Source of the DNA: Bradyrhizobium sp. BR 10289 | Lineage (GTDB): Bacteria; Pseudomonadota; Alphaproteobacteria; Rhizobiales; Xanthobacteraceae | Direction of reading: 5' to 3' | DNA length: 64,000 nucleotides | NCBI RefSeq assembly: GCF_019455385.1 | Contig: NZ_JACOFR010000012.1 | Coordinates: 124,001-188,000 of the forward strand | Shown: positions 1-64,000 of the stretch, piece after piece | Layout of the letters: the number at the start of each line of letters is the position of its first letter | How positions within the stretch are numbered: the stretch's first letter is position 1 | Program-made: the position numbers and the translations under genes | The notes under the pieces: generated by a model | The model's input: only the letters and a program-made list of their open reading frames with translations | The model's database searches: none | What the model was told of the DNA's origin: nothing

Positions 1-165
1 CTTCTCGGCCTTGGTCGAGGCCTTCTCGGCGGCGTCGGCGCATTCCTCGAAATCAACCGGCGCGCGCTTCCACCATTGCGCCTGAGCATGCGACTGCGTC
101 AGCAGAAAAAATCCTGCTGCGGCAACGAGGAGCGCCGCACGACGCGATGCAACCACAATCGACAT
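1..165 (-). CDS. Small secreted protein, C-terminus outside window (partial)
   Basis: The minus strand opens with ATG at 165 and stays open to base 1, giving 55 visible codons. Residues 1-30 look like a signal peptide: a basic start (SRR) followed by a hydrophobic stretch and an AQAQ cleavage region. The mature part begins with WWKRAPVDFEECADAAEK, which is charged and contains one cysteine. I do not recognise a domain. Similar short secreted proteins are typical of Bradyrhizobium, but the function is unknown and the 3' end lies beyond the window. Confidence 0.6.
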   Translation of the reverse strand, partial: MSIVVASRRAALLVAAAGFFLLTQSHAQAQWWKRAPVDFEECADAAEKASTKAEK

Positions 166-374
166 TCTACGAGAGCATTCCCCAGAAAACTCAACCCGAA
201 CTGAGTCGAGCCGGATTTTTGCCCCTTTATCGCCGGCTTGTCACCCGTGGAACCCGGGAATTTCATGACTGTAATGCTGACATTTTTCGCTTGACGTGGC
301 ACGGCAGTCACAGCCGCGCGGCACGTGATGCGCTTAGAATTTTACGGGTTCGATTTCGAGGGGAACTAATCGTC

Positions 375-1403
375 ATGAGAGCGCTGGCCTGTCTTGCCGC
401 CGTGGCTTTGGGGCTGATGTGTGGCCACGCCTTCGCGGCGGACGAAGATGCGCCCAACCGCAAGCCGGTGAAGGCGATCGGCGATGCCAGGCTTTCGGTC
501 GCCGGCCGCGGCATGCTGCCGCTTTACCTCTCCCGCGACTGGTCACTGCCGCAGCCCGCGACCTCGCGCGCGATCATCGTGCTGCATGGACGCCTGCGCA
601 ACGCCGACGAATATTACATCTCGGCCAACAACGCCCAGGCCGCGGCCGGCGATGACGGCAAGAGCGCGCTGATGATCGTGCCGCAGTTTCTCGCCGAGAT
701 CGACATCGAGGCGCATAAGCTGCCGCCGGACATGCTGCGCTGGTCGTTGGAGGGATGGGAGGGCGGCGATGCCGCGCTCGCGCCCAATCCGGTCTCCTCC
801 TTCGAGGCGCTCGATGCAATTCTCGCAAAGCTCGCCGACCGGCGCATCTTCCCGAACCTGAAGCAGGTCGTGGTCGCCGGCCATTCCGGCGGCGGTCAGG
901 TCGTGCAGCGCTACGCCATCGCCGGCAAGGGCGAGGCAGCCCTGCTGCGCCAGCACATCGAGATCCGCTACGTCGTCGCCAATCCCTCGTCCTATGCCTA
1001 TTTCAGCGCCGAGCGGCCCTTCCCGAAGATTGCCGCATCATGTCCCGGTTACGACAATTGGAAATACGGCATGGGCGAGCGTCCGCCCTATCTCGCGGAT
1101 GCGACACCTGCCGCGCTGGAGCAGCGCTATGTCGAGCGCGAGGTGATCTATCTGCTCGGCACGCTCGACACCAATCCGAAACATCCGGCATTGGACAAGA
1201 GCTGCATGGCCGAGGCACAAGGGCCATATCGTTACGCCAGGGGCCACGCTTATGTCGATGCGATGGCCAAGCGCGACAACGGCACGCCCAACCACCGGGT
1301 CTGGGACGTCGCCGGTGTCGGCCATGACGGCGATAAGATGCTGACCTCGAAATGTGGGCTTGCGGCCCTGTTCGATAGTCCGGGCTGCGGAGCCGAGCGT
1401 TGA
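375..1403 (+). CDS. Secreted alpha/beta hydrolase
   Basis: A 342-residue protein with an N-terminal signal peptide (cleavage near AFA-ADED). The nucleophile elbow GHSGGG has its serine near residue 171, and a late histidine in GVGHDGDK would complete a Ser-Asp-His triad. It is probably a periplasmic or secreted esterase-like enzyme; no substrate can be named. The ATG at 375 was chosen because it follows a purine-rich site (gagggga) and starts directly at the signal peptide. A longer reading from 147 would overlap the divergent small gene. The reading frame ends 105 bp before the acyl-CoA ligase. Confidence 0.75.
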   Translation: MRALACLAAVALGLMCGHAFAADEDAPNRKPVKAIGDARLSVAGRGMLPLYLSRDWSLPQPATSRAIIVLHGRLRNADEYYISANNAQAAAGDDGKSALMIVPQFLAEIDIEAHKLPPDMLRWSLEGWEGGDAALAPNPVSSFEALDAILAKLADRRIFPNLKQVVVAGHSGGGQVVQRYAIAGKGEAALLRQHIEIRYVVANPSSYAYFSAERPFPKIAASCPGYDNWKYGMGERPPYLADATPAALEQRYVEREVIYLLGTLDTNPKHPALDKSCMAEAQGPYRYARGHAYVDAMAKRDNGTPNHRVWDVAGVGHDGDKMLTSKCGLAALFDSPGCGAER

Positions 1404-1508
1404 TATCTTGAAGCCGGATGTCTTGAAGGCCCGGCTCCGGCTGTTACACTTCGTGCCGTGAGCGCTTCGTTCCGGGGCGCCGCCAAGAAGACGAAGTGGA
1501 AACGCCTG

Positions 1509-3026
1509 ATGCTGCTGCCCCTGTCCGATGTGCCGCGCTGGTATGCGGAGCGCAAACCGAAAGGCACGATCGCCGTCCAGCATGGGCAGGATACCCTGAC
1601 ATGGGACGCGCTCGAACGCGGCGCCAACCGGCGGGCGCGGGCGTTCGCGGCCAAGGGCGTCAAGCCCGGTGATTTCGTCGCGATCGGCCTGCCGAACGGC
1701 AACGCCTTCTTCGAGACGACCTTCGCTGTGTGGAAGTGCGGCGCGACGCCAACCTCGCTGTCATGGCGGCTGCCGCGCGGCGAGGCCGCCGCGGTGCTCG
1801 ACATCTTGAAGCCTGCGCTCGTGGTCGGCGGCGAGGCCGACTGGAATGCGCCGAACCGATTGCCTGCCGATTTCGTGCCGGAAGGTTTTTCGGATGAGCC
1901 GCTCGATCCGCCGGTCGCGCGCTACTGGAAGGCGATGACCTCAGGCGGCTCGACCGGCCGTCCGAAAGTGATTCTCGATCATCATCCGGCGGTGACCGAC
2001 ACCGTCGCGGCGCTGCCGCTCAACATCCCGTTCGGCGTCTCGCTGCTCAATCCCGGTCCGCTCTACCACAATGCGCCGTTCATCGTGTCGCATTATGCGC
2101 TGTTCGCCGGCGGCAAGCTCACCGGCCTCGTCAAGTTCGACGCCGAGGAGACGCTGCGGCAGATCGCGCGCGAGCGTGTGCAATGGGTCAATTTCGTGCC
2201 GACCATGATGCACCGGATCTGGGCGCTGCCTGAGAGCGTGCGCAACACTTATGACGTGTCGAGCCTTCAGACCGTGTTTCACATGGCAGCTCCCATGCCG
2301 CCCTGGCTGAAGGAGAACTGGATCGCCTGGCTCGGACCGGAGCGCGTCTGGGAGCTCTATGGCGGCACCGAGCGACAGGGCGCCTGCATCATCTCCGGCA
2401 CGGAATGGCTGGCCCACAAGGGCTCGGTCGGCAGGATCGGCGAGATGGCGAAGCTTCGCATCATCGGCGAGGACGGCAACGACGTCGCGCCGGGCGAGAC
2501 CGGCGAGATCTATTTCCTCAACAACGACGGCAAGGATGCCACCTATCATTATCTCGGCGCCGAGCCGAAGCGCCGTGCGGACGGCTGGGAATCGCTCGGC
2601 GATATCGGCCGGCTGGATGCGGACGGCTATCTCTATCTCGGCGACCGTCTCGCCGACATGGTCCTGCGCGGCGGCGCCAATATCTATCCCGCCGAGGTCG
2701 AAGCCGCGGTCTCCGAGGCCCCCGGCGTGCGTTCTTGCGTCGTGGTGGGCTTGCCCGATCCGGAACTGGGCCAGCGCGTTCATGCCATCATCGAGCCGGA
2801 GGCTGATGCGGATGGTCAGGCCATCGCCGATGGCATGGCTGATTTCCTGAAGGACAGGCTGAGCCGCTACAAGCATCCCGAGAGTTTCGAGATCGTCAGC
2901 GCGCCGCCGCGCGATGATTCGGGCAAGGTCCGCAGAACACTGTTGCGCGACGAGCGCGCGGCGTGGATGAAGGAAGGGCGCGCCTTCCGGATCTGGCCGA
3001 CGAAGGCGCGGGCGCACGCCGAGTAA
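1509..3026 (+). CDS. AMP-dependent acyl-CoA synthetase
   Basis: A 505-residue member of the ANL superfamily (acyl-CoA synthetases). It carries the phosphate-binding loop SGGSTGRPK, the adenine motif ELYGGTERQG, the GDIGRLDADGYLYLGDR hinge region, and a C-terminal DSGKVRR with the adenylation lysine. It should activate a carboxylic acid to its CoA thioester through an acyl-AMP. The start at ATG 1509 follows gtgga; an in-frame GTG at 1458 would add 17 residues without a clear ribosome site. It is first in a tight set with RraA-like, cupin and TctC-type genes (gaps of 21, 24 and 62 bp), suggesting uptake and breakdown of an organic acid. The acid itself cannot be told. Confidence 0.82.
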   Translation: MLLPLSDVPRWYAERKPKGTIAVQHGQDTLTWDALERGANRRARAFAAKGVKPGDFVAIGLPNGNAFFETTFAVWKCGATPTSLSWRLPRGEAAAVLDILKPALVVGGEADWNAPNRLPADFVPEGFSDEPLDPPVARYWKAMTSGGSTGRPKVILDHHPAVTDTVAALPLNIPFGVSLLNPGPLYHNAPFIVSHYALFAGGKLTGLVKFDAEETLRQIARERVQWVNFVPTMMHRIWALPESVRNTYDVSSLQTVFHMAAPMPPWLKENWIAWLGPERVWELYGGTERQGACIISGTEWLAHKGSVGRIGEMAKLRIIGEDGNDVAPGETGEIYFLNNDGKDATYHYLGAEPKRRADGWESLGDIGRLDADGYLYLGDRLADMVLRGGANIYPAEVEAAVSEAPGVRSCVVVGLPDPELGQRVHAIIEPEADADGQAIADGMADFLKDRLSRYKHPESFEIVSAPPRDDSGKVRRTLLRDERAAWMKEGRAFRIWPTKARAHAE

Positions 3027-3047
3027 TTCACCGAGGGAATTCTGGAC

Positions 3048-3686
3048 ATGACCATCACCATCGCAGCGAACAGCGTACCAAAACCGCCGGCGGATATCAT
3101 CGAGGGCTTTCGCGGCGCGCCGACCTCGGTCATCTCCGACAATCTCGCCCGGCTCCCGGGCGCGGTGGGGCTAAAACCCTATCATCGCGGTGCCAAGCTG
3201 GTCGGCACGGCTTTCACCGTGCGCACCCGTCCCGGCGACAATCTCGCCATCCACCGCGCGCTCGATCTGGTCGGCCCCGGCGATGTCATCGTGGTCGACG
3301 GCGGCGGCGATGAGACGCGCGCGCTGGTCGGCGAGATCATGAAGAACATCGCGCAGTGGCGTAAAGCGGAAGGCTATGTGATCGACGGCGCGATCCGCGA
3401 TGTCGCCTCGTTCGCAGCCGACGACTTCCCCTGCTATGCCCGCGCGGTGATCCATCGCGGTCCCTACAAGAATGGTCCCGGCGAGATCAACGTGCCCGTG
3501 ACGATCGGCGGCAGCGTGATCTCGCCCGGTGACATCGTCGTCGGCGACGAGGATGGCGTGGTGTCGTTTCCCGCCGTCGGCGCCGCCGCGCTGCTGGAAG
3601 CGGTCCGCATCCAGGTCGCACGCGAGGAGGAAACCATGAAGGCGATCCGCGAGGGCCGCTATCAGGGCTCGTACGGCAAATCGTAA
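3048..3686 (+). CDS. RraA family protein (aldolase/decarboxylase-like)
   Basis: A 212-residue protein of the RraA fold, which includes the RNase E inhibitor RraA and the divalent-metal 4-hydroxy-4-methyl-2-oxoglutarate/4-carboxy-4-hydroxy-2-oxoadipate aldolases. The family core is clear: GDVIVVDGGG, then YVIDGAIRDV, whose Arg-Asp pair holds metal and substrate in the aldolases. The metabolic neighbours (CoA ligase, cupin, carboxylate-binding protein) favour an aldolase or oxaloacetate-decarboxylase role over RNase control, but this is inference. It lies 21 bp after the ligase. Confidence 0.8.
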   Translation: MTITIAANSVPKPPADIIEGFRGAPTSVISDNLARLPGAVGLKPYHRGAKLVGTAFTVRTRPGDNLAIHRALDLVGPGDVIVVDGGGDETRALVGEIMKNIAQWRKAEGYVIDGAIRDVASFAADDFPCYARAVIHRGPYKNGPGEINVPVTIGGSVISPGDIVVGDEDGVVSFPAVGAAALLEAVRIQVAREEETMKAIREGRYQGSYGKS

Positions 3687-3710
3687 TCAAAGCAGGGCAG
3701 GGAGCGCCAA

Positions 3711-4082
3711 TTGAGCCAGAAGGAAGAATTCCACAACATCGACAATCCCGCCGACGGGCTGTTTCGCGAGCTCGCGGCGGGCGTGACCACGCGCATCTTC
3801 TCCGGCGAGCAGGCGATGCTGTCGGTGGTGACGCTGGCCCCGCATGCACAAGGCACGCTGCACCATCATCCGGAGGAGCAATGGGGCGTGCTGCTCGACG
3901 GCTCCGCCATCCGCGTCCAGGGCGACGAGGAAATTGCCGTGAAGAAGGGCGATTTCTGGCGCACGCCCGGCAACGTGCCGCACACCATGCGCGCCGGCCC
4001 TGATGGCGCCCGCGTGCTGGACATTTTCAGTCCACCGCGCCCAGAATACAAGAAAGCGGGATCGGGTTTCGGCATGGCCTGA
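3711..4082 (+). CDS. Cupin domain protein
   Basis: A 123-residue single-domain cupin. Motif 1 has the metal ligands in LHHHPEEQWGVLLDG, and motif 2 has the histidine in GNVPHTM, so a mononuclear metal site is likely. The start is TTG at 3711, supported by the preceding ggcaggga. An isomerase, dioxygenase or sensor role for a small acid is possible; sequence alone does not decide. It sits between the RraA-like gene and the TctC-type gene in the same orientation. Confidence 0.75.
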   Translation: MSQKEEFHNIDNPADGLFRELAAGVTTRIFSGEQAMLSVVTLAPHAQGTLHHHPEEQWGVLLDGSAIRVQGDEEIAVKKGDFWRTPGNVPHTMRAGPDGARVLDIFSPPRPEYKKAGSGFGMA

Positions 4083-4144
4083 AGCCGGATCACGTCGTCG
4101 CGCCAAAGAGCAAAAGCCGGGCGCAAGAACAAAGGGAGGGGACC

Positions 4145-5101
4145 ATGACGATCACACGACGGGTGCTGCTCGCCGCGCCTGCCATTCTGGCGATGGCACC
4201 GGCGCGCGCGGAGGCTTCGAAGATCACGCTGGTGGTGCCGTTTCCGCCAGGCGGATCGACCGATGCGATGGCGCGGCTGCTGCAGGCCAATCTCCAGACA
4301 AAGCTCAACCGCATCGTCGTGGTCGAGAACAAGTCGGGTGCGGCAGGCGCGCTCGGCGCGGCGCAGGTCGCCAAGAGTCCACCGGATGGTTCGTCATTCC
4401 TGGTCACCTTCGATTCCCACGCGGTGATCCCTGCTATCCTCGACAAGCCGCCCGTCGATGTCGAGCGCGAGCTGATGCCGGTGCTGCTGGTCGGCACCGC
4501 GCCTTACGTGATCGCGGCCGGCGCCAGCCGCCCCTACAAGAGCTTTGCCGATGTGGTCGCCGCCTGCAAGGCGACGCCGGGCGCGGTGAAATACGCCTCC
4601 GTCGGCATCGGCACGCTCGGCCATCTCGCCATGACCGTGCTCGGCAATAGGGCCGGCGTCGAGATCATGCACGTGCCCTATCGCGGCGGGGGACCTGCCA
4701 TGAACGACGTGCTCGGCGGCCATGTCGATCTCATCGCGGGATCGGCGGCGCTGGTCGCAGCCCAGCTCGGCACCAACATGCTGCGTCCGATCCTGCAGCT
4801 CGGCCGCGAGCGCCTGCCGGGCCTGCCGGACACCCCGACCGCGATCGAGGCCGGCTTTCCGGATTTCGAGACGCTCGCCTGGTGGGGTATCTTCGCGCCG
4901 ACAGGCACGCCGCCTGACATCGTCGCGGGCCTTGCAGCGGCGTCGAAGGAGATCCTGAGCGAGCCGGCGACCGCCGCCCAGCTCAAGGAGACCCAGCAGA
5001 TGACGCTGCTGCTCGAGGACGGGCCCGCCTTCAAGACCTTCTTCGACAAGCAGGTCGCCATCTGGGGCAAGGTGGTGAAGGACAACAATATCAGGGCGTA
5101 A
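4145..5101 (+). CDS. Tripartite tricarboxylate transporter binding protein (Bug/TctC)
   Basis: A 318-residue periplasmic solute receptor with an N-terminal signal (MTITRRVLLAAPAILA, cleavage after ARA). The mature start ITLVVPFPPGGSTDAMARLL is the hallmark of the Bug/TctC family, which binds carboxylates such as citrate or aromatic acids. A strong ribosome site (agggagggg) precedes the ATG. No TctA/TctB membrane partners are in the window, as is common for orphan Bug receptors. It is the last gene of the ligase-RraA-cupin operon and is followed by an intrinsic terminator at 5132. Confidence 0.88.
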   Translation: MTITRRVLLAAPAILAMAPARAEASKITLVVPFPPGGSTDAMARLLQANLQTKLNRIVVVENKSGAAGALGAAQVAKSPPDGSSFLVTFDSHAVIPAILDKPPVDVERELMPVLLVGTAPYVIAAGASRPYKSFADVVAACKATPGAVKYASVGIGTLGHLAMTVLGNRAGVEIMHVPYRGGGPAMNDVLGGHVDLIAGSAALVAAQLGTNMLRPILQLGRERLPGLPDTPTAIEAGFPDFETLAWWGIFAPTGTPPDIVAGLAAASKEILSEPATAAQLKETQQMTLLLEDGPAFKTFFDKQVAIWGKVVKDNNIRA

Positions 5102-5131
5102 GGCTACCCGCCGACGATCGCATTGATCGCG

Positions 5132-5160
5132 GCGAGGGCTTCCGATTCGGCCCTCGCTTT
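5132..5160 (+). terminator. Intrinsic terminator after the TctC-type gene
   Basis: A perfect 8-bp stem (gcgagggc / gccctcgc) with a 10-nt loop is followed by ttt. It lies 30 bp after the stop of the Bug/TctC gene and closes the operon that begins with the acyl-CoA ligase. Confidence 0.65.
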
Positions 5161-5179
5161 GATATGTACACCTCCAGGC

Positions 5180-5200
5180 AACCCGCCTTATCGGCGGGTT
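5180..5200. other. Perfect hairpin just upstream of tRNA-Arg
   Basis: aacccgcc and ggcgggtt form a perfect 8-bp stem around ttatc, only 4 bp before the first base of the tRNA. It could be a second terminator for the upstream operon or part of the tRNA precursor leader. The sequence alone does not separate these. Confidence 0.45.
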
Positions 5201-5204
5201 CCGC

Positions 5205-5281
<77 letters not shown>

Positions 5282-5397
5282 TTTTTTCGAGACTTATGCG
5301 TCGCCACGAGCGCGGTGCCGGGCCCCCTTCCAATCGTTTTCTATCGTGACGTGTGCCGATAGCCGGCTAGAATATGGTCGGGTGCGGGGGCGTCGGC

Positions 5398-6120
5398 ATG
5401 GCGGATTTGTGGTTCTACGCGGACGGCGGTCGGAAGCGCGGTCCGATGCCGGTTTCGGAGCTGCTTCCACTCCTGGCTCGCATCGCGGATTGGCAGCGCG
5501 TGCTGGTCTGGCGGGAGGGGCTGGAAAGCTGGAAGCCGGTCGCGGAGGTGCGCGAGATCGCGGAGCAGCTTCTTCGACCGCAGCTGGCGGATCCGGCACC
5601 GCTACCGGCTGACGCCGTTCGGGAGCCTACCGTCCCAGCCGAAGACGCTGCCGCGTTCAGAGATGTTCAACCCGACATGACCGGCATCAGTGGCTGGCTC
5701 GCGCTTCTCGCGTTCGGCCAGGTCATGGGAATCCTACGCCTCGTCTTCAACGTCGTACAATATGTGCAGTCGATCACCGACGACGTTTGGACTTTTGCTC
5801 CGACCGTCATCTGGACCGAGATGCTGATCAATGCCGCCATGATCGGCTTCGCGATCTTGACAACGGTGCTCATGTTCATGCGTTCGCACCGGTTTCCAGC
5901 CTTCTTCATCGTGCAGGCGATCTGCGCGGTGCTGATGCCGTTCGTCGATCTGCTCTTCGTCGCATCGTTCTTTTCCGCCGCCCTGAGCCGTCCTTTCAGC
6001 GATTTTTTCATCGTCGAGCCTGGACAGATCGGACAAACCATAGTCGGTGCGATCAGTGCCGCGGTCTGGATCATGTATCTGCTTCGCTCCCGCAGGGTCG
6101 CCAATACGTTCACGAAATAA
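5398..6120 (+). CDS. GYF/DUF4339 and DUF2569 membrane protein
   Basis: A 240-residue protein. Residues 1-55 form a GYF_2 (DUF4339) module (WFYADGGRKRGPMPVSEL, then WREGLESWKPV). A linker follows, then from about residue 90 a DUF2569-type domain with four hydrophobic segments, beginning GISGWLALLAFGQVMG. GYF_2 domains are thought to bind proline-rich peptides; DUF2569 is an uncharacterised membrane domain. The start at ATG 5398 places the GYF motif at the N-terminus as in the family; an in-frame ATG 24 bp upstream is less likely. Function unknown. Confidence 0.78.
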   Translation: MADLWFYADGGRKRGPMPVSELLPLLARIADWQRVLVWREGLESWKPVAEVREIAEQLLRPQLADPAPLPADAVREPTVPAEDAAAFRDVQPDMTGISGWLALLAFGQVMGILRLVFNVVQYVQSITDDVWTFAPTVIWTEMLINAAMIGFAILTTVLMFMRSHRFPAFFIVQAICAVLMPFVDLLFVASFFSAALSRPFSDFFIVEPGQIGQTIVGAISAAVWIMYLLRSRRVANTFTK

Positions 6121-6325
6121 GCCAATTTGCGCGACCAGAGGGCTGCCCTGCAGGAGCGCGCGCCGAATGAGGCCAAAGCGAACGCCAAGGCGTAAACACT
6201 GACGCAATCGCTGAACCAGGAACAACGACAACGAGGGCCAGGGGCGCCGCGCGCGGATCGCAGGCCCAACGGGCATTGATCGCCGTTGATTTGCTTGAAC
6301 GGCGCGAAAATTGCTAACAGAGGCG

Positions 6326-6356
6326 ACCGGGCTGGAAGTACCCCTTCCAGCCCGGT
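6326..6356. promoter_or_regulatory. 13-bp leader hairpin before the amidohydrolase gene
   Basis: accgggctggaag pairs perfectly with cttccagcccggt around a 5-nt loop (taccc). It ends 24 bp before the amidohydrolase ATG, so it would lie in that gene's 5' leader or promoter. No run of T follows, so it is not a normal terminator. It may be a protein-binding palindrome or an RNA element. Confidence 0.45.
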
Positions 6357-6380
6357 CCCTGCCTGCCCTATCCGGAGATA

Positions 6381-7523
6381 ATGATGCCTTTCGACTTGAT
6401 CCTGCGCGGCGGCCGTGTGGTCGACCCGTCCCAGAAGCTCGACGCCGTGACCGATGTTGCCTTCGCGGGCGGCAAGGTGGCCGCTGTCGGCAGCGGGCTC
6501 AAGGCGGATCCGGGCACGGAGGTGCGCGATGTCTCGCAGTTCATCGTGACGCCCGGGCTGATCGACCTCCACACCCACGTCTATTGGGGCGGTACCTCGC
6601 TCGGCATCGATGCCGAGGAGTTCTGCCGCGCCTCCGGCGTCACCACGTCGGTCGATACGGGCAGCGCCGGGCCCGGCAACTTTGCCGGCTTTCGCAAGCA
6701 TGTGATCGAGCCGAGCCAGGTCCGCATCCTCGCTTATCTCCACGTCTCCCATGCCGGCATCTTCGGCTTCTCGCACCGGATCATGGTCGGCGAGAGCGAG
6801 GAGCTCAGGCTGATGAACCCGATCGAGGCCGCCAAGGTGGCCGACGAAAACCGCGACCTCATCGTCGGCATCAAGGTCCGCGTCGGCCTGCACTCCTCCG
6901 GCACGTCGGGGGCGGTGCCGCTCGACATCGCGCTCGAGGTCGCGAACGAAGTCGGCATGCCCCTGATGGCGCATATCGACCATCCGCCGCCGAGCTATGA
7001 AGAGGTGATCGGCCGCCTGCGTCCCGGCGACATCCTCACCCATGCGTTCCGCCCGTTCCCGAACACGCCGGCGACGGCGCAGGGTACGGTGAAGAAGGCG
7101 GTGCTGGATGCGCGCGAGCGTGGCGTGCTGTTCGACATCGGCCACGGCAAGGGCTCGTTCGCGTTCAAGACCGCGCGCGCGATGCTCGCCAACGGCTTCT
7201 ATCCGGACACGATCTCCTCCGATATCCACCAGCTTTGCATCGATGGCCCCGCCTACGACCAGGTCACGACCATGTCGAAATTCTTGTGCATGGGCATGGA
7301 GCTGTCCGACGTGGTTGCGGCCTCGACCGTGAATGCGGCGATGGCGCTGCGGCGTCCCGAGCTCGGCAGCCTCAAGCCGGGCAGCGTCGGCGATGCCACG
7401 CTGATCTCGGTCAAACAAGGCCAGTTCGACTACGAGGACGTCGTCGGCGAGCACTTGATCGGGGATCGCAAGATCGTGTCCGAGGGCGTCGTCATCGGCG
7501 GCCGCTGGTGGCATCCGAATTAA
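6381..7523 (+). CDS. Amidohydrolase/deacetylase family metallohydrolase
   Basis: A 380-residue amidohydrolase-superfamily enzyme of the dihydroorotase-like type. Metal-binding features are present in order: TPGLIDLHTHVYWG (HxH), a candidate carboxylated lysine in VGIKVRVG, histidines in MAHIDHPP and THAFRP, and the late aspartate in ISSDIHQL. It probably hydrolyses a C-N bond of a cyclic amide or N-acyl compound in the cytoplasm; the substrate is unknown. Two adjacent ATGs (6381 and 6384) follow ccggag. A strong palindrome lies in the leader. It converges on the thioredoxin-like gene with only 5 bp between stops. Confidence 0.85.
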   Translation: MMPFDLILRGGRVVDPSQKLDAVTDVAFAGGKVAAVGSGLKADPGTEVRDVSQFIVTPGLIDLHTHVYWGGTSLGIDAEEFCRASGVTTSVDTGSAGPGNFAGFRKHVIEPSQVRILAYLHVSHAGIFGFSHRIMVGESEELRLMNPIEAAKVADENRDLIVGIKVRVGLHSSGTSGAVPLDIALEVANEVGMPLMAHIDHPPPSYEEVIGRLRPGDILTHAFRPFPNTPATAQGTVKKAVLDARERGVLFDIGHGKGSFAFKTARAMLANGFYPDTISSDIHQLCIDGPAYDQVTTMSKFLCMGMELSDVVAASTVNAAMALRRPELGSLKPGSVGDATLISVKQGQFDYEDVVGEHLIGDRKIVSEGVVIGGRWWHPN

Positions 7524-7528
7524 TTCGA

Positions 7529-8113
7529 TCAGCTTTGCTCGCGATAGAATTGCAGCAGGCGCGCGCCGGCGGGTGAGAGCCAGTCGGGGGCGCCTGCGAT
7601 GTAGCCCTCGACGACGCCGCTCGTTCCGACGAGATAGGTGATGGGCATGCCGACCAGCGGAAACATCGCCTTGGATGTTTCCGCCGCCGCGCCATGGGCG
7701 TCGGCATAGCAGGCGAGGTTCTGCACGGCGAGGCCGCCGAGAAATTTGCGGATTTTTGCGAGGTCCTTGGTGTCGGTGCAGATCGCGACGATGTCGATCC
7801 GGTCTGGCCGCGAGCTTGCGAGGCTTGCCAGCGTCGGCAGGTCGAGCCGGCAGGCCGCGCACCACGTCGCCCAGAAATTGACGAGGGTGATGCGGCCCGG
7901 CTTCGCCGTCACCGCCACGTCCTTGCCGTGAAGATCGGCAAGCCGGATCGGCGGCATCGCCGCGCGCGGCCGCACGACCGTGAACTGGCTGCGACCGGCT
8001 TCGAACACCGGGGGCCAGCTTTCCTGCGCGTGGCCTGCGCGCAGGCAAGCGAGATAGGCCGGCGCAGCGATCAGGATCGATCGCCGCGACAATGCATGAG
8101 GTCTCTCACGCAT
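7529..8113 (-). CDS. Periplasmic TlpA-type thioredoxin-like protein
   Basis: A 194-residue thioredoxin-fold protein. It starts with a twin-arginine-like signal (LSRRSILIAAPAYL) and cleaves near GHA. The redox motif is NFWATWCAAC, a WCxxC pair; the cis-proline loop is in GMPITYLVG. It should act as a thiol reductase or oxidase in the periplasm. It is the last gene of a three-gene minus-strand operon, overlapping the DsrE-like gene by 8 bp and thus translationally coupled to it. Confidence 0.85.
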   Translation of the reverse strand: MRERPHALSRRSILIAAPAYLACLRAGHAQESWPPVFEAGRSQFTVVRPRAAMPPIRLADLHGKDVAVTAKPGRITLVNFWATWCAACRLDLPTLASLASSRPDRIDIVAICTDTKDLAKIRKFLGGLAVQNLACYADAHGAAAETSKAMFPLVGMPITYLVGTSGVVEGYIAGAPDWLSPAGARLLQFYREQS

Positions 8114-8567
8114 GAATGTAGGCCCACCCCTTCAACTGCAGGTCGACGACGCGCCCGATGCCGAACGGCACGAGGCTCGCGCCTGCGATCAGCGGGATAG
8201 AGATATGCTCCTTGGCTTCGGCGATCGCCTTGGACGAGGCGCACATGCTGTAGCTGAGGTTCGGCAGCGATTGCCGCAGCGTCGCCAGCGGCTCGACCAG
8301 CGGCGTCTTGTCGGCGCGGAAGACGTCGATGCCCTTGCCGTTGGCGACGACCTCGATCAGCAATCGCGCACCCCTGTCGGCAAAATGCTTGGACAGGTTC
8401 GCCGAATAGCTGATCGCGTGACCCATGACATAGGGCTCGTTGCTGTCGATCAGGATCACGACGCCGTCTGCGAGGCGATCCTCCTTGGCGGCGGCGGTGC
8501 CGCCAGCCGTGAGGATCGCGGTCCCCGCGAGCAGGCCCCTGCGGGACCATCCTTTCGCTGAGATCAT
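8106..8567 (-). CDS. Exported DsrE-family sulfur-carrier-like protein
   Basis: A 153-residue protein with a twin-arginine-type signal (SRRGLLAGTAIL) and a DsrE/DsrF-like domain. The single candidate active cysteine lies in SYSMCASSKA, at the position where DsrE proteins carry persulfide. DsrE proteins usually act in the cytoplasm, so export is notable. It lies between a DoxX-type membrane protein gene (12 bp upstream) and the TlpA-type gene (8-bp overlap), suggesting periplasmic thiol or sulfane-sulfur chemistry. The substrate is not known. Confidence 0.75.
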   Translation of the reverse strand: MISAKGWSRRGLLAGTAILTAGGTAAAKEDRLADGVVILIDSNEPYVMGHAISYSANLSKHFADRGARLLIEVVANGKGIDVFRADKTPLVEPLATLRQSLPNLSYSMCASSKAIAEAKEHISIPLIAGASLVPFGIGRVVDLQLKGWAYIHA

Positions 8568-8579
8568 GGCGGCCGACGC

Positions 8580-9008
8580 TCAGAACTGGCGCGGCGTGAT
8601 CGGCGCCTTGCGGCTCCGGCCCCACAACACGAACAGGCTGAGCGCGAGCAGGACGACATTGAGCGGCGTCACCGGCGCCTCGCCGCGCGAGAGGTGGAAG
8701 ACGAGCGCGATCACCTGCAATACGGAGCAGCCCAGCGCGGCTACCACTGTCAGCCCCGGCAGGATCCGCGTCAGCGCCGGCAGCAGGATGCCGATCCCGC
8801 CAGCGAGATCGACCAGAGCGATGGAGCGGACGAAGGTTTCGGAATATTGCCCGGCCCAAGGCATCATCGCGGCCAGCTGGGGAATCGGCGTGGTCAGCTT
8901 GATGAACCCGGCCGAGATGAAGACGAAGGCGATCAGGGCCTGCGCGGTCCAGAGGCCGATGCGAAGGGGGCGCCCGGCGGGGGCGGTCTCGAAGGTGGCG
9001 GTGGACAT
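8580..9008 (-). CDS. DoxX family membrane protein
   Basis: A 142-residue protein with four hydrophobic helices and the DoxX-type opening IAFVFISAGFIKLTTP, then GGIGILLPALTRILPGLTV. DoxX/DoxD proteins include membrane parts of thiosulfate:quinone oxidoreductase and oxidative-stress complexes. It is the first gene of the DoxX-DsrE-TlpA operon. The 105-bp gap to the divergent LysR regulator probably holds the shared promoter. Confidence 0.8.
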   Translation of the reverse strand: MSTATFETAPAGRPLRIGLWTAQALIAFVFISAGFIKLTTPIPQLAAMMPWAGQYSETFVRSIALVDLAGGIGILLPALTRILPGLTVVAALGCSVLQVIALVFHLSRGEAPVTPLNVVLLALSLFVLWGRSRKAPITPRQF

Positions 9009-9041
9009 GGGTGGCTTCTCCGGAATGTGAGGGTTGCCACC

Positions 9042-9066
9042 ATTTGATGGTTTCGCCTTATTTGAT
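9042..9066. promoter_or_regulatory. Candidate LysR-regulator site between doxX-type and lysR genes
   Basis: The 105-bp divergent gap holds two copies of atttgat with starts 18 bp apart (9042 and 9060). The first is also part of the inverted repeat accat-ttg-atggt (9040-9052). LysR-type regulators usually bind their own divergent promoter region, so this is a reasonable operator candidate, not a proven one. Confidence 0.3.
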
Positions 9067-9113
9067 CATTATGTGTTCCGGGATGGGTTCCTTTCCTGGA
9101 TGTTGATGATTTC

Positions 9114-9998
9114 ATGGATTCTCTGGTCAGCATGAGGGTGTTCTGCCTGGTCGCGGAGCTCAAAAGCTTTGCGTCTGCGGCCGAGCGCCTGCGCATCTCG
9201 CCGGCCATGGCGAGCAAGCATGTCATGCAGCTCGAGCAACGGCTGGGCACGCGTCTGCTCAACCGGACCAGCCGGCGGGTCAGCCTGAGCGAGAGCGGCG
9301 CGCTCTATTTCGAGCAGGCGCGGCAGATGCTGGATTCGCTCGACGAGGTCGAGGCCGCCGTCAGCAACGCGACCGTCGTTCCGCGTGGCAGGCTGCGGTT
9401 GACCGCGCCGGTGTGGATGGCGAATACGATCTTCGCGGGCGTGCTGGCGGATTACCAGGCCCGCTATCCGGAGGTGTGCCTCGATGTCGATCTCAGCGGC
9501 CGGCTTGTCAATCTCGTGGAGGAGGGCTTCGATCTCGCCTTGCGCGCGACCGCAGCGCCGGATGAGTCATTGATCGCGCGTCCCATCACCAACGTGCCGT
9601 TCTACCTGGTGGCTGCGCCCGCTTTCCTCAAACGCGTGGGCCGTCCGAAGACCTTCGCCGATCTCTCCGGCCAGCCCCTGTTGCACTACGCGCTTTATCC
9701 GGGCGAAAGCTTCTCCTTGAAGACGAACGGCACGGTCGAGACCGTCAAGCTCAACCCGGTCCTGCGCAGCGGCAACGAGACGCTGCTGCATATGGCCGTG
9801 CTGGAAGGCATGGGCTTCGCCTTCCTGCCGAAATGGCTGGTCGCCGACGACATCGCCGCCGGACGTCTCGTGCACACCCTGCCTGAGGTGGTCGTCTTCG
9901 AGGGCCGGCTGTTCGCGGTCTATCCGAGCCGCAAATACCTCTCCGCGAAGGTCAGGACCTTCATCGACTTCATCGCTGCCGATAAGCGGATGAAATAG
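9114..9998 (+). CDS. LysR-type transcriptional regulator
   Basis: A 294-residue regulator. The N-terminal winged helix-turn-helix spans about residues 1-60 (AERLRISPAMASKHVMQLEQRLGTRLLNRTSRRVSLSESG region). The rest is the periplasmic-binding-like effector domain ending in a typical LysR C-terminus. It is transcribed away from the DoxX-DsrE-TlpA operon, its most likely target. The inducer is unknown. It converges with the acyl-CoA dehydrogenase gene with a 6-bp gap. Confidence 0.9.
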   Translation: MDSLVSMRVFCLVAELKSFASAAERLRISPAMASKHVMQLEQRLGTRLLNRTSRRVSLSESGALYFEQARQMLDSLDEVEAAVSNATVVPRGRLRLTAPVWMANTIFAGVLADYQARYPEVCLDVDLSGRLVNLVEEGFDLALRATAAPDESLIARPITNVPFYLVAAPAFLKRVGRPKTFADLSGQPLLHYALYPGESFSLKTNGTVETVKLNPVLRSGNETLLHMAVLEGMGFAFLPKWLVADDIAAGRLVHTLPEVVVFEGRLFAVYPSRKYLSAKVRTFIDFIAADKRMK

Positions 9999-10004
9999 CC
10001 GGCC

Positions 10005-11150
10005 CTACAGCGATCTCGCGATCAGCAGCTTCATGATCTCGTTGGTGCCGCCATAGATCTTCTGGATGCGGGAATCGATGAAGATGCGCGAGATCGGGTA
10101 TTCCTGCATGTAGCCGTAGCCGCCGAACAGCTGGAGGCATTCGTCGGCGGTCTGCACCTGCTTGTCCGAGCACCAGTATTTCGCCATCGACGCAGTGACG
10201 GTGTCGAGATCTTTTGCGACGAGACGCTCGATGCACCAGTCGACAAAGACGCGGGCAATCATCGCTTCGGTCTTGCGCTCGGCCAGCGTGAAGGCGGTGT
10301 TCTGGAAATCCAGCAGCGGCTTGCCGAACGCCTTCCGCTCCTTGGTGTAGTCGACGGTGAGCTTGACGGCGCGCTCCATCGCGGCGACGGCGCCGACCGC
10401 GAGCGCGAGCCGCTCCTGCGGCAATTGCTGCATCAGCTGGACAAAACCCTGGCCCTCTTCCTTGCCGAGCAGGTTTTCCGGCGGCACGGTGACATTGTCG
10501 AAGAACAGCTCCGACGTATCGGAGGCGTGCAGGCCGATCTTGTCGAGGTTGCGCCCGCGCTTGTAGCCGTCCGCACCTGCGGTCTCGACCACGATCAGCG
10601 AGATGCCTTTGGCCCCGGCCTCGCCCGTGCGCGCCACCACGATGACGAGATCGGCGGCCTGGCCGTTGGTGATGAACGTCTTCTGGCCGTTGATGACGTA
10701 GGAATTGCCCTGCTTCTTGGCCGTGGTCTTGACCGCCTGCAAATCCGAGCCGGTGCCGGGCTCGGTCATGGCGATGGCGCCGACCATCTCGCCCGAGGCC
10801 ATCTTCGGCAGCCAGCGCTTCTTCTGCTCCTCCGAGCCGTAATTGAGGATGTAGTGGGCGACGATGGCGCTGTGAACGGAGACGCCGGTGGTCAGCTCCG
10901 GCACCGTGCTCTCGAGATCGTCCAGCACCGCTGCGTCATAGGCGAAGGTCGCACCCAAGCCGCCATATTCCTCCGGCACGCTCGCCAGCAGCGCACCCAT
11001 CTCGCCGAGTCCGCGCCAGGCGAAGCGATCGACCATCTTCTGCGCGCGCCATTTCTCGGCATGCGGCGCCAAATCCTTGGCCAGATATTTCCGGAACTGA
11101 TCGCGGAAGACATCGAGCTCTTCGGTCATCCAGGAGGAGCGGTAGGACAT
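10005..11150 (-). CDS. Acyl-CoA dehydrogenase (ACADL-like)
   Basis: A 381-residue FAD flavoprotein with the acyl-CoA dehydrogenase signatures AIAMTEPGTGSDLQAVKT and YTKERKAFGKPLLDFQ. The usual C-terminal catalytic Glu (IYEGT in medium-chain enzymes) is Gly here (IYGGTNEIMK). A Glu in LPQERLAL matches the position used as base in long-chain and isovaleryl-CoA dehydrogenases. It would oxidise an acyl-CoA to the trans-2-enoyl-CoA. The start at 11150 follows gaggtgacc; a longer reading to 11204 lacks support. It is divergent from the hydrolase gene. Confidence 0.88.
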   Translation of the reverse strand: MSYRSSWMTEELDVFRDQFRKYLAKDLAPHAEKWRAQKMVDRFAWRGLGEMGALLASVPEEYGGLGATFAYDAAVLDDLESTVPELTTGVSVHSAIVAHYILNYGSEEQKKRWLPKMASGEMVGAIAMTEPGTGSDLQAVKTTAKKQGNSYVINGQKTFITNGQAADLVIVVARTGEAGAKGISLIVVETAGADGYKRGRNLDKIGLHASDTSELFFDNVTVPPENLLGKEEGQGFVQLMQQLPQERLALAVGAVAAMERAVKLTVDYTKERKAFGKPLLDFQNTAFTLAERKTEAMIARVFVDWCIERLVAKDLDTVTASMAKYWCSDKQVQTADECLQLFGGYGYMQEYPISRIFIDSRIQKIYGGTNEIMKLLIARSL

Positions 11151-11276
11151 GGTCACCTCGGTTGATTCCACTTTGCGGCTTGGTAGGCCAGCAGGCCGCT
11201 GCAATTATTGTGTTTTCAGGCTGCGCCGGTGACGCTACCAAGGCGCCCGGAAACGCCTTTGTCGGGATGGTTGATT

Positions 11277-11954
11277 GTGGCTGCCAAAACTCAAGAGCTC
11301 AAGCTCGACATCGATCGCGTCGGCACGGTCTCCGCGATCCTGATGAGACCCGCCCATGCGCGCGCCTGCTACGTGCTGGCACACGGTGCCGGCACCGACA
11401 TGCGGCATGCCTCGATGGAGAAGATTGCGGCGGACCTCAGCGAGCGCGGCATCGCGACGCTGCGCTTCAATTTTCCCTACATGGAAAACAAACAAGGCCG
11501 TCCCGACCAGCCGGCGGTTGCGCACGCCGCCGTCCGTGCGGCGGTCGCGGAGGCTTTGCGGCTGTGTCCAGGGCTGAAGCTCGTGGCGGGCGGAAAATCG
11601 TTCGGCGGGCGCATGACCTCGCAGGCGCAGGCCAAGGCGCCGCTGCCCGAGGTCAAAGGGCTCGCCTTCCTCGGCTTTCCCCTGCATGCCGACAAGAAGC
11701 CGTCGGCCGAGCGCGCCGCGCATCTGGCCGAGGTCAATATCCCGATGCTGTTCCTGCAAGGCACACGCGACGGGCTGGCCGATCTCGGCCTGCTCAAGCC
11801 CGTCGTCGCTTCGCTTGGCTCGAAGGCGACGCTGCACGAGGTCGAAGGCGGCGATCATTCCTTTGCGGTGCTGAAGAAGTCCGGTCGCACCAACGACGAC
11901 GCGCTGGCGGAGGTGCTCGACGCGCTCGCCGCCTGGATCGATCGGCTCGCCTAA
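11277..11954 (+). CDS. Tex30/KANL3-type alpha/beta hydrolase
   Basis: About 225 residues with an alpha/beta hydrolase core: ARACYVLAHGAGTDMRH, the nucleophile elbow AGGKSFGGRM (Ser in GKSFGG), an acid in GTRDGLAD, and a late His in GGDHSFAV. It resembles the KANL3/Tex30 group of predicted serine hydrolases. The start is uncertain: GTG at 11277 and TTG at 11271 both follow gggatgg; a TTG at 11208 would add residues unlike the family. It converges on the reductase gene with a 3-bp gap. Substrate unknown. Confidence 0.72.
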   Translation: MAAKTQELKLDIDRVGTVSAILMRPAHARACYVLAHGAGTDMRHASMEKIAADLSERGIATLRFNFPYMENKQGRPDQPAVAHAAVRAAVAEALRLCPGLKLVAGGKSFGGRMTSQAQAKAPLPEVKGLAFLGFPLHADKKPSAERAAHLAEVNIPMLFLQGTRDGLADLGLLKPVVASLGSKATLHEVEGGDHSFAVLKKSGRTNDDALAEVLDALAAWIDRLA

Positions 11955-11957
11955 AAC

Positions 11958-12932
11958 TCAGGCCGAATAAAGCCCCTTGTCGCGCGCCTTCTGGATCGCG
12001 AGCGCGGCGATCAGGTCCAGCGTCGGCGTCGACAGGCCGGCGGTGCGCGCGAAGGCGGCGGGCGCCTTCACCAGCACGTCGATCTCCATGGCGCGGCCGA
12101 GCTCGTAATCCTGCAGCAGCGACGGCTTGTGGTTCGGGGCGGGGCCGCTGCGCGTCACCCGCTTGACCTCCGGGATGAAGTGCTGGGCAATGTCGTTGGC
12201 CTCGTTCAGCATGCGCGGGATCACCTCGGTGAAGGCGGGGTCGTCGCGGACGCCGCGTGCGGTCTGGCCCGTCAGCAGGCACAGCACCGAGAGCGACATG
12301 TTGGTCAGTAGCTTTGACCAGATCGCCTCACGGATCTCGGCCACCGGCGGCGATTCCAGCCGCGCGTCGTTGAAGGCGCCGCGCAGCTTTGTGATGCGCT
12401 CGGAATTGCGGTCGTCGCATTCGCCGATCAAAAGGCGATTGCGGTCGGGCGTCAGGTTTTGCACCACGCCCGGCGTGGTCACCTCGTTGGACGAGAAGAT
12501 CACGCCACCGATGATCCGCTCTTTCGGGATGCAGGCGCGTAGCCGTCCGCCCGGATCGAGGAAGGATATGTCCGGCGGCGTCGGGTGCCGCGGCGGCAGG
12601 CCGATACCGTACCACCAGGGAATGCCGTTCTGCGCGAACACGATGGCGGTATCGTCCTGCAGCAGCGGCTTGAGGCTGGCGACCAGCCCGGTCAAGGCCG
12701 TCGCCTTTAGCGTCGAGATCACGACGTCCTGCGGACCGAGCTGGGCCGGATCGCCCGACGCGTTCACCTTGGCGGTGACCTCGGAATCGCCGACGCGCAG
12801 CTTGAGTCCATTGGCCCGGACGGCTTCGAGATGCGCTCCCCGCATCACGCAGCCGACGTCATGGCCGGCGCGCGCCAGCCGTACCGCGATATGGCTGCCG
12901 ACGGCGCCCGCGCCGAAAATGCAGATGCGCAT
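11958..12932 (-). CDS. Ketopantoate reductase (PanE/ApbA) family protein
   Basis: A 324-residue NAD(P)-dependent reductase. Residues 1-30 hold the Rossmann motif IFGAGAVGSHIAVRLARAG, followed by CVMRG for NADP phosphate binding. The C-terminal helical domain includes EIREAIWSKLLTNMSLS. Family members reduce 2-oxo acids such as 2-dehydropantoate, but many paralogues in soil bacteria act on other substrates. No pantothenate genes are near, so panE is not assigned. ATG at 12932 starts exactly at the Rossmann strand. Confidence 0.82.
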   Translation of the reverse strand: MRICIFGAGAVGSHIAVRLARAGHDVGCVMRGAHLEAVRANGLKLRVGDSEVTAKVNASGDPAQLGPQDVVISTLKATALTGLVASLKPLLQDDTAIVFAQNGIPWWYGIGLPPRHPTPPDISFLDPGGRLRACIPKERIIGGVIFSSNEVTTPGVVQNLTPDRNRLLIGECDDRNSERITKLRGAFNDARLESPPVAEIREAIWSKLLTNMSLSVLCLLTGQTARGVRDDPAFTEVIPRMLNEANDIAQHFIPEVKRVTRSGPAPNHKPSLLQDYELGRAMEIDVLVKAPAAFARTAGLSTPTLDLIAALAIQKARDKGLYSA

Positions 12933-13087
12933 AAATGTCTCGTCCCTGGTCCTTGGATGCCGCCCGGCGGCAGCATGACACAAGCCGCCATGCGATGGAC
13001 GCGGCCGCCCCACGCTGGAAAGATATGGATCGGCACACATGGCCTCGGCCATAGTGCGCGGCCAACAAGATGACCGGAGGCTTGCCG

Positions 13088-13891
13088 ATGACTGCCAACC
13101 CCGTCCTGTGGACCTTGAATACGCGCGGCGTTGCCACCGTTACGCTGAACCGGCCCGAGGTGAACAACGCCTATGACGGCGCGCTTATCGCAGGCGTGCT
13201 GGCGGCCATGGATGATCTGGCCAAGAAGCCGAACCTGCGCATCGTCGTGCTCAAGGGCAACGGCAAGCATTTCCAGGCCGGCGCCGACCTCAAATGGATC
13301 AATGGCGTCAGGCCGCAATCGGCCGAGGCGAACGAGGCGGCATCCCGGGCGACTTTCGAAGCCGTGCAGCGCCTCAACACGTTGCCGATCCCGACCGTCG
13401 CGCTGGTGCAAGGCGGCTGCTTTGGCGGCGGCACGGGTGTCATTGCAGCCTGCGACGTCGTGATCGCCGCTGACAACGCGCTGTTCTCCATTACCGAGGT
13501 ACGCTGGGGCCTGACGGCCGCCATCATCATTCCGCAGCTCTGCGATGCCATTGGCGTGCGGCAGGTCCGCCGTTACGCACTCACCGGTGAGCGCTTCGGC
13601 GCCGAGGAGGCCCGCCGCATCGGCCTCGTCCACGACGTGGTACCGCTCGCCGATCTCGAATCCGCCGGCGCCAAGGTGGTCGATCAACTACTGGCCAACG
13701 GGCCGGAGGCGATGGCCGAGACCAAGCGCCTCGCGCTGGAGAGCTCGTTCGGCGGCATGGCAGTGGACGATGCCGCCTATAAGCGGCTCGTCCAGCTGCA
13801 CTCGCTGAAGCGCCAGAGTGCGGAGGCGGCAGAGGGACTGGCCTCGTTCGCCGAGAAGCGGGCAGCGAATTGGGGCGGTGGCAAAGGCTGA
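13088..13891 (+). CDS. Enoyl-CoA hydratase/isomerase (LiuC-like crotonase)
   Basis: A 267-residue crotonase-fold enzyme. The oxyanion hole is in HFQAGADLKW and GGCFGGGTGV. Of the two catalytic glutamates of classical hydratases, the first (in GGGCE) is glycine here, while the second is kept in SITEVRWGL. The pattern SITEVRWGL...RRYALTGERF resembles methylglutaconyl-CoA hydratases of leucine breakdown, but the other leucine genes are absent here. The ATG at 13088 has a strong site (ggagg) 8 bp upstream; an ATG at 13070 lies before that site. Confidence 0.82.
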   Translation: MTANPVLWTLNTRGVATVTLNRPEVNNAYDGALIAGVLAAMDDLAKKPNLRIVVLKGNGKHFQAGADLKWINGVRPQSAEANEAASRATFEAVQRLNTLPIPTVALVQGGCFGGGTGVIAACDVVIAADNALFSITEVRWGLTAAIIIPQLCDAIGVRQVRRYALTGERFGAEEARRIGLVHDVVPLADLESAGAKVVDQLLANGPEAMAETKRLALESSFGGMAVDDAAYKRLVQLHSLKRQSAEAAEGLASFAEKRAANWGGGKG

Positions 13892-13894
13892 GCT

Positions 13895-14167
13895 TCAGCA
13901 GCCGCGGCAGATGTTGTTGATGCTGCGATACACGGCGTCATCGTCCTGCCGCATCTGGCGGAGTGACTGGAGCGTATCGCTCTCGCCGGCGGGCGCGGGC
14001 GGCTTGCGCTTCGCCTCGAGCTCTTCCTCCTGCCGCTTGTAGCAGGCCTCGCGATCGGGCTTGCTCTGGATGAAGCGGCAGTTCTGCTCCAGTGCGGCGG
14101 CGGGAACGGCCGACAGCGCGAGGGCAATAGAGGTCGCGAAGCAGTACCTGACGATGATCGAATTCAT
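13895..14167 (-). CDS. Small secreted protein, unknown function
   Basis: A 90-residue protein with a clear signal peptide (FATSIALALSAVPAAA) and a short charged mature part with paired cysteines (NCRFI...REACYKRQEEELEAKRK, ending NNICRGC). Four cysteines in the mature part suggest a disulfide-stabilised periplasmic protein. ATG 14167 was preferred because it begins the signal peptide. The gene converges on the enoyl-CoA hydratase gene with a 3-bp gap. No family recognised. Confidence 0.6.
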   Translation of the reverse strand: MNSIIVRYCFATSIALALSAVPAAALEQNCRFIQSKPDREACYKRQEEELEAKRKPPAPAGESDTLQSLRQMRQDDDAVYRSINNICRGC

Positions 14168-14279
14168 GGCCGCCCTTGTCTCAGGTTCACCGATGGCGAG
14201 CAACCGCGATCTTGCGAGGATGAGGACCGCCGGGTAATCCGTGATCCAGTTCGAACCAGATTCCGGGAAGGAACGCGCC

Positions 14280-15647
14280 ATGCGGGCCATGACGATCGAA
14301 GAACCGGCACGCAAGGTGCCGCTCTACGGCGAATATGAAGTCGTCGTGCTTGGCGGCGGCCCGGCCGGAATCGTCGCCGCAGCCTCAGCCGCACGCGCGG
14401 GACGCAAGACCCTGCTGATCGAGCGTTACGGCTTTCTCGGCGGCATGGGGACAGCTGCCGGCGTCACCAATTTCTGCGGCCTGCATGGCAATGTCTACGG
14501 CCAGGCCCACCGGCTGGTGCAGGGCATGGCGTCCGAGCTGCTGTCGCGGATCGACCGGCTCAACGGTCTCAACACGCCGCACCTGATCCTCGGCAAGGTG
14601 TTCGCCCAGGCCTACGACACCGCGGCCTACAAGATCGCCGCCGACGGGCTCCTCGCCAGCCACAAGGTCAATATCCTCTTTCATGCGCTCGGCGCCGGCG
14701 TCGTGATGGGCGACGACCGCCGCATCGATGCGCTGCTGGTCGAGACCAAGGCCGGACGCCAAGCGGTGCGCGCGGAGATTTTCATCGACTGCTCCGGTGA
14801 CGGTGACCTCGCGGTCTGGGCCGGGGCGCCGTTCGAGATCGGCGATGAGCACGGTCATCCGATGTACCCGTCGATGATGTTGCGTCTCAACGGCATCGAT
14901 CCGGAGAAGGCGGGCGATGCCTGGCGCACCATCCCGCAATTGATGGAGAAGGCGCTCGCCGCAGGCACCCACACATTCCCGCGCAAGAGCGCGATCGTGC
15001 GGCCGCAAAAATCCGGCATCGAATGGCGGGTCAATTTCACGCAAGTGGCGCGCGAGGACGGCCACGCCATCAACGGCGTCGAGCCCGACGATCTCACCCG
15101 CGGCGAGATCGAGGGCCGCAAGCAGGCGCTCGCGGCGTACGAGTTTTTGCGCAGCACCGTGCCGGGCTTCGAAAAGTCCTACATCGTCGACCTGCCGCCG
15201 CAGCTCGGCATCCGCGAGACCCGCCGCATCAAGGGTGGCTACCAGCTCAGCGGCCAGGATGTGCTGGGCTGCGCCTCGTTCGAGGATTCCATCGGCGTCA
15301 ACGGCTGGCCGATCGAGGCCCATGTTCCCGGCGATGTCGTCTTCACCTTCCCGCCGATCCCGGAATCGCGCGGCTATAACGAATTGCCCTACCGCATGCT
15401 GGTGCCCGAGGGCGTCGACAACCTCCTGGTCGCCGGCCGCTGCGCCTCGATGACCCATGAGGGCCAGTCGGCGGCCCGGGTGTCCGGGGCCTGCTTCGTG
15501 ATGGGCGAGGCCGCCGGTTCCGCCGCGGCGCTGGCGCTCTCCGGAAATCGCATTCCGCGCGAAATCGCCATTGAAAAGTTGCAGGAAACGTTGAAACAAC
15601 AGGGCGCCTTCATCGGGCGCGATCAGGCGGTGCCCGAAGGTTTGTGA
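14280..15647 (+). CDS. FAD-dependent oxidoreductase
   Basis: A 455-residue flavoprotein of the FAD_oxidored type. The dinucleotide fold is EVVVLGGGPAGIVAAASAAR, followed by ERYGFLGGMGTAAGVTNF, and a C-terminal FAD motif lies in GVDNLLVAGRCASMTHEG. Such enzymes oxidise or reduce small organic substrates; no specific reaction can be assigned. ATG 14280 follows gggaagga at good distance; a GTG at 14241 has no such site. The ABC transporter binding-protein gene begins 40 bp later, so uptake and oxidation of the same compound is plausible. Confidence 0.82.
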   Translation: MRAMTIEEPARKVPLYGEYEVVVLGGGPAGIVAAASAARAGRKTLLIERYGFLGGMGTAAGVTNFCGLHGNVYGQAHRLVQGMASELLSRIDRLNGLNTPHLILGKVFAQAYDTAAYKIAADGLLASHKVNILFHALGAGVVMGDDRRIDALLVETKAGRQAVRAEIFIDCSGDGDLAVWAGAPFEIGDEHGHPMYPSMMLRLNGIDPEKAGDAWRTIPQLMEKALAAGTHTFPRKSAIVRPQKSGIEWRVNFTQVAREDGHAINGVEPDDLTRGEIEGRKQALAAYEFLRSTVPGFEKSYIVDLPPQLGIRETRRIKGGYQLSGQDVLGCASFEDSIGVNGWPIEAHVPGDVVFTFPPIPESRGYNELPYRMLVPEGVDNLLVAGRCASMTHEGQSAARVSGACFVMGEAAGSAAALALSGNRIPREIAIEKLQETLKQQGAFIGRDQAVPEGL

Positions 15648-15687
15648 CAGCTGTAACAGAACGGCGAAGAGAGCGAGAGGAAACGGG

Positions 15688-16692
15688 ATGATCGGGATTG
15701 CGCGGCTCGCGCTTGTGGGCCTGATGGCGATCACGGCGCTGGGCACGGCCCGTGCCGAAGATGCGCTCAAGGCCAAGGTCGGGGTGCTCCGCCTGTCGTC
15801 CTCCGCGCCCGTTTTCATCGCCCAGGATAAGGGCTATTTCCGCGAGGCCGGTCTCGACGTCGAGCTGAAATTCTTCGACGCGGCGCAGCCGATCGCGGTC
15901 GCCACGACCTCGGGCGACGTCGATTTCGGCGTCACCGCCTTCACCGCCGGTCTCTACAATCTCGCCGGCAAGGGCGTGCTGAAGGTGATCGGCGGCATGA
16001 GCCGCGAAAAGGCCGGCTATCCCCTGATCGGCTATTTCGCCAGCAACAACGCCTATGCGGCCGGGCTGAAGACGCCGAAGGATCTCGCCGGCAAGCGCGT
16101 GGCGATGACGCAGGTCGGATCGAGCTTTCATTATTCGCTCGGCCTGCTCGCCGACAAATACGGTTTCAAGCTCGCGGATGTGAAGATCGTCCCGCTGCAA
16201 TCGCTGTCGAATGCCGCGGCCGCGCTGAAGGGCGAGACCGTCGATGCGGCGCTGCTGCCGATCTCCACCGCGCGAAGGCTGATGGACGAGGGCGGCGCGA
16301 AGTTTCTGGGTTGGGTCGGCGACGAGACGCCCTGGCAGCTCGGCGCGGTGTTCGCGTCCCCGAAGACGATGACCAACAAGGCTCTGGTGACGAAATTTCT
16401 CGGCGTGCTCGCGAAAGCCGATCGCGAATATCACGACGTCATTCTGGCTTCGATGAAGGACGGCGTCGCCCCGATCAACGAGCAGACCAAGCCGTTGCTG
16501 GAGATCATCGCCAAATACACCAATCTGCCGGTCGAGCAGGTGGTCGGCAATTGCGCCTATATCGATCCCGACGGCAAGCTGGACGTGAAGAACGTCGACA
16601 ACCAGATCAAGTGGCTCCAGGAGCAGGGCTTCGCGGACAAGGGTTATGATGCGAATGCGATCATCGCCAAGGATTTTGTGAAGGCGGATTGA
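15688..16692 (+). CDS. ABC transporter substrate-binding protein (NMT1/SsuA type)
   Basis: A 334-residue periplasmic receptor with a signal peptide (cleavage near ARA-EDAL) and the NMT1/SsuA-like opening KVGVLRLSSSAPVFIAQDKGYFREAGLDVELKF region. Relatives bind sulfonates, nitrate, pyrimidine precursors or aromatic acids. It starts an ABC operon with the ATPase and permease downstream. A 146-bp palindromic repeat lies between it and the ATPase gene. The adjacent FAD oxidoreductase may act on the ligand. Confidence 0.87.
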   Translation: MIGIARLALVGLMAITALGTARAEDALKAKVGVLRLSSSAPVFIAQDKGYFREAGLDVELKFFDAAQPIAVATTSGDVDFGVTAFTAGLYNLAGKGVLKVIGGMSREKAGYPLIGYFASNNAYAAGLKTPKDLAGKRVAMTQVGSSFHYSLGLLADKYGFKLADVKIVPLQSLSNAAAALKGETVDAALLPISTARRLMDEGGAKFLGWVGDETPWQLGAVFASPKTMTNKALVTKFLGVLAKADREYHDVILASMKDGVAPINEQTKPLLEIIAKYTNLPVEQVVGNCAYIDPDGKLDVKNVDNQIKWLQEQGFADKGYDANAIIAKDFVKAD

Positions 16693-16714
16693 TTGATGCG
16701 AACCGTTCTCTCAC

Positions 16715-16860
16715 CCCGTCATCCTGAGGTGCTCGACTTGCGGTCTTCCGCAAGGCAAGCCTCGAAGGATGCACGGCCCGGATGCGGCGGGGCCGTTCAT
16801 CCTTCGAGGCTCCCATTGCGATGCGTTCGCATCGCAATGCTCGCACCTCAGGATGACGGG
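16715..16860. repeat. Dispersed palindromic repeat, family A (copy 1)
   Basis: A 146-bp element with perfect 15-bp ends (cccgtcatcctgagg / cctcaggatgacggg) and an inner pair gcctcgaaggatg / catccttcgaggc. Each half also has a variable hairpin: cttgcgg-tctt-ccgcaag on the left, and cattgcgatgc-gttc-gcatcgcaatg on the right. Copies 2 and 3 are at 28807 and 62275. This copy lies between the binding-protein and ATPase genes of an ABC operon. Confidence 0.85.
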
Positions 16861-16883
16861 TCGACGGTGGGAGCGCGTAGCTC

Positions 16884-17657
16884 ATGGACCTGATCGCCAA
16901 CCACATCTCCCACCGCTTCGGCGATCTCGCCGTGCTCGACGACGTCTCCTTCACCGTCGGCGCGGGCGAAGTGGTCGCGATCGTCGGTCCCTCCGGCTGC
17001 GGCAAGAGCACGCTGCTGTCGATCCTCGGCGGGCTGTTGCAGCCGACATCAGGCACGCCCGAGCTGCGTGGCGCGCCGCCGGCGGACAGCCTTAATCCGC
17101 TCACCTTCGTGTTCCAGGATTTTGCCTTGCTGCCCTGGGCGACGGTGGAGGAGAACGTCGAATTCCCGCTGCTGCACACGCAGCTTTCGGCCACGCAGCG
17201 CCGCGGGCTGGTCGACGACGCCTTGCGCCGCACCGGTCTGACCGATTTTCGCGCGACCTATCCCAAGCAGCTCTCCGGCGGCATGCGCCAGCGCGTCGGC
17301 ATTTCGCGCGCGCTTGCAGTGAGACCAGCGATCCTGCTGATGGACGAGCCGCTGTCCGCGCTGGATTCGCAAACGCGCGAGCTGTTGATGGAAGATTTCG
17401 TCCGCCTGCTCGCCGATGGCTGCATGGGCGCGGTCTATGTCACCCACAATCTCGAGGAAGCGGCCCGGCTCGCGGACCGCATCGTGGTGCTGTCGCGCCG
17501 GCCGGGCCGCATCCGCGAGGTGGTGGCGGTGCCGATGACGCGCACTGAGCGCGGCGAAGCCGCCGCGCGCGAAAAACTGCTCGCGCTGCAGAACCAGATC
17601 TGGTCGCTGATCCGCAACGAGGCGATCGATGCCGAGCGCGAGGTTCAGCATGCTTGA
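16884..17657 (+). CDS. ABC transporter ATP-binding protein (SsuB/TauB type)
   Basis: A 257-residue ATPase subunit with Walker A (GPSGCGKST), Q-loop (FVFQDFALLPW), signature LSGGMRQRVG, Walker B (ILLMDEPLSALD) and switch His (VTHNLEEA). It energises import with the permease whose ATG overlaps its stop by 8 bp. It belongs to the nitrate/sulfonate/taurine class, like the binding protein upstream. Confidence 0.9.
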   Translation: MDLIANHISHRFGDLAVLDDVSFTVGAGEVVAIVGPSGCGKSTLLSILGGLLQPTSGTPELRGAPPADSLNPLTFVFQDFALLPWATVEENVEFPLLHTQLSATQRRGLVDDALRRTGLTDFRATYPKQLSGGMRQRVGISRALAVRPAILLMDEPLSALDSQTRELLMEDFVRLLADGCMGAVYVTHNLEEAARLADRIVVLSRRPGRIREVVAVPMTRTERGEAAAREKLLALQNQIWSLIRNEAIDAEREVQHA

Positions 17658-18468
17658 TCGCGCTGGGCTACCGGCAAAGGACGAGACGACGCGGCGCGTC
17701 AGGTTTCGCGGCGCCGGCTTCGTGCCCGCGTCGAGCCGCTTCGGCGGCTGGATCGCGCTCGCCCTGGTCATCGCGATCTGGCAGGCGGCGGGCAGCGCAG
17801 GTCTCGTCAATCCGCTGTTTCTGCCGGCGCCGTCGGCGATCGTGCGCGCGATCTACGAGCTCGCGCTATCGGGTGCACTCTGGCAGCACCTGTCCGCATC
17901 GCTGCTGCGCATCGGCGTTGGCTGGATGCTGGGAACGGCGGCCGGCGTTGCCGTCGGCTTCGCCATCGGCCTGTCCAGGCTGGCGCGCAGCGTCGGCATC
18001 ACCTTCATCTCCGCGCTATTCCCGATCCCGAAAATCGCGCTGCTGCCGCTTTTGATCCTCTGGCTCGGGATCGGCGAAGAGCCGAAGATCGCGACCATTG
18101 CGCTCGGCGTGTTCTTCTCGACCGCGATCTCGGTCTATAGCGGCGTCGACGCGGTGCCGCGCAACCTGATCCGCATGGCGCAGAGTTTCAACGTCCCCTT
18201 CGCCACCATCGTGCGCAAGGTGATCTGGCCCGGCGCGCTGCCCGCCATTCTCGCCGGCTTCCGCATCACCGCCTCGGTGGCGCTGCTGCTCGTCGTCAGC
18301 GCCGAGATGATCGGCGCGCAATACGGCATCGGCGCCTTCGTGCTGCAGGCCGGCAATCTGATGCAGACCGATCAGCTGCTCGCGGGCGTGGTGATCCTGT
18401 CGGTGTTTGGATTGGCGGTCGGCAAGGTGATCGGCTGGCTGGAGATCAAGCTGCTGCACTGGCGGTAG
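17650..18468 (+). CDS. ABC transporter permease (SsuC/TauC type)
   Basis: A 272-residue membrane protein with about six hydrophobic helices and the cytoplasmic coupling loop VPRNLIRMAQSFNVPFATIVRKVIWPGALPAIL region, which matches the EAA loop of this class. The ATG at 17650 overlaps the end of the ATPase gene, so the two are coupled. It completes the ABC importer begun at 15688. Confidence 0.88.
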   Translation: MLDRAGLPAKDETTRRVRFRGAGFVPASSRFGGWIALALVIAIWQAAGSAGLVNPLFLPAPSAIVRAIYELALSGALWQHLSASLLRIGVGWMLGTAAGVAVGFAIGLSRLARSVGITFISALFPIPKIALLPLLILWLGIGEEPKIATIALGVFFSTAISVYSGVDAVPRNLIRMAQSFNVPFATIVRKVIWPGALPAILAGFRITASVALLLVVSAEMIGAQYGIGAFVLQAGNLMQTDQLLAGVVILSVFGLAVGKVIGWLEIKLLHWR

Positions 18469-18484
18469 CCACAGGCACCGCTGC

Positions 18485-18575
18485 CGTAGGGTGGGCAAAG
18501 CGAAACGTGCCCACGATCCCTTTATGAATCGCGAAGACGCGAGCACGGCGCAAGTGCGCCTTTGCCCACGCTACG
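18485..18575. repeat. Dispersed palindromic repeat, family E
   Basis: cgtagggtgggcaaag (18485-18500) and ctttgcccacgctacg (18560-18575) form imperfect inverted ends of a 91-bp element. An inner gtgccca copy is also present. It fills the gap between the convergent permease and gentisate dioxygenase genes. One copy in this window. Confidence 0.65.
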
Positions 18576-18587
18576 AAACTAGTCCCG

Positions 18588-19628
18588 TCACGCGTTCCCG
18601 CGATCCTCGCGAAACAGATCCAGCTTCTGCTGCACCGGGCGGTCCGAGAAGCTGAACAGCACCGCATCGTCATCCGCCTCGTGCGTGACCCATTGCCAGC
18701 TCGGCACCACGAACAGATCGCGTGGGCCCCATTCGAAGACGGCATCGCCGATGCGGCTGCGGCCCCTGCCTTCGATCGGGCAGAACACCGTCGCATCCGT
18801 CGACCGATAACGCGCGGTCGCAAACCCCTTCGGCAGCAGCTGGATGAAGGTGCCGATGGTCGGCATCGCGAAATCGCCGGTCTCGGGGTTGCTGAATTTC
18901 AGCTTCAGCCCGTGGCAGGCGTCCCATTCCTGGCTCGTCCTGGCTTTTTCCAGCGCCTCGCGGGTGTAGACATAGGGATAGCTGAAGATCGGCGATGTCT
19001 TCGAGGACCGCCTCACGTCGACCGGCAGCAGATTGTGGCCGTAGCGCGCAAAGCTGTCGCCCGCGGGCTTTGTGATCCTCTGCTGGTCTTCCTTCGCGCC
19101 TTCCGCAAACGAGCAGTCGAAAAACTGCACCAGCGGGATGTCGAGGCCGTCGAGCCAGAACATCGGCTGGTCGGTCTCGTTGGAATGATCGTGCCAGGTC
19201 ATCGACGGCGTGATGATGAAGTCACCGGGCTCCATCGCGGTGCGCTCGCCGTCGACGGCGGTGTGGGCGCCCTTGCCTTCGAGCACGAAACGCAGCGCCG
19301 ACTGGCTGTGCCGGTGCGCCGGCGCGACGTCGCCGGGCACCACCATCTGCACGCCGGCATAGAGCGAGGTCGTGATCTTGGACTGGCCGCGCAGGCCCGG
19401 ATTTTCCAGTACCAGCACGCGCCGCTCGGCTTCCTTGGCGGTGATCAGCTTGCCGGCCTCCGTCATGTAGTCGCGGATGGTGTCGAACTTCCACAGATGC
19501 GGGCGGCAGGCGCTTCTGGGCTCCGGCGTGATCAGATCGCTCATCACCGTCCACAGCGCGGTGAGATTCTCGCCGTCGATCTTCTTGTAGAACGCCTCGC
19601 GTTCCGGCGTCTTGGTCACGGCTTCCAT
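18588..19628 (-). CDS. gtdA: Gentisate 1,2-dioxygenase
   Basis: A 346-residue bicupin. The first cupin has the Fe(II) ligands in APAHRHSQSALRF (His105, His107) and ITPSMTWHDHSNE. The second, degenerate cupin spans roughly residues 250-325. The length and these motifs match gentisate dioxygenases, which open the gentisate ring between C1 and C2 to maleylpyruvate in the cytoplasm. The ATG at 19628 follows ggagcc. A good promoter (TTGACG, 16 bp, TATACT) lies in the 91-bp gap to the divergent isomerase gene. 1-hydroxy-2-naphthoate dioxygenase is the main alternative. Confidence 0.85.
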   Translation of the reverse strand: MEAVTKTPEREAFYKKIDGENLTALWTVMSDLITPEPRSACRPHLWKFDTIRDYMTEAGKLITAKEAERRVLVLENPGLRGQSKITTSLYAGVQMVVPGDVAPAHRHSQSALRFVLEGKGAHTAVDGERTAMEPGDFIITPSMTWHDHSNETDQPMFWLDGLDIPLVQFFDCSFAEGAKEDQQRITKPAGDSFARYGHNLLPVDVRRSSKTSPIFSYPYVYTREALEKARTSQEWDACHGLKLKFSNPETGDFAMPTIGTFIQLLPKGFATARYRSTDATVFCPIEGRGRSRIGDAVFEWGPRDLFVVPSWQWVTHEADDDAVLFSFSDRPVQQKLDLFREDRGNA

Positions 19629-19653
19629 GGGCGGCTCCCGTTCGTTTTGTTGA

Positions 19654-19686
19654 TTGACAGTATACTGACGATCTAGATAGCGTCAA
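19654..19686 (-). promoter_or_regulatory. gtdA promoter with candidate MarR operator
   Basis: On the minus strand TTGACG (19681-19686) and TATACT (19659-19664) are 16 bp apart, a good sigma-70 promoter for the dioxygenase gene. A 22-bp element across it (19655-19676) contains the palindrome agtatact and the block atctag. It recurs with two mismatches at 23823-23844 in front of the monooxygenase operon. The outer ttgac/gtcaa ends are inverted. Binding by the local MarR protein is inference. Confidence 0.6.
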
Positions 19687-19719
19687 CGTGACGAACAAGA
19701 ACGAAACGGGAGGGTTCCG

Positions 19720-20349
19720 ATGAAGCTGCACGGCTATTTCCGCTCCAGCGCCGCCTATCGCGTGCGGATCGCGCTGAACCTCAAGGGCCTCGGTGCCGAG
19801 CACCTGCCGCATCACCTTCGCAAGGGCGAGCAATGCGCGCCCGCCTATCTCGCCATCAATCCGCAGGGCCTGGTGCCCGCGCTGGAGGAGGGCGGTGAAG
19901 TTCTCACCCAATCGGTCGCCATCATCGAATGGCTCGACGAGACGCATCCCAATCCGCCGCTGCTGCCGAAGGATCCGCTGCGCCGCGCCAAGGTGCGGGC
20001 GTTCGCGCTGGCGATCGCCTGCGACACGCACCCCGTGCAGAATTTGAAGGTGCTGGCACGGCTGCGTGAACTTGGCCTCGCCGAAGAGAAGGTCCAGGAC
20101 TGGGCCGCCTGGGTCAATCGTGAGGGCCTGTCCGCCTGCGAGACGCTGATCAAGGACGAGACGGGGCCGTTCTGCTTCGGCGATGCGCCGACGCTCGCCG
20201 ATCTCTGCCTGGTGCCGCAGCTTGCGAACGCGCGCCGCTTCGGCGTCGACGTCTCGGCCTATCCACGCCTGCTCAAGGCCGAGGCCGCGGCGAAGGCGCT
20301 GCCGGCGTTCGCCAATGCCGCGCCGGAGAAGCAGCCCGATGCCGAGTAA
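19720..20349 (+). CDS. maiA: Maleylacetoacetate/maleylpyruvate isomerase (zeta GST)
   Basis: A 209-residue zeta-class glutathione S-transferase. The glutathione motif is FRSSAAYRVRIALN, then NPQGLVPAL and the TQSVAIIEWL helix. Zeta GSTs isomerise maleylacetoacetate or, next to gentisate dioxygenase, maleylpyruvate to fumarylpyruvate. The context favours maleylpyruvate. A strong site (acgggagg) precedes the ATG. Its stop overlaps the MarR start by 11 bp. The next enzyme, fumarylpyruvate hydrolase, is not in the window. Confidence 0.83.
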   Translation: MKLHGYFRSSAAYRVRIALNLKGLGAEHLPHHLRKGEQCAPAYLAINPQGLVPALEEGGEVLTQSVAIIEWLDETHPNPPLLPKDPLRRAKVRAFALAIACDTHPVQNLKVLARLRELGLAEEKVQDWAAWVNREGLSACETLIKDETGPFCFGDAPTLADLCLVPQLANARRFGVDVSAYPRLLKAEAAAKALPAFANAAPEKQPDAE

Positions 20350-20848
20350 GCCTGCTCCGATCACGATCGACGCCGTCTATGCCGCACCGGGCTATCTGTT
20401 CCGGCGCATGCAGCAGATCGCGGTGTCGATCTTCATGGAGGAGTGCAAGGCGTTCGACCTGACGCCGGTGCAATATGCGGCGCTGATCGCGATCCACACC
20501 CATCCCGGCATCGATGCGACGCGGCTGTCGGCGGTGATCGCCTTCGACCGCTCCACGCTCGGCAGCGTGATCGAGCGGCTGCAGGTCAAGGATTTCGTCG
20601 AGCGCAAGCCGGCCCCCGAGGACAAGCGGATCAAGCTGCTCTATCTGACCAAGTCAGGCGCAGCGATCCTGCGCGAGATCATTCCCGCCGTCGAACGTGC
20701 GCAGGCGCGCATGCTGGAGCCGCTCAAGCCCGCCGATCGCAAGACGCTCATGGGGCTTCTGACGCAGCTCGTCGATCTCAACAACGAGGCGTCAAGGGTG
20801 CCGCTGCGGGCCGAGGATGCGCTGGAGCATCTGGGGAAGGGCGGGTGA
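20339..20848 (+). CDS. MarR family transcriptional regulator
   Basis: A 169-residue MarR-type regulator with a winged helix at about residues 40-110 (LTPVQYAALIAIHTHPGIDATRLS, then DRSTLGSVIERLQVKDFVERKPAPEDKRIKLLYLT, the wing). MarR proteins are dimers that usually repress aromatic-acid genes and release on ligand binding. It is translated from a start inside the isomerase gene, so the two are one transcript. The shared element at 19655 and 23823 is the obvious operator candidate. Confidence 0.88.
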   Translation: MPSKPAPITIDAVYAAPGYLFRRMQQIAVSIFMEECKAFDLTPVQYAALIAIHTHPGIDATRLSAVIAFDRSTLGSVIERLQVKDFVERKPAPEDKRIKLLYLTKSGAAILREIIPAVERAQARMLEPLKPADRKTLMGLLTQLVDLNNEASRVPLRAEDALEHLGKGG

Positions 20849-20890
20849 GGGGAGTGCGTGGCCAAGGCACTGCCGTTGCAATTATGAAGG

Positions 20891-20992
20891 TGTCATTCCC
20901 CGCGAAGGCGGGGAATCCAGTACGCCGCGGCTTCTCGGTGAACTACTGTCGTCTCGGAGTACTGGATCGCCCGGTCGAGCCGGGCGACGACA
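20891..20992. repeat. Dispersed palindromic repeat, family C
   Basis: The element starts with the hairpin attccccgc-gaag-gcggggaat and ends with cgcccggtcgagccgggcg. The inner atccagtac and gtactggat pair across it. It occupies the gap between the convergent MarR and CoA-ligase genes. One copy in this window. Confidence 0.7.
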
Positions 20993-21017
20993 CCGGTTGT
21001 GTGACGAAACGATTGCC

Positions 21018-22631
21018 TCACATCCGCAACAACGCCTGCCGATCGATCTTCCCCGTGCCCGTCTTGGGCAGCTCGTCGATGAAGATCACCTCGCGCGGAT
21101 ATTTGTAGGGCAAGAGCTTGCCCTTCACATAGTCCTGGAGTCGCCGCGTCGCCTCGCTCCGGTCGGCGGCGCGGCTGTTCATCACCACCACCGCTTTCAG
21201 TGTCATGCGCCGATCCGGCAGCTCGGCCGCGAACACGGCGCATTCGCGGATATCTGGGTGGTCGGCGAGGCACAGCTCGACCTCGAGCGGATACACCCAC
21301 TGGCCGGAGATCTTGATCAGATCATCGGCGCGGCCGCGGAAGAAGTGGAAGCCGTCGCTATCCCTGACGAAGCGGTCGCCGGTGTAGATCCAGCCGCCCT
21401 CGCGAATGGTCTCGGCGGATTTGTCCGGCCTGTTCCAGTATAGCGGCGTGTTGGAATCGCCGCGCACCCACAAGATGCCCTCCTCGTTGTCGGCGACGTC
21501 GCGTCCGTCGCTGTCGCGCAAGCTCACCTCGTAGCCGGGCACGCGCAGGCCGGCGGCGCCGAGCTTCTTCTGCTCGGGCCGGTTGGACAGATAAATGTGC
21601 AGCACCTCGGTCGAGCCGAGGCCTTCGACGATCTCGAGCCCCGTGAGCGTCTTCCAGCCGTTGAAGACGTCCGCCGACAGCACTTCGGCCGCGGACAGCG
21701 CCATGCGCAGCGACGAAAAATTCGTCTTGCTCCCGCCTTCGGCCTTGGTGAGGGATGTGTAGAGCGTCGGCAGGCCGAAGAAGACCGTCGGCCTGTATTG
21801 CTCGATCGCCGCGAAGATCGCCGCGGGCTTGGGCTGGCCCGGCAGCAGCAGCGTCGCCGCGCCCGCCGAGAACGGGAAGGTGACGGAGTTGCCGAACCCA
21901 TAGGCGAAGAAAATCTTCGGCACGGAGAAGCAGATGTCGTCAGGTGTCAGCCTCAAGACGTTCTGCGCGAAGGCGAGCTCGCTATAGGCCATGTCGTGCT
22001 GCAGATGCACGATGCCCTTGGGCCGGCCGGTCGAGCCGGAGGAGTACATCCAGAACGCCATCTCGTTGCGGTCGGTGTCGGCCTCAGTGAGCTCGGCTGG
22101 AAATTCCCCAAGCCAGCTCGCCGCTCGAACCGCATGCGGCGCGGCGTGAGCGCCGATCTCGCCATTCACCACGATCAAGGTGCGCAGATCCGTGTCCTTG
22201 CAAGCCTCGGCGTTGAAACGCGCCACGAATTCGGCCTCAGTGACCGCAACGCTCGCACTGGAATCGGCGAGATAGAATTGCAGCAGATCCGGTGGTGTCA
22301 GCGTGTTGATGAGCAGCGGCACGAAGCCGGCGCGAACCGCGCCGAAGAAGGCGGCGGGATAGGCCGGCGTGTCGTCGAGGAACAGCAGCACGCGGTCGCC
22401 GCGCCTCAGGCCGAGCGAGGCGAAGCCATTGCCCCAGCGGCAAGCCTCCGCACAGAGCTCGGCATAGGTCCGCGTGCCCGCGGGCCCGATCAGCGCCAGC
22501 CTGTCGCCGCGGTCCTTAGCGAGATTCTCGAACAGCACGCGGCTGGCATTGTAGATTTGCGGAACGGCAAAGCCGATCTCGCGGGCGCCCGCGCTGTCGG
22601 CGGGCACCTGGTCGCTGATCTCATTGCTCAT
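21018..22631 (-). CDS. Benzoate-CoA ligase family aryl-CoA synthetase
   Basis: A 537-residue adenylate-forming ligase of the benzoate/hydroxybenzoate-CoA type. Motifs: MYSSGSTGRPKGIVH (P-loop), EGLGSTEVLHIY, TGDRFVRDSDGFHFFRGR, and KTGTGKIDRQAL with the C-terminal lysine. It would turn an aromatic acid into its CoA thioester. It is coupled to the flavin monooxygenase by a 4-bp stop-start overlap. Next to a gentisate dioxygenase, salicylate, 3-hydroxybenzoate or anthranilate are candidate substrates; none is proven. Confidence 0.82.
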   Translation of the reverse strand: MSNEISDQVPADSAGAREIGFAVPQIYNASRVLFENLAKDRGDRLALIGPAGTRTYAELCAEACRWGNGFASLGLRRGDRVLLFLDDTPAYPAAFFGAVRAGFVPLLINTLTPPDLLQFYLADSSASVAVTEAEFVARFNAEACKDTDLRTLIVVNGEIGAHAAPHAVRAASWLGEFPAELTEADTDRNEMAFWMYSSGSTGRPKGIVHLQHDMAYSELAFAQNVLRLTPDDICFSVPKIFFAYGFGNSVTFPFSAGAATLLLPGQPKPAAIFAAIEQYRPTVFFGLPTLYTSLTKAEGGSKTNFSSLRMALSAAEVLSADVFNGWKTLTGLEIVEGLGSTEVLHIYLSNRPEQKKLGAAGLRVPGYEVSLRDSDGRDVADNEEGILWVRGDSNTPLYWNRPDKSAETIREGGWIYTGDRFVRDSDGFHFFRGRADDLIKISGQWVYPLEVELCLADHPDIRECAVFAAELPDRRMTLKAVVVMNSRAADRSEATRRLQDYVKGKLLPYKYPREVIFIDELPKTGTGKIDRQALLRM

Positions 22632-23806
22632 GCCGTCGCCTCGCCGTCGGCGGTCCCGCCGTTGGCCGCGCCATCGTCGACGTGGTTCTTGGCGGCCTCA
22701 TAGCGCGCCATGAAGGCCGGCGACATATGGCGCAGGCGTGCGTCGTCGATGCGGCCGGAGCGGGTGATGTAGCTGTAGGCGAAGTCGATCGGATCGAGCT
22801 GCATGTGCTGGGCAAAATGTTCATACCAGAAGGCGCTGGTGCGAGCGGCGTTGACGAGCTTCTGCACCACCGGCTTGCGCGCGGCCTGGTAGCGATGCAG
22901 CGCGGTGGTTAGATGCGCATCGGATTCCAGCGCCTTGACCAGCGCGATCGCATCCTCGATCGCGAGCCGCGTGCCCGAGCCGATCGAGAAATGCGCCGAG
23001 TGCAGGGCATCGCCGATCAGCACCATGTTCTTGAACGACCAGTGCTCGTTCCAGATCCAGGGGAAATTGCGCCACACCGATTTGTTGGAGACGAGGCAGT
23101 GGCCGCCGAGCGTATCGGCAAACACCTCCTCGCAGACGCCCTTGGACTGCTCGACGTCCTTGTAGGCGAAGCCATAGGCCTGCCATGTCGCGTGATCGCA
23201 TTCGACCAGGAACGTGCTCATGGTCGGCGAGTAGCGGTAGTGATGGGCGTTGAAGGCGCCGCGGTCGGTCTTCACGAACGTCTGCGACAGCGTGTCGAAG
23301 CGTTTCGAGGTGCCGTACCAGACGAACTTGTTGGAGGAGTAGGACAGCGACGTGCCGAAATCGCCCTCATAGGTGCGCCGCACCAGCGAATTCAGCCCGT
23401 CGGCGGCGACGATCAGGTCGTAGCCGCCCAGCTGGTCGATCGTGTGGATCTGGGTGTCGAAGCGCGACGTGACGCCCGCATCGAGCGCGCGCTGCTGCAG
23501 GAACCTCAACAGCTCGAGCCGCCCGATCGAGGAGAAGCCGACACCGTCGATGGCGACGCTGTCGCCATGCAGATTCAGCGTGATGTTCTCCCAGCTCTCC
23601 ATATGCGGCGCGATCGCGTCGACCGTCTCGGGGTCGTCCGCGCGCAAAAATTCCAGCGCCTGGTCGGAGAACACGACGCCAAAACCCCAGGTCGCGTCGG
23701 CCGGGTTCTGTTCGAACAGGTCGACTTGATCCTCGGGGTGACGCTTCTTCCAGAGATAGGCGAAGTAGAGCCCACCGGGCCCCCCGCCAATCACGGCGAT
23801 CCGCAA
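22628..23806 (-). CDS. Class A FAD monooxygenase, aryl-CoA hydroxylase-like
   Basis: A 392-residue flavoprotein with the FAD motif AVIGGGPGGLYFAYLWKK, the NADPH/FAD DG motif LIVAADGLNSLVRR and the GD motif MVLIGDALHSAHFSIGSG. It resembles the monooxygenase half of 2-aminobenzoyl-CoA monooxygenase/reductase and salicylyl-CoA 5-hydroxylase. The partner ligase overlaps its stop by 4 bp, which supports a CoA-ester substrate. The start is TTG at 23806 behind agggagg. The product could be gentisyl-CoA, which after thioester cleavage would feed the dioxygenase at 18588. Confidence 0.8.
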   Translation of the reverse strand: MRIAVIGGGPGGLYFAYLWKKRHPEDQVDLFEQNPADATWGFGVVFSDQALEFLRADDPETVDAIAPHMESWENITLNLHGDSVAIDGVGFSSIGRLELLRFLQQRALDAGVTSRFDTQIHTIDQLGGYDLIVAADGLNSLVRRTYEGDFGTSLSYSSNKFVWYGTSKRFDTLSQTFVKTDRGAFNAHHYRYSPTMSTFLVECDHATWQAYGFAYKDVEQSKGVCEEVFADTLGGHCLVSNKSVWRNFPWIWNEHWSFKNMVLIGDALHSAHFSIGSGTRLAIEDAIALVKALESDAHLTTALHRYQAARKPVVQKLVNAARTSAFWYEHFAQHMQLDPIDFAYSYITRSGRIDDARLRHMSPAFMARYEAAKNHVDDGAANGGTADGEATA

Positions 23807-23822
23807 CGTCTGCCTCCCTAAC

Positions 23823-23844
23823 TGACAGTATACTTACTATCTAG
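23823..23844 (-). promoter_or_regulatory. Second copy of candidate MarR operator, monooxygenase promoter
   Basis: These 22 bp differ from 19655-19676 at only two positions, sharing tgacagtatact and atctag at the same spacing. On the minus strand TATACT (23827-23832) lies 20 bp before the TTG start of the monooxygenase, in the place of a -10 box. The -35 region is weak (ttagtc with a 17-bp spacer). Confidence 0.55.
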
Positions 23845-23963
23845 GGGTAGACTAATGCGCTCCGGCTTCCCACGCCAGCGGAATTATCGGCTCGGCATGG
23901 CACGCCAAAACCCACCTCCAGACGCACGCGTTGCGTGTATCCGAAGCAGTGACATTGCAAATC

Positions 23964-23990
23964 ATAGCCAAACCGCGCCGGCTTGGCTAT
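23964..23990 (-). terminator. Hairpin terminator after the 71-residue secreted protein
   Basis: On the minus strand a 12-bp stem with one G-U pair and a 3-nt loop (atagccaagccg / cggtttggctat) starts 8 bp after the stop of the small gene and is followed by gatttg. The T run is short, so termination is likely but not certain. Confidence 0.5.
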
Positions 23991-23997
23991 TCGCGCC

Positions 23998-24213
23998 TCA
24001 GACGCAGCGCTTGACGTAGACCCCGTCTACCAGCACGCGGGTACAGCGGACGACCGGAACCGGCTTGCGGACGACGACGGCCGCGTTCGGTCCGGCACAG
24101 CCGGCGCGATAGACGCCGCGGGCGCACACCACCGCATTGGCGTTGGTCGCCTCGAAAGTCATGGTTGCCGCGAAGGCGAGAAGTGCAGAAGCAACGAGCA
24201 GCAATGAACGCAT
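23998..24213 (-). CDS. Small secreted protein, unknown function
   Basis: A 71-residue protein with a signal peptide (MRSLLLVASALLAFAATM) and a short mature part containing VVCARGVYRAGCAGPNAAVVV and the ending VYVKRCV, four cysteines in all. ATG 24213 follows ccggagg. Proteins of this pattern are frequent in Bradyrhizobium and of unknown function. A hairpin lies directly downstream. Confidence 0.65.
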   Translation of the reverse strand: MRSLLLVASALLAFAATMTFEATNANAVVCARGVYRAGCAGPNAAVVVRKPVPVVRCTRVLVDGVYVKRCV

Positions 24214-24272
24214 GTTGTCCTCCGGTCTTGTTGTGATTGAAATCGATCGTGGCAAAAGGTCTGTCGCTACAA

Positions 24273-24296
24273 GCGCGCGAAAATTCATTCGCGCGC
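24273..24296 (-). terminator. Hairpin after the cysteine-rich repeat gene
   Basis: gcgcgcgaa and ttcgcgcgc form a 9-bp stem with a 6-nt loop, 24 bp downstream of the stop of the minus-strand gene at 24321 and before the next minus-strand gene. On the minus strand it is followed by ttgtag. Confidence 0.4.
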
Positions 24297-24320
24297 GCCG
24301 TTGGTGATGACCGCGCGGTC

Positions 24321-25178
24321 TTATTGCGCCGCGAACGGCGCCAGCACGTCCTTGCACGCAGGCGACAATGACGCGGCATTGCTGGCGATGCATTGCACGA
24401 TGCGGCCGCCGCCCGGCGCGACGCCGGCGCAGAGGGTGCGGATGTCGGCGCCGCAGGCCGAGCGCACGATGAAGAGTTCTTCGCGCGGCCGCAGCGGACG
24501 CAGGACGATCACAGTGGGCGATGCTGCGGGCGCCGCCGCGGGAGCCGCGCCGGCGGCAGGCGCTGCAGCCGCTGCTGCGCCGCCGCCGGTCGCGGCGGTC
24601 ACGGCCTTCGCGCAAGCCGCCGACACCTTGGCCTTGTTCTTCTCCAGGCATTCGAGCGCGGGGGCGCCGCCGGGCGGCACGCTGGCGCACACTTTTGGAT
24701 AATCGGCGCGGCATGCGCTCTTGACCGCGGAGACTTGCGCGCTGCTCGGCTGTTTTGCGGCGGCGGCTTTTGGAGCGGCTGAAGCGGCCGGCTTCGCCGC
24801 AGGCTCGGCGGCCGGCGCTGCTTCCGTCTTTGCCGGTTCGGATTTGGCCGGTTCAGATTTGGCCGGTTCGGATTTGGCGGGAGCGGCCTCCGTCTTTGCA
24901 GGTTCTGATTTGGGCGCCGCGGCCGGCCCGACTGCGCGCACCGCGCTCGCGCATCCCGACGACAGGCTCGACATATGGCTCTGCAGACATTGATAGGCTT
25001 CGACGCCGCCGGGCGTCACGCTCGAGCAATGCGCCATGAAGTCGGAGCGGCATGCGGAGCGGATGGCGCTCTTCTGCGCCTCGGTCGGCGCCTGCGCGAA
25101 TGCGCCTGTTGCGGTTGCGAAGAGCGTTGCGGCAAGCAACGCGGTTCGCGTTGAAGCATGTTTCAACGTGTTGAACAT
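24321..25178 (-). CDS. Secreted three-repeat cysteine-rich protein
   Basis: A 285-residue exported protein (signal peptide ending TGAFA-QAP). It has three copies of a roughly 45-residue cysteine-rich repeat, each with the pattern C..D....C..V.PGG.....C, then L...C. The first starts near residue 30 (ACRSDFMAHC), the second in the middle (ACRADYPKVC), and the third near the C-terminus (ACGADIRTLC). Repeats 1 and 2 are joined by a SEPAK/TEAAPA low-complexity linker, visible in the DNA as tandem repeats near 24830-24900. The repeat resembles the cysteine-rich GLG1-type motif. Function unknown. ATG 25178 begins the signal peptide. Confidence 0.75.
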   Translation of the reverse strand: MFNTLKHASTRTALLAATLFATATGAFAQAPTEAQKSAIRSACRSDFMAHCSSVTPGGVEAYQCLQSHMSSLSSGCASAVRAVGPAAAPKSEPAKTEAAPAKSEPAKSEPAKSEPAKTEAAPAAEPAAKPAASAAPKAAAAKQPSSAQVSAVKSACRADYPKVCASVPPGGAPALECLEKNKAKVSAACAKAVTAATGGGAAAAAAPAAGAAPAAAPAASPTVIVLRPLRPREELFIVRSACGADIRTLCAGVAPGGGRIVQCIASNAASLSPACKDVLAPFAAQ

Positions 25179-25356
25179 TTGAGTGAATTCCTGCCCTGTC
25201 GGTAACGCCGACGTTTTTTCGAAATGTGATGCAAGCGCAATCGTCGCGAGCAACGCCTCGCGAACGGTATCTTTGGCCGCTTTGGCATCTACCGCAAGTA
25301 GATAATGCCAGGACAATCACGGCGTAACGACGTCATCGGAGGACGCAATTCCGTCG

Positions 25357-26358
25357 TCAGAGCTTGATCATGCGCTTGCCGCGGTTCTCGCCTGCAAGCA
25401 ATCCGATCAGCGCTCTCGGCGTGTTCTGCAATCCGTCGATGATGTCTTCCTGCACTTTCAGCCTGCCGGATTTCACCCAGCCTTGCAGGTCGGCGAGCGC
25501 GCGCGGACTGTCCTTCATGTAGTCCATCACGATGAAGCCCTGCATTACGAGCCGCTTCACCACGATCAGGCCCGGCACGCCGCGCGGACCGTGCGCCGAA
25601 GGCGTGCCGTCATATTGCGAGATCGCACCGCAACAGGCGATGCGGCCGTAATTGTTCATCTGCGGCAGGCAGGCTTCCAGTATGTCGCCGCCGACATTGT
25701 CGAAATAGACGTCGATGCCTTTGGGCGCTGCCGCGCGCAGCGCCTTGAACACCGCGCCGTCCTTGTAGTCGACCGCGGCATCGAAGCCGAGTTCGCCAGT
25801 CAGCCAGTTGCACTTGTCCGCGCCGCCGGCGATGCCGATGACGCGGCATCCTTTGATCTTCGCGATCTGTCCGACGATCGAGCCGACCGAGCCCGCGGCC
25901 GCGGACACGACGACCGTCTCGCCCTCCTTGGGCTTGCCGACGTCGAGCAGGCCGAAATACGCCGTGAGGCCGGCGATTCCGAATACGCTGAGCAGATGCG
26001 TCATCGGTTCGAGCTTCGGCATTTTCGTCAGATGCTTTGCCGGCACTGCTGCAAACTCCTGCCAGCCGGTGTCACCGAACACGATATCGCCAGGCGCAAG
26101 ACCCTCGGCCTTCGAGCTCACGACCTCGGCGATGCCGCCGCCCGCCATCACGCTGTTGGCTTCGACGGCCGAACGATAGGTCGCGCCGTGCATCCAGGCT
26201 CGGTTGGCGGCGTCGAGCGAGATGTAGCGCACGCGCAGCAAGGCCTCGCCCTCCCCAGGCTCGGGCACCGCGCCGTCAACCATCTTGAAGTGCTGGAGGC
26301 CGAGCTTGCCGCTGGGCTTTTCCACCAGAAGAATCTGGCGATTGATCTGTCCACTCAT
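25357..26358 (-). CDS. NADP-dependent medium-chain oxidoreductase
   Basis: A 333-residue zinc-independent medium-chain dehydrogenase/reductase of the prostaglandin reductase/CurA type. The NADPH fold is VVSAAAGSVGSIVGQIAKIKG, with YFDNVGGDILE and CGAISQYDGT downstream. Such enzymes reduce activated double bonds of enones. ATG 26358 follows gagggga and begins MSGQINRQILLVEKPSG, typical for the family. It is divergent from the DctA-type carrier, but no functional link is evident. Confidence 0.85.
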   Translation of the reverse strand: MSGQINRQILLVEKPSGKLGLQHFKMVDGAVPEPGEGEALLRVRYISLDAANRAWMHGATYRSAVEANSVMAGGGIAEVVSSKAEGLAPGDIVFGDTGWQEFAAVPAKHLTKMPKLEPMTHLLSVFGIAGLTAYFGLLDVGKPKEGETVVVSAAAGSVGSIVGQIAKIKGCRVIGIAGGADKCNWLTGELGFDAAVDYKDGAVFKALRAAAPKGIDVYFDNVGGDILEACLPQMNNYGRIACCGAISQYDGTPSAHGPRGVPGLIVVKRLVMQGFIVMDYMKDSPRALADLQGWVKSGRLKVQEDIIDGLQNTPRALIGLLAGENRGKRMIKL

Positions 26359-26485
26359 GGCGTTCCCCTCGCTGCTTGTTTGACGATTATTGATGCAGCT
26401 GCCGCAAACAAAACGTGCAAGCCGCATTCGTTGTGCGCTGCATGAAGGCTAGATCGCGCGCCCAAGTTTCGCAACGGGAACATCC

Positions 26486-26516
26486 CGCAACACGAATGCT
26501 CGCAAAGCGTGTTGCG
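26486..26516. promoter_or_regulatory. Inverted repeat upstream of the dicarboxylate carrier gene
   Basis: cgcaacacg (26486-26494) and cgtgttgcg (26508-26516) are perfect inverted 9-mers separated by 13 bp, centred about 70 bp before the carrier ATG. This suits an operator or a leader hairpin in the 212-bp divergent gap. The regulator is not known. Confidence 0.4.
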
Positions 26517-26570
26517 TCGCTGTCATATCTGCGACATCATGAAGCGGCCGGTAGCGTGGGGGTCTTGTCA

Positions 26571-27866
26571 ATGTCGAACAGGTTTACGCAATATATTCTG
26601 GCCGCGATGGTGCTGGGCATCATCATGGGCTCCGCGATCTACAACTTCCTGCCCGATACGCGCGGAGACTGGGCCTCTTCCATCAACCTGCTTGCCGTGA
26701 TCTTCCTGCGCCTGATCAAGATGATCATCGCGCCTCTGGTGTTCGCGACTTTGGTCGGCGGCATCGCGCATATGGGCTCCGGCTCCAAGCTCGGCCGCAT
26801 CTTCGCCAAGACCATGGGCTGGTTCGTCAGCGCCTCCTTCGTGTCGCTGCTGCTCGGCCTCATCATGGTCAATCTGCTCCAGCCCGGCGCCAACTTCCCC
26901 GGCACGCTGCCCGCGGCGGGGCAGTCGACCGGCCTGCCGGTCTCGGCCTTCTCGATCGAGAAATTCCTGACCCATCTGATCCCGACCTCGATCGCGGACG
27001 CGATGGCGCAGAACGAGATCCTGCAGATCGTGATCTTCGCCGTGTTCTTCTCGGTGGCGATGGGCTCGATGCCCGAGCGCTCCAAGCCGATCCTGGCGCT
27101 GATCGACGACATCGGCCACATCATGCTGAAGGTGACGAGCTATGTGATGCTGTTCGCGCCGCTCGCGGTGTGGGCCGCCATCACCGCGACCGTCGCCAAG
27201 AACGGCCTGCTCGTGCTCTGGAAGCTCGTCGTGTTCATGGGCGGCTTCTATCTGTCGCTGATGATCCTGTGGGGCATCCTGGTGGTCGTGGGCTTCGTCG
27301 TCATCGGGCCGCGTTACAGCCATCTGCTGAGGCTGATCCGCGAGCCCTTGATGATCGCGTTCTCCACCGCGAGCTCGGAAGCGGCCTACCCGAAGACGCT
27401 GGAGGGGCTGAACAAGTTCGGCGCCTCGTCGCGAATCTCGAGCTTCGTGCTGCCGCTCGGCTATTCCTTCAATCTCGACGGCACGATGATGTACTGCACC
27501 TTCGCCAGCATCTTCATCGCGCAGACCTATCACATCGAGATGTCGCTCTCGACGCAGCTCGCGATGCTGGCGACGCTGATGATCACCTCCAAGGGCGTCG
27601 CCGGCGTGCCGCGCGCCTCCCTCGTCGTGATCGCCTCGACGCTGTCGCAGTTCGGCATCCCCGAGGCCGGCCTGCTCATGATCATGGGCATCGACACCTT
27701 CCTCGACATGGGCCGCAGCGCCACCAATGTGATCGGCAACACGCTGGCAACCTCGGTCGTGGCGAAGTGGGAAGGCGAACTCGGGCCGGAGCACGCACTC
27801 GGGACCGGCGAGGCCGTGCCTGATGACATGATCCCCGGCGAAGTGCCCGCGATGGCAGGCCATTGA
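26571..27866 (+). CDS. Dicarboxylate/amino acid:cation symporter (DctA/GltP family)
   Basis: A 431-residue inner-membrane carrier. The serine-rich reentrant loop is in FSTASSEAAYPKTLEG, the conserved motif FNLDGTMMYCTFASIFIAQ matches NMDGT of the family, and GVAGVPRASLVVI forms the second reentrant hairpin. It imports dicarboxylates or acidic amino acids with H+ or Na+. ATG 26571 starts the first helix (QYILAAMVLGIIMG). A GltI-type binding protein gene follows 12 bp later, an unusual partner that suggests shared regulation for glutamate/aspartate use. Confidence 0.88.
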   Translation: MSNRFTQYILAAMVLGIIMGSAIYNFLPDTRGDWASSINLLAVIFLRLIKMIIAPLVFATLVGGIAHMGSGSKLGRIFAKTMGWFVSASFVSLLLGLIMVNLLQPGANFPGTLPAAGQSTGLPVSAFSIEKFLTHLIPTSIADAMAQNEILQIVIFAVFFSVAMGSMPERSKPILALIDDIGHIMLKVTSYVMLFAPLAVWAAITATVAKNGLLVLWKLVVFMGGFYLSLMILWGILVVVGFVVIGPRYSHLLRLIREPLMIAFSTASSEAAYPKTLEGLNKFGASSRISSFVLPLGYSFNLDGTMMYCTFASIFIAQTYHIEMSLSTQLAMLATLMITSKGVAGVPRASLVVIASTLSQFGIPEAGLLMIMGIDTFLDMGRSATNVIGNTLATSVVAKWEGELGPEHALGTGEAVPDDMIPGEVPAMAGH

Positions 27867-27878
27867 TCGGAGTGCGAC

Positions 27879-28799
27879 ATGCGCCTTTCAACGGCGATTT
27901 CGGGCGGTCTGTGGCTGGCAGCGTGTCTGCTCGCAATACCCGCCTCGGCCCAGACCGGCGGCAGCGAAGGGCTTAGCCCGTCGCTGTCGGCCATCAAGAA
28001 AGCGCACACCGTGCGGCTCGGCTATCGCGAAAGCTCGCCGCCGTTCTCCTTTCTCGACCAGTCGGGCCGGCCGATCGGCTATAGCCTCGAATTGTGCGAG
28101 GCCATTGTCGAGGAGATCGGCGTCGAGGTCGACGATCCCAACCTGAAGATCGATTACGTCAAGGTCACCTCGGACGATCGCATCGACGCGGTGCTCCAGA
28201 ACAAGATCGACCTGGAATGCGGCTCGACCACGGCGAACGCCGAGCGCGGCAAGCGCGTCGCGTTCTCGCCCCTGATGTTTGTCGCCGGTACCAAGCTGAT
28301 GGTGCCGAAGGCGTCCAGCGTCCAGCAGCTGGCCGATCTGAAGGGCAAGGCCGTGGTGGTGACCAAGGGCACCACCAACGAGCAGGCGATCCAGGCTGCG
28401 GACAAGAAGTTCTCGCTCGGCCTCAACATCGTCGCCTCGCCCGATCACGAGCAGTCCTACCAGATGCTGGTCGACGGCAAGGCCGATGCGTTCGCGACCG
28501 ACGATATCCTGCTGTTCGGCCTGATCGCGCGCCACAAGGCGCAGGACAGGTACCGCGTCACCGGCGACTATCTGTCCTACGATCCCTACGGCATCATGTT
28601 CAGGAAGGGCGAGCCGCAGCTGTCGGCCGTGGTCGAGCGCGCCTTCCGCAGGCTCGGTTCAAACCATGACCTCGTGCCGCTCTACAACAAATGGTTCATC
28701 GCAAGGCTCCCGACCGGTGAGCGGCTGAACGTGCCGATTTCGCTGCAACTGGAGGAAGCCTTCAAGGCGATGGACGATTCGGCGAGCGCGAACAATTGA
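27879..28799 (+). CDS. Amino acid ABC transporter binding protein (GltI-like)
   Basis: A 306-residue periplasmic receptor with signal peptide (cleavage near ASA-QTGG). The family 3 solute-binding opening VRLGYRESSPPFSFLDQSGRPIGYSLELC region is followed by DRIDAVLQNKIDLECGSTTAN, a pattern of glutamate/aspartate receptors. ABC membrane partners are missing here. Placement directly after a glutamate/dicarboxylate carrier supports acidic amino acids as ligand. Confidence 0.87.
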   Translation: MRLSTAISGGLWLAACLLAIPASAQTGGSEGLSPSLSAIKKAHTVRLGYRESSPPFSFLDQSGRPIGYSLELCEAIVEEIGVEVDDPNLKIDYVKVTSDDRIDAVLQNKIDLECGSTTANAERGKRVAFSPLMFVAGTKLMVPKASSVQQLADLKGKAVVVTKGTTNEQAIQAADKKFSLGLNIVASPDHEQSYQMLVDGKADAFATDDILLFGLIARHKAQDRYRVTGDYLSYDPYGIMFRKGEPQLSAVVERAFRRLGSNHDLVPLYNKWFIARLPTGERLNVPISLQLEEAFKAMDDSASANN

Positions 28800-28806
28800 G
28801 CCCATT

Positions 28807-28943
28807 CCGTCATCCTGAGGTGCGAGTGGCGCGTTGCGCAGCATCGCGCCGGGAGCCTCGAAGGATGAACGGCCCGGATACGGCTACAGCCCGGCCGTCG
28901 CCCTTCGAGGGCCGCTGAAGAAGCGGCCACCTCAGGGTGACGG
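28807..28943. repeat. Dispersed palindromic repeat, family A (copy 2)
   Basis: ccgtcatcctgagg and cctcagggtgacgg bound a 137-bp element with the inner gcctcgaaggatg and cccttcgaggg pair. It fills the gap between the convergent GltI-type and ATP-grasp genes. The hairpin tips differ from copies 1 and 3. Confidence 0.8.
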
Positions 28944-28950
28944 TGATAGA

Positions 28951-29763
28951 TCAGGGCTCGCGTTGTGCCTTCCCAAACACCCGGTCCAGCGCCGCATCAT
29001 ACGCCGCCTGCACCAGTTCCGGATGCAGCTTGGCCAGCGCTTCCATCATCACGCCGGAATTGATCTCCAGCACGCGCCACGCGCCATCCACGCGCACCAC
29101 GTCGATCGACGCGAAGGTGATGCCGATGGCGCGCGCGGCATCGAGCGCCAGCTTCACGCTGGCCGCCCGGGCCTCGCCGTCGTCCAGCAGCACCGGCTTG
29201 GCGCCGGCATCGAGATTGTGCCGCCAATCGGTGCCGCGCTGCTTGCTGTAGACGACGAGCGGCACATCACCGAGCAGCACCACGCGGACCTCGTCCTCGA
29301 TCGCGACATAGGGCGAGATCACGAGCCCGGTGCTCATCGCAAACACCTCGCTGGCCGCGTGGTCGAGCTCCGCCTCTGTCGTCACCTTGAACACCGAGCG
29401 TCCCGACGTCCCCTCGTTCGGCTTCACCACCACGCCGTGCGGATGGCGGGCAAGCAGCGCGAGCATGTCCTCCCGCCAGCTGGGGCCGACGATCGTGCTG
29501 CCGAGCTTCGGATTGAGGAAGAGCCGATGCGGAATGCAGGGCAGGCCCTCCAGCGCCAGCGCCTCCGACGTTGCCGATTTGTCGTTGGCCAGGCGATGCG
29601 CGATCGCGCTGTTGAGGCCGATGTCATAGCCGAAGGCGAAGCGCCGCTGATCGCCCCGGCGCATCGCGATCAGCCAGCCGCCCGCGCGGACATCGATGTC
29701 GATGCCATGGCGCGCGCCATAGCTCCTGATCGCCTGGACGAAGATCCGCTCGTTGCTCGGCAT
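28951..29763 (-). CDS. ATP-grasp domain protein (RimK-like)
   Basis: A 270-residue ATP-grasp enzyme. The ATP-binding lysine strand is in HGVVVKPNEGTSGRSVF, and the metal-binding C-terminal part is in RVLEINSGVMMEALAK (the Glu-x-Asn pair). Such enzymes join a carboxylate to an amine using ATP, as RimK or glutathione synthetase do. No partner substrate or peptide gene is adjacent, so the product is unknown. ATG 29763 gives the full N-terminal domain. Confidence 0.75.
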   Translation of the reverse strand: MPSNERIFVQAIRSYGARHGIDIDVRAGGWLIAMRRGDQRRFAFGYDIGLNSAIAHRLANDKSATSEALALEGLPCIPHRLFLNPKLGSTIVGPSWREDMLALLARHPHGVVVKPNEGTSGRSVFKVTTEAELDHAASEVFAMSTGLVISPYVAIEDEVRVVLLGDVPLVVYSKQRGTDWRHNLDAGAKPVLLDDGEARAASVKLALDAARAIGITFASIDVVRVDGAWRVLEINSGVMMEALAKLHPELVQAAYDAALDRVFGKAQREP

Positions 29764-30135
29764 GTGGTTCGATCAATCAGGCGCCAAAAGCCGCAAAAAT
29801 GCGGGAAATGACGCCAGGCAGGGGTGAAAATCAGAGCTATTCTTAATGAAATTCTCGCGAGCGCGATGGAATTAAGTGCTGCAATCGCGCCCGAAAGGGA
29901 AAAGAAATTGCCCTCGGTGCGCATCGGACGGCAGATCCGTTGATGATCTGGCCATTTCCGCCGCAAATGCCGCTTTGACCGGCATCAATTGCATCCGGAA
30001 CGAGGTTGATTATTGGTCTCAATGGCGTAGATCACACACGCGAAATCCTCCGCCATGGCAATGGTGTCCGCCCGGTTTGCAGGGCCGGGCAGCGCTTTTG
30101 CCCGAAAACCGCAAGAATTCGGAATATCGAAAATC
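29764..30135. other. 372-bp divergent gap before the ferredoxin-NADP reductase
   Basis: This gap between the divergent ATP-grasp and reductase genes is more AT-rich than its surroundings (tattcttaatgaaattctcg near 29837) and should hold promoters for both. No open frame with coding character, no repeat element and no known riboswitch fold was seen. Confidence 0.4.
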
Positions 30136-30909
30136 ATGAGCGCGTTTTACCGAGAGAAGGTTCTTTCCGTCCAGCACTGGACCGACACGCTGTTCAGCTT
30201 CCGCGCCACGCGGGACTCCGGCTTCCGCTTCCAGAACGGCCAGTTCGCCATGATCGGCCTCGAGGTCGATGGCCGTCCGCTGCTGCGCGCCTACAGCATG
30301 GCGAGCGCCAATCACGAGGAAGAGCTCGAGTTCTTCTCGATCAAGGTGCAGGACGGCCCGCTGACCTCGCGCCTCCAGAAGATCAAGGAAGGCGACACCA
30401 TCCTGGTCGGCCGCAAAGCCACCGGCACGCTGATCACCGACAACCTCATCCCCGGCAAGCGCTTGATGCTGCTCTCGACCGGCACCGGCCTTGCGCCCTT
30501 CGCCAGCCTGATCAAGGACCCCGACGTCTATGACCAGTTCGAGTCGATCGTGCTGGTGCATGGCTGCCGTCAGGTCTCCGAACTCGCTTATGGCGAGAAG
30601 CTGGTCGCGACCTTGCGCGAGGACGAGCTGTTCGGCGAGCTGCTCGCCGACAAGCTGATCTATTATCCGACCGTGACCCGCGAGCCGTTCAAGAACCGCG
30701 GTCGCATCACCGACCTCATCAATTCCGAGCAGATCTTCAACGACATCGGGCAGTCGCCCCTCGACATCGAGACCGACCGGGTCATGATGTGCGGCAGCCC
30801 GGCGATGCTCGAAGAGCTGAAGGCGATGTTCGAGAGCCGCGGCTTCATCGAGGGCAGCGGCAACAAGCCCGGTCACTTCGTGATCGAGAAGGCGTTCGTC
30901 GAGCGGTAA
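30136..30909 (+). CDS. fpr: Ferredoxin-NADP reductase
   Basis: A 257-residue FAD enzyme. The FAD motif is RAYSMAS (RxYS), the NADP phosphate loop is LLSTGTGLAPFASLI, and the C-terminus ends KPGHFVIEKAFVER, close to bacterial Fpr proteins, where the C-terminal residues stack on FAD. It transfers electrons between NADPH and ferredoxin or flavodoxin. ATG 30136 begins the conserved MSAFYREKVL. Confidence 0.9.
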   Translation: MSAFYREKVLSVQHWTDTLFSFRATRDSGFRFQNGQFAMIGLEVDGRPLLRAYSMASANHEEELEFFSIKVQDGPLTSRLQKIKEGDTILVGRKATGTLITDNLIPGKRLMLLSTGTGLAPFASLIKDPDVYDQFESIVLVHGCRQVSELAYGEKLVATLREDELFGELLADKLIYYPTVTREPFKNRGRITDLINSEQIFNDIGQSPLDIETDRVMMCGSPAMLEELKAMFESRGFIEGSGNKPGHFVIEKAFVER

Positions 30910-30930
30910 GCGCCGCTTGCTGATCTCCGC

Positions 30931-31079
30931 CGTCGTCCCGGACAAGCGCGCCCAAAGCGCGCGCCGATCCGGGACCCATAGCCACAGGGAGTGGCTATGC
31001 GAAGACTCGGAGTGACAGCTGTCCCGGCCACGAAATCCTGTCGTTATGGATCCCGGGTCTGCGCTTGCCGGGATGACAG
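30931..31079. repeat. Dispersed palindromic repeat, family B (copy 1)
   Basis: The element starts cgtcgtcccggacaagcgcg and ends gcgcttgccgggatgacag, with inner gatccgggacccat and atggatcccgggtc. It lies between two genes in the same orientation (fpr and the glutamate-synthase-like gene). A small hairpin, atagccac-aggga-gtggctat, is nested in it. Confidence 0.75.
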
Positions 31080-31252
31080 CTTGGTTGTGGGCGGGGTGGC
31101 GCCCCATCCCCTGTGCTGCACCGCAAAACCCGTCCTCGCGGCGGATTGATCTTTCTCGTCCGAATTCGCTAGCCTGAAACAAGGGCCGCGTCATATCCGT
31201 ATGACAGGCGCGGGCGTATCGTACCGCCTCATGCCGGCGGGAGGATGGGATC

Positions 31253-32941
31253 GTGGCCGACGACGACAAGACGCAGAATTCGCCAAAACGCCTGGCATTG
31301 GCGGAGGAGGGGGTCATGGAAACCCTGCTGCTGCCGTTCTCGCCGCGCTTCATCGTGCTGACGATCTGTGCGGTGGTCACGGCGCTCCTGATCGGCATCG
31401 GCATCGCCGACCGCAAGATCTTCGACATCCTGCTGATCCCGATCCTGATCTTCGGTGCGCTGACCTTGCTCGGCGTGCGCGACCTGCTGCAGAAGGGCCA
31501 CGCGGTCCTGCGCAACTACCCGATCTCGGCGCATATGCGCTTCCTGCTCGAAGAGATCCGCCCGGAGATGCGGCAGTATTTCTTCGAGAGCGAGAAGGAC
31601 GGCATGCCGTTCTCGCGCGACACCCGTTCGCTGGTCTATCAGCGCGCCAAGATGCAGCTCGACAAGCGGCCGTTCGGCACCCAGGAGGACGTCTACCGCG
31701 AAGGCTATGAGTGGATGCACCACTCGGTCTCGCCGAAGGAGCATGCCGAGGAGAGATTCCGCATCAGTATCGGCGGCCCTGACTGCACCAAGCCGTATTC
31801 CGCATCGGTCTTCAACATCTCGGCGATGAGCTTCGGCGCACTCAGCCCGAATGCCGTGCGTGCGCTCAATGCGGGCGCGAAGAAGGGCGGCTTCGCCCAT
31901 GACACCGGCGAGGGCGGCTTCAGCCCCTATCATGCGGAGATGGGCGGCGACATCATCTGGGAGATCGGCTCCGGCTATTTCGGCTGCCGTCATCTCGACG
32001 GCACCTTCGATCCCGAAGCTTTCGCGCGCGTCGCGGCCCAGGACCAGATCAAGATGGTCGAGCTCAAGATCAGCCAGGGCGCCAAGCCCGGCCATGGCGG
32101 CGTGCTGCCGGCTGCAAAAGTTTCGGAGGAGATCTCGAAGATCCGCGGCGTCGCGATGGGCGAGGACTGCATCTCGCCGGCCTCGCACCGCGCCTTCTCG
32201 ACGCCTGTTGGCATGATGCAGTTCATCGCCGAGATGCGAAGGCTCTCCGGCGGCAAGCCGGCCGGCTTCAAGCTGTGCATCGGTCATCCCTGGGAGTTTC
32301 TGGCGATCTGCAAGGCGATGCTGGAGACCGGCATCTATCCGGATTTCATCGTCGTCGACGGCAATGAAGGCGGCACCGGTGCCGCGCCGCTGGAGTTCAT
32401 GGATCACCTGGGCATGCCGATGCGCGAGGGCGTCAATTTCGTCCACAACGCGCTGATCGGCATCAATGCGCGCGACCGCATCAAGATCGGCGCCTCCGGC
32501 AAGATCGCGACCGCCTTCGACATGGCGCGCGCGATGGCGATCGGCGCCGACTATTGCAACTCGGCGCGCGGCTTCATGTTCTCGCTCGGCTGCATCCAGT
32601 CGCTGAGCTGTCACACCGACCGCTGCCCGACCGGGGTCGCGACGCAGGATCCGACGCGGGCGCGGGCCCTTTACGTGCCGCTCAAGATCGATCGCGTCGC
32701 CAATTACCATCATGCGACGCTGCACTCGCTGACCGAGCTGATCGCCGCGGCCGGCCTCGAACATCCCCAGCAGCTGCGCCCGATCCACTTCACCCAGCGC
32801 ACCTCGACGACCGAGGTGCGATCCTTCGCCCAGCTCTATCCGGCGCTGCGTCCGGGCGAGCTGCTGGAGGGCACGGAAGACCCGCGGTTCCGCGACGCCT
32901 GGCGGATGGCGCGCGCGGATACGTTTCAGCCGGCGCTCTGA
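31253..32941 (+). CDS. Membrane-anchored FMN-binding glutamate synthase-like protein
   Basis: A 562-residue protein. Two hydrophobic helices (about 32-50 and 58-77) precede a GltB central FMN domain. NISAMSFGALSPNAVRAL, FVVDGNEGGTGAAP-like and KIGASGKIATAFDMARAMAIGAD sequences are typical. The 3Fe-4S cysteines are kept (C-x5-C-x4-C in GCIQSLSCHTDRCPTG). It lacks the glutaminase and C-terminal helix domains of GltB, and no gltD is adjacent, so it is not an ordinary glutamate synthase. GTG 31253 follows gggagg. Role unknown; perhaps a quinone- or ferredoxin-linked amidotransferase-like oxidoreductase. Confidence 0.82.
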   Translation: MADDDKTQNSPKRLALAEEGVMETLLLPFSPRFIVLTICAVVTALLIGIGIADRKIFDILLIPILIFGALTLLGVRDLLQKGHAVLRNYPISAHMRFLLEEIRPEMRQYFFESEKDGMPFSRDTRSLVYQRAKMQLDKRPFGTQEDVYREGYEWMHHSVSPKEHAEERFRISIGGPDCTKPYSASVFNISAMSFGALSPNAVRALNAGAKKGGFAHDTGEGGFSPYHAEMGGDIIWEIGSGYFGCRHLDGTFDPEAFARVAAQDQIKMVELKISQGAKPGHGGVLPAAKVSEEISKIRGVAMGEDCISPASHRAFSTPVGMMQFIAEMRRLSGGKPAGFKLCIGHPWEFLAICKAMLETGIYPDFIVVDGNEGGTGAAPLEFMDHLGMPMREGVNFVHNALIGINARDRIKIGASGKIATAFDMARAMAIGADYCNSARGFMFSLGCIQSLSCHTDRCPTGVATQDPTRARALYVPLKIDRVANYHHATLHSLTELIAAAGLEHPQQLRPIHFTQRTSTTEVRSFAQLYPALRPGELLEGTEDPRFRDAWRMARADTFQPAL

Positions 32942-33048
32942 GCTCCGGCTCCACCGCATGATACCGCCGCGCAGTGTCGTGGCGTAAAATCCTTGGGAGC
33001 GGTGGCGCGTCTTAACGTCTGTGTCAGCTTCGGGTGTAAATTGGCCCG

Positions 33049-33288
33049 ATGGACGAGCGACGCAATAAAGCGAGGCACCGCGTGCTGAAGGCCGGAACCA
33101 TCGAGTTCGGCGGCGGCGCGATCGACTGCACCGTGCGAAATCTCTCGGACACCGGCGCCGCCCTCGACGTCACCAGCCCCGTCGGCATCCCCGACCGGTT
33201 CACCCTGTTCGTCCAGGCCGACGGAACGCATCTCGCCTGCACCGTGGTCTGGCGCAAGGAAAAGCGGATCGGGGTGAAGTTCGGGTGA
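33049..33288 (+). CDS. PilZ domain protein
   Basis: A 79-residue single PilZ domain. The RxxxR element is in KARHRVLKAG and the second c-di-GMP motif is CTVRNLSDTGAAL (D/N-x-S-x-x-G). It probably binds cyclic di-GMP in the cytoplasm and acts through a protein partner. An EAL-type protein is encoded in this window at 57921, but there is no direct linkage. Confidence 0.82.
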   Translation: MDERRNKARHRVLKAGTIEFGGGAIDCTVRNLSDTGAALDVTSPVGIPDRFTLFVQADGTHLACTVVWRKEKRIGVKFG

Positions 33289-33326
33289 AATTCTGCGTGC
33301 GACGCGAGCTTGAACCACAAGCTCGG

Positions 33327-33491
33327 CTGTCGTCCCGGGCAAGCGTCAGCGCAGACCCGGGACCCATACCGCGTCATCTATCGATCATGCTGCGATAGCC
33401 GTACCGAACCGCGAGTCTTCGCCAAACCTCTCCCTGTGATTATGGGTCCCGGATCGGCGCTCCGCTTCGCTACGCTTGTCCGGGACGACAG
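33327..33491. repeat. Dispersed palindromic repeat, family B (copy 2)
   Basis: Perfect ends ctgtcgtccc and gggacgacag enclose 165 bp with inner acccgggacccat and atgggtcccggat. It fills the gap between the convergent PilZ and CorC-type genes. Confidence 0.8.
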
Positions 33492-33521
33492 TTGAGATTC
33501 TGGCTCGCGCTATCTCTCGAC

Positions 33522-34817
33522 TCACCCCGTCTCCACCTCGCTCAGCCGGCTCGCCAAAATCTTGTCGATCCTGCGACCGTCGAGGTCGACCACCTCGACG
33601 TGCCAGCCGGCGAAGTCGAAGGAATCGCCGACATTGGGCAGCACGCTGAACTGTTGCAGCACGAGGCCCGCCACCGTGTTGTAGCGGTGCGGCGGCAGTT
33701 CGATGCCGAGCAGCTCGCCGAACTCGTCGACCGGCATCCAGCCGGAGATCAGCAGCGAGTCGTCCTCGCGTTTGACATAGGCCGGCTCCGGCGGGCCTTC
33801 CTCGGAATGAAAGGCGCCGACGATCGACTCGAGAATATCCGCGGCCGTTACCATGCCTTCGAAGGCGCCGTATTCGTCATAGACGAGGCCGACATGGACC
33901 GGCGCCGCCTTCAGGATGGCGAGCACGTCGCGGGCATCGGCCGAGGCCGGAATGCCCGGGGCCTCGCGCACCAGCGCGCGCAAATCCGGCGTGCGCTCGT
34001 TCATATAGGCGATCAAGAGATCCTTGGCCTGGAGCACGCCGATCGGTTTGTCGCGATCGCCGTCCGAAACCGGAAAGCGCGAATGCGGGCTCTTCACAAT
34101 GATCTCGCGGATGTCCTCGGGCGGATCGTTCAGGTCGATCTCGTCGACCTCCGTGCGCGGGGTCATGACCGCGCCGACAGGACGGTCGCCGAGCCGCATC
34201 ACGCCGGCGATCATCTCCTTCTCGCCGGGCTCGAGCACGCCCGCGCTCTCGGCCTCGCTGACGAGGTGATGGATCTCGTCCTCCGAGACCTTCTCCTCGG
34301 CCTTGCCGCCGCGGCCGAGCAGCGTGAGAATCAGCTTGCCGGAGACGTCGAGCAGGAAAACGAGCGGCAGCGATACCTTCGCCAGCACATGCATCGCCGG
34401 CGCAACCTTCACCGCGATGCTCTCGGGGTCGCGCAGCGCCACCTGTTTCGGCACCAGCTCGCCGACGATCAGCGTCGCGTAGGTGATCAGCGTGACCACG
34501 ATGCCGACGCCGACAATGTCGGCGACGCCCGAGGACAGGCCGAGCTCGAGCAGCCATTGCGTCAGCCGCTGTCCGAGCGTCGCACCGGAGAATGCGCCCG
34601 AGAGCACGCCGACCAGCGTGATGCCGATCTGCACAGTCGAGAGGAATTTGCCGGGATCGGCGGCCAGCGTCAGCGCTCGCTCGGCGCCGCGCACGCCCTT
34701 GGCGGCGAGCATCGACAGACGGGCCGGACGGGAGGAGACCACGGCCAGCTCGGACATGGAGAGCAGGCCGTTGATGACGATCAGGACGACGACGATGACG
34801 AGTTCGACGGAGAGCAT
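33522..34817 (-). CDS. CNNM/CorC hemolysin-family membrane protein
   Basis: A 431-residue protein. An N-terminal DUF21/CNNM domain has several helices (VELVIVVVLIVINGLLSMSE, TLIVGELVPKQVAL). Two CBS domains span about 200-325 (VGAVMTPRTEVDEIDL, VGLVYDEYGAFEGMVTAADI), followed by a CorC/HlyC domain at the C-terminus. Members of this family export or sense Mg2+ or Co2+; 'hemolysin' is historical. ATG 34817 starts the first helix. Confidence 0.88.
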   Translation of the reverse strand: MLSVELVIVVVLIVINGLLSMSELAVVSSRPARLSMLAAKGVRGAERALTLAADPGKFLSTVQIGITLVGVLSGAFSGATLGQRLTQWLLELGLSSGVADIVGVGIVVTLITYATLIVGELVPKQVALRDPESIAVKVAPAMHVLAKVSLPLVFLLDVSGKLILTLLGRGGKAEEKVSEDEIHHLVSEAESAGVLEPGEKEMIAGVMRLGDRPVGAVMTPRTEVDEIDLNDPPEDIREIIVKSPHSRFPVSDGDRDKPIGVLQAKDLLIAYMNERTPDLRALVREAPGIPASADARDVLAILKAAPVHVGLVYDEYGAFEGMVTAADILESIVGAFHSEEGPPEPAYVKREDDSLLISGWMPVDEFGELLGIELPPHRYNTVAGLVLQQFSVLPNVGDSFDFAGWHVEVVDLDGRRIDKILASRLSEVETG

Positions 34818-34996
34818 TGAGTTTCCGAGGTAAGCAAGTATGGCAGGCGACTGCCGGCACACGCATTGATATAGGGATTCAGTGCGGAATTGCCGGCAAT
34901 TGTGTCGCATCGCCCGTCGCGGGAGAACCGGGCGGCGCGCACTGTGTTCCGCACGGTCCGAGACAACATGACATCCGCGGAACTACGGGCATGTGC

Positions 34997-35011
34997 TTAA
35001 CGGGCCCTTAG
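34997..35011 (+). promoter_or_regulatory. Near-consensus CtrA-type site before chemoreceptor gene
   Basis: ttaa-cgggccc-ttag differs by one base from the alphaproteobacterial CtrA site TTAA-N7-TTAA and lies 51 bp before the chemoreceptor ATG. CtrA controls motility genes in many alphaproteobacteria. A single near-match can occur by chance. Confidence 0.25.
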
Positions 35012-35062
35012 TAGGCGCCAGCTAGGTTTTTCCGCATTTGCAAGTACATTTGGGGACCAAGG

Positions 35063-37138
35063 ATGCGGATCGGGAAGCTTTTCGCGCTGTCGATGCTGAC
35101 GGTGACGGTGTTTGCAATCATCCTTGGCGCCGAGGTGCTGATACCCCAGACGCGCATCTTCACCAACCGTTCCGATGCGATCAAGACGGTCGACGCCTTT
35201 GGCACGATCCTGATGGTCAGCCAGCAGGTCGCCGGGCTTCGCGCGCCCTATATCGGACCAATCTTTCAGGAAGGCGTTGCGACGCAGGCCCAGATCGACG
35301 CTGCGGCGAAGGCCGCGAAGGCGGCCGAGGCGGCCTTCGAGACGGCGAAGCGGGCCCTCCTGGTGCTCGATGACGGCGCGGCCATGGCCGAGACTCTCGA
35401 CCGCGTCGCACGGCGGCTGAAGGACATCAACGCAGCCGCGGATCGCGCCATGAGCGTTCCGCTGGCGGCGCGCGACAGTGCTGCGATCAAGGGCTACTTG
35501 CCCGGCGTGGCCGAGGTTCTCGCCGGCATCGAACCGGTCATGAACCGGCTGGAAGGCAAGGTCATCAATGCCGACTCCTCGCTCGCGGCGCTCTTGAACC
35601 TGGCGCGGACGGCGCAGGATCTGCGCGTCTCGGCCGGGAGCCGCGCCGCCGCGCTGTCGCCGGCCCTGAGCACACGCCGGCCGCTCACGGTCGCCGAAAT
35701 TACGCTGATGGATCGCATGCAGGGACGCGTGGAGGCCGATCGCGAACACATCGAGGCCGGCATCGATCAGATCGGAAATCCTCCGCGCATCGCGACCGCG
35801 TTCAAGGCCGCGACGGATTCCTATTTCGGAAAGGCGGCCGTGGTCGTCGAGAAGGAGATGCCCGCGGCGCGGAGCGACGGCAAGTATGGCGTTAATGCCG
35901 AGGAACTGGCGGGCGTGATCGTGCCGGCCATCCAGATGTTCTACGGCGTGCGCGACGCCGCACTGGCGGAAGCTGCCGAGCGTGCCGTCTCTGCGCGCGA
36001 CGGCGCGCTGGCAATGCTGGCGCTTGCGGGCGTCGCGGTGCTGGCGCTGCTCGGAACGCTCGCCGGCGTCACCATGATGCTGCGCAGCCGCGTGGTGACG
36101 CCGCTCAGCCGGCTCGCCGACGTGATCGGCGCACTCGCCGCCGGACAGCACGACGTCGAGATTCCGGCAACGGGTCGTCACGACGAGATCGGCCAGGTGG
36201 CGGGCTCGCTCCAGCACTTCAAGGATTCGCTCATCGCCCAGAGGGCCGCCGACCAGGCGGCCGCGGTCGAGGCCGAGGCGAAGCTCGCGCGCAGCAAGCG
36301 CATGGACCAGATCGCACGTGACTTCGAAGCCATGATCGGCGACGTCGTCAACACCGTCGCGGCGGCCTCTTCAGAACTGGAAGCGTCTGCGGGAACGCTC
36401 ACGAGCACGGCCGAGCAGTCGGAAAGGGTGACCGCGACCGTCGCAGCCGCGTCCGAACAGGCCTCCACCAACGTGCAGACCGTCGCTGCGGCGGCGGAGG
36501 AGATGGCCTCGTCGGTCGACGAGATCAGCCGGCAGGTTCAGGATTCCGCGCGTGTCGCCGGCGAAGCCGTGCAGCAGGCCGGGCGCACCAACGATCATGT
36601 CGGCGAGCTCGCCAAGGCCGCGGGGCGGATCGGCGACGTCGTCGAACTCATCAGCCAGATCGCGGGCCAGACCAATCTTCTGGCGCTGAACGCCACCATC
36701 GAGGCGGCGCGGGCCGGCGAGGCTGGACGCGGCTTCGCCGTGGTCGCCTCCGAGGTCAAGGCGCTGGCCGAGCAGACCGCCAAGGCCACCGGCGAGATCA
36801 GCCAGCAGATCTCGGGGATTCAGGCGGCAACCGAGGATTCGGTCGGCGCGATCAAGTCGATCGGCGACACCATCACCCGCATGTCCGAGATCGCGTCCGC
36901 AATCGCCTCTGCGGTCGAGGAGCAGGGCGCAGCCACACGCGAGATCTCCCGCAACGTGCAGCAGGCGGCGCGCGGCACCCAGCAGGTCTCCGCCAGCATC
37001 GTCGACGTGCAGCACGGCGCCAGCCAGACCGGATCGGCCTCCGCCAACGTGCTCTCGGCGGCCAAATCGCTCTCCGGCGAAAGCACCCGTCTCAAGACCG
37101 AGGTCGGAAAATTCCTCGACGCGATCCGCGCCGCGTAG
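35063..37138 (+). CDS. Methyl-accepting chemotaxis protein
   Basis: A 691-residue chemoreceptor. Transmembrane segment 1 is near 5-27; a large periplasmic helical sensor spans about 28-310; transmembrane segment 2 is near 315-338 ([20 protein letters not shown]). A HAMP domain follows ([16 protein letters not shown]), then the signalling domain with the conserved hairpin tip [20 protein letters not shown] near 548-567. There is no C-terminal CheR-binding pentapeptide. The ligand is unknown. The ATG follows tggggaccaagg. Confidence 0.92.
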
Positions 37139-37203
37139 GCACACCACGCCCCGTCGGGGAGAGGTGAGCAACCGACGATCGACTTCGTGTGTGCCGCTGC
37201 GCC

Positions 37204-39231
37204 TCAGAACTCGCCGTGCAGCCGTCCTGAAAACACCGACACCGGACCGCGATCCGCGTTGTAGGCGGGATTGACGATGAGCTGGTAATCCGCGGTGAAG
37301 GTCAGCGCCTTGTTCAGGGCATACGCGTAATAGGTCTCGAGCACGCGTTCCTTGCGGTAGTTGAGCTGGCCGTCACCGATCAGCGGGCCGAGACCGCCGG
37401 CCGCGATGAAGTCGCGATGATCTTGCGACAGGCCGTTGATCGCGCCGGCGATGGCGACGACGTCCTCGGGCCGGCCCCATTTGGTGCCTTTGACCGAAAC
37501 GCCGCCGGACAGGCTGCGGTCGATGTCGGTGAAGGCCATGATCTCGTTGCGGCCGTCGTTCCAGCTCCAGCGGCCGAACACGCCGACATCGTCGGTGATG
37601 GCCTGCTCGAGGTTGAGCGCGTAGCCGTACTTGATGCGGCCGCGGCGGGTCTGGCTGATGTCGAGATTGAGCAGCGGATTGTCCAGCGTCTCGCGATAGC
37701 TGCCGGAGAACGTGCTGTTAACGAAGCCGAGCGTGCGCAGCTTGCCGGGCTGGCCGAACAGCGAATAGCGCAGTTCGAGCTCCCCGACATATTCGCCGCG
37801 ACGCCCGATATTCATATCGAAATTGTTCGAGTTGGAGACGGCATCCACCAGGAAATAGCCGCCGCGCACGGCCCATTGCTTCTGGTTCAGTTCAGCAGTG
37901 GCGCCGTAGCCGAGGCCGAGCTTGTCGGCGGCATAGTCGAAGGCGCCCGAAGCCCAGATCGACCAGTTCATGAAATCCTTTCGCGGATCGTGTGCGTAGG
38001 AATTGCCGTCGAACACGTCGACCACGGAGAATTTGCCGACCTGAATCGTCAGGCGCGAGACATCGACTTTGCTCGCGAGCTGAAGCTGGCCGCTGGCAAG
38101 CTCCTCCTGCTCGCCGCCAAAGCCGAAGGTGTGGCGCACGAACAGCCGCGAGGGATTGAAATGCGGATAGGGGAAGCCGGATTTCTGCGCTTCGCCGTTC
38201 GGGAAGCCCGCGGCGCCCGTCGTGTTGTTGAAGCCGAAACCCTGCAGCAGCTCGGGATTGAAATAGATCTCGCCGCCGTCCCACAGCCGCGCATTGAGAT
38301 AAAGCGAATTGCTCCAGGTCTGCTGAAAGTCCGGCGACGGGAGCAGGCTGTTCGGCCCGGTATAGGGCGCGTGGAATGCGGGATAACCTTGCCCCAGCAC
38401 CGTCGACTGGCCGTGGATCTCCCATCGGCTCGATTCGGTGTCGGTGACGTCGGACTTGGGATTGTACGTCGGCACGCCCGGCCAGTCGATCTTGCGGTTG
38501 AGGCCGACCCGCAGGCTCTGGAAATCCATCGACGATGAATATTGCGCGCGTGAGGGGAAGGTGACGTTGGCGTGCTCGAACTTGCTGTAGAGATATTCGA
38601 GCCGGGCGCTCCAGTGCGGCGCGAAGGCGTATTCGACGCCGCCGCCGGCGGTCCAGCCGAACCGGGTGTTCAGCACCTTCTCTTCGTCGCCGCCGGTCGG
38701 CGTCGACAGAAAGCGCTCGCCGGTAAAGGCCGCGCCGCCGGTCGCGTAGAGCAGCCAGTTGCCGGTGGCGTAGCCGAGCCGCGCGCGCAGGCTCGCCACA
38801 TAGTCCCAGCGCTCTTCCGCGCTCGACAGCGCGGTCGCCGCCGAGGACACCACGTGGTTGGAGGGCAGATAGTTCGGAAACGAGATGTCGCCTTCGACGC
38901 CGAGCAGCAGGCCCGAATTGAGGCGCCAGTTGTAGCCGGCCTGCACGCCGCCGGTCGCGCCGGTGAAGACGTTATTGTCGGTGGCGAGCGCGGGATCGGT
39001 CAGCGTGGCCGAGGACGTGCCGCGGGTGAAACCGGTATGCACGCCAATGTAGAGGCCCGTCCAGTCATAAAGGGTCTTCAGCGCCGGCGCCTTCAGCGGC
39101 AGATCGGCCGCGCGGGTGGCGGGGGGAAAAGCCACGACGCCCGAGGCAATCGCCGCGGCCGTCCGCAAATACCTGTAACGGTGTCCTCTCAACGTCAAAA
39201 CGACACGCCCCCAAACGCGAATGGATTCCAT
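37204..39231 (-). CDS. Fused outer-membrane barrel and OprB-type carbohydrate porin
   Basis: A 675-residue outer-membrane protein with signal peptide (cleavage near TRA-ADLP). Residues about 45-260 form an Omp25-like eight-stranded barrel (YDWTGLYIGVHTGF, GGVQAGYNWRLNSGLLLGVEGD, GVEYAFAPHWSARLEYLYSK). Residues about 280-675 match OprB carbohydrate-selective porins (PDFQQTWSNSLYLNARLWDG, QVGKFSVVDVFDGNSYAHDP, ETYYAYALNKALTFTADYQL). Ending in phenylalanine (HGEF) fits barrel assembly. Two barrels in one chain is unusual, but the frame is continuous. Confidence 0.83.
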   Translation of the reverse strand: MESIRVWGRVVLTLRGHRYRYLRTAAAIASGVVAFPPATRAADLPLKAPALKTLYDWTGLYIGVHTGFTRGTSSATLTDPALATDNNVFTGATGGVQAGYNWRLNSGLLLGVEGDISFPNYLPSNHVVSSAATALSSAEERWDYVASLRARLGYATGNWLLYATGGAAFTGERFLSTPTGGDEEKVLNTRFGWTAGGGVEYAFAPHWSARLEYLYSKFEHANVTFPSRAQYSSSMDFQSLRVGLNRKIDWPGVPTYNPKSDVTDTESSRWEIHGQSTVLGQGYPAFHAPYTGPNSLLPSPDFQQTWSNSLYLNARLWDGGEIYFNPELLQGFGFNNTTGAAGFPNGEAQKSGFPYPHFNPSRLFVRHTFGFGGEQEELASGQLQLASKVDVSRLTIQVGKFSVVDVFDGNSYAHDPRKDFMNWSIWASGAFDYAADKLGLGYGATAELNQKQWAVRGGYFLVDAVSNSNNFDMNIGRRGEYVGELELRYSLFGQPGKLRTLGFVNSTFSGSYRETLDNPLLNLDISQTRRGRIKYGYALNLEQAITDDVGVFGRWSWNDGRNEIMAFTDIDRSLSGGVSVKGTKWGRPEDVVAIAGAINGLSQDHRDFIAAGGLGPLIGDGQLNYRKERVLETYYAYALNKALTFTADYQLIVNPAYNADRGPVSVFSGRLHGEF

Positions 39232-39357
39232 CCGCCGCGATATCCCTGCCGATTCGCGGCGCCCCTGTCATCAGGTCTCAGGTGCCGCCGCGATCGGAAG
39301 AGTTGACCCCGATTCCGCGCGATTTCGTCCCAAGCCCCTCAGCTTGCTGCGAACTTT

Positions 39358-39376
39358 ATTGCGATTAATTCGCAAT
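39358..39376. promoter_or_regulatory. Palindrome upstream of the porin gene
   Basis: attgcga-ttaat-tcgcaat is a perfect 7-bp inverted repeat around a 5-bp AT-rich centre, 127 bp before the porin start. It resembles Fur-superfamily style operators in form only. It is an N9 TTGC/GCAA element and so does not fit the 14-bp FixK box. Confidence 0.35.
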
Positions 39377-39459
39377 AGCAACTGGCGTGGATTGTCGCAG
39401 GGCATGGTTCGCATCGTTATGTGACGGGACTGCAACAAATTCCCGAGCACCAAACGGAT

Positions 39460-39491
39460 GACCCCGCCCGGGGGGACAGCCGGGCGGGGTC
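39460..39491 (-). terminator. Strong GC hairpin after the 87-residue secreted protein
   Basis: gaccccgcccgg and ccgggcggggtc form a perfect 12-bp stem with an 8-nt loop. It lies 76 bp downstream of the stop of the minus-strand gene at 39568. No T run follows. It probably terminates or protects that transcript before the porin promoter region. Confidence 0.5.
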
Positions 39492-39567
39492 GGGGGCACG
39501 ACACGGGGTGGATGAGGCGCCCGTGTCGGACGCAGGATCCACGTAAGATCGGCCTCAGATACTCAGA

Positions 39568-39831
39568 TCAGTAGCAAGTACGGACGCTGCCGACGTACTG
39601 GCCGAAGGCGTTGTAACGCGGGGTCCAGCCGCAGCGGTGATAGCCGTAGTAATAGGGGTCGTTGCTGGCGGCGATCGCGGAGCCGACGACGGCGGCGGTG
39701 GCGATGCCGGCGCCGACACCGAAGACCCAGCCGGGCGGCTTGGCTTGCGCCTGCGAGGTGGTGGACAGCATGGTGCCGGTGACGGCGAGGGCGGCGAGGG
39801 CTGCGGCGGCAATCTTGGTCTTGATCGACAT
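39568..39831 (-). CDS. Small secreted glycine/tyrosine-rich protein
   Basis: An 87-residue protein. The signal peptide (IAAAALAALAVTGTMLSTTSQAQA region) is followed by a small hydrophobic glycine/alanine patch (VFGVGAGIATAAVVGSAIAA), then an aromatic tail (YYYGYHRCGWTPRYN, ending RTCY). This layout is common among rhizobial envelope proteins of unknown function. ATG 39831 has a close ribosome site (ggag). Confidence 0.65.
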   Translation of the reverse strand: MSIKTKIAAAALAALAVTGTMLSTTSQAQAKPPGWVFGVGAGIATAAVVGSAIAASNDPYYYGYHRCGWTPRYNAFGQYVGSVRTCY

Positions 39832-39970
39832 GTGAAACTCCATCCGGGTTGAGGCGGTCCGTTGTGGCCCGCGTGCCCAGTTGGACGGAGGCATGGCAAA
39901 ACCGGTTCGAAAGCGCCCTTGGCCCCCTCGGAATCCGGATATTTCCCGAATTATTCCAGAGAGATGCAGG

Positions 39971-40816
39971 CTAGCCGAGCGGGCCTTTGGCGAGCCTGTT
40001 CACGTTGAAGTTATCGACCTCCGCCAGCAGCTCGCAGAAGGCCGCCGCGCCCTGGTCGAGCAGCTGCTCGCCCTTCTCAGGCAGAGCCAATGTCGCGTTG
40101 CCGATCGCACCGCTCGCATGGAGATCCTGCGCCTGCCAGGCGAACGGCGCGGGCCGCTGCGTCGAGAGCCAGCGATATTGCTGCTCCATCGCAATGCTGC
40201 TCGCGGGAAAATCCGCGATCGCATCCTTGCGCACCTGATCCGGATAGCGCGCCAGCATGATCGAGGTCTCGACCGCGCCGCCGTGAATGCCGTGGCGCAC
40301 TTCATCGGCCGGGAACAGCCTGTCCGCGCCCGACAGCCGCGACCACGACGTGGTCACCACGAACAGCTTGTGATGCGCGCGCAAGTCCTGCGCCACCAGC
40401 ATCATCGCCGCGCTGTTGCCGCCATGGCTGGTGATGATGACGAGCTTTTTCACGCCGCGCCGGGCGACCTCTTCGCCGATTCCCGTCCACCGCTTCAGTG
40501 CGACGTCGTTCGGCAGCGTTTGCGTGCCCGGATAGTCGATATGCTCGGTGGAAATGCCGATCGGTTCAACGGGCAGGAATGTCGCGGGAACGTTGTCGGG
40601 CAAGAGTGCGCGCACGCGCGCCAGGTACGCGTCCGCGATCAGCACGTCGGTTTCGAGCGGCAGATGCGGGCCATGCTGCTCGGTTGCGGCCAGCGGCAGC
40701 ACCGCGATCCAGCGCGCCATTTCGGCCGGGGCCGCACGGGCCCAGTCGATGTCGATCCAGTCGCGGGACGGCGTCAGCGAACTTTCTTTGGAGGTTTCTT
40801 TGCCCAATTTTGTCAC
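39971..40816 (-). CDS. Creatininase family protein
   Basis: About 281 residues of the creatininase/FAPy-deformylase-like amidohydrolase fold. Metal ligands are in LPLAATEQHGPHLPLETD, VIITSHGGNSAAM and HGIHGGAVETSIML. The family hydrolyses cyclic amides such as creatinine or formamidopyrimidines. The start is uncertain: GTG 40816 leaves 93 bp to the divergent ABC operon; ATGs at 40870 and 40924 also fit, but the second overlaps the neighbouring gene. The divergent layout suggests that the transporter imports its substrate. Confidence 0.75.
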   Translation of the reverse strand: MTKLGKETSKESSLTPSRDWIDIDWARAAPAEMARWIAVLPLAATEQHGPHLPLETDVLIADAYLARVRALLPDNVPATFLPVEPIGISTEHIDYPGTQTLPNDVALKRWTGIGEEVARRGVKKLVIITSHGGNSAAMMLVAQDLRAHHKLFVVTTSWSRLSGADRLFPADEVRHGIHGGAVETSIMLARYPDQVRKDAIADFPASSIAMEQQYRWLSTQRPAPFAWQAQDLHASGAIGNATLALPEKGEQLLDQGAAAFCELLAEVDNFNVNRLAKGPLG

Positions 40817-40909
40817 GTAGTTTGAGGTTATCAGGGGATGCGGGCTCGGCCGGCTCGCATCCCCGAACATCTTGATATCATGGGCCGGAACGATCGACGG
40901 AGTCCAATC

Positions 40910-41932
40910 ATGCGCCTCATTCATCTCTGGCGAGCGTTAATTGTTGTCCTTTGTCCCGTGCTCATTGCCGGCCAGCCTGCGCGTGCCGAGACGCTGGACA
41001 AGGTCACCTTCGGCACCAACTGGGTGGCCGAGGCCGAGCATGGCGGCTTCTTCCAGGCGGTCGCCGACGGCACCTACAAGAAATACGGCCTCGACGTCAC
41101 CATCATTCCCGGCGGTCCGAACGAGAACAACCGGATGCTGCTGATCGCCGGCAAGATCGATTTCTTCATGGCCGCGAACACGCTGATGTCGTTCGACGCG
41201 GTCGCCAACGACGTTCCCGTCGTGACCATCGCCGCGGTGTTCCAGAAGGATCCGCAGGTGATGCTGACCCAGCCCGACGCCAAGGTCGCCAAGATCGAGG
41301 ATCTCAAGCCGCTGACGCTGTTCGTCTCCAAGGAAGGCATGACCAGCTATTTCCAGTGGCTGAAGTCCGAATACGGCTTCAGCGAGAAGAACGTCCGGCC
41401 CTACAATTTCAATCCGCAGCCGTTCATCGCGAACCCCAAGAGCGCGATGCAGGGCTACGTCACCTCCGAGCCGTTCGCGGTTGAGAAGGCGGCGGGCTTC
41501 AAGCCGAACGTGATCCTGCTCGCCGATGCCGGCTTCAACACCTATTCGACCCTGATCGAGACCCGCCGCGACATCGCCGAGAAGAAGCCTGACCTGGTGC
41601 AGCGCTTCGTCGATGCCTCCATGATCGGCTGGTACAATTACATCTACGGCGACAATTCCGCCGGCAATGAACTGATCAAGAAGCTCAACCCCGAGATGAC
41701 CGACGACCTGCTGAAATATTCCGTCGCCAAGATGAAGGAATACGGCATCGTCGATTCCGGCGACAGCTTGAAGAACGGCATCGGCGCGATGAGCGACGAG
41801 CGCTACACCTCCTTCTTCAACAAGATGGTGAAGGCCGGCGTCGTGAAGGCCGATCTCGACTTCCGCAAGTCCTACACGCTGCGCTTCGTCAACAAAGGCG
41901 TCGGCGTCGAGCTGCGTCCGAGCAAGCCGTAA
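40910..41932 (+). CDS. ABC transporter substrate-binding protein (NMT1/ThiY type)
   Basis: A 340-residue receptor with signal peptide (cleavage near ARA-ETLD). VTFGTNWVAEAEHGGFFQAVADGTYKKYGLDV is typical of the NMT1/ThiY branch that binds pyrimidine- or thiamine-related compounds and other small ligands (given by region, 41005-41100). ATG 40910 follows gacggag. It is the first gene of an operon with ATPase, permease, dehydrogenase and Inh genes. A palindromic repeat separates it from the ATPase gene. Confidence 0.86.
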   Translation: MRLIHLWRALIVVLCPVLIAGQPARAETLDKVTFGTNWVAEAEHGGFFQAVADGTYKKYGLDVTIIPGGPNENNRMLLIAGKIDFFMAANTLMSFDAVANDVPVVTIAAVFQKDPQVMLTQPDAKVAKIEDLKPLTLFVSKEGMTSYFQWLKSEYGFSEKNVRPYNFNPQPFIANPKSAMQGYVTSEPFAVEKAAGFKPNVILLADAGFNTYSTLIETRRDIAEKKPDLVQRFVDASMIGWYNYIYGDNSAGNELIKKLNPEMTDDLLKYSVAKMKEYGIVDSGDSLKNGIGAMSDERYTSFFNKMVKAGVVKADLDFRKSYTLRFVNKGVGVELRPSKP

Positions 41933-41973
41933 CGCATGCCGCGATCGAGTCCGACAATGCTGATGGTGCCGTC

Positions 41974-42103
41974 CACCTCTCCCGAAGGGAGAGGTCGCAT
42001 CGCATCGAAAGATGCGATGCGGGTGAGGGGTTACGCTCCATCGTGGGACCTGCGCCCCCTCACCCGGCGCTGCGCGCCGACCTCTCCCCGTTGGGGAGAG
42101 GTG
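41974..42103. repeat. Dispersed palindromic repeat, family D (copy 1)
   Basis: Two halves, each starting or ending with a cctctccc/gggagagg hairpin. Between them is a perfect 11-bp stem with GAAA loop: cgcatcgcatc (41996-42006) and gatgcgatgcg (42011-42021), followed by gggtgagggg and later ccccctcaccc. It lies between the binding-protein and ATPase genes of the second ABC operon. Confidence 0.85.
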
Positions 42104-42144
42104 AATATCGCGGCGCGACCGAGCTCCATAACAGCCTGCGATCG

Positions 42145-42960
42145 ATGGTAACGAACAGGACACCGGCGGTGCTCGAATCCGGCCTGACGCATCTCGCCGT
42201 CAGCCTGCGCGGCGTGACGAAGGCCTATGACAACGGCGTCATGGCGCTCGGTCCGCTCGATCTCGCCGTGCGCAAGGGCGAGTTCATCTCGCTGCTGGGC
42301 CCGTCCGGCTGCGGCAAGTCGACGGCGCTGCGCATCGTCGCGGAGCTCAGCCCGCCCTCATCGGGCATCGTGCGGGTGGCGCGCCATGAAGGCGTCGCGC
42401 TGCCGGGCCACGGCATCGGTTTCGTGTTTCAGGAACCGACTCTGATGCCCTGGGCCAGCGTGCGCGAGAACGTGCGGCTGCCGCTGAAGCTCGGCGGCGT
42501 GGCGAAGGCCGAGGGGCGCGCGCGGGCCGACGCGGCGCTTGCCAGCGTCGGTCTTGCCGATTTCGCCGAGGCCTTCCCGCGCGAACTGTCCGGCGGCATG
42601 AAGATGCGGGTGTCGCTGGCGCGTGCGCTCGTCACCGATCCGGATATCCTCCTGATGGACGAGCCGTTCGCCGCGCTCGACGAGATCACGCGCTTTCGCC
42701 TCAACAACGATCTGCTGGCGCTGTGGCGAGCCCTTGGCAAGACCGTCATCTTCGTCACCCATTCGGTGTTCGAATCCGTCTACCTGTCGCAGCGCGTCGT
42801 GGTGATGACGGCGCGGCCCGGCCGCATCCAGGCCGATCTCCGCATCGAGACCGTCGAGCCGCGCGGCGAGGCGTTTCGTACCTCCGCCGCCTATTCCGAT
42901 TATTGCCGGCGCGTGTCGGCCGCGCTGGCGCCGTCCTATTCGGAGCAGTCGACGCTATGA
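42145..42960 (+). CDS. ABC transporter ATP-binding protein (NitT/TauT type)
   Basis: A 271-residue ATPase with Walker A (GPSGCGKST), Q-loop (FVFQEPTLMPW), signature LSGGMKMRVS, Walker B (ILLMDEPFAALD) and switch His (FVTHSVFESVYLS). It pairs with the permease, whose ATG overlaps its stop by four bases. The start at ATG 42145 lies 41 bp after the palindromic repeat. Confidence 0.9.
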   Translation: MVTNRTPAVLESGLTHLAVSLRGVTKAYDNGVMALGPLDLAVRKGEFISLLGPSGCGKSTALRIVAELSPPSSGIVRVARHEGVALPGHGIGFVFQEPTLMPWASVRENVRLPLKLGGVAKAEGRARADAALASVGLADFAEAFPRELSGGMKMRVSLARALVTDPDILLMDEPFAALDEITRFRLNNDLLALWRALGKTVIFVTHSVFESVYLSQRVVVMTARPGRIQADLRIETVEPRGEAFRTSAAYSDYCRRVSAALAPSYSEQSTL

Positions 42961-43775
42961 ACGCGCAAGGCTCCGCCGTTGCAAAGCCATCCGGCGCGCA
43001 GCGCGCGATGCGGCTCGTGCTTCCGATCATCGTATTCGCCGCGGGCCTTCTCGCCTGGGAGCTGGTGGTCCGCCTCAAGGACATTCCGCCTTACGTGCTG
43101 CCGGCGCCTTCCGTCATAGTCATGACCCTGATCAAGGACTGGCCCGTGCTGTCGCAGTCGCTCGCGACCACGCTTCTGACGACACTGGAAGGCTTCGTCG
43201 CCGCCAGCATCGGCGGCATTGCACTGGCGCTGCTGTTCAACCAGTCGAAATGGGTGGAATATTCGCTGTTCCCCTACGCGATCGTGCTTCAGGTGACGCC
43301 GGTCATCGCGATCGCACCGCTGCTGCTGATCTATCTGGAGCAGCAGACCGCCGTCGTCGTCTGCGCCTTCATCGTCGCCTTTTTTCCGGTGCTGTCCAAC
43401 ACCACGCTCGGGCTGAATTCGGTCGATCGCAACCTCGCCGGCCTGTTCCAGCTCTATGGTGCATCGAAGCCGCAGACCCTGCGCTTCCTGAAGCTGCCGG
43501 CGGCGCTGCCTTATATCCTCGGCGGCCTGCGCATCGCCGGCGGTCTGTCGCTGATCGGCGCGGTCGTGGCCGAGATTGCGGCCGGAACGGCCGGTGCCGG
43601 CTCCGGGCTCGCCTACCGGATCGCCGAGTCAGGCTACCGGTTGAACATACCCCGCATGTTCGCAGCGCTGCTGCTGTTGTCGCTGGCCGGGATTGTCATC
43701 TATGGGGTGCTGGCGGTAGTTTCCCACCTCGTTTTACGGCGCTGGCATGAGAGCGCGCTTGGAAAGGAAAACTGA
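42957..43775 (+). CDS. ABC transporter permease (NitT/TauT type)
   Basis: A 272-residue inner-membrane protein with about six helices and the coupling loop NLAGLFQLYGASKPQTLRFLKLPAALPYIL region. Start and stop overlap both neighbours (ATGA with the ATPase, TGATG with the dehydrogenase), so the operon is tightly coupled. It completes the second ABC importer. Confidence 0.88.
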   Translation: MNAQGSAVAKPSGAQRAMRLVLPIIVFAAGLLAWELVVRLKDIPPYVLPAPSVIVMTLIKDWPVLSQSLATTLLTTLEGFVAASIGGIALALLFNQSKWVEYSLFPYAIVLQVTPVIAIAPLLLIYLEQQTAVVVCAFIVAFFPVLSNTTLGLNSVDRNLAGLFQLYGASKPQTLRFLKLPAALPYILGGLRIAGGLSLIGAVVAEIAAGTAGAGSGLAYRIAESGYRLNIPRMFAALLLLSLAGIVIYGVLAVVSHLVLRRWHESALGKEN

Positions 43776-44764
43776 TGTCTACCGGTTCGATTTCGTCCGA
43801 CAAGATCGACCTTCTGATCTATGGGCCGGCGCGGCCGATCCTCGAAAACGGGTTTTCCGATCATTTCGTCGTGCACACGGCCGAGACGCGAGGTGACCTC
43901 GAGCGGCTGACCCCCGCGATCCGCGAAAAGATCCGCGGCGTGGCCGTGACGGATCATACCGCCCGCGTCGACAAGGAATCATTGTCGCAATTGCCCAAGC
44001 TCGAGCTCGTGTCGAGCTTCGGTGTCGGCTACGACCACGTCGATGCCAAATACGCGGCCGAGCGCAACATCATCGTCACCAACACGCCTGATGTGCTGAC
44101 CGAGGAGGTCGCCGATGTCGCGATGGGCCTTCTGATCTGCACCCTGCGCGAATTCATCAAGGCCGACCGCTACGTGCGTTCCGGTCTCTGGCAGACCCAG
44201 AATTATCCGCTGAGCGTCGGCTCGCTGCGCGACCGCAAGGTCGGCATCGTCGGCATGGGCCGGATCGGCCAAGCCATCGCGCGCCGGCTCGATGCCTCGC
44301 TGGTGCCTGTCGTCTATCACTCGCGCAATCCGTCCAAAGACGTTTCCTACAAGCACTACCCGGACCTGATCGAGATGGCGAAGGCGGTGGACACCTTGAT
44401 GGTGATCGTGCCGGGCGGTGCCTCGACCGCCAAGATTGTCAATGCCGAGGTGCTGAAGGCGCTCGGCCCGCGCGGCGTGCTGGTCAACGTCGCGCGCGGC
44501 TCCGTTGTGGACGAGCAGGCGCTGATCCAGGCGCTGAAATCCGGCACCATCCTCGCCGCCGGCCTCGACGTGTTCGCGGCCGAGCCGAACGTGCCCGACG
44601 AGCTCAAGACCATGCAGAACGTCGTGCTGCTGCCACATATCGGTTCGGCCTCGGTGGTGACGCGCAACGCGATGAATCAGCTCGTGATCGACAATCTCAA
44701 GGCCTGGTTCTCCGGCAAGGCCCCGTTGACGCCGGTTGCGGAAACGCCGTTCAAGGGACGCTGA
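43775..44764 (+). CDS. D-isomer-specific 2-hydroxyacid dehydrogenase
   Basis: A 329-residue NAD(P)-dependent dehydrogenase. The Rossmann motif is KVGIVGMGRIGQAIARRLD. Catalytic residues lie in NVARGSVVDEQAL (Arg), AAGLDVFAAEPNVPDE (Glu) and LLPHIGSAS (His). It interconverts 2-oxo and D-2-hydroxy acids, for example glyoxylate or hydroxypyruvate with glycolate or glycerate. Stop-start overlaps with both neighbours place it in the ABC operon, so it may process the imported compound. Confidence 0.88.
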   Translation: MSTGSISSDKIDLLIYGPARPILENGFSDHFVVHTAETRGDLERLTPAIREKIRGVAVTDHTARVDKESLSQLPKLELVSSFGVGYDHVDAKYAAERNIIVTNTPDVLTEEVADVAMGLLICTLREFIKADRYVRSGLWQTQNYPLSVGSLRDRKVGIVGMGRIGQAIARRLDASLVPVVYHSRNPSKDVSYKHYPDLIEMAKAVDTLMVIVPGGASTAKIVNAEVLKALGPRGVLVNVARGSVVDEQALIQALKSGTILAAGLDVFAAEPNVPDELKTMQNVVLLPHIGSASVVTRNAMNQLVIDNLKAWFSGKAPLTPVAETPFKGR

Positions 44765-45486
44765 TGGGCATTCTTCGGGTCGTTGCATCCGCCGTCGCGG
44801 CCTCCTTGGCCGCGATCGGCGCCGTCGCGGCCTGCTGGGCCGCGATCGGCATCGCGTCTGCGCAGGATGCGACGACCCTGAAGAAGGAGATGGTCGGGCA
44901 GTGGGAGCTCTCGACCACCGAGCGCAGCAAGACCTGCGTCGTCACGATGAAGGGAGACGCCGCAGGACAAGGCTTCAAGCTGGAGCTTGAGCCGGCCTGC
45001 AAGACCGCATTGCCCTTCACCAAGGACATCGTCGCCTGGAGCATCAAGGGTCTCGACATCGTCCGTCTGCAGGATGCGACAGGTGAGGCCGTGATCGACT
45101 TCACCGAAGTCGAGGCGGGCATCTTCGAGGGTCTGCGCCAGGGCGAGGGCGTCTACATCCTGCAGGACCTCGCCGCCGCCCGCTCGATGGCGAAGTCGAT
45201 GGACCAGATGATCGGCGACTGGTCGATGGTGCGCGGCAACGGCCAGCCGGTGTGCGGGTTGACGCTCACCAACACGGAAGCCGGGGCCGACAATTTCCAG
45301 GTCTTCCTCAAGCCGAAATGCGACGCGGCCATCGCGCAGTTCAACCCGACGCAATGGCGGCTCGAGCGCGGCCAGATCATCCTGATGTCGAAATCGGGCG
45401 AAGCTTGGCAGTTCGAGGCCGACGACAACGCACAGTGGCGGCGCGTCCCCGATACCGCCGATCCCCTGATCATGCTGCGCCAGTAG
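44764..45486 (+). CDS. Exported double-domain Inh/AprI-type protein
   Basis: A 240-residue protein with signal peptide (ending near ASA-QDAT) and two tandem Inh/Omp19-like beta-barrel domains. The first (about 38-130) has GQWELSTTERSKTCVVTM with a cysteine pair; the second (about 145-240) has GDWSMVRGNGQPVCGLTL and KPKCDAAI. Inh proteins inhibit secreted serralysin-type proteases in the periplasm. Single-domain members are the norm. The ATG overlaps the dehydrogenase stop, yet no protease gene is near, so a link to the transporter is unexplained. Confidence 0.75.
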   Translation: MGILRVVASAVAASLAAIGAVAACWAAIGIASAQDATTLKKEMVGQWELSTTERSKTCVVTMKGDAAGQGFKLELEPACKTALPFTKDIVAWSIKGLDIVRLQDATGEAVIDFTEVEAGIFEGLRQGEGVYILQDLAAARSMAKSMDQMIGDWSMVRGNGQPVCGLTLTNTEAGADNFQVFLKPKCDAAIAQFNPTQWRLERGQIILMSKSGEAWQFEADDNAQWRRVPDTADPLIMLRQ

Positions 45487-45559
45487 GCGCGAGTGCGATT
45501 GCGCGGCAGTTGCTCCAAAGCGGGATGTGTCATGCTTCACTCGATGCGTCCCGAGGTTT

Positions 45560-45711
45560 CACCTCTCCCGTAGGGAGAGGTCGGATCGCATCGAAGATGC
45601 GATCCGGGTGAGGGGTCCAGGTCTCACTGGTCGCGGCACCCCCTCACCCGGATTGCTCAAGGGCGCAATTGCGCGCCTGAGCAATCCGACCTCTCCACGC
45701 TGGGAGAGGTC
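45560..45711. repeat. Dispersed palindromic repeat, family D (copy 2)
   Basis: cctctcccgtagggagagg opens the element. An 11-bp stem with GAA loop follows: cggatcgcatc (45582-45592) and gatgcgatccg (45596-45606). A second 11-bp stem, cggattgctca / tgagcaatccg, is in the right half. It fills the gap between the convergent Inh and lysozyme-like genes. Confidence 0.85.
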
Positions 45712-45741
45712 AACCACCCGGCCGTCCCTCACTCCCTCGTT

Positions 45742-47130
45742 CTACGTCGTCACCTTCGGCGGCGGCGCGGTGCCTTGCGCCCATTTCTCCAGCTTGCCGA
45801 GCACGCCCCAGGCGGTGAGCGCCAGCGAGATCGGCATCGCGAACTGGCCGAGGCCCGGCACCGCCGAGACGATGGTTCCGAGCAAGCCGGCAATACCGCC
45901 GGCATTCGGGCTCGCCGTCACCGACGAGAGCAGCGCGGTGAGCACCGAGCCGCCAATGCCGAGCGCGGTCTTCTTGCCGTCGAGCAGCTTGCCGATGGTC
46001 TCGCCGAGCGCGCCGTTGACCTGGCCGAGCACGGGCTTGCCGTCCTTGTTGAGCAGCGCGCCGAGCAGGTCGATCACCTGCTTCAACTGATCGACGGGCG
46101 CGGCGCGGGGCGCGACCGGCGTGGTCGTGCCCGGCACGGTGCCGGTCTTGTTGACCAGCGTCAGCAGCCGCTCGAGCAGGTTGATCGGATCGGCGGCCGC
46201 CGGCGCCGGGTTGCTCGGCACGGCCGGGACCTTCGGTCCGGATTGGAACAAGATCATCAGATCCTCCAGACGCTTCAAAACGGGGGACAAATCTGCCGGT
46301 TGCGCAACCGTCACCGATTGCTGCGCCGCGCGCGTGATGGCAGCGACCGTCACGCCGTCCAGGGCGCCGGATTCGGTGATGCCGTGCTGCTGCTGAAACT
46401 GCGCTACCGCCGCCTTGGTCTTCGGTCCTACGATGCCGTCTTCCTCAAGCGGGGGATTGGCGCCGAGCTTGTTGAGCGATTGTTGCATCAGCAACGCCAT
46501 CGGCGCGATCCGCTCCTCGGGCTCGAGTTGGCCCACCAGCCCCGGGGCGCCGTCGAGATTGATCGAGGAGTCCAGTTCCATCATCGCCCGGAGGATCGTC
46601 GCTGCGCCCAGTTGCTTGTCGACCTCGCTGGACGAGAATTCGCCATCACCGACGAACTTTCCACCCCTCTGCTCCGGCGGCCCGTAGATATTGGATCCAG
46701 ACCACAGATACGGCGAATTGATGCCGCGGCCGCGATAGCCGAAGCCGTTATACTGCTCCAGCCGAAACATCGTTCTTGCAACGCCCCAGTCGCGTGCGCC
46801 GATAAATCCCTCGTGCCTAAGCGCGTCCACGGCGCCTTCGGCGAACGAGCTAAACGGGCCATGTCCCTTCGGGACGATGGTCGTCATCCGATTCAGCGGC
46901 TGGCCGTTTCCGAGATATTTGCTGAAATTGAAACTGGCTTCGCGCGAATGAAGGATGGCGACGAACCACCAGGGTACGTCGGTCTTCTCTTCGATCTGCT
47001 GATAGATGTCCTTGTTCTTGATGGCCGTGTTCGCCGCGTGGTTCGCCTCGTCGGCGTGCGAGGGCCTGATCTTCATGTTGGACCAGTTTCGTTCGTACTC
47101 GTCCTTTATCCTGTCGAATGACACAGCCAT
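45742..47130 (-). CDS. Lysozyme-like peptidoglycan-binding protein
   Basis: A 462-residue protein without signal peptide. Residues about 30-190 look like a lysozyme-type muramidase region (WWFVAILHSREASFNFSKYL, DWGVARTMFRLEQYNGFGYR). Residues about 215-285 are a PG_binding_1 domain (NKLGANPPLEEDGIVGPKTK, AVAQFQQQHGI). A proline/alanine linker and a hydrophobic glycine-rich C-terminal region (about 395-450) follow. It resembles endolysin-like proteins of phage or gene-transfer origin, but no phage genes surround it. How it leaves the cytoplasm is not apparent. Confidence 0.7.
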   Translation of the reverse strand: MAVSFDRIKDEYERNWSNMKIRPSHADEANHAANTAIKNKDIYQQIEEKTDVPWWFVAILHSREASFNFSKYLGNGQPLNRMTTIVPKGHGPFSSFAEGAVDALRHEGFIGARDWGVARTMFRLEQYNGFGYRGRGINSPYLWSGSNIYGPPEQRGGKFVGDGEFSSSEVDKQLGAATILRAMMELDSSINLDGAPGLVGQLEPEERIAPMALLMQQSLNKLGANPPLEEDGIVGPKTKAAVAQFQQQHGITESGALDGVTVAAITRAAQQSVTVAQPADLSPVLKRLEDLMILFQSGPKVPAVPSNPAPAAADPINLLERLLTLVNKTGTVPGTTTPVAPRAAPVDQLKQVIDLLGALLNKDGKPVLGQVNGALGETIGKLLDGKKTALGIGGSVLTALLSSVTASPNAGGIAGLLGTIVSAVPGLGQFAMPISLALTAWGVLGKLEKWAQGTAPPPKVTT

Positions 47131-47381
47131 TGTTCGGCTCCCGCAAATGGATGGATGATCGAAATCTCATGCAAGTCAGATGTGAACCGGGCGCCGTGAT
47201 CGGGGCGTGACCGCAGCGTGATCCGGGCGAATGTGGCAGGTTGCCGGTCGGAGCCATATGAAATGGCTTACAGATTTCGGCCCGCCAGATCGGGAGCCCT
47301 ATGTCAGTCCAGGAACCGGCGAGGCCGTCCATCCGTTAAAAATGCAGACGGTTCGGCAAGGAGCCCTGCAAGGAGGCCCGA

Positions 47382-47756
47382 ATGGCCAAGCGCATCCTGG
47401 CGATCGGCATCGAGCCCGGTAACGCGGATTACAGTGCGTTCCCGCAACTGACGCCCGAGCTCGTGCGCGGCTATATCGAGGCGCAGCTGTTGCGCCTGCG
47501 CGATCTCGGCTTCGAGGTCACCAGCTGCCTGATCGATCTCGATGCCACCGCGGAAGCCGGCGTCACGGCGGCGCTGCGCGAGGAGAGCTTCGACTGCATC
47601 GTGATCGGTGCCGGCCTGCGCGAGCCGAAGGAGCGCCTGCTGCTGTTCGAGAAGGTGCTCAACCTCGTCCATCGCCTCGCGCCGGATGCCGCGATCTGCT
47701 TCAACACCACGCCCGCCGACACCGCCGAGGCCGTGCAGCGCTGGATCGAACCGTAG
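47382..47756 (+). CDS. Conserved small cytosolic protein, unknown function
   Basis: A 124-residue protein with an alternating beta-alpha pattern: AKRILAIGIEPGNADYS, FEVTSCLIDLDATAEAG, FDCIVIGAGLREP and APDAAICFNTTPADTAEAV. This suggests a Rossmann-like or flavodoxin-like fold, but no cofactor motif can be named. A very good ribosome site (aaggagg) precedes the ATG. Confidence 0.65.
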   Translation: MAKRILAIGIEPGNADYSAFPQLTPELVRGYIEAQLLRLRDLGFEVTSCLIDLDATAEAGVTAALREESFDCIVIGAGLREPKERLLLFEKVLNLVHRLAPDAAICFNTTPADTAEAVQRWIEP

Positions 47757-47897
47757 CCTGGCGGCCCGAGAGCCGCCCGCAGGGCTGGCGCGACAAGCGG
47801 GCCTCCGGCGCAACACGCGCGCGGGCTGCGACGTTGGGTCTGGTCCAAGGTCGTTCCGGACGCTATGACTGCAAGCGTCAATCGGGAGGATTTGGAG

Positions 47898-48203
47898 ATG
47901 CTTCGAGCTGTTGGAATGGCGGTGTGTCTGACCGTTGCGCTTGTCCTGCCGGCGCATGAAGCGGCCGCCCAGGATGCCGTCGGCGGCGCGATCATCGGCG
48001 GTGTCGGCGGGGCAATCCTCGGCGGTGCGCTCGGCGGAGGCCGCGGCGCCGCGATCGGTGCCGTCGTCGGTGCCGGCACCGGCGCTGCGATCGCCTCTGA
48101 AGGCGAGCGCCGCCGCTCCGGCTATTACGCCTATCAGCGCGGCTGCTACATGCAGCGCCCCGATGGATATTACGTCCGGGTCGATCAGCGCTATTGCTAT
48201 TGA
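47898..48203 (+). CDS. Glycine-zipper secreted protein
   Basis: A 101-residue protein with a signal peptide (ending near AAA-QDAV), then a glycine zipper (GGAIIGGVGGAILGGALGGG) likely to insert in or bridge membranes, and an aromatic, cysteine-containing tail (RGCYMQRPDGYYVRVDQRYCY region). Similar proteins sit in rhizobial envelopes. ATG 47898 follows gggagg and tggag. Confidence 0.7.
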   Translation: MLRAVGMAVCLTVALVLPAHEAAAQDAVGGAIIGGVGGAILGGALGGGRGAAIGAVVGAGTGAAIASEGERRRSGYYAYQRGCYMQRPDGYYVRVDQRYCY

Positions 48204-48264
48204 GATATCTGCGCGTCCGAACCGACATCGGTACCATCGCGTGCCTGCACGGTGATGCCGAGCC

Positions 48265-48978
48265 CTAGATCAGCCGCATCCCCCGCAAGCTCGCATGCCC
48301 GCCCTTGCCGACGATGATGTGATCGTGCACCGCGATCCCCAGCGGCTTGGCGATGTCGATGATCGCCTTCGTCATCTGGATGTCGGCCTGCGAGGGCGAG
48401 GGATCGCCGCTTGGATGATTGTGCACCAGAATGAGCGCGGTCGCCGATAGCTCCAGCGCGCGCTTGATCACCTCGCGCGGATAGACCGGGGTGTGGTCGA
48501 CAGTGCCGGTCTGCTGCACCTCGTCGGCGATGAGCTGGTTGCGCTTGTCGAGGAACAGCAGGCGGAATTGCTCCTTGTCGGAGAACGCCATGCTGGAACG
48601 GCAATAGTCGATCACCTCGTTCCAGGACGACAGCGCGTTTCGGCTGTTGACCTCGCCCTTTGCCACACGGCTTGCGGCGGCCGCGATCAGCTTGAGCTGA
48701 TGGATCGCGGATTCGCCAATGCCGTCAACCTCGCGCAGCCGCGCCACGGGTGCGTGCACGACTTCGGCGAACGAGCCGAATATCTTGATCAGCGTCTTCG
48801 CCAGCGGCTTGGTGTCGCGCCGCGGCAGCGCCGGAAACAGCGCCATCTCCAATAGCTCGTAGTCGCTCAGCGCATCCGCGCCGGCGCTGTAGAACCGCTC
48901 GCGTAGCCGCTCGCGATGGCCGTGATAGTGCGGCGTGTCCTCCGGCTTGCTCTTGTCGTGGTCGGGTTTGGCGGGCAT
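48265..48978 (-). CDS. radC: RadC family JAMM-domain protein
   Basis: A 237-residue protein with an N-terminal helix-hairpin-helix-like region ([20 protein letters not shown]) and the JAMM metalloprotease-like motif [16 protein letters not shown] (HxH and Asp). The RadC name comes from an old DNA-repair assignment that has not held; the true activity is unknown. Length and motifs match chromosomal RadC. Confidence 0.88.
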
Positions 48979-49068
48979 CGGCCGCCAGCATCGCCGGGGA
49001 AGTCTGCGTTTGCAACCGTCAATTGCGGGGGTAAATCCGGTTCACGCCTGTCCGGCGAACCCCAGAGC

Positions 49069-49887
49069 TCACCCGATCTGCTTCTCGCCGTGCCGCTCCG
49101 ACAGCGTGAAGATCTCGACGCCCGTGGCGGTGACGCCGACTGAGTGCTCGAACTGCGCCGACAGCGAGCGGTCGCGGGTCACGGCGGTCCAGCCGTCGGA
49201 GAGGATCTTCACATGCGGCTTGCCGAGATTGATCATCGGCTCGATGGTGAAGAACATGCCGGGCTTGAGCTGCACGCCTTCGCCGGGCCGGCCGATATGG
49301 ATGATGTTCGGCTCGTCGTGGAACATGCGGCCCAAACCATGGCCGCAGAAATCGCGCACCACGCTCATGCCCTGCGGCTCCACAAAACTCTGGATGGCGT
49401 GGCCGATGTCGCCGGTGGTGGCGCCGGGCTTCACGGCGACGATGCCGCGCATCATCGCCTCATACGTGACCTCGATCAGCCGCTCGGCCTTGCGCGCGAT
49501 CGGGCCGATCGCATACATCCGGCTGGAATCGCCGTACCAGCCGTCGACGATGAAGGTGACGTCGATGTTGACGATGTCGCCTTCCTTCAGCGGACGGTCG
49601 CCGGGCATGCCGTGGCAGACCACGTGGTTGAGCGAGGTGCAGGTCGAGTAGCGATAGCCGCGATACATCAGCGTCGCCGGATAGGCGCCGTGGCTGAACG
49701 CGAAGTCGCGGACGAACTGGTCGATGCGCTCGGTCGGCACGCCGGGGCCGACGATGTCGGTGAGCTCGTCGAGGCACTTCGCGACCAAAGCCCCCGCCTT
49801 GCGCATGCCGGCAAAGGCGCTCGGCCCATGCAGCTTGATCTGTCCGGTCTTGCGCAGGGAGGTATCGGTGGCTTCGACGTAGCTCAT
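49069..49887 (-). CDS. map: Type I methionine aminopeptidase
   Basis: A 272-residue pita-bread fold enzyme. The five metal ligands are all present: Asp in VNIDVTFIVDG and GDSSRM, His in DFCGHGLGRMFH, Glu in FFTIEPM and Glu in FEHSVGV. A conserved His in LNHVVCHGMP also fits. It removes the initiator methionine from nascent proteins. Downstream of radC in the same orientation, with a 90-bp gap. Confidence 0.93.
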   Translation of the reverse strand: MSYVEATDTSLRKTGQIKLHGPSAFAGMRKAGALVAKCLDELTDIVGPGVPTERIDQFVRDFAFSHGAYPATLMYRGYRYSTCTSLNHVVCHGMPGDRPLKEGDIVNIDVTFIVDGWYGDSSRMYAIGPIARKAERLIEVTYEAMMRGIVAVKPGATTGDIGHAIQSFVEPQGMSVVRDFCGHGLGRMFHDEPNIIHIGRPGEGVQLKPGMFFTIEPMINLGKPHVKILSDGWTAVTRDRSLSAQFEHSVGVTATGVEIFTLSERHGEKQIG

Positions 49888-49993
49888 GCGGGGCTGGTCT
49901 CGATGTCGGCGGAAGGGCTTGATTTCAGGCCCTAATCTAATGATCGCTGGCCTTCATGCAAGTTAAGCGTGCCGAATACGCCCGAAAGCGGGC

Positions 49994-51310
49994 CTAATTG
50001 GGGACTTCTACGGTGGTTTCCACCGGCAGGGCGCCGCCGCGGACGCGGATTTCGCGGACCGGATAGGGAACCCGGATGCCCTCGCGCTTGAAGGCGTCCC
50101 ACAGCGCCAGCATCACGTCGCTTTTGACATTGTCCATGCCGTCGGGGTCGGCGAGCCACAGGGTCAGCGAGAACTTCATGCCGGCCTCGGCGAACTCGGT
50201 CAGCAGGCAGTTCGGCGGCTTGGCCTTCTGCGCGCGCGGATGGGCGGTCGCGGTCTCGATCGCGAGCTTGCAAACCAGCCTGGGGTCGGCGTCGTAATTG
50301 GTGCCGAAGGCGATCTTCACCAGCGTGTTCTTGTCGGTGTAGGTCCAGTTGACGACCTTCTGCGTCACCAGATCCTCGTTCGGCACCAGGAATTCGCGGC
50401 CGTCGCCGGCGGCGACGGAAATATAGCGCGTCTTCATCGCACTGATGCGGCCGGTGTTGTCGCCGATGGTGACGAGGTCGCCGGGCTTCACCGATTTGTC
50501 GGCGAGCAGGATGATCCCCGAGATGAAATTGGCGACGATCTTCTGCAGGCCGATACCGATGCCGACGCCGACCGCGCCGGAGAACACCGCGAGCGCCGAG
50601 AGGTTGATGCCGACCGCGTCGAGCGCGATGATCACCGCCACCGACAACAATCCGATGCGGATGATCTTGACCAGCAGCACCTGCACCGACGGCGTCAGAT
50701 CGGTCGTCGAGTTGATCCGGCTCTCGGCGAAATTGCTGGCGATGTTGGTGGCCCAGAACGCGATCAGCAGCAGTGCGCCGGCCTTGATCACCAAGAGCGG
50801 CGTCAGGCGGAGGCCGCCGAGCACGATGGCGAAGGAATCCAGCAGGTCGACCGTCGCATCCAACTGGCCGATGATGGAGAGCGCCGCGACGAACCAGGCC
50901 GTGACCGACACCAGCTTGACGATGAAGGCGTTGCGCAGCACCGAGGTCACGAGGCGGATCACCAGCCAGGCCAGCCCCATCTTGGCGGCGACCATCAGGA
51001 GATAGGAACGGCTCGGCCAGGTCGCGTGATACATCACCACGCGGGAGACGATCACCAGCAGCGTGAACACCGCCGTGGAGGCGCTGCTCACCATGACGCG
51101 GGCAAAATGCCGGAGCGGCAACGGCCAGCGCATCGCCAGCGAGCTCATGTCGATGCGGTTGCGAATGGTCGCCTCCGCGGCATAGGCGATGCCCGCGGCG
51201 GCAAGAATGAGGCCGAATTGCAGGTAGAACCATGGTGAGGAGATTTCCGCCCCGACGCTGCGTGCGGTCGTCTGCACGAACTCCATGAAGTCTTTCAGGT
51301 CCATGTCCAT
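49994..51310 (-). CDS. MscS-type mechanosensitive channel
   Basis: A 438-residue membrane protein. Several N-terminal helices lead to the pore-lining helix and MscS core (AVGVGIGIGLQKIVANFISGIILL, given at about 268-291), then the beta domain (VKPGDLVTIGDNTGRIS, VPNEDLVTQKVVNWTY). It releases solutes upon osmotic down-shock. ATG 51310 (MDMDLKDF) was preferred to a longer reading that begins in non-coding sequence. Divergent from the antiporter gene. Confidence 0.88.
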   Translation of the reverse strand: MDMDLKDFMEFVQTTARSVGAEISSPWFYLQFGLILAAAGIAYAAEATIRNRIDMSSLAMRWPLPLRHFARVMVSSASTAVFTLLVIVSRVVMYHATWPSRSYLLMVAAKMGLAWLVIRLVTSVLRNAFIVKLVSVTAWFVAALSIIGQLDATVDLLDSFAIVLGGLRLTPLLVIKAGALLLIAFWATNIASNFAESRINSTTDLTPSVQVLLVKIIRIGLLSVAVIIALDAVGINLSALAVFSGAVGVGIGIGLQKIVANFISGIILLADKSVKPGDLVTIGDNTGRISAMKTRYISVAAGDGREFLVPNEDLVTQKVVNWTYTDKNTLVKIAFGTNYDADPRLVCKLAIETATAHPRAQKAKPPNCLLTEFAEAGMKFSLTLWLADPDGMDNVKSDVMLALWDAFKREGIRVPYPVREIRVRGGALPVETTVEVPN

Positions 51311-51519
51311 CGGTTCTCGTCGGGATGCGGGGGAGGAATTGATTCGAGGGCGCCGCAGAATCCCACAAAGGGCTTGGGCAGGCCATCGATACACCGCGAA
51401 GTGAAGCGCGTTAAGGCCGCAAAATACGGTCAGATTGCCGCGAGCCACGAAAATGGGTTGGCGCGCGGGGGGAGCGACGATATGGATGCAAATCCAGCGA
51501 TTTCTAACCCGGAAGGTGG

Positions 51520-53313
51520 ATGGCCTCCCTCGACTCCGTCAGCCTCGCCATATTGCTCGGCGCCGTGCTCGTCATGGCCGGCATCCTGTCGAGCCTGCTC
51601 GCGCTGCGCTTCGGCGCGCCCCTGCTGCTCGTGTTCCTTGCCATCGGCATGCTCGCCGGGGATTCCGGTCCCGGCCAGCTCCAGTTCGACGACGTCCGCA
51701 CCACCTATCTGGTCGGCTCGGTGGCGCTGGCCTTGATCCTGTTCGACGGCGGACTCAAGACGCGCTTTGCCAGCATCCGCACCGTGCTCGCGCCCTCCGT
51801 GGTGCTCGCGACCGTCGGCGTGCTCCTGACCGCGCTGGTCACCGCGCCCTTCGCAAAGTACGCGCTCGATCTCAACTGGACGGAATCGCTGCTGGTCGGC
51901 GCCGTCGTCGCCTCGACCGATGCGGCCGCGGTGTTCCTGCTGGTGCACACCCAGGGCCTCCGCCTGCGCCCGCGCGTCGGTGCGACGCTGGAGGCCGAAT
52001 CCGGCACCAACGATCCCTTTGCGATCTTCCTCACGCTTATGCTGGTCGAATACATCTCGCTGGGCTCGAGCTCGCCCGGCCATGTCCTGATGGAGTTCGT
52101 CCAGGAGGCGCTGCTGGGCGCCGCCGTCGGCGTGCTCGGCGGGCGTCTCGTCGTCATCGCGCTCAACCGGGTGGCGCTGCCGCAGGGCCTGCACGCGCCG
52201 TTCGTGACGACGGGAGCGCTCGTCATCTTCGGCGGTTCGCAGATGATGCACGCCTCCGGCTTCCTCGCGGTCTATCTCGCCGGCATCATCATCGGCAACC
52301 GTCCGACCCGCGCGCATAATTCGGTGGTCACCTTTCTCGATGCCGCGACCTGGCTGGCGCAGATCGTGATGTTCGTGCTGCTGGGCCTGCTGGTCTCGCC
52401 GAGCCGGTTAGGGGCCAGCGTGCTGCCGGCGGTCGGCGTCGCCTTCGTGCTGATGCTGGTGGCGCGGCCGCTCGCGGTGTTCGTGTGCCTGGCGCCATTT
52501 CGCTTCAACTGGCGGGAAAAGATCTTCATCGCCTGGACCGGCCTGCGCGGCGCCGTCGCGATCTTCTTGGCCTCGATCCCGATGCTGGTAGGGCTGTCGA
52601 AGGCCTATCTCTATTTCGACGTCGCCTTCGTCGTCGTCATCATCTCGCTGCTGCTGCAAGGCTGGACCTTGGCACCTGCCGCGCGAAAACTGCACGTCGC
52701 GCTGCCGCGCGCCGAACGTGGTCCGCGCCGCGTCGAACTGGATCTGCCCGGCCAGCTCGAACAGCAGCTGGTCGGCTATCCCGTGCGGTCCAAGAGCCTG
52801 TATTTCCGCCGCGGTCTGATCCCGTCCTGGTCAAAACCGACGCTTGTGATCCGCAAGGAGAGCATCCTGACGCCGGTGGAGGCCGATCCGATCGCGCCCG
52901 GCGATTACATCTATCTGCTGGCGCCGCCGGAAAAGGCCGAGGCGCTCGATCGCTTCTTCGTCGACATGCAGCCGAGCACCGCGCCCGACCCGCATCTGCT
53001 CGGCGACTTCATGGTCTCAGGCGAGCATACGCTGGCCGAACTCGCCGAGATCTACGGCGTCAAGGTGAGCGAGGACGAGGGCAAGCTGACGCTGGCCGAT
53101 TATTTCGACGTCCATCTCGACCGCGCGCCGAAGGAAGGCGCCGAGCTCGCGCTGGACGAGATCGTCCTGGTCGCCCGCAGCATCTCCGGCGGCCGCGTCA
53201 GCGTCGTCGGCCTGCGCCTGCCGGAAGAAGACGAAGCCCCCCCGCCGCTGACGCGGAGACAGGCGCTGCGCAAGAAGCTGGCGGAGGTGTGGAGTTCGGT
53301 GGCGGGGGTTTGA
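51520..53313 (+). CDS. Potassium/proton antiporter (CPA1, NhaP2 type)
   Basis: A 597-residue protein. An Na+/H+ exchanger domain of about 12 helices spans 5-385 (LILFDGGLKTRFASIR, VASTDAAAVFLLVHTQG, EAESGTNDPFAIFLT hold the conserved acidic and polar residues). A TrkA-C domain at about 400-485 (VRKESIL-like IRKESILTPVEADPIAPGD) and a CorC/HlyC-type domain at the C-terminus follow. This three-part layout matches NhaP2/CvrA potassium/proton antiporters. ATG 51520 follows ggaaggtgg. Confidence 0.87.
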   Translation: MASLDSVSLAILLGAVLVMAGILSSLLALRFGAPLLLVFLAIGMLAGDSGPGQLQFDDVRTTYLVGSVALALILFDGGLKTRFASIRTVLAPSVVLATVGVLLTALVTAPFAKYALDLNWTESLLVGAVVASTDAAAVFLLVHTQGLRLRPRVGATLEAESGTNDPFAIFLTLMLVEYISLGSSSPGHVLMEFVQEALLGAAVGVLGGRLVVIALNRVALPQGLHAPFVTTGALVIFGGSQMMHASGFLAVYLAGIIIGNRPTRAHNSVVTFLDAATWLAQIVMFVLLGLLVSPSRLGASVLPAVGVAFVLMLVARPLAVFVCLAPFRFNWREKIFIAWTGLRGAVAIFLASIPMLVGLSKAYLYFDVAFVVVIISLLLQGWTLAPAARKLHVALPRAERGPRRVELDLPGQLEQQLVGYPVRSKSLYFRRGLIPSWSKPTLVIRKESILTPVEADPIAPGDYIYLLAPPEKAEALDRFFVDMQPSTAPDPHLLGDFMVSGEHTLAELAEIYGVKVSEDEGKLTLADYFDVHLDRAPKEGAELALDEIVLVARSISGGRVSVVGLRLPEEDEAPPPLTRRQALRKKLAEVWSSVAGV

Positions 53314-53348
53314 GCGCTCCGCTCGCAATGACGGGCAGAGGACACGGG

Positions 53349-54011
53349 CTATGTCAACACCTTCACCCCGCCGAACGACGTCACCCGGCCCTGCTTGAGC
53401 ATCACGATCTGCGTCGCCAGCTGCCGCAGCTCGGCAACGTCGTGGCTGACATAGACCATCGGCACGTTGGCCTCGTCCCGCAGCCGCACCAGATATGGCA
53501 GGATCTCCAGCTTGCGGCCCTCATCGAGCGCGCCGAGCGGCTCGTCGAGCAGCAAGAGCCGCGGCTTCGACAGCAGCGCACGGCCGAGCGCGACGCGCTG
53601 GCGCTCGCCGCCGGAGAGCTTTCCGGGGCGGCGATCGAGAAGGGCGCCGATGTCGAGGAGGTCAACGACACGCCTGTGCTGGGCCGGATCGGGCGCATGG
53701 CCGTTCATCCGCCGCCCGTAGTCGAGATTCTGCGCGACGTTGAGATGCGGAAACAGCCGGGCATCCTGAAACACATAGCCGATGCGGCGGCGCCAGGTCG
53801 GCACATGGATGCCGGAAGCGGTGTCGTCGACGGTCTCGCCGTCGATCACGATGCTGCCGCGGTCGGGTCGCAGCAGGCCTGCGATCATGTTGACCAGCGA
53901 GCTCTTGCCCGCGCCCGAGGCGCCGAACAGGCCGATGACGCGGCCTTCGCTGCTGAAGGACGCGGACAGCGAGAACTCGCCGAGCTGCTTTTCGACATCG
54001 ACCCGCAGCAT
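53349..54011 (-). CDS. modC: Molybdate ABC transporter ATP-binding protein
   Basis: A 220-residue ATPase with Walker A (FGASGAGKSS), Q-loop (YVFQDARLFPHL), signature LSGGERQRVALGRALL, Walker B (LLLLDEPLGALD) and switch His (YVSHDVAEL). It drives molybdate import with ModB. Escherichia coli ModC carries an additional C-terminal Mop/TOBE domain of over 100 residues that is absent here. It starts 2 bp after the modB stop and converges on the antiporter gene. Confidence 0.88.
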   Translation of the reverse strand: MLRVDVEKQLGEFSLSASFSSEGRVIGLFGASGAGKSSLVNMIAGLLRPDRGSIVIDGETVDDTASGIHVPTWRRRIGYVFQDARLFPHLNVAQNLDYGRRMNGHAPDPAQHRRVVDLLDIGALLDRRPGKLSGGERQRVALGRALLSKPRLLLLDEPLGALDEGRKLEILPYLVRLRDEANVPMVYVSHDVAELRQLATQIVMLKQGRVTSFGGVKVLT

Positions 54012-54013
54012 GC

Positions 54014-54712
54014 TCAATTCCCATGCAGGCGCGCGGTGGCGCGGCGGGCGAACCATTCGGCCGATATCAGCGCGCCGAGCGCGAGCACGATCGAGACGAT
54101 CACGAGCCGCCCCGCGGCCGCATCGCCGTCCGGCGTCTGGATCAGCGAATAGATCGCCGACGAAATCGTCTGGGTCTCGCCGGGAATGTTGGAGACGAAG
54201 GTGATGGTCGCGCCGAACTCGCCGATTGCCTTGGCAAAGCCCAGCACCATGCCGGCGAGCACGCCCGGCAGCGCCAGCGGCAGCGTCACTGTGAAAAACA
54301 CCTTGTAGGGCGCGGCGCCCAGCGTCTCGGCGGCCTGCTCGAGCCGGCGGTCGATCGCCTCGATCGACAGCCGGATTGGCCGCACCAGAAGCGGAAACGA
54401 CATCACGCCGCAGGCGAGCGCCGCGCCGGTCCAGCGGAACGCGAAGACGATGCCGAGATGGTCGGCCAGGAAGCCGCCGACGAGGCCGCGGCGGCCGAAG
54501 GTCAGCAGCAGCAGATAGCCGGTGACGACGGGCGGCAGCACCAGCGGCAGGTGCACGACGGCATCGAGCACCGGCTTGCCCCAAAAATCCTTGCGGGCGA
54601 GCAGCCACGCCAGCGCAATGCCGAACGGCGTTGCCACCAGCGTTGCGATCACGGCGACCCTGAGTGAGAGCAGGATCGCCGTCCATTCGGCGGGAGAGAT
54701 GTCGAGCATCAA
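54014..54712 (-). CDS. modB: Molybdate ABC transporter permease
   Basis: A 232-residue membrane protein with about five helices. It begins SPAEWTAILLSLRVAVIAT, typical of ModB, and the coupling loop is QAAETLGAAPYKVFFTVTLPLALPGVLAG region. The operon order modA-modB-modC with gaps of 10 and 2 bp supports the assignment. Confidence 0.9.
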   Translation of the reverse strand: MMLDISPAEWTAILLSLRVAVIATLVATPFGIALAWLLARKDFWGKPVLDAVVHLPLVLPPVVTGYLLLLTFGRRGLVGGFLADHLGIVFAFRWTGAALACGVMSFPLLVRPIRLSIEAIDRRLEQAAETLGAAPYKVFFTVTLPLALPGVLAGMVLGFAKAIGEFGATITFVSNIPGETQTISSAIYSLIQTPDGDAAAGRLVIVSIVLALGALISAEWFARRATARLHGN

Positions 54713-54722
54713 ATCGTGAAAG

Positions 54723-55508
54723 TCAGGTGGTCGGGCTGATCAGGAATTTAAAACCGTATTTTTCCAGAATGGTCTTGGCGGCCGAGCTGCGCAGGAAGGC
54801 GAGATAGTCGTTGGTCTCGCCCTTCGCGGTCGTGGTGGCCGCGACCGGATAGATGATTGCGGGATGCGAATCCGCCGGGAAAGTGCCGACGATCTTCACG
54901 CCCGGCTCGACCTTGGCGTCGGTGGAATAGACGATGCCGAGATTGGCTTCGCCACGGGCCACCAGCGTCAGCGCGGCGCGCACGCTCTCGGCCATCGCGA
55001 ATTTCGGCTCGGCGGCGGTCCAGGCCCCGAGCTTCTCCAGCGCGGCCTTGGCGTATTTGCCTGCTGGCACCGACTTGACGTCGCCCGTCGCGATCTTGCC
55101 GTCGCCGGCAAGTTTTGCGAGGTCAAAACCTTGCGCGATGGCGACGTTGTCGATCTTGGAATCCTTCGGCGCGATCAGCACGATGCTGTTGCCGAGCAGG
55201 TTGACGCGGGAAGCTTCGTTGATGGTCTTCCTGGAGATGGCGTAGTCCATCCAGTCGGTGTCGGCGGAGACGAACACATCGGCCGGCGCGCCCTGCTCGA
55301 TCTGCTTTGCCAGCACCGAGCTCGCGGCGTAGCTCGCGGTGATCTTGACGCCGGTCTTGGCGGTGTAGGCGGCGTCGATCTCGTCGAGCGCGTTCTTCAT
55401 CGAGGCGGCTGCGAACACGGTGATGGTCTTGTCCTCGGCGCTGGCAGGCGAGAGGGTCGCGCCCGCGAAGAGGACGAAAGCGGTGAAAAGTCCGGCAATA
55501 CGAATCAT
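54723..55508 (-). CDS. modA: Molybdate-binding periplasmic protein
   Basis: A 261-residue receptor with a signal peptide (cleavage near ASA-EDKT). ITVFAAASMKNALDEIDAAY and SYAASSVLAKQIEQGAPADVF are the ligand-binding signatures of ModA, and ANLGIVYSTDAKVEPGVKIV lies in the second lobe. It delivers molybdate or tungstate to ModBC. ATG 55508 is preceded by ggagcg. Confidence 0.92.
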   Translation of the reverse strand: MIRIAGLFTAFVLFAGATLSPASAEDKTITVFAAASMKNALDEIDAAYTAKTGVKITASYAASSVLAKQIEQGAPADVFVSADTDWMDYAISRKTINEASRVNLLGNSIVLIAPKDSKIDNVAIAQGFDLAKLAGDGKIATGDVKSVPAGKYAKAALEKLGAWTAAEPKFAMAESVRAALTLVARGEANLGIVYSTDAKVEPGVKIVGTFPADSHPAIIYPVAATTTAKGETNDYLAFLRSSAAKTILEKYGFKFLISPTT

Positions 55509-55628
55509 GGATGCGCTCCGTGCGAGATCGCGCGCAAACTTGCGCACAAATCTGGCGTTGGGTTGGTCGGGTCGCGACGGGCGGAAGCGCTGTTCCACGT
55601 GGCCCCGCGACGGCTTACGGCCGGCAGG

Positions 55629-55652
55629 GCTATCGCTAGCCTCGAAGATAGC
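55629..55652. promoter_or_regulatory. Inverted repeat upstream of modA
   Basis: gctatc and gatagc are inverted 6-mers separated by 12 bp, about 120 bp before modA. ModE sites are palindromic and contain a TAT core, so a molybdate-responsive operator is possible, but the match is weak. No modE gene is in the window. Confidence 0.2.
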
Positions 55653-55700
55653 AGGCTGGGGCCTGGGGTCAAAGGCGACCGTTTGTCTGAGGCGATAGGC

Positions 55701-56213
55701 CTATTCCAGCGGCCAGATCGGCAGGATCGCGATCGAGATCGAATTCTCTTTGGCGCCGCTCACCTGGAGCACGAAGGGCTTGTCCGACAGCTCGTATTTC
55801 ATCGTCTTGCGGATGCCTTCGCAGTCCGTCGCACCGCTAAAAGCCGCCGGCTTGAGGAGACGCCCGTTCTGCACCACGTCGACCCAGGCCCCGGCTGACA
55901 GGCTGATCGTGTAGAGCCCCGCCTTTACGGTCTTGATGCGGGTGAAGCCGGCAAAACTGCCGTCCTTCGGCGCCCGCTCCGGCACCGTTGGCAGTCCGGC
56001 CTCCTGAGGCGCGACCAGCGCCAGTGTGATGGCCGATGACGGGACCACCGCCTGTTCGCTTCCCGAGGCGAGCTTGGCGCGATCCGGCGCAGTCAGCGCG
56101 GCACGTTCGTTGTGAATCGGCCATTTGAACTTATCGCAGCCGCTCGGCTCCTCGGCGGCCAGAGCGGATGTCGCGCCGAGCGTGAGCGCAGCAAGGAAGG
56201 TGAGAGCGCGCAT
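55701..56213 (-). CDS. Secreted protein, unknown function
   Basis: A 170-residue protein with signal peptide (MRALTFLAALTLGATSALA). The mature part has ERAALTAPDRAKLASGSEQA and a beta-rich C-terminus (LYTISLSAGAWVDVVQNGR, DKPFVLQVSGAKENSISIAI). The second half suggests a compact beta-sandwich that binds a ligand or polymer. No family named. ATG 56213 was preferred to 56225 because gaga lies upstream at good distance. It is upstream of, and in the same direction as, modABC, 192 bp away. Confidence 0.6.
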   Translation of the reverse strand: MRALTFLAALTLGATSALAAEEPSGCDKFKWPIHNERAALTAPDRAKLASGSEQAVVPSSAITLALVAPQEAGLPTVPERAPKDGSFAGFTRIKTVKAGLYTISLSAGAWVDVVQNGRLLKPAAFSGATDCEGIRKTMKYELSDKPFVLQVSGAKENSISIAILPIWPLE

Positions 56214-56358
56214 GTCGATTCTCATCGTTGGCCGCGCGAAGCGCGGCTTGCGGTCAGGTTTGTTGAAAGACGGGATGCACGTCCCGGGATGCCGCGGGCT
56301 TACGGCCGGGCGACATCGCGATCCTAGCGCATTTGGTTCGCGCGAACCAACCACCTGT

Positions 56359-56440
56359 TCGTCATCCCGGACAAGCGCCCCAATCACCACTGTCGTCCCA
56401 GATCGGCGCGCGCTTGGGGGCGCGCTTGTCCGGGACGACG
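56359..56440. repeat. Dispersed palindromic repeat, family B (copy 3)
   Basis: cgtcatcccggacaagcg and cgcttgtccgggacgacg bound a short, 82-bp element, with inner cgtcccagatcggcgcgcgc. It lies between two minus-strand genes. It is the shortest of the three family B copies. Confidence 0.75.
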
Positions 56441-56464
56441 ACCGAGGGTTTGATGTGCAGCGCC

Positions 56465-57424
56465 TTACGGCTTCGCATCCGCCGCATGCAGCACCGCCTT
56501 GCAGGCCGCGGGCATCTCCGCCAGCGTCATCGGCGGTCTCGGCTTCGGCGGCTCCGGCGGCGGCTTTGGATGCAGCACGCCGTCGCTGAACCAGTAGGCG
56601 AGATCGGCGGGCTTGCAGCCTTCGTCCTCGGATTGCGACGGCTGGCCCTCGCATTCGCCGGCGCCTGCCGGGCAGCGCATCCGAATGTGGAAATGATAAT
56701 CGTGGCCCCACCACGGCCTGATCTTCGACAGCCAGGAGCGGTCGCCCTTTGCCTCGCGGCAGAGCGCCTTCTTGATCGCGGCATTGACGAAGATGCGCTG
56801 CACCGCCGGCTCCTGCGCGGCATCGCGCAGCACAAGCACATGGGCAGGGGTGAACACCTTTGGATCGATGTCGAGGCGATCCTCGCGCACCATCATCACC
56901 GCCGACATCTCCTCGCGCTCCTCGCGCGACAAACGGCGATCCGGCATCGGCGTCAGCCAGATGTCGGCATCGAGGCCGATCTGATGGCTGGCATGGCCCG
57001 ACAGCGCCGGCCCGCCGCGCGGCTGGCCGATGTCGCCGACCAGGATGCCCGGCCAGCCCGCGTCCTTGTGCGCTCTTGCGGCAAGGCGCTTGATCAGCGC
57101 GATCATGTCGGGGTGGCCGTAATTGCGGTTACGTGACAGCCGCATCACCTGCCAATTGTCGCCGTTGAGCGGCATCTGCATGGCGCCGCCGATGCAGCCC
57201 TTGGTGTAGGAGCCGATGACATGCGCCGGCCCCGTCGAGGGCAGCAGTTTTCGCGCGAACAGCTCCTTGGCGCCGAGATGCGGATCGTTCGGATTGGCCA
57301 GCGGCGGCAGCGGCTTCGGGTTCACGCTGCCCTTGTCCTGGGCCAGCGCGCCGCCGGCGGCCAGGACTTTCATGACGACGAACGTCGTGACGAGCAGGAG
57401 AGGGGCGATGCGGCGGCGACTCAT
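56465..57424 (-). CDS. mepA: Penicillin-insensitive murein endopeptidase
   Basis: A 319-residue exported enzyme of the LAS metallopeptidase group. The zinc ligands are in LSGHASHQIGLDADIWL (His, Asp) and WGHDYHFHIRMRCP (His). It cleaves D-Ala-meso-DAP cross-links of peptidoglycan in the periplasm. Signal peptide at the N-terminus. The proline-rich tail (KPPPEPPKPRPP) is longer than in Escherichia coli MepA. Confidence 0.92.
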   Translation of the reverse strand: MSRRRIAPLLLVTTFVVMKVLAAGGALAQDKGSVNPKPLPPLANPNDPHLGAKELFARKLLPSTGPAHVIGSYTKGCIGGAMQMPLNGDNWQVMRLSRNRNYGHPDMIALIKRLAARAHKDAGWPGILVGDIGQPRGGPALSGHASHQIGLDADIWLTPMPDRRLSREEREEMSAVMMVREDRLDIDPKVFTPAHVLVLRDAAQEPAVQRIFVNAAIKKALCREAKGDRSWLSKIRPWWGHDYHFHIRMRCPAGAGECEGQPSQSEDEGCKPADLAYWFSDGVLHPKPPPEPPKPRPPMTLAEMPAACKAVLHAADAKP

Positions 57425-57920
57425 GCTGAGACCTTATAGCCCAACACCGCGTCAGCGTTAAGAATGAGCCGCCCGGCCGGGCGCGATCTCACGGCGTCTT
57501 GACGCCGCCGCCCGGCCGTGACGCCGCGCAACACCGCGATCACATGTCGAACCAGCCTGTTGCAAAGTCGAAATAGCTTGTGCAGATCGCCACATTTTTA
57601 ACGACCCGATAACCGTATCCTGCATTGACCAAAATTCGTGCGCGGAGCGCGGGAGCGCCGCGGCCCGCATGCAATCGCGCACGATTTTGGAAATGATTCA
57701 AGCGCGCGCGCAATTTTGCGCCAGCGCTTCCGTCCGATCACGACGGCCAGGCGGGTTTGGTGCGTCCGCCGGCGGTTTCTCGCCCTGCAAACAGGCACAA
57801 AGACCGGACGAGACGGCCTCACCACGCCGCCGGTCGCATCGCCCGCCCGGCCAAGATTACTTTTTTTTCAGACACTTGCCTCAAGACTTGCGCCCGCTGG
57901 TGCGACTGGGACGTTGGAAG
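57425..57920. other. 496-bp divergent gap between mepA and the EAL gene
   Basis: The gap holds GC-rich palindromes (acggcgtc-tt-gacgccg near 57491-57507) and AT-rich tracts, including eight T at about 57861-57869, that suit promoters. An in-frame extension of the EAL protein back to 57669 would run through this region, but the predicted residues look non-coding (arginine-rich, no domain). Confidence 0.4.
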
Positions 57921-60128
57921 TTGAGTTTGGGGTCTCGAAAACAGGGAAAGCGAAGGCGTAAACTGCTTGCCGGCCAGGGGCCGCGCAAGCTGCGATTCGC
58001 GTGCGCGCGGCATCGGCCAGTCGGCCACGACGCGCTGGTGCAGAGCCGCGCCGAAGCTGAAGCTGCGATCGCCGAAGCGCGCAAATCGCATGACCGGCTG
58101 CGCCAGGCTGTCGATCTCTTGCCGCAGGGCATCGTGATCCTCGATCCCGAGGGCCGCTACGTTCTCTGGAACAAGCAATACGCCTCGATCTACAGCAAGA
58201 CCGCGGATCTGTTCGAAGAAGGCGCGCGCCTCGAAGACACGCTCCGTGTCGGCGTCGCCCGCGGCGATTATCCGGAGGCCGCCGGCCACGAGGAAGAATG
58301 GATCGCCCAGCGGCTGAAGAAGCTCTACGAGCCCGGCAAGCGCCACGAGCAGACGTTGTCGGACGGCCGCGTCATCCTGATCGAGGAGCGCCGCACCGAC
58401 GACGGCGGCGTCGTGGGCCTGCGCGTCGACATCACCGAATTGAAGCAGCGCGAGGCCTCGTTCCGCCTGCTGTTCGACGGCAATCCCGTGCCGATGATCG
58501 TCTGCGCGCTGGACGACGAGCGCATCATCGGTGTCAACGACGCCGCCATCGCCCATTATGGCTATAGCCGCGCCGAGTTCGAGCGGCTGAAGATCCGCTC
58601 GCTTCAGGCTTTCGACAGCGAGCCGCCGTGGACCGTCGACCGGACCGGCGAGGAGCAGGCCGGGCGTACCTGGAAGCACGTCAAGGCCGACGGGGCACTG
58701 ATCGATCTGGCGATCTACTCTCGCGAGCTGACCTATGACGAGCGGCCCGCGGTGTTGCTGGCATTGATGGACATCACCGAGCGCAAGCGCGCCGAGGCGC
58801 GGCTCGCCTTCATGGCCCAGCACGACGGGCTCACCGGCCTGCCCAACCGCAATCTGCTGCGCCAGCAGGTCGACGAGATGCTGCTGCATACGCGGCGCAG
58901 CAGCGACAAGGTCGCGCTGCTGATGCTGGGGCTGGATAATTTCAAGTCGGTCAACGACACGCTGGGCCACGCCATCGGCGACAAGCTGCTGCGCGGCGTC
59001 GCCAAGCGCCTGCGTTCGACGCTGCGCGAGGAAGACGCGCTGGCGCGGCTGAACTCCGACGAGTTCGCGATCGTGCAGAGCGGCCTGACGCGTCCAGAGG
59101 ACGCGGTAATGCTGGCGAAACGCCTGCTCGAAGCCATCGCCGACCCTTATCTGCTCGACGGCCATTCCGTGGTGATCGGTGCCTCCATCGGTATCGCGAT
59201 GGCGCCGGGCGACGGTGATGATTCCGAAAAGCTGCTGAAGAGCGCCGACATGGCGCTGTCGCGCGCCAAGCAGGACGCCCGCGGCACCTTCGCCTTCTTC
59301 GAGGCCGCGCTCGATGCCAAGGCGCAGAGCCGCCGCAAGATCGAGGTCGAGCTGCGCGACGCCATCCAGAACGACGTGCTGCGTCCCTATTACCAGCCGC
59401 TGATCGACCTCCAGAGCGGCCGCATCACCGGCTTCGAGGCGCTGGTGCGCTGGCCGCATGCCGAGCGCGGCATGGTCTCGCCGGCCGAATTCATTCCGGT
59501 TGCCGAAGACACCGGCCTGATCAATCCGCTCGGCGGCCTGATGCTGCGCCGGGCGTGCCTCGATGCCGTGACCTGGCCCGACGACGTTCGCGTCGCGGTC
59601 AATCTGTCGCCGCTCCAGTTCCGCAGCGGCAACCTGCTCTCGATCGTGACCGACGCGCTGAAACATTCCGGCCTGCCGCCGCGCCGGCTCGAGCTGGAGA
59701 TCACCGAGACGCTGCTGCTCGAGAAGAGCGCGCAGGTGCTGGCGACGCTGCACGCGCTGCGCGCGCTCGGCGTGCGCATCTCGATGGACGATTTCGGCAC
59801 CGGCTATTCCAGCCTCAGCTATTTGCGCAGCTTTCCGTTCGACAAGATCAAGATCGACCAGTCCTTCGTGCGCGATCTCGGCGCCAACCGCGAAGCCCAG
59901 GCGATCATCCGCTCCATCGTCAGCCTCGGCAAAGGCCTTGGCGTCACCATCACCGCCGAGGGCGTCGAGACCGAAGCCGAGCTCAGCTGCCTCCGCGCCG
60001 AGGGCTGCGACGAGGGCCAGGGCTTCCTGTTCAGCAAGGCGAGGCCGAACGCCGAGATCATCAGCCTTCTGGCCGCGCAGCGCGGCATCGACGGCGCGGA
60101 CGAGGAAGACGCCGCGCTGGTGGCGTGA
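57921..60128 (+). CDS. PAS-PAS-GGDEF-EAL protein, probable c-di-GMP phosphodiesterase
   Basis: About 735 residues. Two PAS domains (60-165 and 175-290) precede a GGDEF domain whose catalytic motif is NSDEF (residues 378-382), so cyclase activity is unlikely. The EAL domain keeps EALVRW, the loop DDFGTGYSSLSYL and AEGVETEAEL, so it should degrade cyclic di-GMP. No membrane helices are seen. The start is uncertain: TTG 57921 follows tggga; GTG 57900 and ATG 57669 are alternatives. Confidence 0.85.
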   Translation: MSLGSRKQGKRRRKLLAGQGPRKLRFACARHRPVGHDALVQSRAEAEAAIAEARKSHDRLRQAVDLLPQGIVILDPEGRYVLWNKQYASIYSKTADLFEEGARLEDTLRVGVARGDYPEAAGHEEEWIAQRLKKLYEPGKRHEQTLSDGRVILIEERRTDDGGVVGLRVDITELKQREASFRLLFDGNPVPMIVCALDDERIIGVNDAAIAHYGYSRAEFERLKIRSLQAFDSEPPWTVDRTGEEQAGRTWKHVKADGALIDLAIYSRELTYDERPAVLLALMDITERKRAEARLAFMAQHDGLTGLPNRNLLRQQVDEMLLHTRRSSDKVALLMLGLDNFKSVNDTLGHAIGDKLLRGVAKRLRSTLREEDALARLNSDEFAIVQSGLTRPEDAVMLAKRLLEAIADPYLLDGHSVVIGASIGIAMAPGDGDDSEKLLKSADMALSRAKQDARGTFAFFEAALDAKAQSRRKIEVELRDAIQNDVLRPYYQPLIDLQSGRITGFEALVRWPHAERGMVSPAEFIPVAEDTGLINPLGGLMLRRACLDAVTWPDDVRVAVNLSPLQFRSGNLLSIVTDALKHSGLPPRRLELEITETLLLEKSAQVLATLHALRALGVRISMDDFGTGYSSLSYLRSFPFDKIKIDQSFVRDLGANREAQAIIRSIVSLGKGLGVTITAEGVETEAELSCLRAEGCDEGQGFLFSKARPNAEIISLLAAQRGIDGADEEDAALVA

Positions 60129-60138
60129 GACCGCCCTT

Positions 60139-60276
60139 CACCTCTCCCCGCTTGCGGGGAGAGGTCGAATTCGATCGAAGATCGAATTCGGGTGAGGGGG
60201 TACAGGTCTCACGTTGAACTCCCGTGTGGAGAGAGGCCCCTCACCCCAACCCTCTCCCCGTAAGAACGGGGCGAGG
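60139..60276. repeat. Dispersed palindromic repeat, family D (copy 3)
   Basis: cctctccccgcttgcgggga opens it. The 11-bp stem with GAA loop is cgaattcgatc (60166-60176) and gatcgaattcg (60180-60190), followed by ggtgagggg. The right half is degraded (cctctccccgtaagaacggg). It fills the gap between the convergent EAL and flavin monooxygenase genes. Confidence 0.8.
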
Positions 60277-60301
60277 GAGCGCACCGCCGCTGGGCTGCCG
60301 T

Positions 60302-61456
60302 TCAGCGTCCCTCGGCAAGGATCCCCTTCCCCACATCCTCGTAATGCGTGTCGCGCGCCTGGATTTGCTGCGCGATGGCGTGCATGTCGCGGAACCGCCG
60401 CTCGAACGGATGCTTTCGGAACACCGCGGTGGCGCCCGCCATGTGATAGGCGGTGTCGACCACTTTGGCCGATTGATGAATGGTCCAGGTCGACGCGAGG
60501 CGAACCGCGCTGCGATGCGCGGCGCTGAACTCGCCGGTCGCAACCAGATCGCGCCACATCGCATGCGCGGTCGCATAGAGATAAGCGCGCGCTGCGCGAA
60601 GGTCGCCCTCGGTGCGCCCGATCAGGCCCTGGACCGCCGCGTTATCGCGCATGCTGCTTGCCGCCAGCGACTGATGCTTTCCGCGTGATAGCGCAATCGC
60701 CGCGTCCAGCGTGGCGCGCGCGACGCCGAGCGAGACCGCGGCAAAGCCGAGGCTGTAGGTTGAGCCGGTGCCGATCCTGTAGAGCGGCCCCTTCTCGACC
60801 AGCGCGGACGGCACGTCGCGGAACGCGGTGAAGCGCTCGGGGATGAAGAGGTCAGTGACCTCATACGAATCGGTGCCGGTGCCGGCGAGGCCGATGGCGT
60901 GCCACACATCGTGCATCACGGCGCTCGTGGCCGGGAACAGGATGGTGCGCACCTCCGCCGACCCGTCGGCATGTTTCCGCGGCGCGCCGTCGGGGCCGAC
61001 GATGCGCACATGCGCCCCGAGCCAGCTCGCCTGCCGCGAGCCCGAGGCAAAGTCCCAGCGCGCGGTGACCCGATAGCCGTCCTCGACTCGACGCGCCTCA
61101 TGCGCGATCGCACCCCAGGCGAGGATGCCGGGGGGTGCGTTGAAGATCTCGTGCGCCGTGTCGTGGTCGAGCCAGGCAGCGATCATCGCGCAGACGCTGC
61201 ATTGGCCAAGGCACCAGGCCGTGGAGGCATCGGCCTTGGCGATCTCCTCCAGCATTTGCATGAAATGTTCCGGCGCGGCCTCGGCGCCGCCAAGGCTCTG
61301 CGGCAGCAGCGCGCGATACAGCCCGTTCTCGATCAGCGCGGTCACCACATCAGGCGTCAGCCGCCGCGTCCGCTCGATCTCGTCCGCCTCGCCCGCAATC
61401 AGCGGCGCGATGGCGCGAGCCCGCTCGACCAGGCCAACTCCGGGAGCTGCATTCAT
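60302..61456 (-). CDS. Acyl-CoA dehydrogenase-fold flavin monooxygenase
   Basis: A 384-residue protein of the group D flavoprotein monooxygenase type (HpaB-C2/DszC-like): ERARAIAPLIAGEADEIERT, then MLEEIAKADASTAWCLGQ, and a C-terminal ATAVFRKHPFERRFRDMHA pattern. Such enzymes use FMNH2 or FADH2 from a separate reductase to hydroxylate aromatic or sulfur compounds. No reductase gene is adjacent. The substrate is unknown. Confidence 0.8.
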   Translation of the reverse strand: MNAAPGVGLVERARAIAPLIAGEADEIERTRRLTPDVVTALIENGLYRALLPQSLGGAEAAPEHFMQMLEEIAKADASTAWCLGQCSVCAMIAAWLDHDTAHEIFNAPPGILAWGAIAHEARRVEDGYRVTARWDFASGSRQASWLGAHVRIVGPDGAPRKHADGSAEVRTILFPATSAVMHDVWHAIGLAGTGTDSYEVTDLFIPERFTAFRDVPSALVEKGPLYRIGTGSTYSLGFAAVSLGVARATLDAAIALSRGKHQSLAASSMRDNAAVQGLIGRTEGDLRAARAYLYATAHAMWRDLVATGEFSAAHRSAVRLASTWTIHQSAKVVDTAYHMAGATAVFRKHPFERRFRDMHAIAQQIQARDTHYEDVGKGILAEGR

Positions 61457-61555
61457 GCCAGCGTTTCCTCGCCCATTCTTGCCGTGAGCGGTAAGAGGCG
61501 CCGATGGTGGTCTATTTGGTGGGCGGGATCAAGGTGGAGGATATCGGGCGACGGA

Positions 61556-62005
61556 CTACAGCAACCGTTCCATGATGATTGTGCGTTCGTCACCATGATA
61601 GCTGTCGCGCACCGCGTTGAACCCGAGCCTTGCATAGAACGTCTCGGCCGTGACCGACGACGGCACGGTCAACGCTGCAATGCTCTGCTCCCGCGCCGCC
61701 CGCTCGACCTCGGCCATCAGCAGCTTGCCGATCCCGCGTCCCTGAACATCGGGTGCCACGAAGACCGTGCGGACCACGTTTCCGTCAAGGCTCGCTGTTC
61801 CAACCACACGGCTGCCGAGCACGGCGACGAAGACCGTGCGCTTCTCGATCAATTGGCGCACGGCGTCCGGGCTGAAGCTGCGCGCGACTCGTGCGATGAT
61901 CTCGTCGGTATAGTCCTTCGCATTGGTTTCGCGCAGCGCCCGCAGGATGACGCCGCTGATGTCGCCGGCGTCGTCGCCGCGCGCCGGCCGGATCGTGCAG
62001 TCCAT
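61556..62005 (-). CDS. GNAT family N-acetyltransferase
   Basis: A 149-residue GNAT enzyme. The acetyl-CoA motif is in VFVAPDVQGRGIGKLLMAEVE (Q/R-x-x-G-x-G/A), and the C-terminus AETFYARLGFNAVRD is typical. The acceptor is unknown. ATG 62005 follows ggag at good distance; ATG 62026 does not. Confidence 0.82.
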   Translation of the reverse strand: MDCTIRPARGDDAGDISGVILRALRETNAKDYTDEIIARVARSFSPDAVRQLIEKRTVFVAVLGSRVVGTASLDGNVVRTVFVAPDVQGRGIGKLLMAEVERAAREQSIAALTVPSSVTAETFYARLGFNAVRDSYHGDERTIIMERLL

Positions 62006-62550
62006 GGACCGCTCCAGTGAAGCCATGAAGCCGGCGCCGCGGGCCCGGCCATCGCACTTGATGCGACCGTCTATAGCATATTGGCACGAAGCGGCGCTAC
62101 GGCATCGGCGCACGCTCACCCGTTCGGCAGCCACCAGCCGTGGATCGCGGCGACGAGGCAGGCTGCGAGGCAGATGGCCCGGTGGCCCATTTCCATCGAG
62201 TAATGGCCCGGTTGCGTGTCCCTCTGAAAGACCTGCCGATGCTTTCCGGCCGATCAGGCCGCGCAATTTCATCACCGTCACCCTGAGGTGCTCGCCTCTT
62301 CGGCGAGCCTCGAAGGGCGACGGCCCGGCTTGCTGCTCGGCCGATTCATCCTTCGAGGCTCACACTGCTATGCAGTGTGAGCGCCTCAGGATGACGGGGG
62401 TGAGAGACTGAGTGATGTGAAAACGAAGTCTTCAGCGGAATGTCTTTGCGTTGGCCTGTCTTATGTTCATGGCATCTACCTCCGCATCGTGATGGCCAGC
62501 CCGCACGTCTTGATCTACCATCCGGTCGACCCGTTTACGGAGCCACCCGA
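62006..62550. other. 545-bp divergent gap with one family A repeat
   Basis: Between the divergent GNAT and racemase genes. It contains a family A repeat (62275-62397) and a 26-codon open frame on the minus strand (62116-62196, MEMGHRAICLAACLVAAIHG start) that resembles a membrane peptide but has no good ribosome site. Nothing else was recognised. Confidence 0.35.
62275..62397. repeat. Dispersed palindromic repeat, family A (copy 3)
   Basis: ccgtcaccctgagg and cctcaggatgacgg bound a 123-bp element. Tips: gctcgcc-tcttc-ggcgagc on the left and ctcacactgc-tat-gcagtgtgag on the right. Inner gcctcgaagggcg and catccttcgaggc pair imperfectly. Confidence 0.82.
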
Positions 62551-63240
62551 ATGCAAACCATCGGCCTGATCGGCGGCATGAGCTGGGAGAGCACCGCGCT
62601 CTATTACAAGCTCATCAACGAACGCGTCCGCGACCGCATGGGCCAGCTGCATTCGGCCCCGCTGCTGATGTACTCCTACGATTTCCAGGGCATCAAGGAG
62701 CTGCAATATGCCGGCCGCTGGGACGAGGCGGCGGCGAGCCTCGCCGAGGTCGGGCAGCGGCTCGAAAGCGCCGGCGCGCGTGCGATCGTGCTCTGCACCA
62801 ACACGATGCACAAGCTTGCGGCCGAGATCACGGCGAAGCTGACTGTTCCCTTCATCCACATCGGCGACGCAACGGCGCAGCGCATTCGCGCGAAAGGCTA
62901 CCGGCGGGTCGGGCTGCTCGGCACCAAATTCACGATGGAAGAAGATTTCTACATCGACCGCCTGCGCGCCCATGATCTCGACGTCCTGGTGCCTCCCGCG
63001 GATGCCCGCACCGAGGTGAACCGCATCATCTACGACGAGCTGTGCCTCGGCAACGTCACCGCGCCCTCGCGCCGCCGCTATCAGGAGGTGATGGCCGCGC
63101 TCGTTGCCGCGGGCGCGGAGTGCATCATCCTCGGCTGCACCGAGATCACGATGCTGGTCGGTGCGGGTGATACGTCGGTCGAGACCTTCGACACGACGGC
63201 GATCCACGCGGAGACCGCGGCCGATTTCGCGATCGGGTGA
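62551..63240 (+). CDS. Aspartate/glutamate racemase family protein
   Basis: A 229-residue enzyme. The two catalytic cysteines lie in VLCTNTMHKLA and IILGCTEITML, and the opening is TIGLIGGMSWESTALYYKLINE. It is likely an amino-acid racemase acting on aspartate. ATG 62551 begins the family motif directly. Confidence 0.87.
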   Translation: MQTIGLIGGMSWESTALYYKLINERVRDRMGQLHSAPLLMYSYDFQGIKELQYAGRWDEAAASLAEVGQRLESAGARAIVLCTNTMHKLAAEITAKLTVPFIHIGDATAQRIRAKGYRRVGLLGTKFTMEEDFYIDRLRAHDLDVLVPPADARTEVNRIIYDELCLGNVTAPSRRRYQEVMAALVAAGAECIILGCTEITMLVGAGDTSVETFDTTAIHAETAADFAIG

Positions 63241-63253
63241 TGCGATCTCACTG

Positions 63254-63547
63254 TCAGACGTCCTGCATCGGCAGCAATTCCAGCTTCGCGGCCGATTTTT
63301 CCAGCAGCCGCGCGTGAGCTGCCCGCCGCGGATCGTTCCGGTAGGTTTGAAAATCCGCCTCGGAGGCAAAGCTGACGATGTGCATTTCCACGGTGCCGTC
63401 CGGATTGCGAAGACGCCGATCGAGACGCCCGTTGAATTCCGGCAACAGCGGCAGGACGGCGTCCTCATAGGCGCGAAAGTCCGCGATGCCTTCAGGGGGT
63501 ATGCGGGCGATCAGCACAAAGGTAACCGAGTTGGCTCGATGAGACAT
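63254..63547 (-). CDS. Small dimeric alpha-beta barrel protein (DUF1330-like)
   Basis: A 97-residue protein with the ferredoxin-like dimeric alpha-beta barrel pattern: SVTFVLIARIPPEGIADFRAY, RNPDGTVEMHIVSFASEADF and TYRNDPRRAAHARLL. It resembles DUF1330 or antibiotic-biosynthesis-monooxygenase folds. Function unknown. Converges on the racemase with a 13-bp gap. Confidence 0.65.
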   Translation of the reverse strand: MSHRANSVTFVLIARIPPEGIADFRAYEDAVLPLLPEFNGRLDRRLRNPDGTVEMHIVSFASEADFQTYRNDPRRAAHARLLEKSAAKLELLPMQDV

Positions 63548-63641
63548 GGGCGCCTGCGTCGTACCCGCGTTCGCGAAGTGAAGACTCCCGGCGCGAAAGT
63601 GTGGGGGGCGTGCCTGCTCGCCCAAGGAAGTGCTGAGTGTA

Positions 63642-63870
63642 TCAGGGCGAAGCCGCCCTGCAATCGGCTTCGCCCTTGTCGAAAGATTTCGATCGGCCCG
63701 TTTGAACCGCGGCCGCCGCCTTGCGGATGACGTCGATCACGACGCTGGGTTGGGGACAACATCGTGACATGGCTGCTGTCGGTCTCGACCGTGGTCGCAT
63801 TCATGCGTCTCGAAAGAAAACGCTGAAGGTCGGGATACACGGTCTGGTGCTTCCGGGCGAGGAGGGCGTT
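63642..63870 (-). pseudogene. Frameshifted remnant of an alpha/beta hydrolase C-terminus
   Basis: On the minus strand the reading QTVYPDLQRFLSRRMNATTV and SSHVTML looks like the end of an alpha/beta hydrolase. It breaks at a run of four bases (63752-63755). Removing one C of that run restores MLSQPSVVIDVIRKAAAAV, the usual end of such proteins. Sequence upstream of about 63870 no longer matches. A perfect 11-bp hairpin (63645-63655 with 63665-63675) overlaps the stop region. It is a decayed gene or, less likely, a sequencing error in a rearranged gene. Confidence 0.6.
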
Positions 63871-64000
63871 TTGTTGGTGGTGCGCGGCGCGGATGGTGGC
63901 CTATCCACAAACTGTTCCAACCGCAATCTTCCAAAATATTGATGGCTCGCCATGTCGGCACGGACTGGCCCCGATCGTCCTTGGTTGGAGACTTCCGGGA
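63871..64000. other. Terminal stretch without recognised gene
   Basis: The last 130 bases contain no open frame with coding character on either strand that I can support. They lie upstream of the hydrolase remnant and may hold further decayed parts of it or the promoter of a gene beyond the window. Confidence 0.3.

Follow-up and report, generated by a model that had tools for sequence, protein, structure and literature searches.

Two palindromes at the promoters of a Bradyrhizobium gentisate cluster, predicted operators of the neighbouring MarR-family regulator

The gentisate cluster and its two palindromes

The DNA analysed here is a stretch of 64,000 nucleotides from Bradyrhizobium sp. BR 10289 (assembly GCF_019455385.1, contig NZ_JACOFR010000012.1, positions 124,001-188,000, forward strand), referred to as the window, in which all coordinates below are given. 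A five-gene cluster encoding a dioxygenase, an isomerase, a MarR-family regulator, a monooxygenase and a CoA ligase surrounds two short related elements, and its features are the following:

18588..19628, minus strand: gentisate 1,2-dioxygenase (TIGR02272, 628 bits)
19653..19672, no strand: predicted operator 1, ATTGACAGTATACTGACGAT, 2 of 20 positions off a perfect palindrome; present in 80 of 80 same-genus loci
19654..19659, plus strand: putative -35 box TTGACA of the isomerase-marR promoter, inside operator 1, proposed from the sequence
19659..19664, minus strand: -10 box TATACT of the dioxygenase promoter, inside operator 1, from a promoter scan
19678-19683, plus strand: weak candidate -10 box TAGCGT of the isomerase-marR promoter, 18-bp spacer
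19681..19686, minus strand: -35 box TTGACG of the dioxygenase promoter, 16 bp from the -10 box; invariant in 80 of 80 relatives
19720..20349, plus strand: maleylacetoacetate isomerase family protein, GST-type (TIGR01262, 269 bits)
20339..20848, plus strand: MarR-family regulator (MarR 20339), its gene overlapping the isomerase gene
21018..22631, minus strand: benzoate-CoA ligase family protein (TIGR02262, 481 bits, cut-off 375), second gene of the operon
22628..23806, minus strand: FAD monooxygenase, first gene of the operon, TTG start, overlapping the ligase gene
23821..23840, no strand: predicted operator 2, ACTGACAGTATACTTACTAT, 4 of 20 positions off a palindrome; present in 75 of 76 relatives with the monooxygenase gene
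23827..23832, minus strand: putative -10 box TATACT of the monooxygenase-ligase operon, inside operator 2, proposed from the sequence

The context of the isomerase suggests that it is a maleylpyruvate isomerase. The FAD monooxygenase scores 406 bits against the salicylyl-CoA 5-hydroxylase/oxidoreductase model, below the cut-off of 1078, and covers only the first half of that model (positions 1-384 of 768); it may be an aryl-CoA hydroxylase. MarR 20339, whose gene is adjacent to the gentisate dioxygenase cluster with operator 1 at the dioxygenase promoter, belongs to the MarR family by both PF12802 (44.0 bits, cut-off 27) and PF01047 (43.6 bits, cut-off 24.6). Its predicted structure has the MarR-like order of helices and strands, with a winged helix-turn-helix and dimerisation helices in the model. 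In a structure comparison, the majority of the best 50 rows were named MarR-family regulators, with Z scores of 11.7-13.0 that have to be read against a mean pLDDT of 70.6 in the best model (the four others reach about 41), and against chance Z scores that can reach 13 among helical proteins. Further to the left in the window (15688-18468), SsuA/NMT1-type ABC transporter genes converge on the dioxygenase gene and could encode an uptake system.

The initial annotation had described 19655-19676 and 23823-23844 as 22-bp elements identical at 20 positions, which is correct: they read TGACAGTATACTGACGATCTAG and TGACAGTATACTTACTATCTAG, and their core AGTATACT is, as claimed, a palindrome. With up to three mismatches, the 22-bp pattern matches the window twice, at the two known sites, and was found in none of 100 dinucleotide-preserving shuffles. 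The element is thus real, but its limits have to be moved, as alignment with relatives identified the conserved unit as a 20-bp inverted repeat that starts two bases further left, with the consensus ATTGACAGTATACTGTCAAT, matched perfectly by one relative (L118). The shared atctag, read as a motif of its own, corresponds to the weakly conserved right arm of the palindrome plus a few bases, and it was dropped as a second conserved box because it varies in relatives. Operator 2, with its four deviating positions, is the weaker of the two sites. A matrix gave scores of 31.7 and 25.8 to the operators; additional operators in the window, e.g., ahead of the ABC transporter gene at 15688, were rejected since the next best score is only 5.6.

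Tandem sites in three other loci (L125, L141 and L145), together with a TTGAC...GTCAA arrangement spanning 33 bp, raised the idea that site 1 has a decayed second unit at +15, on its right side. This candidate was rejected: over the 80 loci, similarity to CAGTATRCTG at +15 averages 4.14 of 10 positions vs 4.38 at +11, no better than at other positions, and at site 2 it amounts to 2.20 matches at +15. A -35 box, not a second operator unit, accounts for the conserved TTGACG on that side of site 1.

The minus-strand TATACT had been taken as the -10 box of the leftward gene at both sites. At site 1 this reading is strong, as the promoter scan returned TTGACG-16 bp-TATACT on the minus strand, and TATACT itself is found in 61 of 80 relatives, with one-base variants in the rest. 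At site 2, however, the scan detected no promoter and no recognisable -35 box; TATACT there precedes the TTG start (23806) by 21-26 bp, and the ribosome site AGGGAGG lies between them. On the other side of site 1, the palindrome lies in the promoter region of the regulator's own transcript, before isomerase-marR, in 80 of 80 relatives. A rightward isomerase-marR promoter was not found by the scan at site 1; its putative -35 region, TAGCGTCAA, is kept in 75 of the 80. Operator 1 hence appears to lie inside two face-to-face promoters.

Rarity in the genome and conservation in the genus

A search of the own genome, 7,755,363 bases (7.76 Mb), with the 20-mer pattern and a tolerance of three mismatches returned operators 1 and 2 only (control 0), and a looser 21-mer pattern adds a single place (contig 5, three mismatches; control 1). 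The 8-bp core AGTATACT occurs at three places vs 17 for the reversed pattern, the third being located between a MarR paralogue gene and an aromatic hydroxylase gene that matches the phenol 2-monooxygenase subfamily. This is the genome-wide motif search that the initial annotation had proposed, and no spread of the element over unrelated promoters was seen in this genome.

Conservation was followed in a set of 98 genomes of the genus, 95 of which hold a MarR orthologue (threshold E 1e-60); the named relatives of the regulator are nearly all Bradyrhizobium among the best 80 of 517 matches. Eighty same-genus loci with the orthologue (77-98% identity), taken from these 95 genomes, were aligned. 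Operator 1 is present in every one of them, with 0-4 mismatches to the palindrome, and 9 of its 20 positions are invariant, vs 28 of 346 for the third codon positions of the dioxygenase gene (78 loci). Operator 2 has 2-6 mismatches in the 75 loci that keep it. That count leaves out four loci (L092, L094, L106 and L107) in which the monooxygenase gene is absent from the stretch examined and includes L108, scored positive by hand, where the BLAST match starts at residue 147 and the site lies just before the extrapolated start. In L105, the monooxygenase gene is present and operator 2 was not found within 400 bp.

The 13-mer TTGACAGTATACT gave 129 matches in 80 of the 98 genomes (three for the reversed control), and 127 of them lie at promoters of the gentisate cluster, a placement checked directly for 109 and deduced for the others from neighbouring genes or the distance to marR. 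Operator 1 accounts for 62 of the 109 matches in aligned loci and operator 2 for 47, and one more is operator 1 of the window itself. Among the remaining 19, 13 stand at the expected distance from a MarR orthologue, four are on other contigs beside a dioxygenase or monooxygenase gene, and one (G156:C322) is 44 bp from a contig end. The match at G019:C1:2426711 (L155) was rejected as an operator; it is located between the ends of two convergent frames and looks like chance. None of the three genus genomes without MarR at E 1e-60 contains an exact TTGACAGTATACT. Fifteen genomes have MarR and lack the exact 13-mer; the nine of them that were aligned (L085, L088, L105, L111 and L113-L117) carry one-base core variants at operator 1, including AGCATACT, AGTGTACT and AGTATGCT.

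Two loci, L082 and L072, lack a CoA ligase gene in the interval from marR to the monooxygenase gene; the frame of the latter is open, and in L082 operator 2 is weakened (five mismatches). In another (L077:2516-4214), a 429-aa frame, transposase-like by eye, stands between marR and the ligase gene.

The choice of regulator and relatives beyond the genus

The paralogue at the third AGTATACT is 46% identical to MarR 20339 and shares a divergent promoter with the phenol 2-monooxygenase/MobA-like gene (L009:1500-1524; G000 contig 11, ~571736). We take it to be MobR-like, a label based on arrangement. In this promoter, two related units stand 15 bp apart and TTGAC is one base further from AGTATACT; a similar pair, also 15 bp apart, precedes the MarR paralogues of L126, L129-L131, L133, L136 and L137. 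The shorter unit CAGTATACTG was discarded as a specific marker in its own right. Among 12 further places examined, ten (L161 and L163-L171) have no relatives of the query genes in the 2.4-2.6 kb around each, and the other two (L162 and L172) are MobR-like promoters.

In 13 same-genus genomes, only one match at E 1e-20 was found among the matches listed (at most 24 candidates scored per genome), i.e., the paralogue was not detected. Operator 1 persists, with 1-3 mismatches, in each of the ten among these genomes that were aligned, hence the site follows MarR 20339 and not the paralogue.

Two other explanations of the elements have to be weighed. They could be conserved core promoters, composed of the -10 box TATACT and its neighbours, on which no repressor acts: TATACT makes a good -10 box and TTGACG occupies the -35 place of site 1 in all 80 relatives. 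Yet conservation extends over the palindrome beyond what a -10 box needs, AGTATACT is limited to three places in a genome whose promoters are far more numerous, and similar units recur in tandem before related MarR genes, which makes this reading very improbable. That the sites are occupied chiefly by the MobR-like paralogue, or by the two regulators alike, with cross-wiring of two regulons as the result, is improbable to a slightly lesser degree. The unit centred on AGTATACT is common to both types of promoter, and the one AGTATACT that the genome has besides those of the two operators is found at the paralogue, but the paralogue's sites differ by an additional base (TTGACA-AGTATACT) and by a pair of units at a distance of 15 bp, and operator 1 persists in the ten relatives without a paralogue among the matches listed. 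Moreover, genome G048, which has weaker matches and no MarR 20339 orthologue, has no TTGACAGTATACT.

The proposal of the initial annotation, that both elements are bound by MarR 20339, is thereby supported within the genus: near-uniqueness in the genome, conservation at both promoters and dependence on MarR 20339, not on its paralogue, point to predicted operators. It is highly likely that both elements are operators of this regulator, at which it represses three units, including its own, until an aromatic effector is present. Put more generally, the palindromes are very probably docking sites of the neighbouring repressor, by which genes for the degradation of aromatic acids are switched together.

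Outside the genus, support for these predicted operators is real but partial. The palindrome with up to two mismatches occurs in 15 of 297 genomes of the order (control 0). Dioxygenase-isomerase-marR is present in nine of the 15 loci, of which six belong to the genus and three (L141, L145 and L146) to other families, while no relative of the cluster genes was detected within the stretch examined in the other six. These six unlinked palindromes mean that the sequence by itself is no proof of MarR 20339, and outside the genus the palindrome alone is shared with something else, perhaps other MarR-type regulators, as at L140. In that locus, from another family, ATTGACAATATACTGTCAAT (L140:1501-1520) overlaps the start of a 173-aa frame that is MarR-type by eye. 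A further sequence, ATTGACAATATATTGTCAAT, is found in three further genomes and perhaps belongs to another group of regulators with the same outer arms.

The distinct sites of the genus, each also entered as its reverse complement, served to build a matrix, with which the 200 bp upstream of related MarR genes elsewhere were scored; where an isomerase gene stood ahead of marR, the 200 bp upstream of that gene were taken. In two sets, the matrix beat all 500 shuffles in 13 of 25 and 8 of 19 regions, with rows that are partly dependent: L145 and L146 are nearly identical to each other, a single genus supplied both L125 and L284, and L137, L283 and L291 lie beside MobA-like genes. The five top scores all belong to isomerase-marR operons beside a gentisate dioxygenase gene (L141, L145, L146, L284 and L255). 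The matrix failed to beat all shuffles in 12 of the 25 and 11 of the 19 distant regions. In four of these (L122, L138, L262 and L264), marR directly follows an enzyme gene of the same orientation and the region scored is probably not a promoter; no such explanation applies to L121, L124, L132, L139 (3/500), L258, L261, L265, L268, L278, L279, L282 (2/500), L285, L287-L289 and L293-L296.

Proposed control, effector and known systems

MarR proteins act as dimers on inverted repeats and most of those studied are repressors, according to passages of two papers (PMC4737184, PMC5487221). In the mechanism proposed here, a dimer of MarR 20339 (20339-20848) would bind each 20-bp inverted repeat and cover the -10 box of the dioxygenase gene and that of the monooxygenase-CoA ligase operon. 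The same dimer at site 1 would also cover the putative -35 box of the face-to-face isomerase-marR promoter, so that one operator could shut two promoters and the regulator could limit itself. An aromatic effector would free the dimer, and the three units of the predicted regulon (dioxygenase, isomerase-marR and monooxygenase-ligase) would be switched on together.

The ligand is plausibly an aromatic acid or its CoA ester, as the initial annotation had put it. In 22 of the 80 relatives, a 3-hydroxybenzoate 6-monooxygenase gene (L087:2554-3732, for example) lies 3-84 bp downstream of marR in the same orientation; the one of the 22 that was tested scores 563 bits against a cut-off of 459. The own genome has no close homologue of this enzyme (37% identity at best). 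Gentisate is the compound common to both feeder arms and is therefore favoured as the effector, with a likelihood that we put a little short of even; otherwise, salicylate, 3-hydroxybenzoate or an aryl-CoA could play this role. The nearest solved relatives by sequence, at about 53 bits, include BpsR, which binds 6-hydroxynicotinic acid, and PcaV, which binds protocatechuate, a weak hint as to the effector.

That MarR 20339 acts at the two sites with an aryl-CoA (salicylyl-CoA or benzoyl-CoA, for instance) as its effector, instead of a free acid, is rather unlikely, although the regulated operon includes a benzoate-CoA ligase family gene and a passage of PMC4424350 lists GenR, also a MarR protein, among the regulators that recognise benzoyl-CoA. 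Against it stands the monooxygenase gene that follows marR in the 22 relatives, since its product makes gentisate without CoA, as well as the binding of free acids by BpsR and PcaV, relatives at about 53 bits only.

MarR repressors of gentisate clusters are already known and the control proposed here is of an ordinary kind. As described in the part of PMC4424350 that cites it, GenR of Comamonas testosteroni is a MarR-family regulator of the gentisate pathway with benzoyl-CoA as effector, and resembles MarR 20339 in family and probable pathway. MobR of C. testosteroni, which a passage of PMC6191541 presents as the repressor of the 3-hydroxybenzoate hydroxylase gene, resembles the MarR paralogue of the own genome, which is similarly placed, a likeness of arrangement only. 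Operator 1 resembles in layout the site of CouR in Rhodococcus jostii RHA1, where, in the relevant passages of PMC4737184, one inverted repeat with ATTGA/TCAAT arms serves two divergent promoters; the CouR site differs in its 5-bp spacer (10 bp here), in overlapping -35 boxes and in its ligand, p-coumaroyl-CoA. In Burkholderia xenovorans LB400, the MarR gene mhbR is located beside a gentisate cluster and a palindrome was proposed, as given in a passage of PMC3572157, but this site, ATTGTTTCACAAACTAAT, stands before a transporter gene and does not contain AGTATACT. In the open-licence PMC literature, no paper on this operator or on the MarR 20339 regulator was found by title among the matches listed. 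Nothing there joined salicylyl-CoA, gentisate and MarR, or MarR, gentisate, Bradyrhizobium and operator, and none of the 11 papers containing CAGTATACTG was on this subject by its title.

The spacing of the units suggests a wider reading, which is tentative and which we hold to be somewhat less probable than gentisate as the effector. A MarR clade for hydroxybenzoate and gentisate catabolism may read the unit CAGTATACTG in several proteobacterial families, its paralogues being separated by spacing alone, and the gentisate-type operator may lie inside overlapping face-to-face promoters. As part of this joint reading, the gentisate regulator would recognise a single unit with TTGAC directly against AGTATACT, and the MobR-like regulator a pair of units, separated by 15 bp, with an additional base. 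If this is true, a stretch of about 33 bp in the gentisate type of the genus serves for repression, autoregulation and mutual exclusion of the promoters. The use of one unit at different spacings by two paralogues is possibly the part worth following for the specialist, and the paired paralogues offer a clean test case for how close repressors keep their targets apart.

For a regulator present in 95 of the 98 genus genomes, the analysis gives a defined predicted operator, a three-unit predicted regulon and a short list of ligands. It bears on how the use of plant-derived hydroxybenzoates is decided in soil bacteria and legume symbionts, and the operator matrix suggests targets for related regulators in other families.
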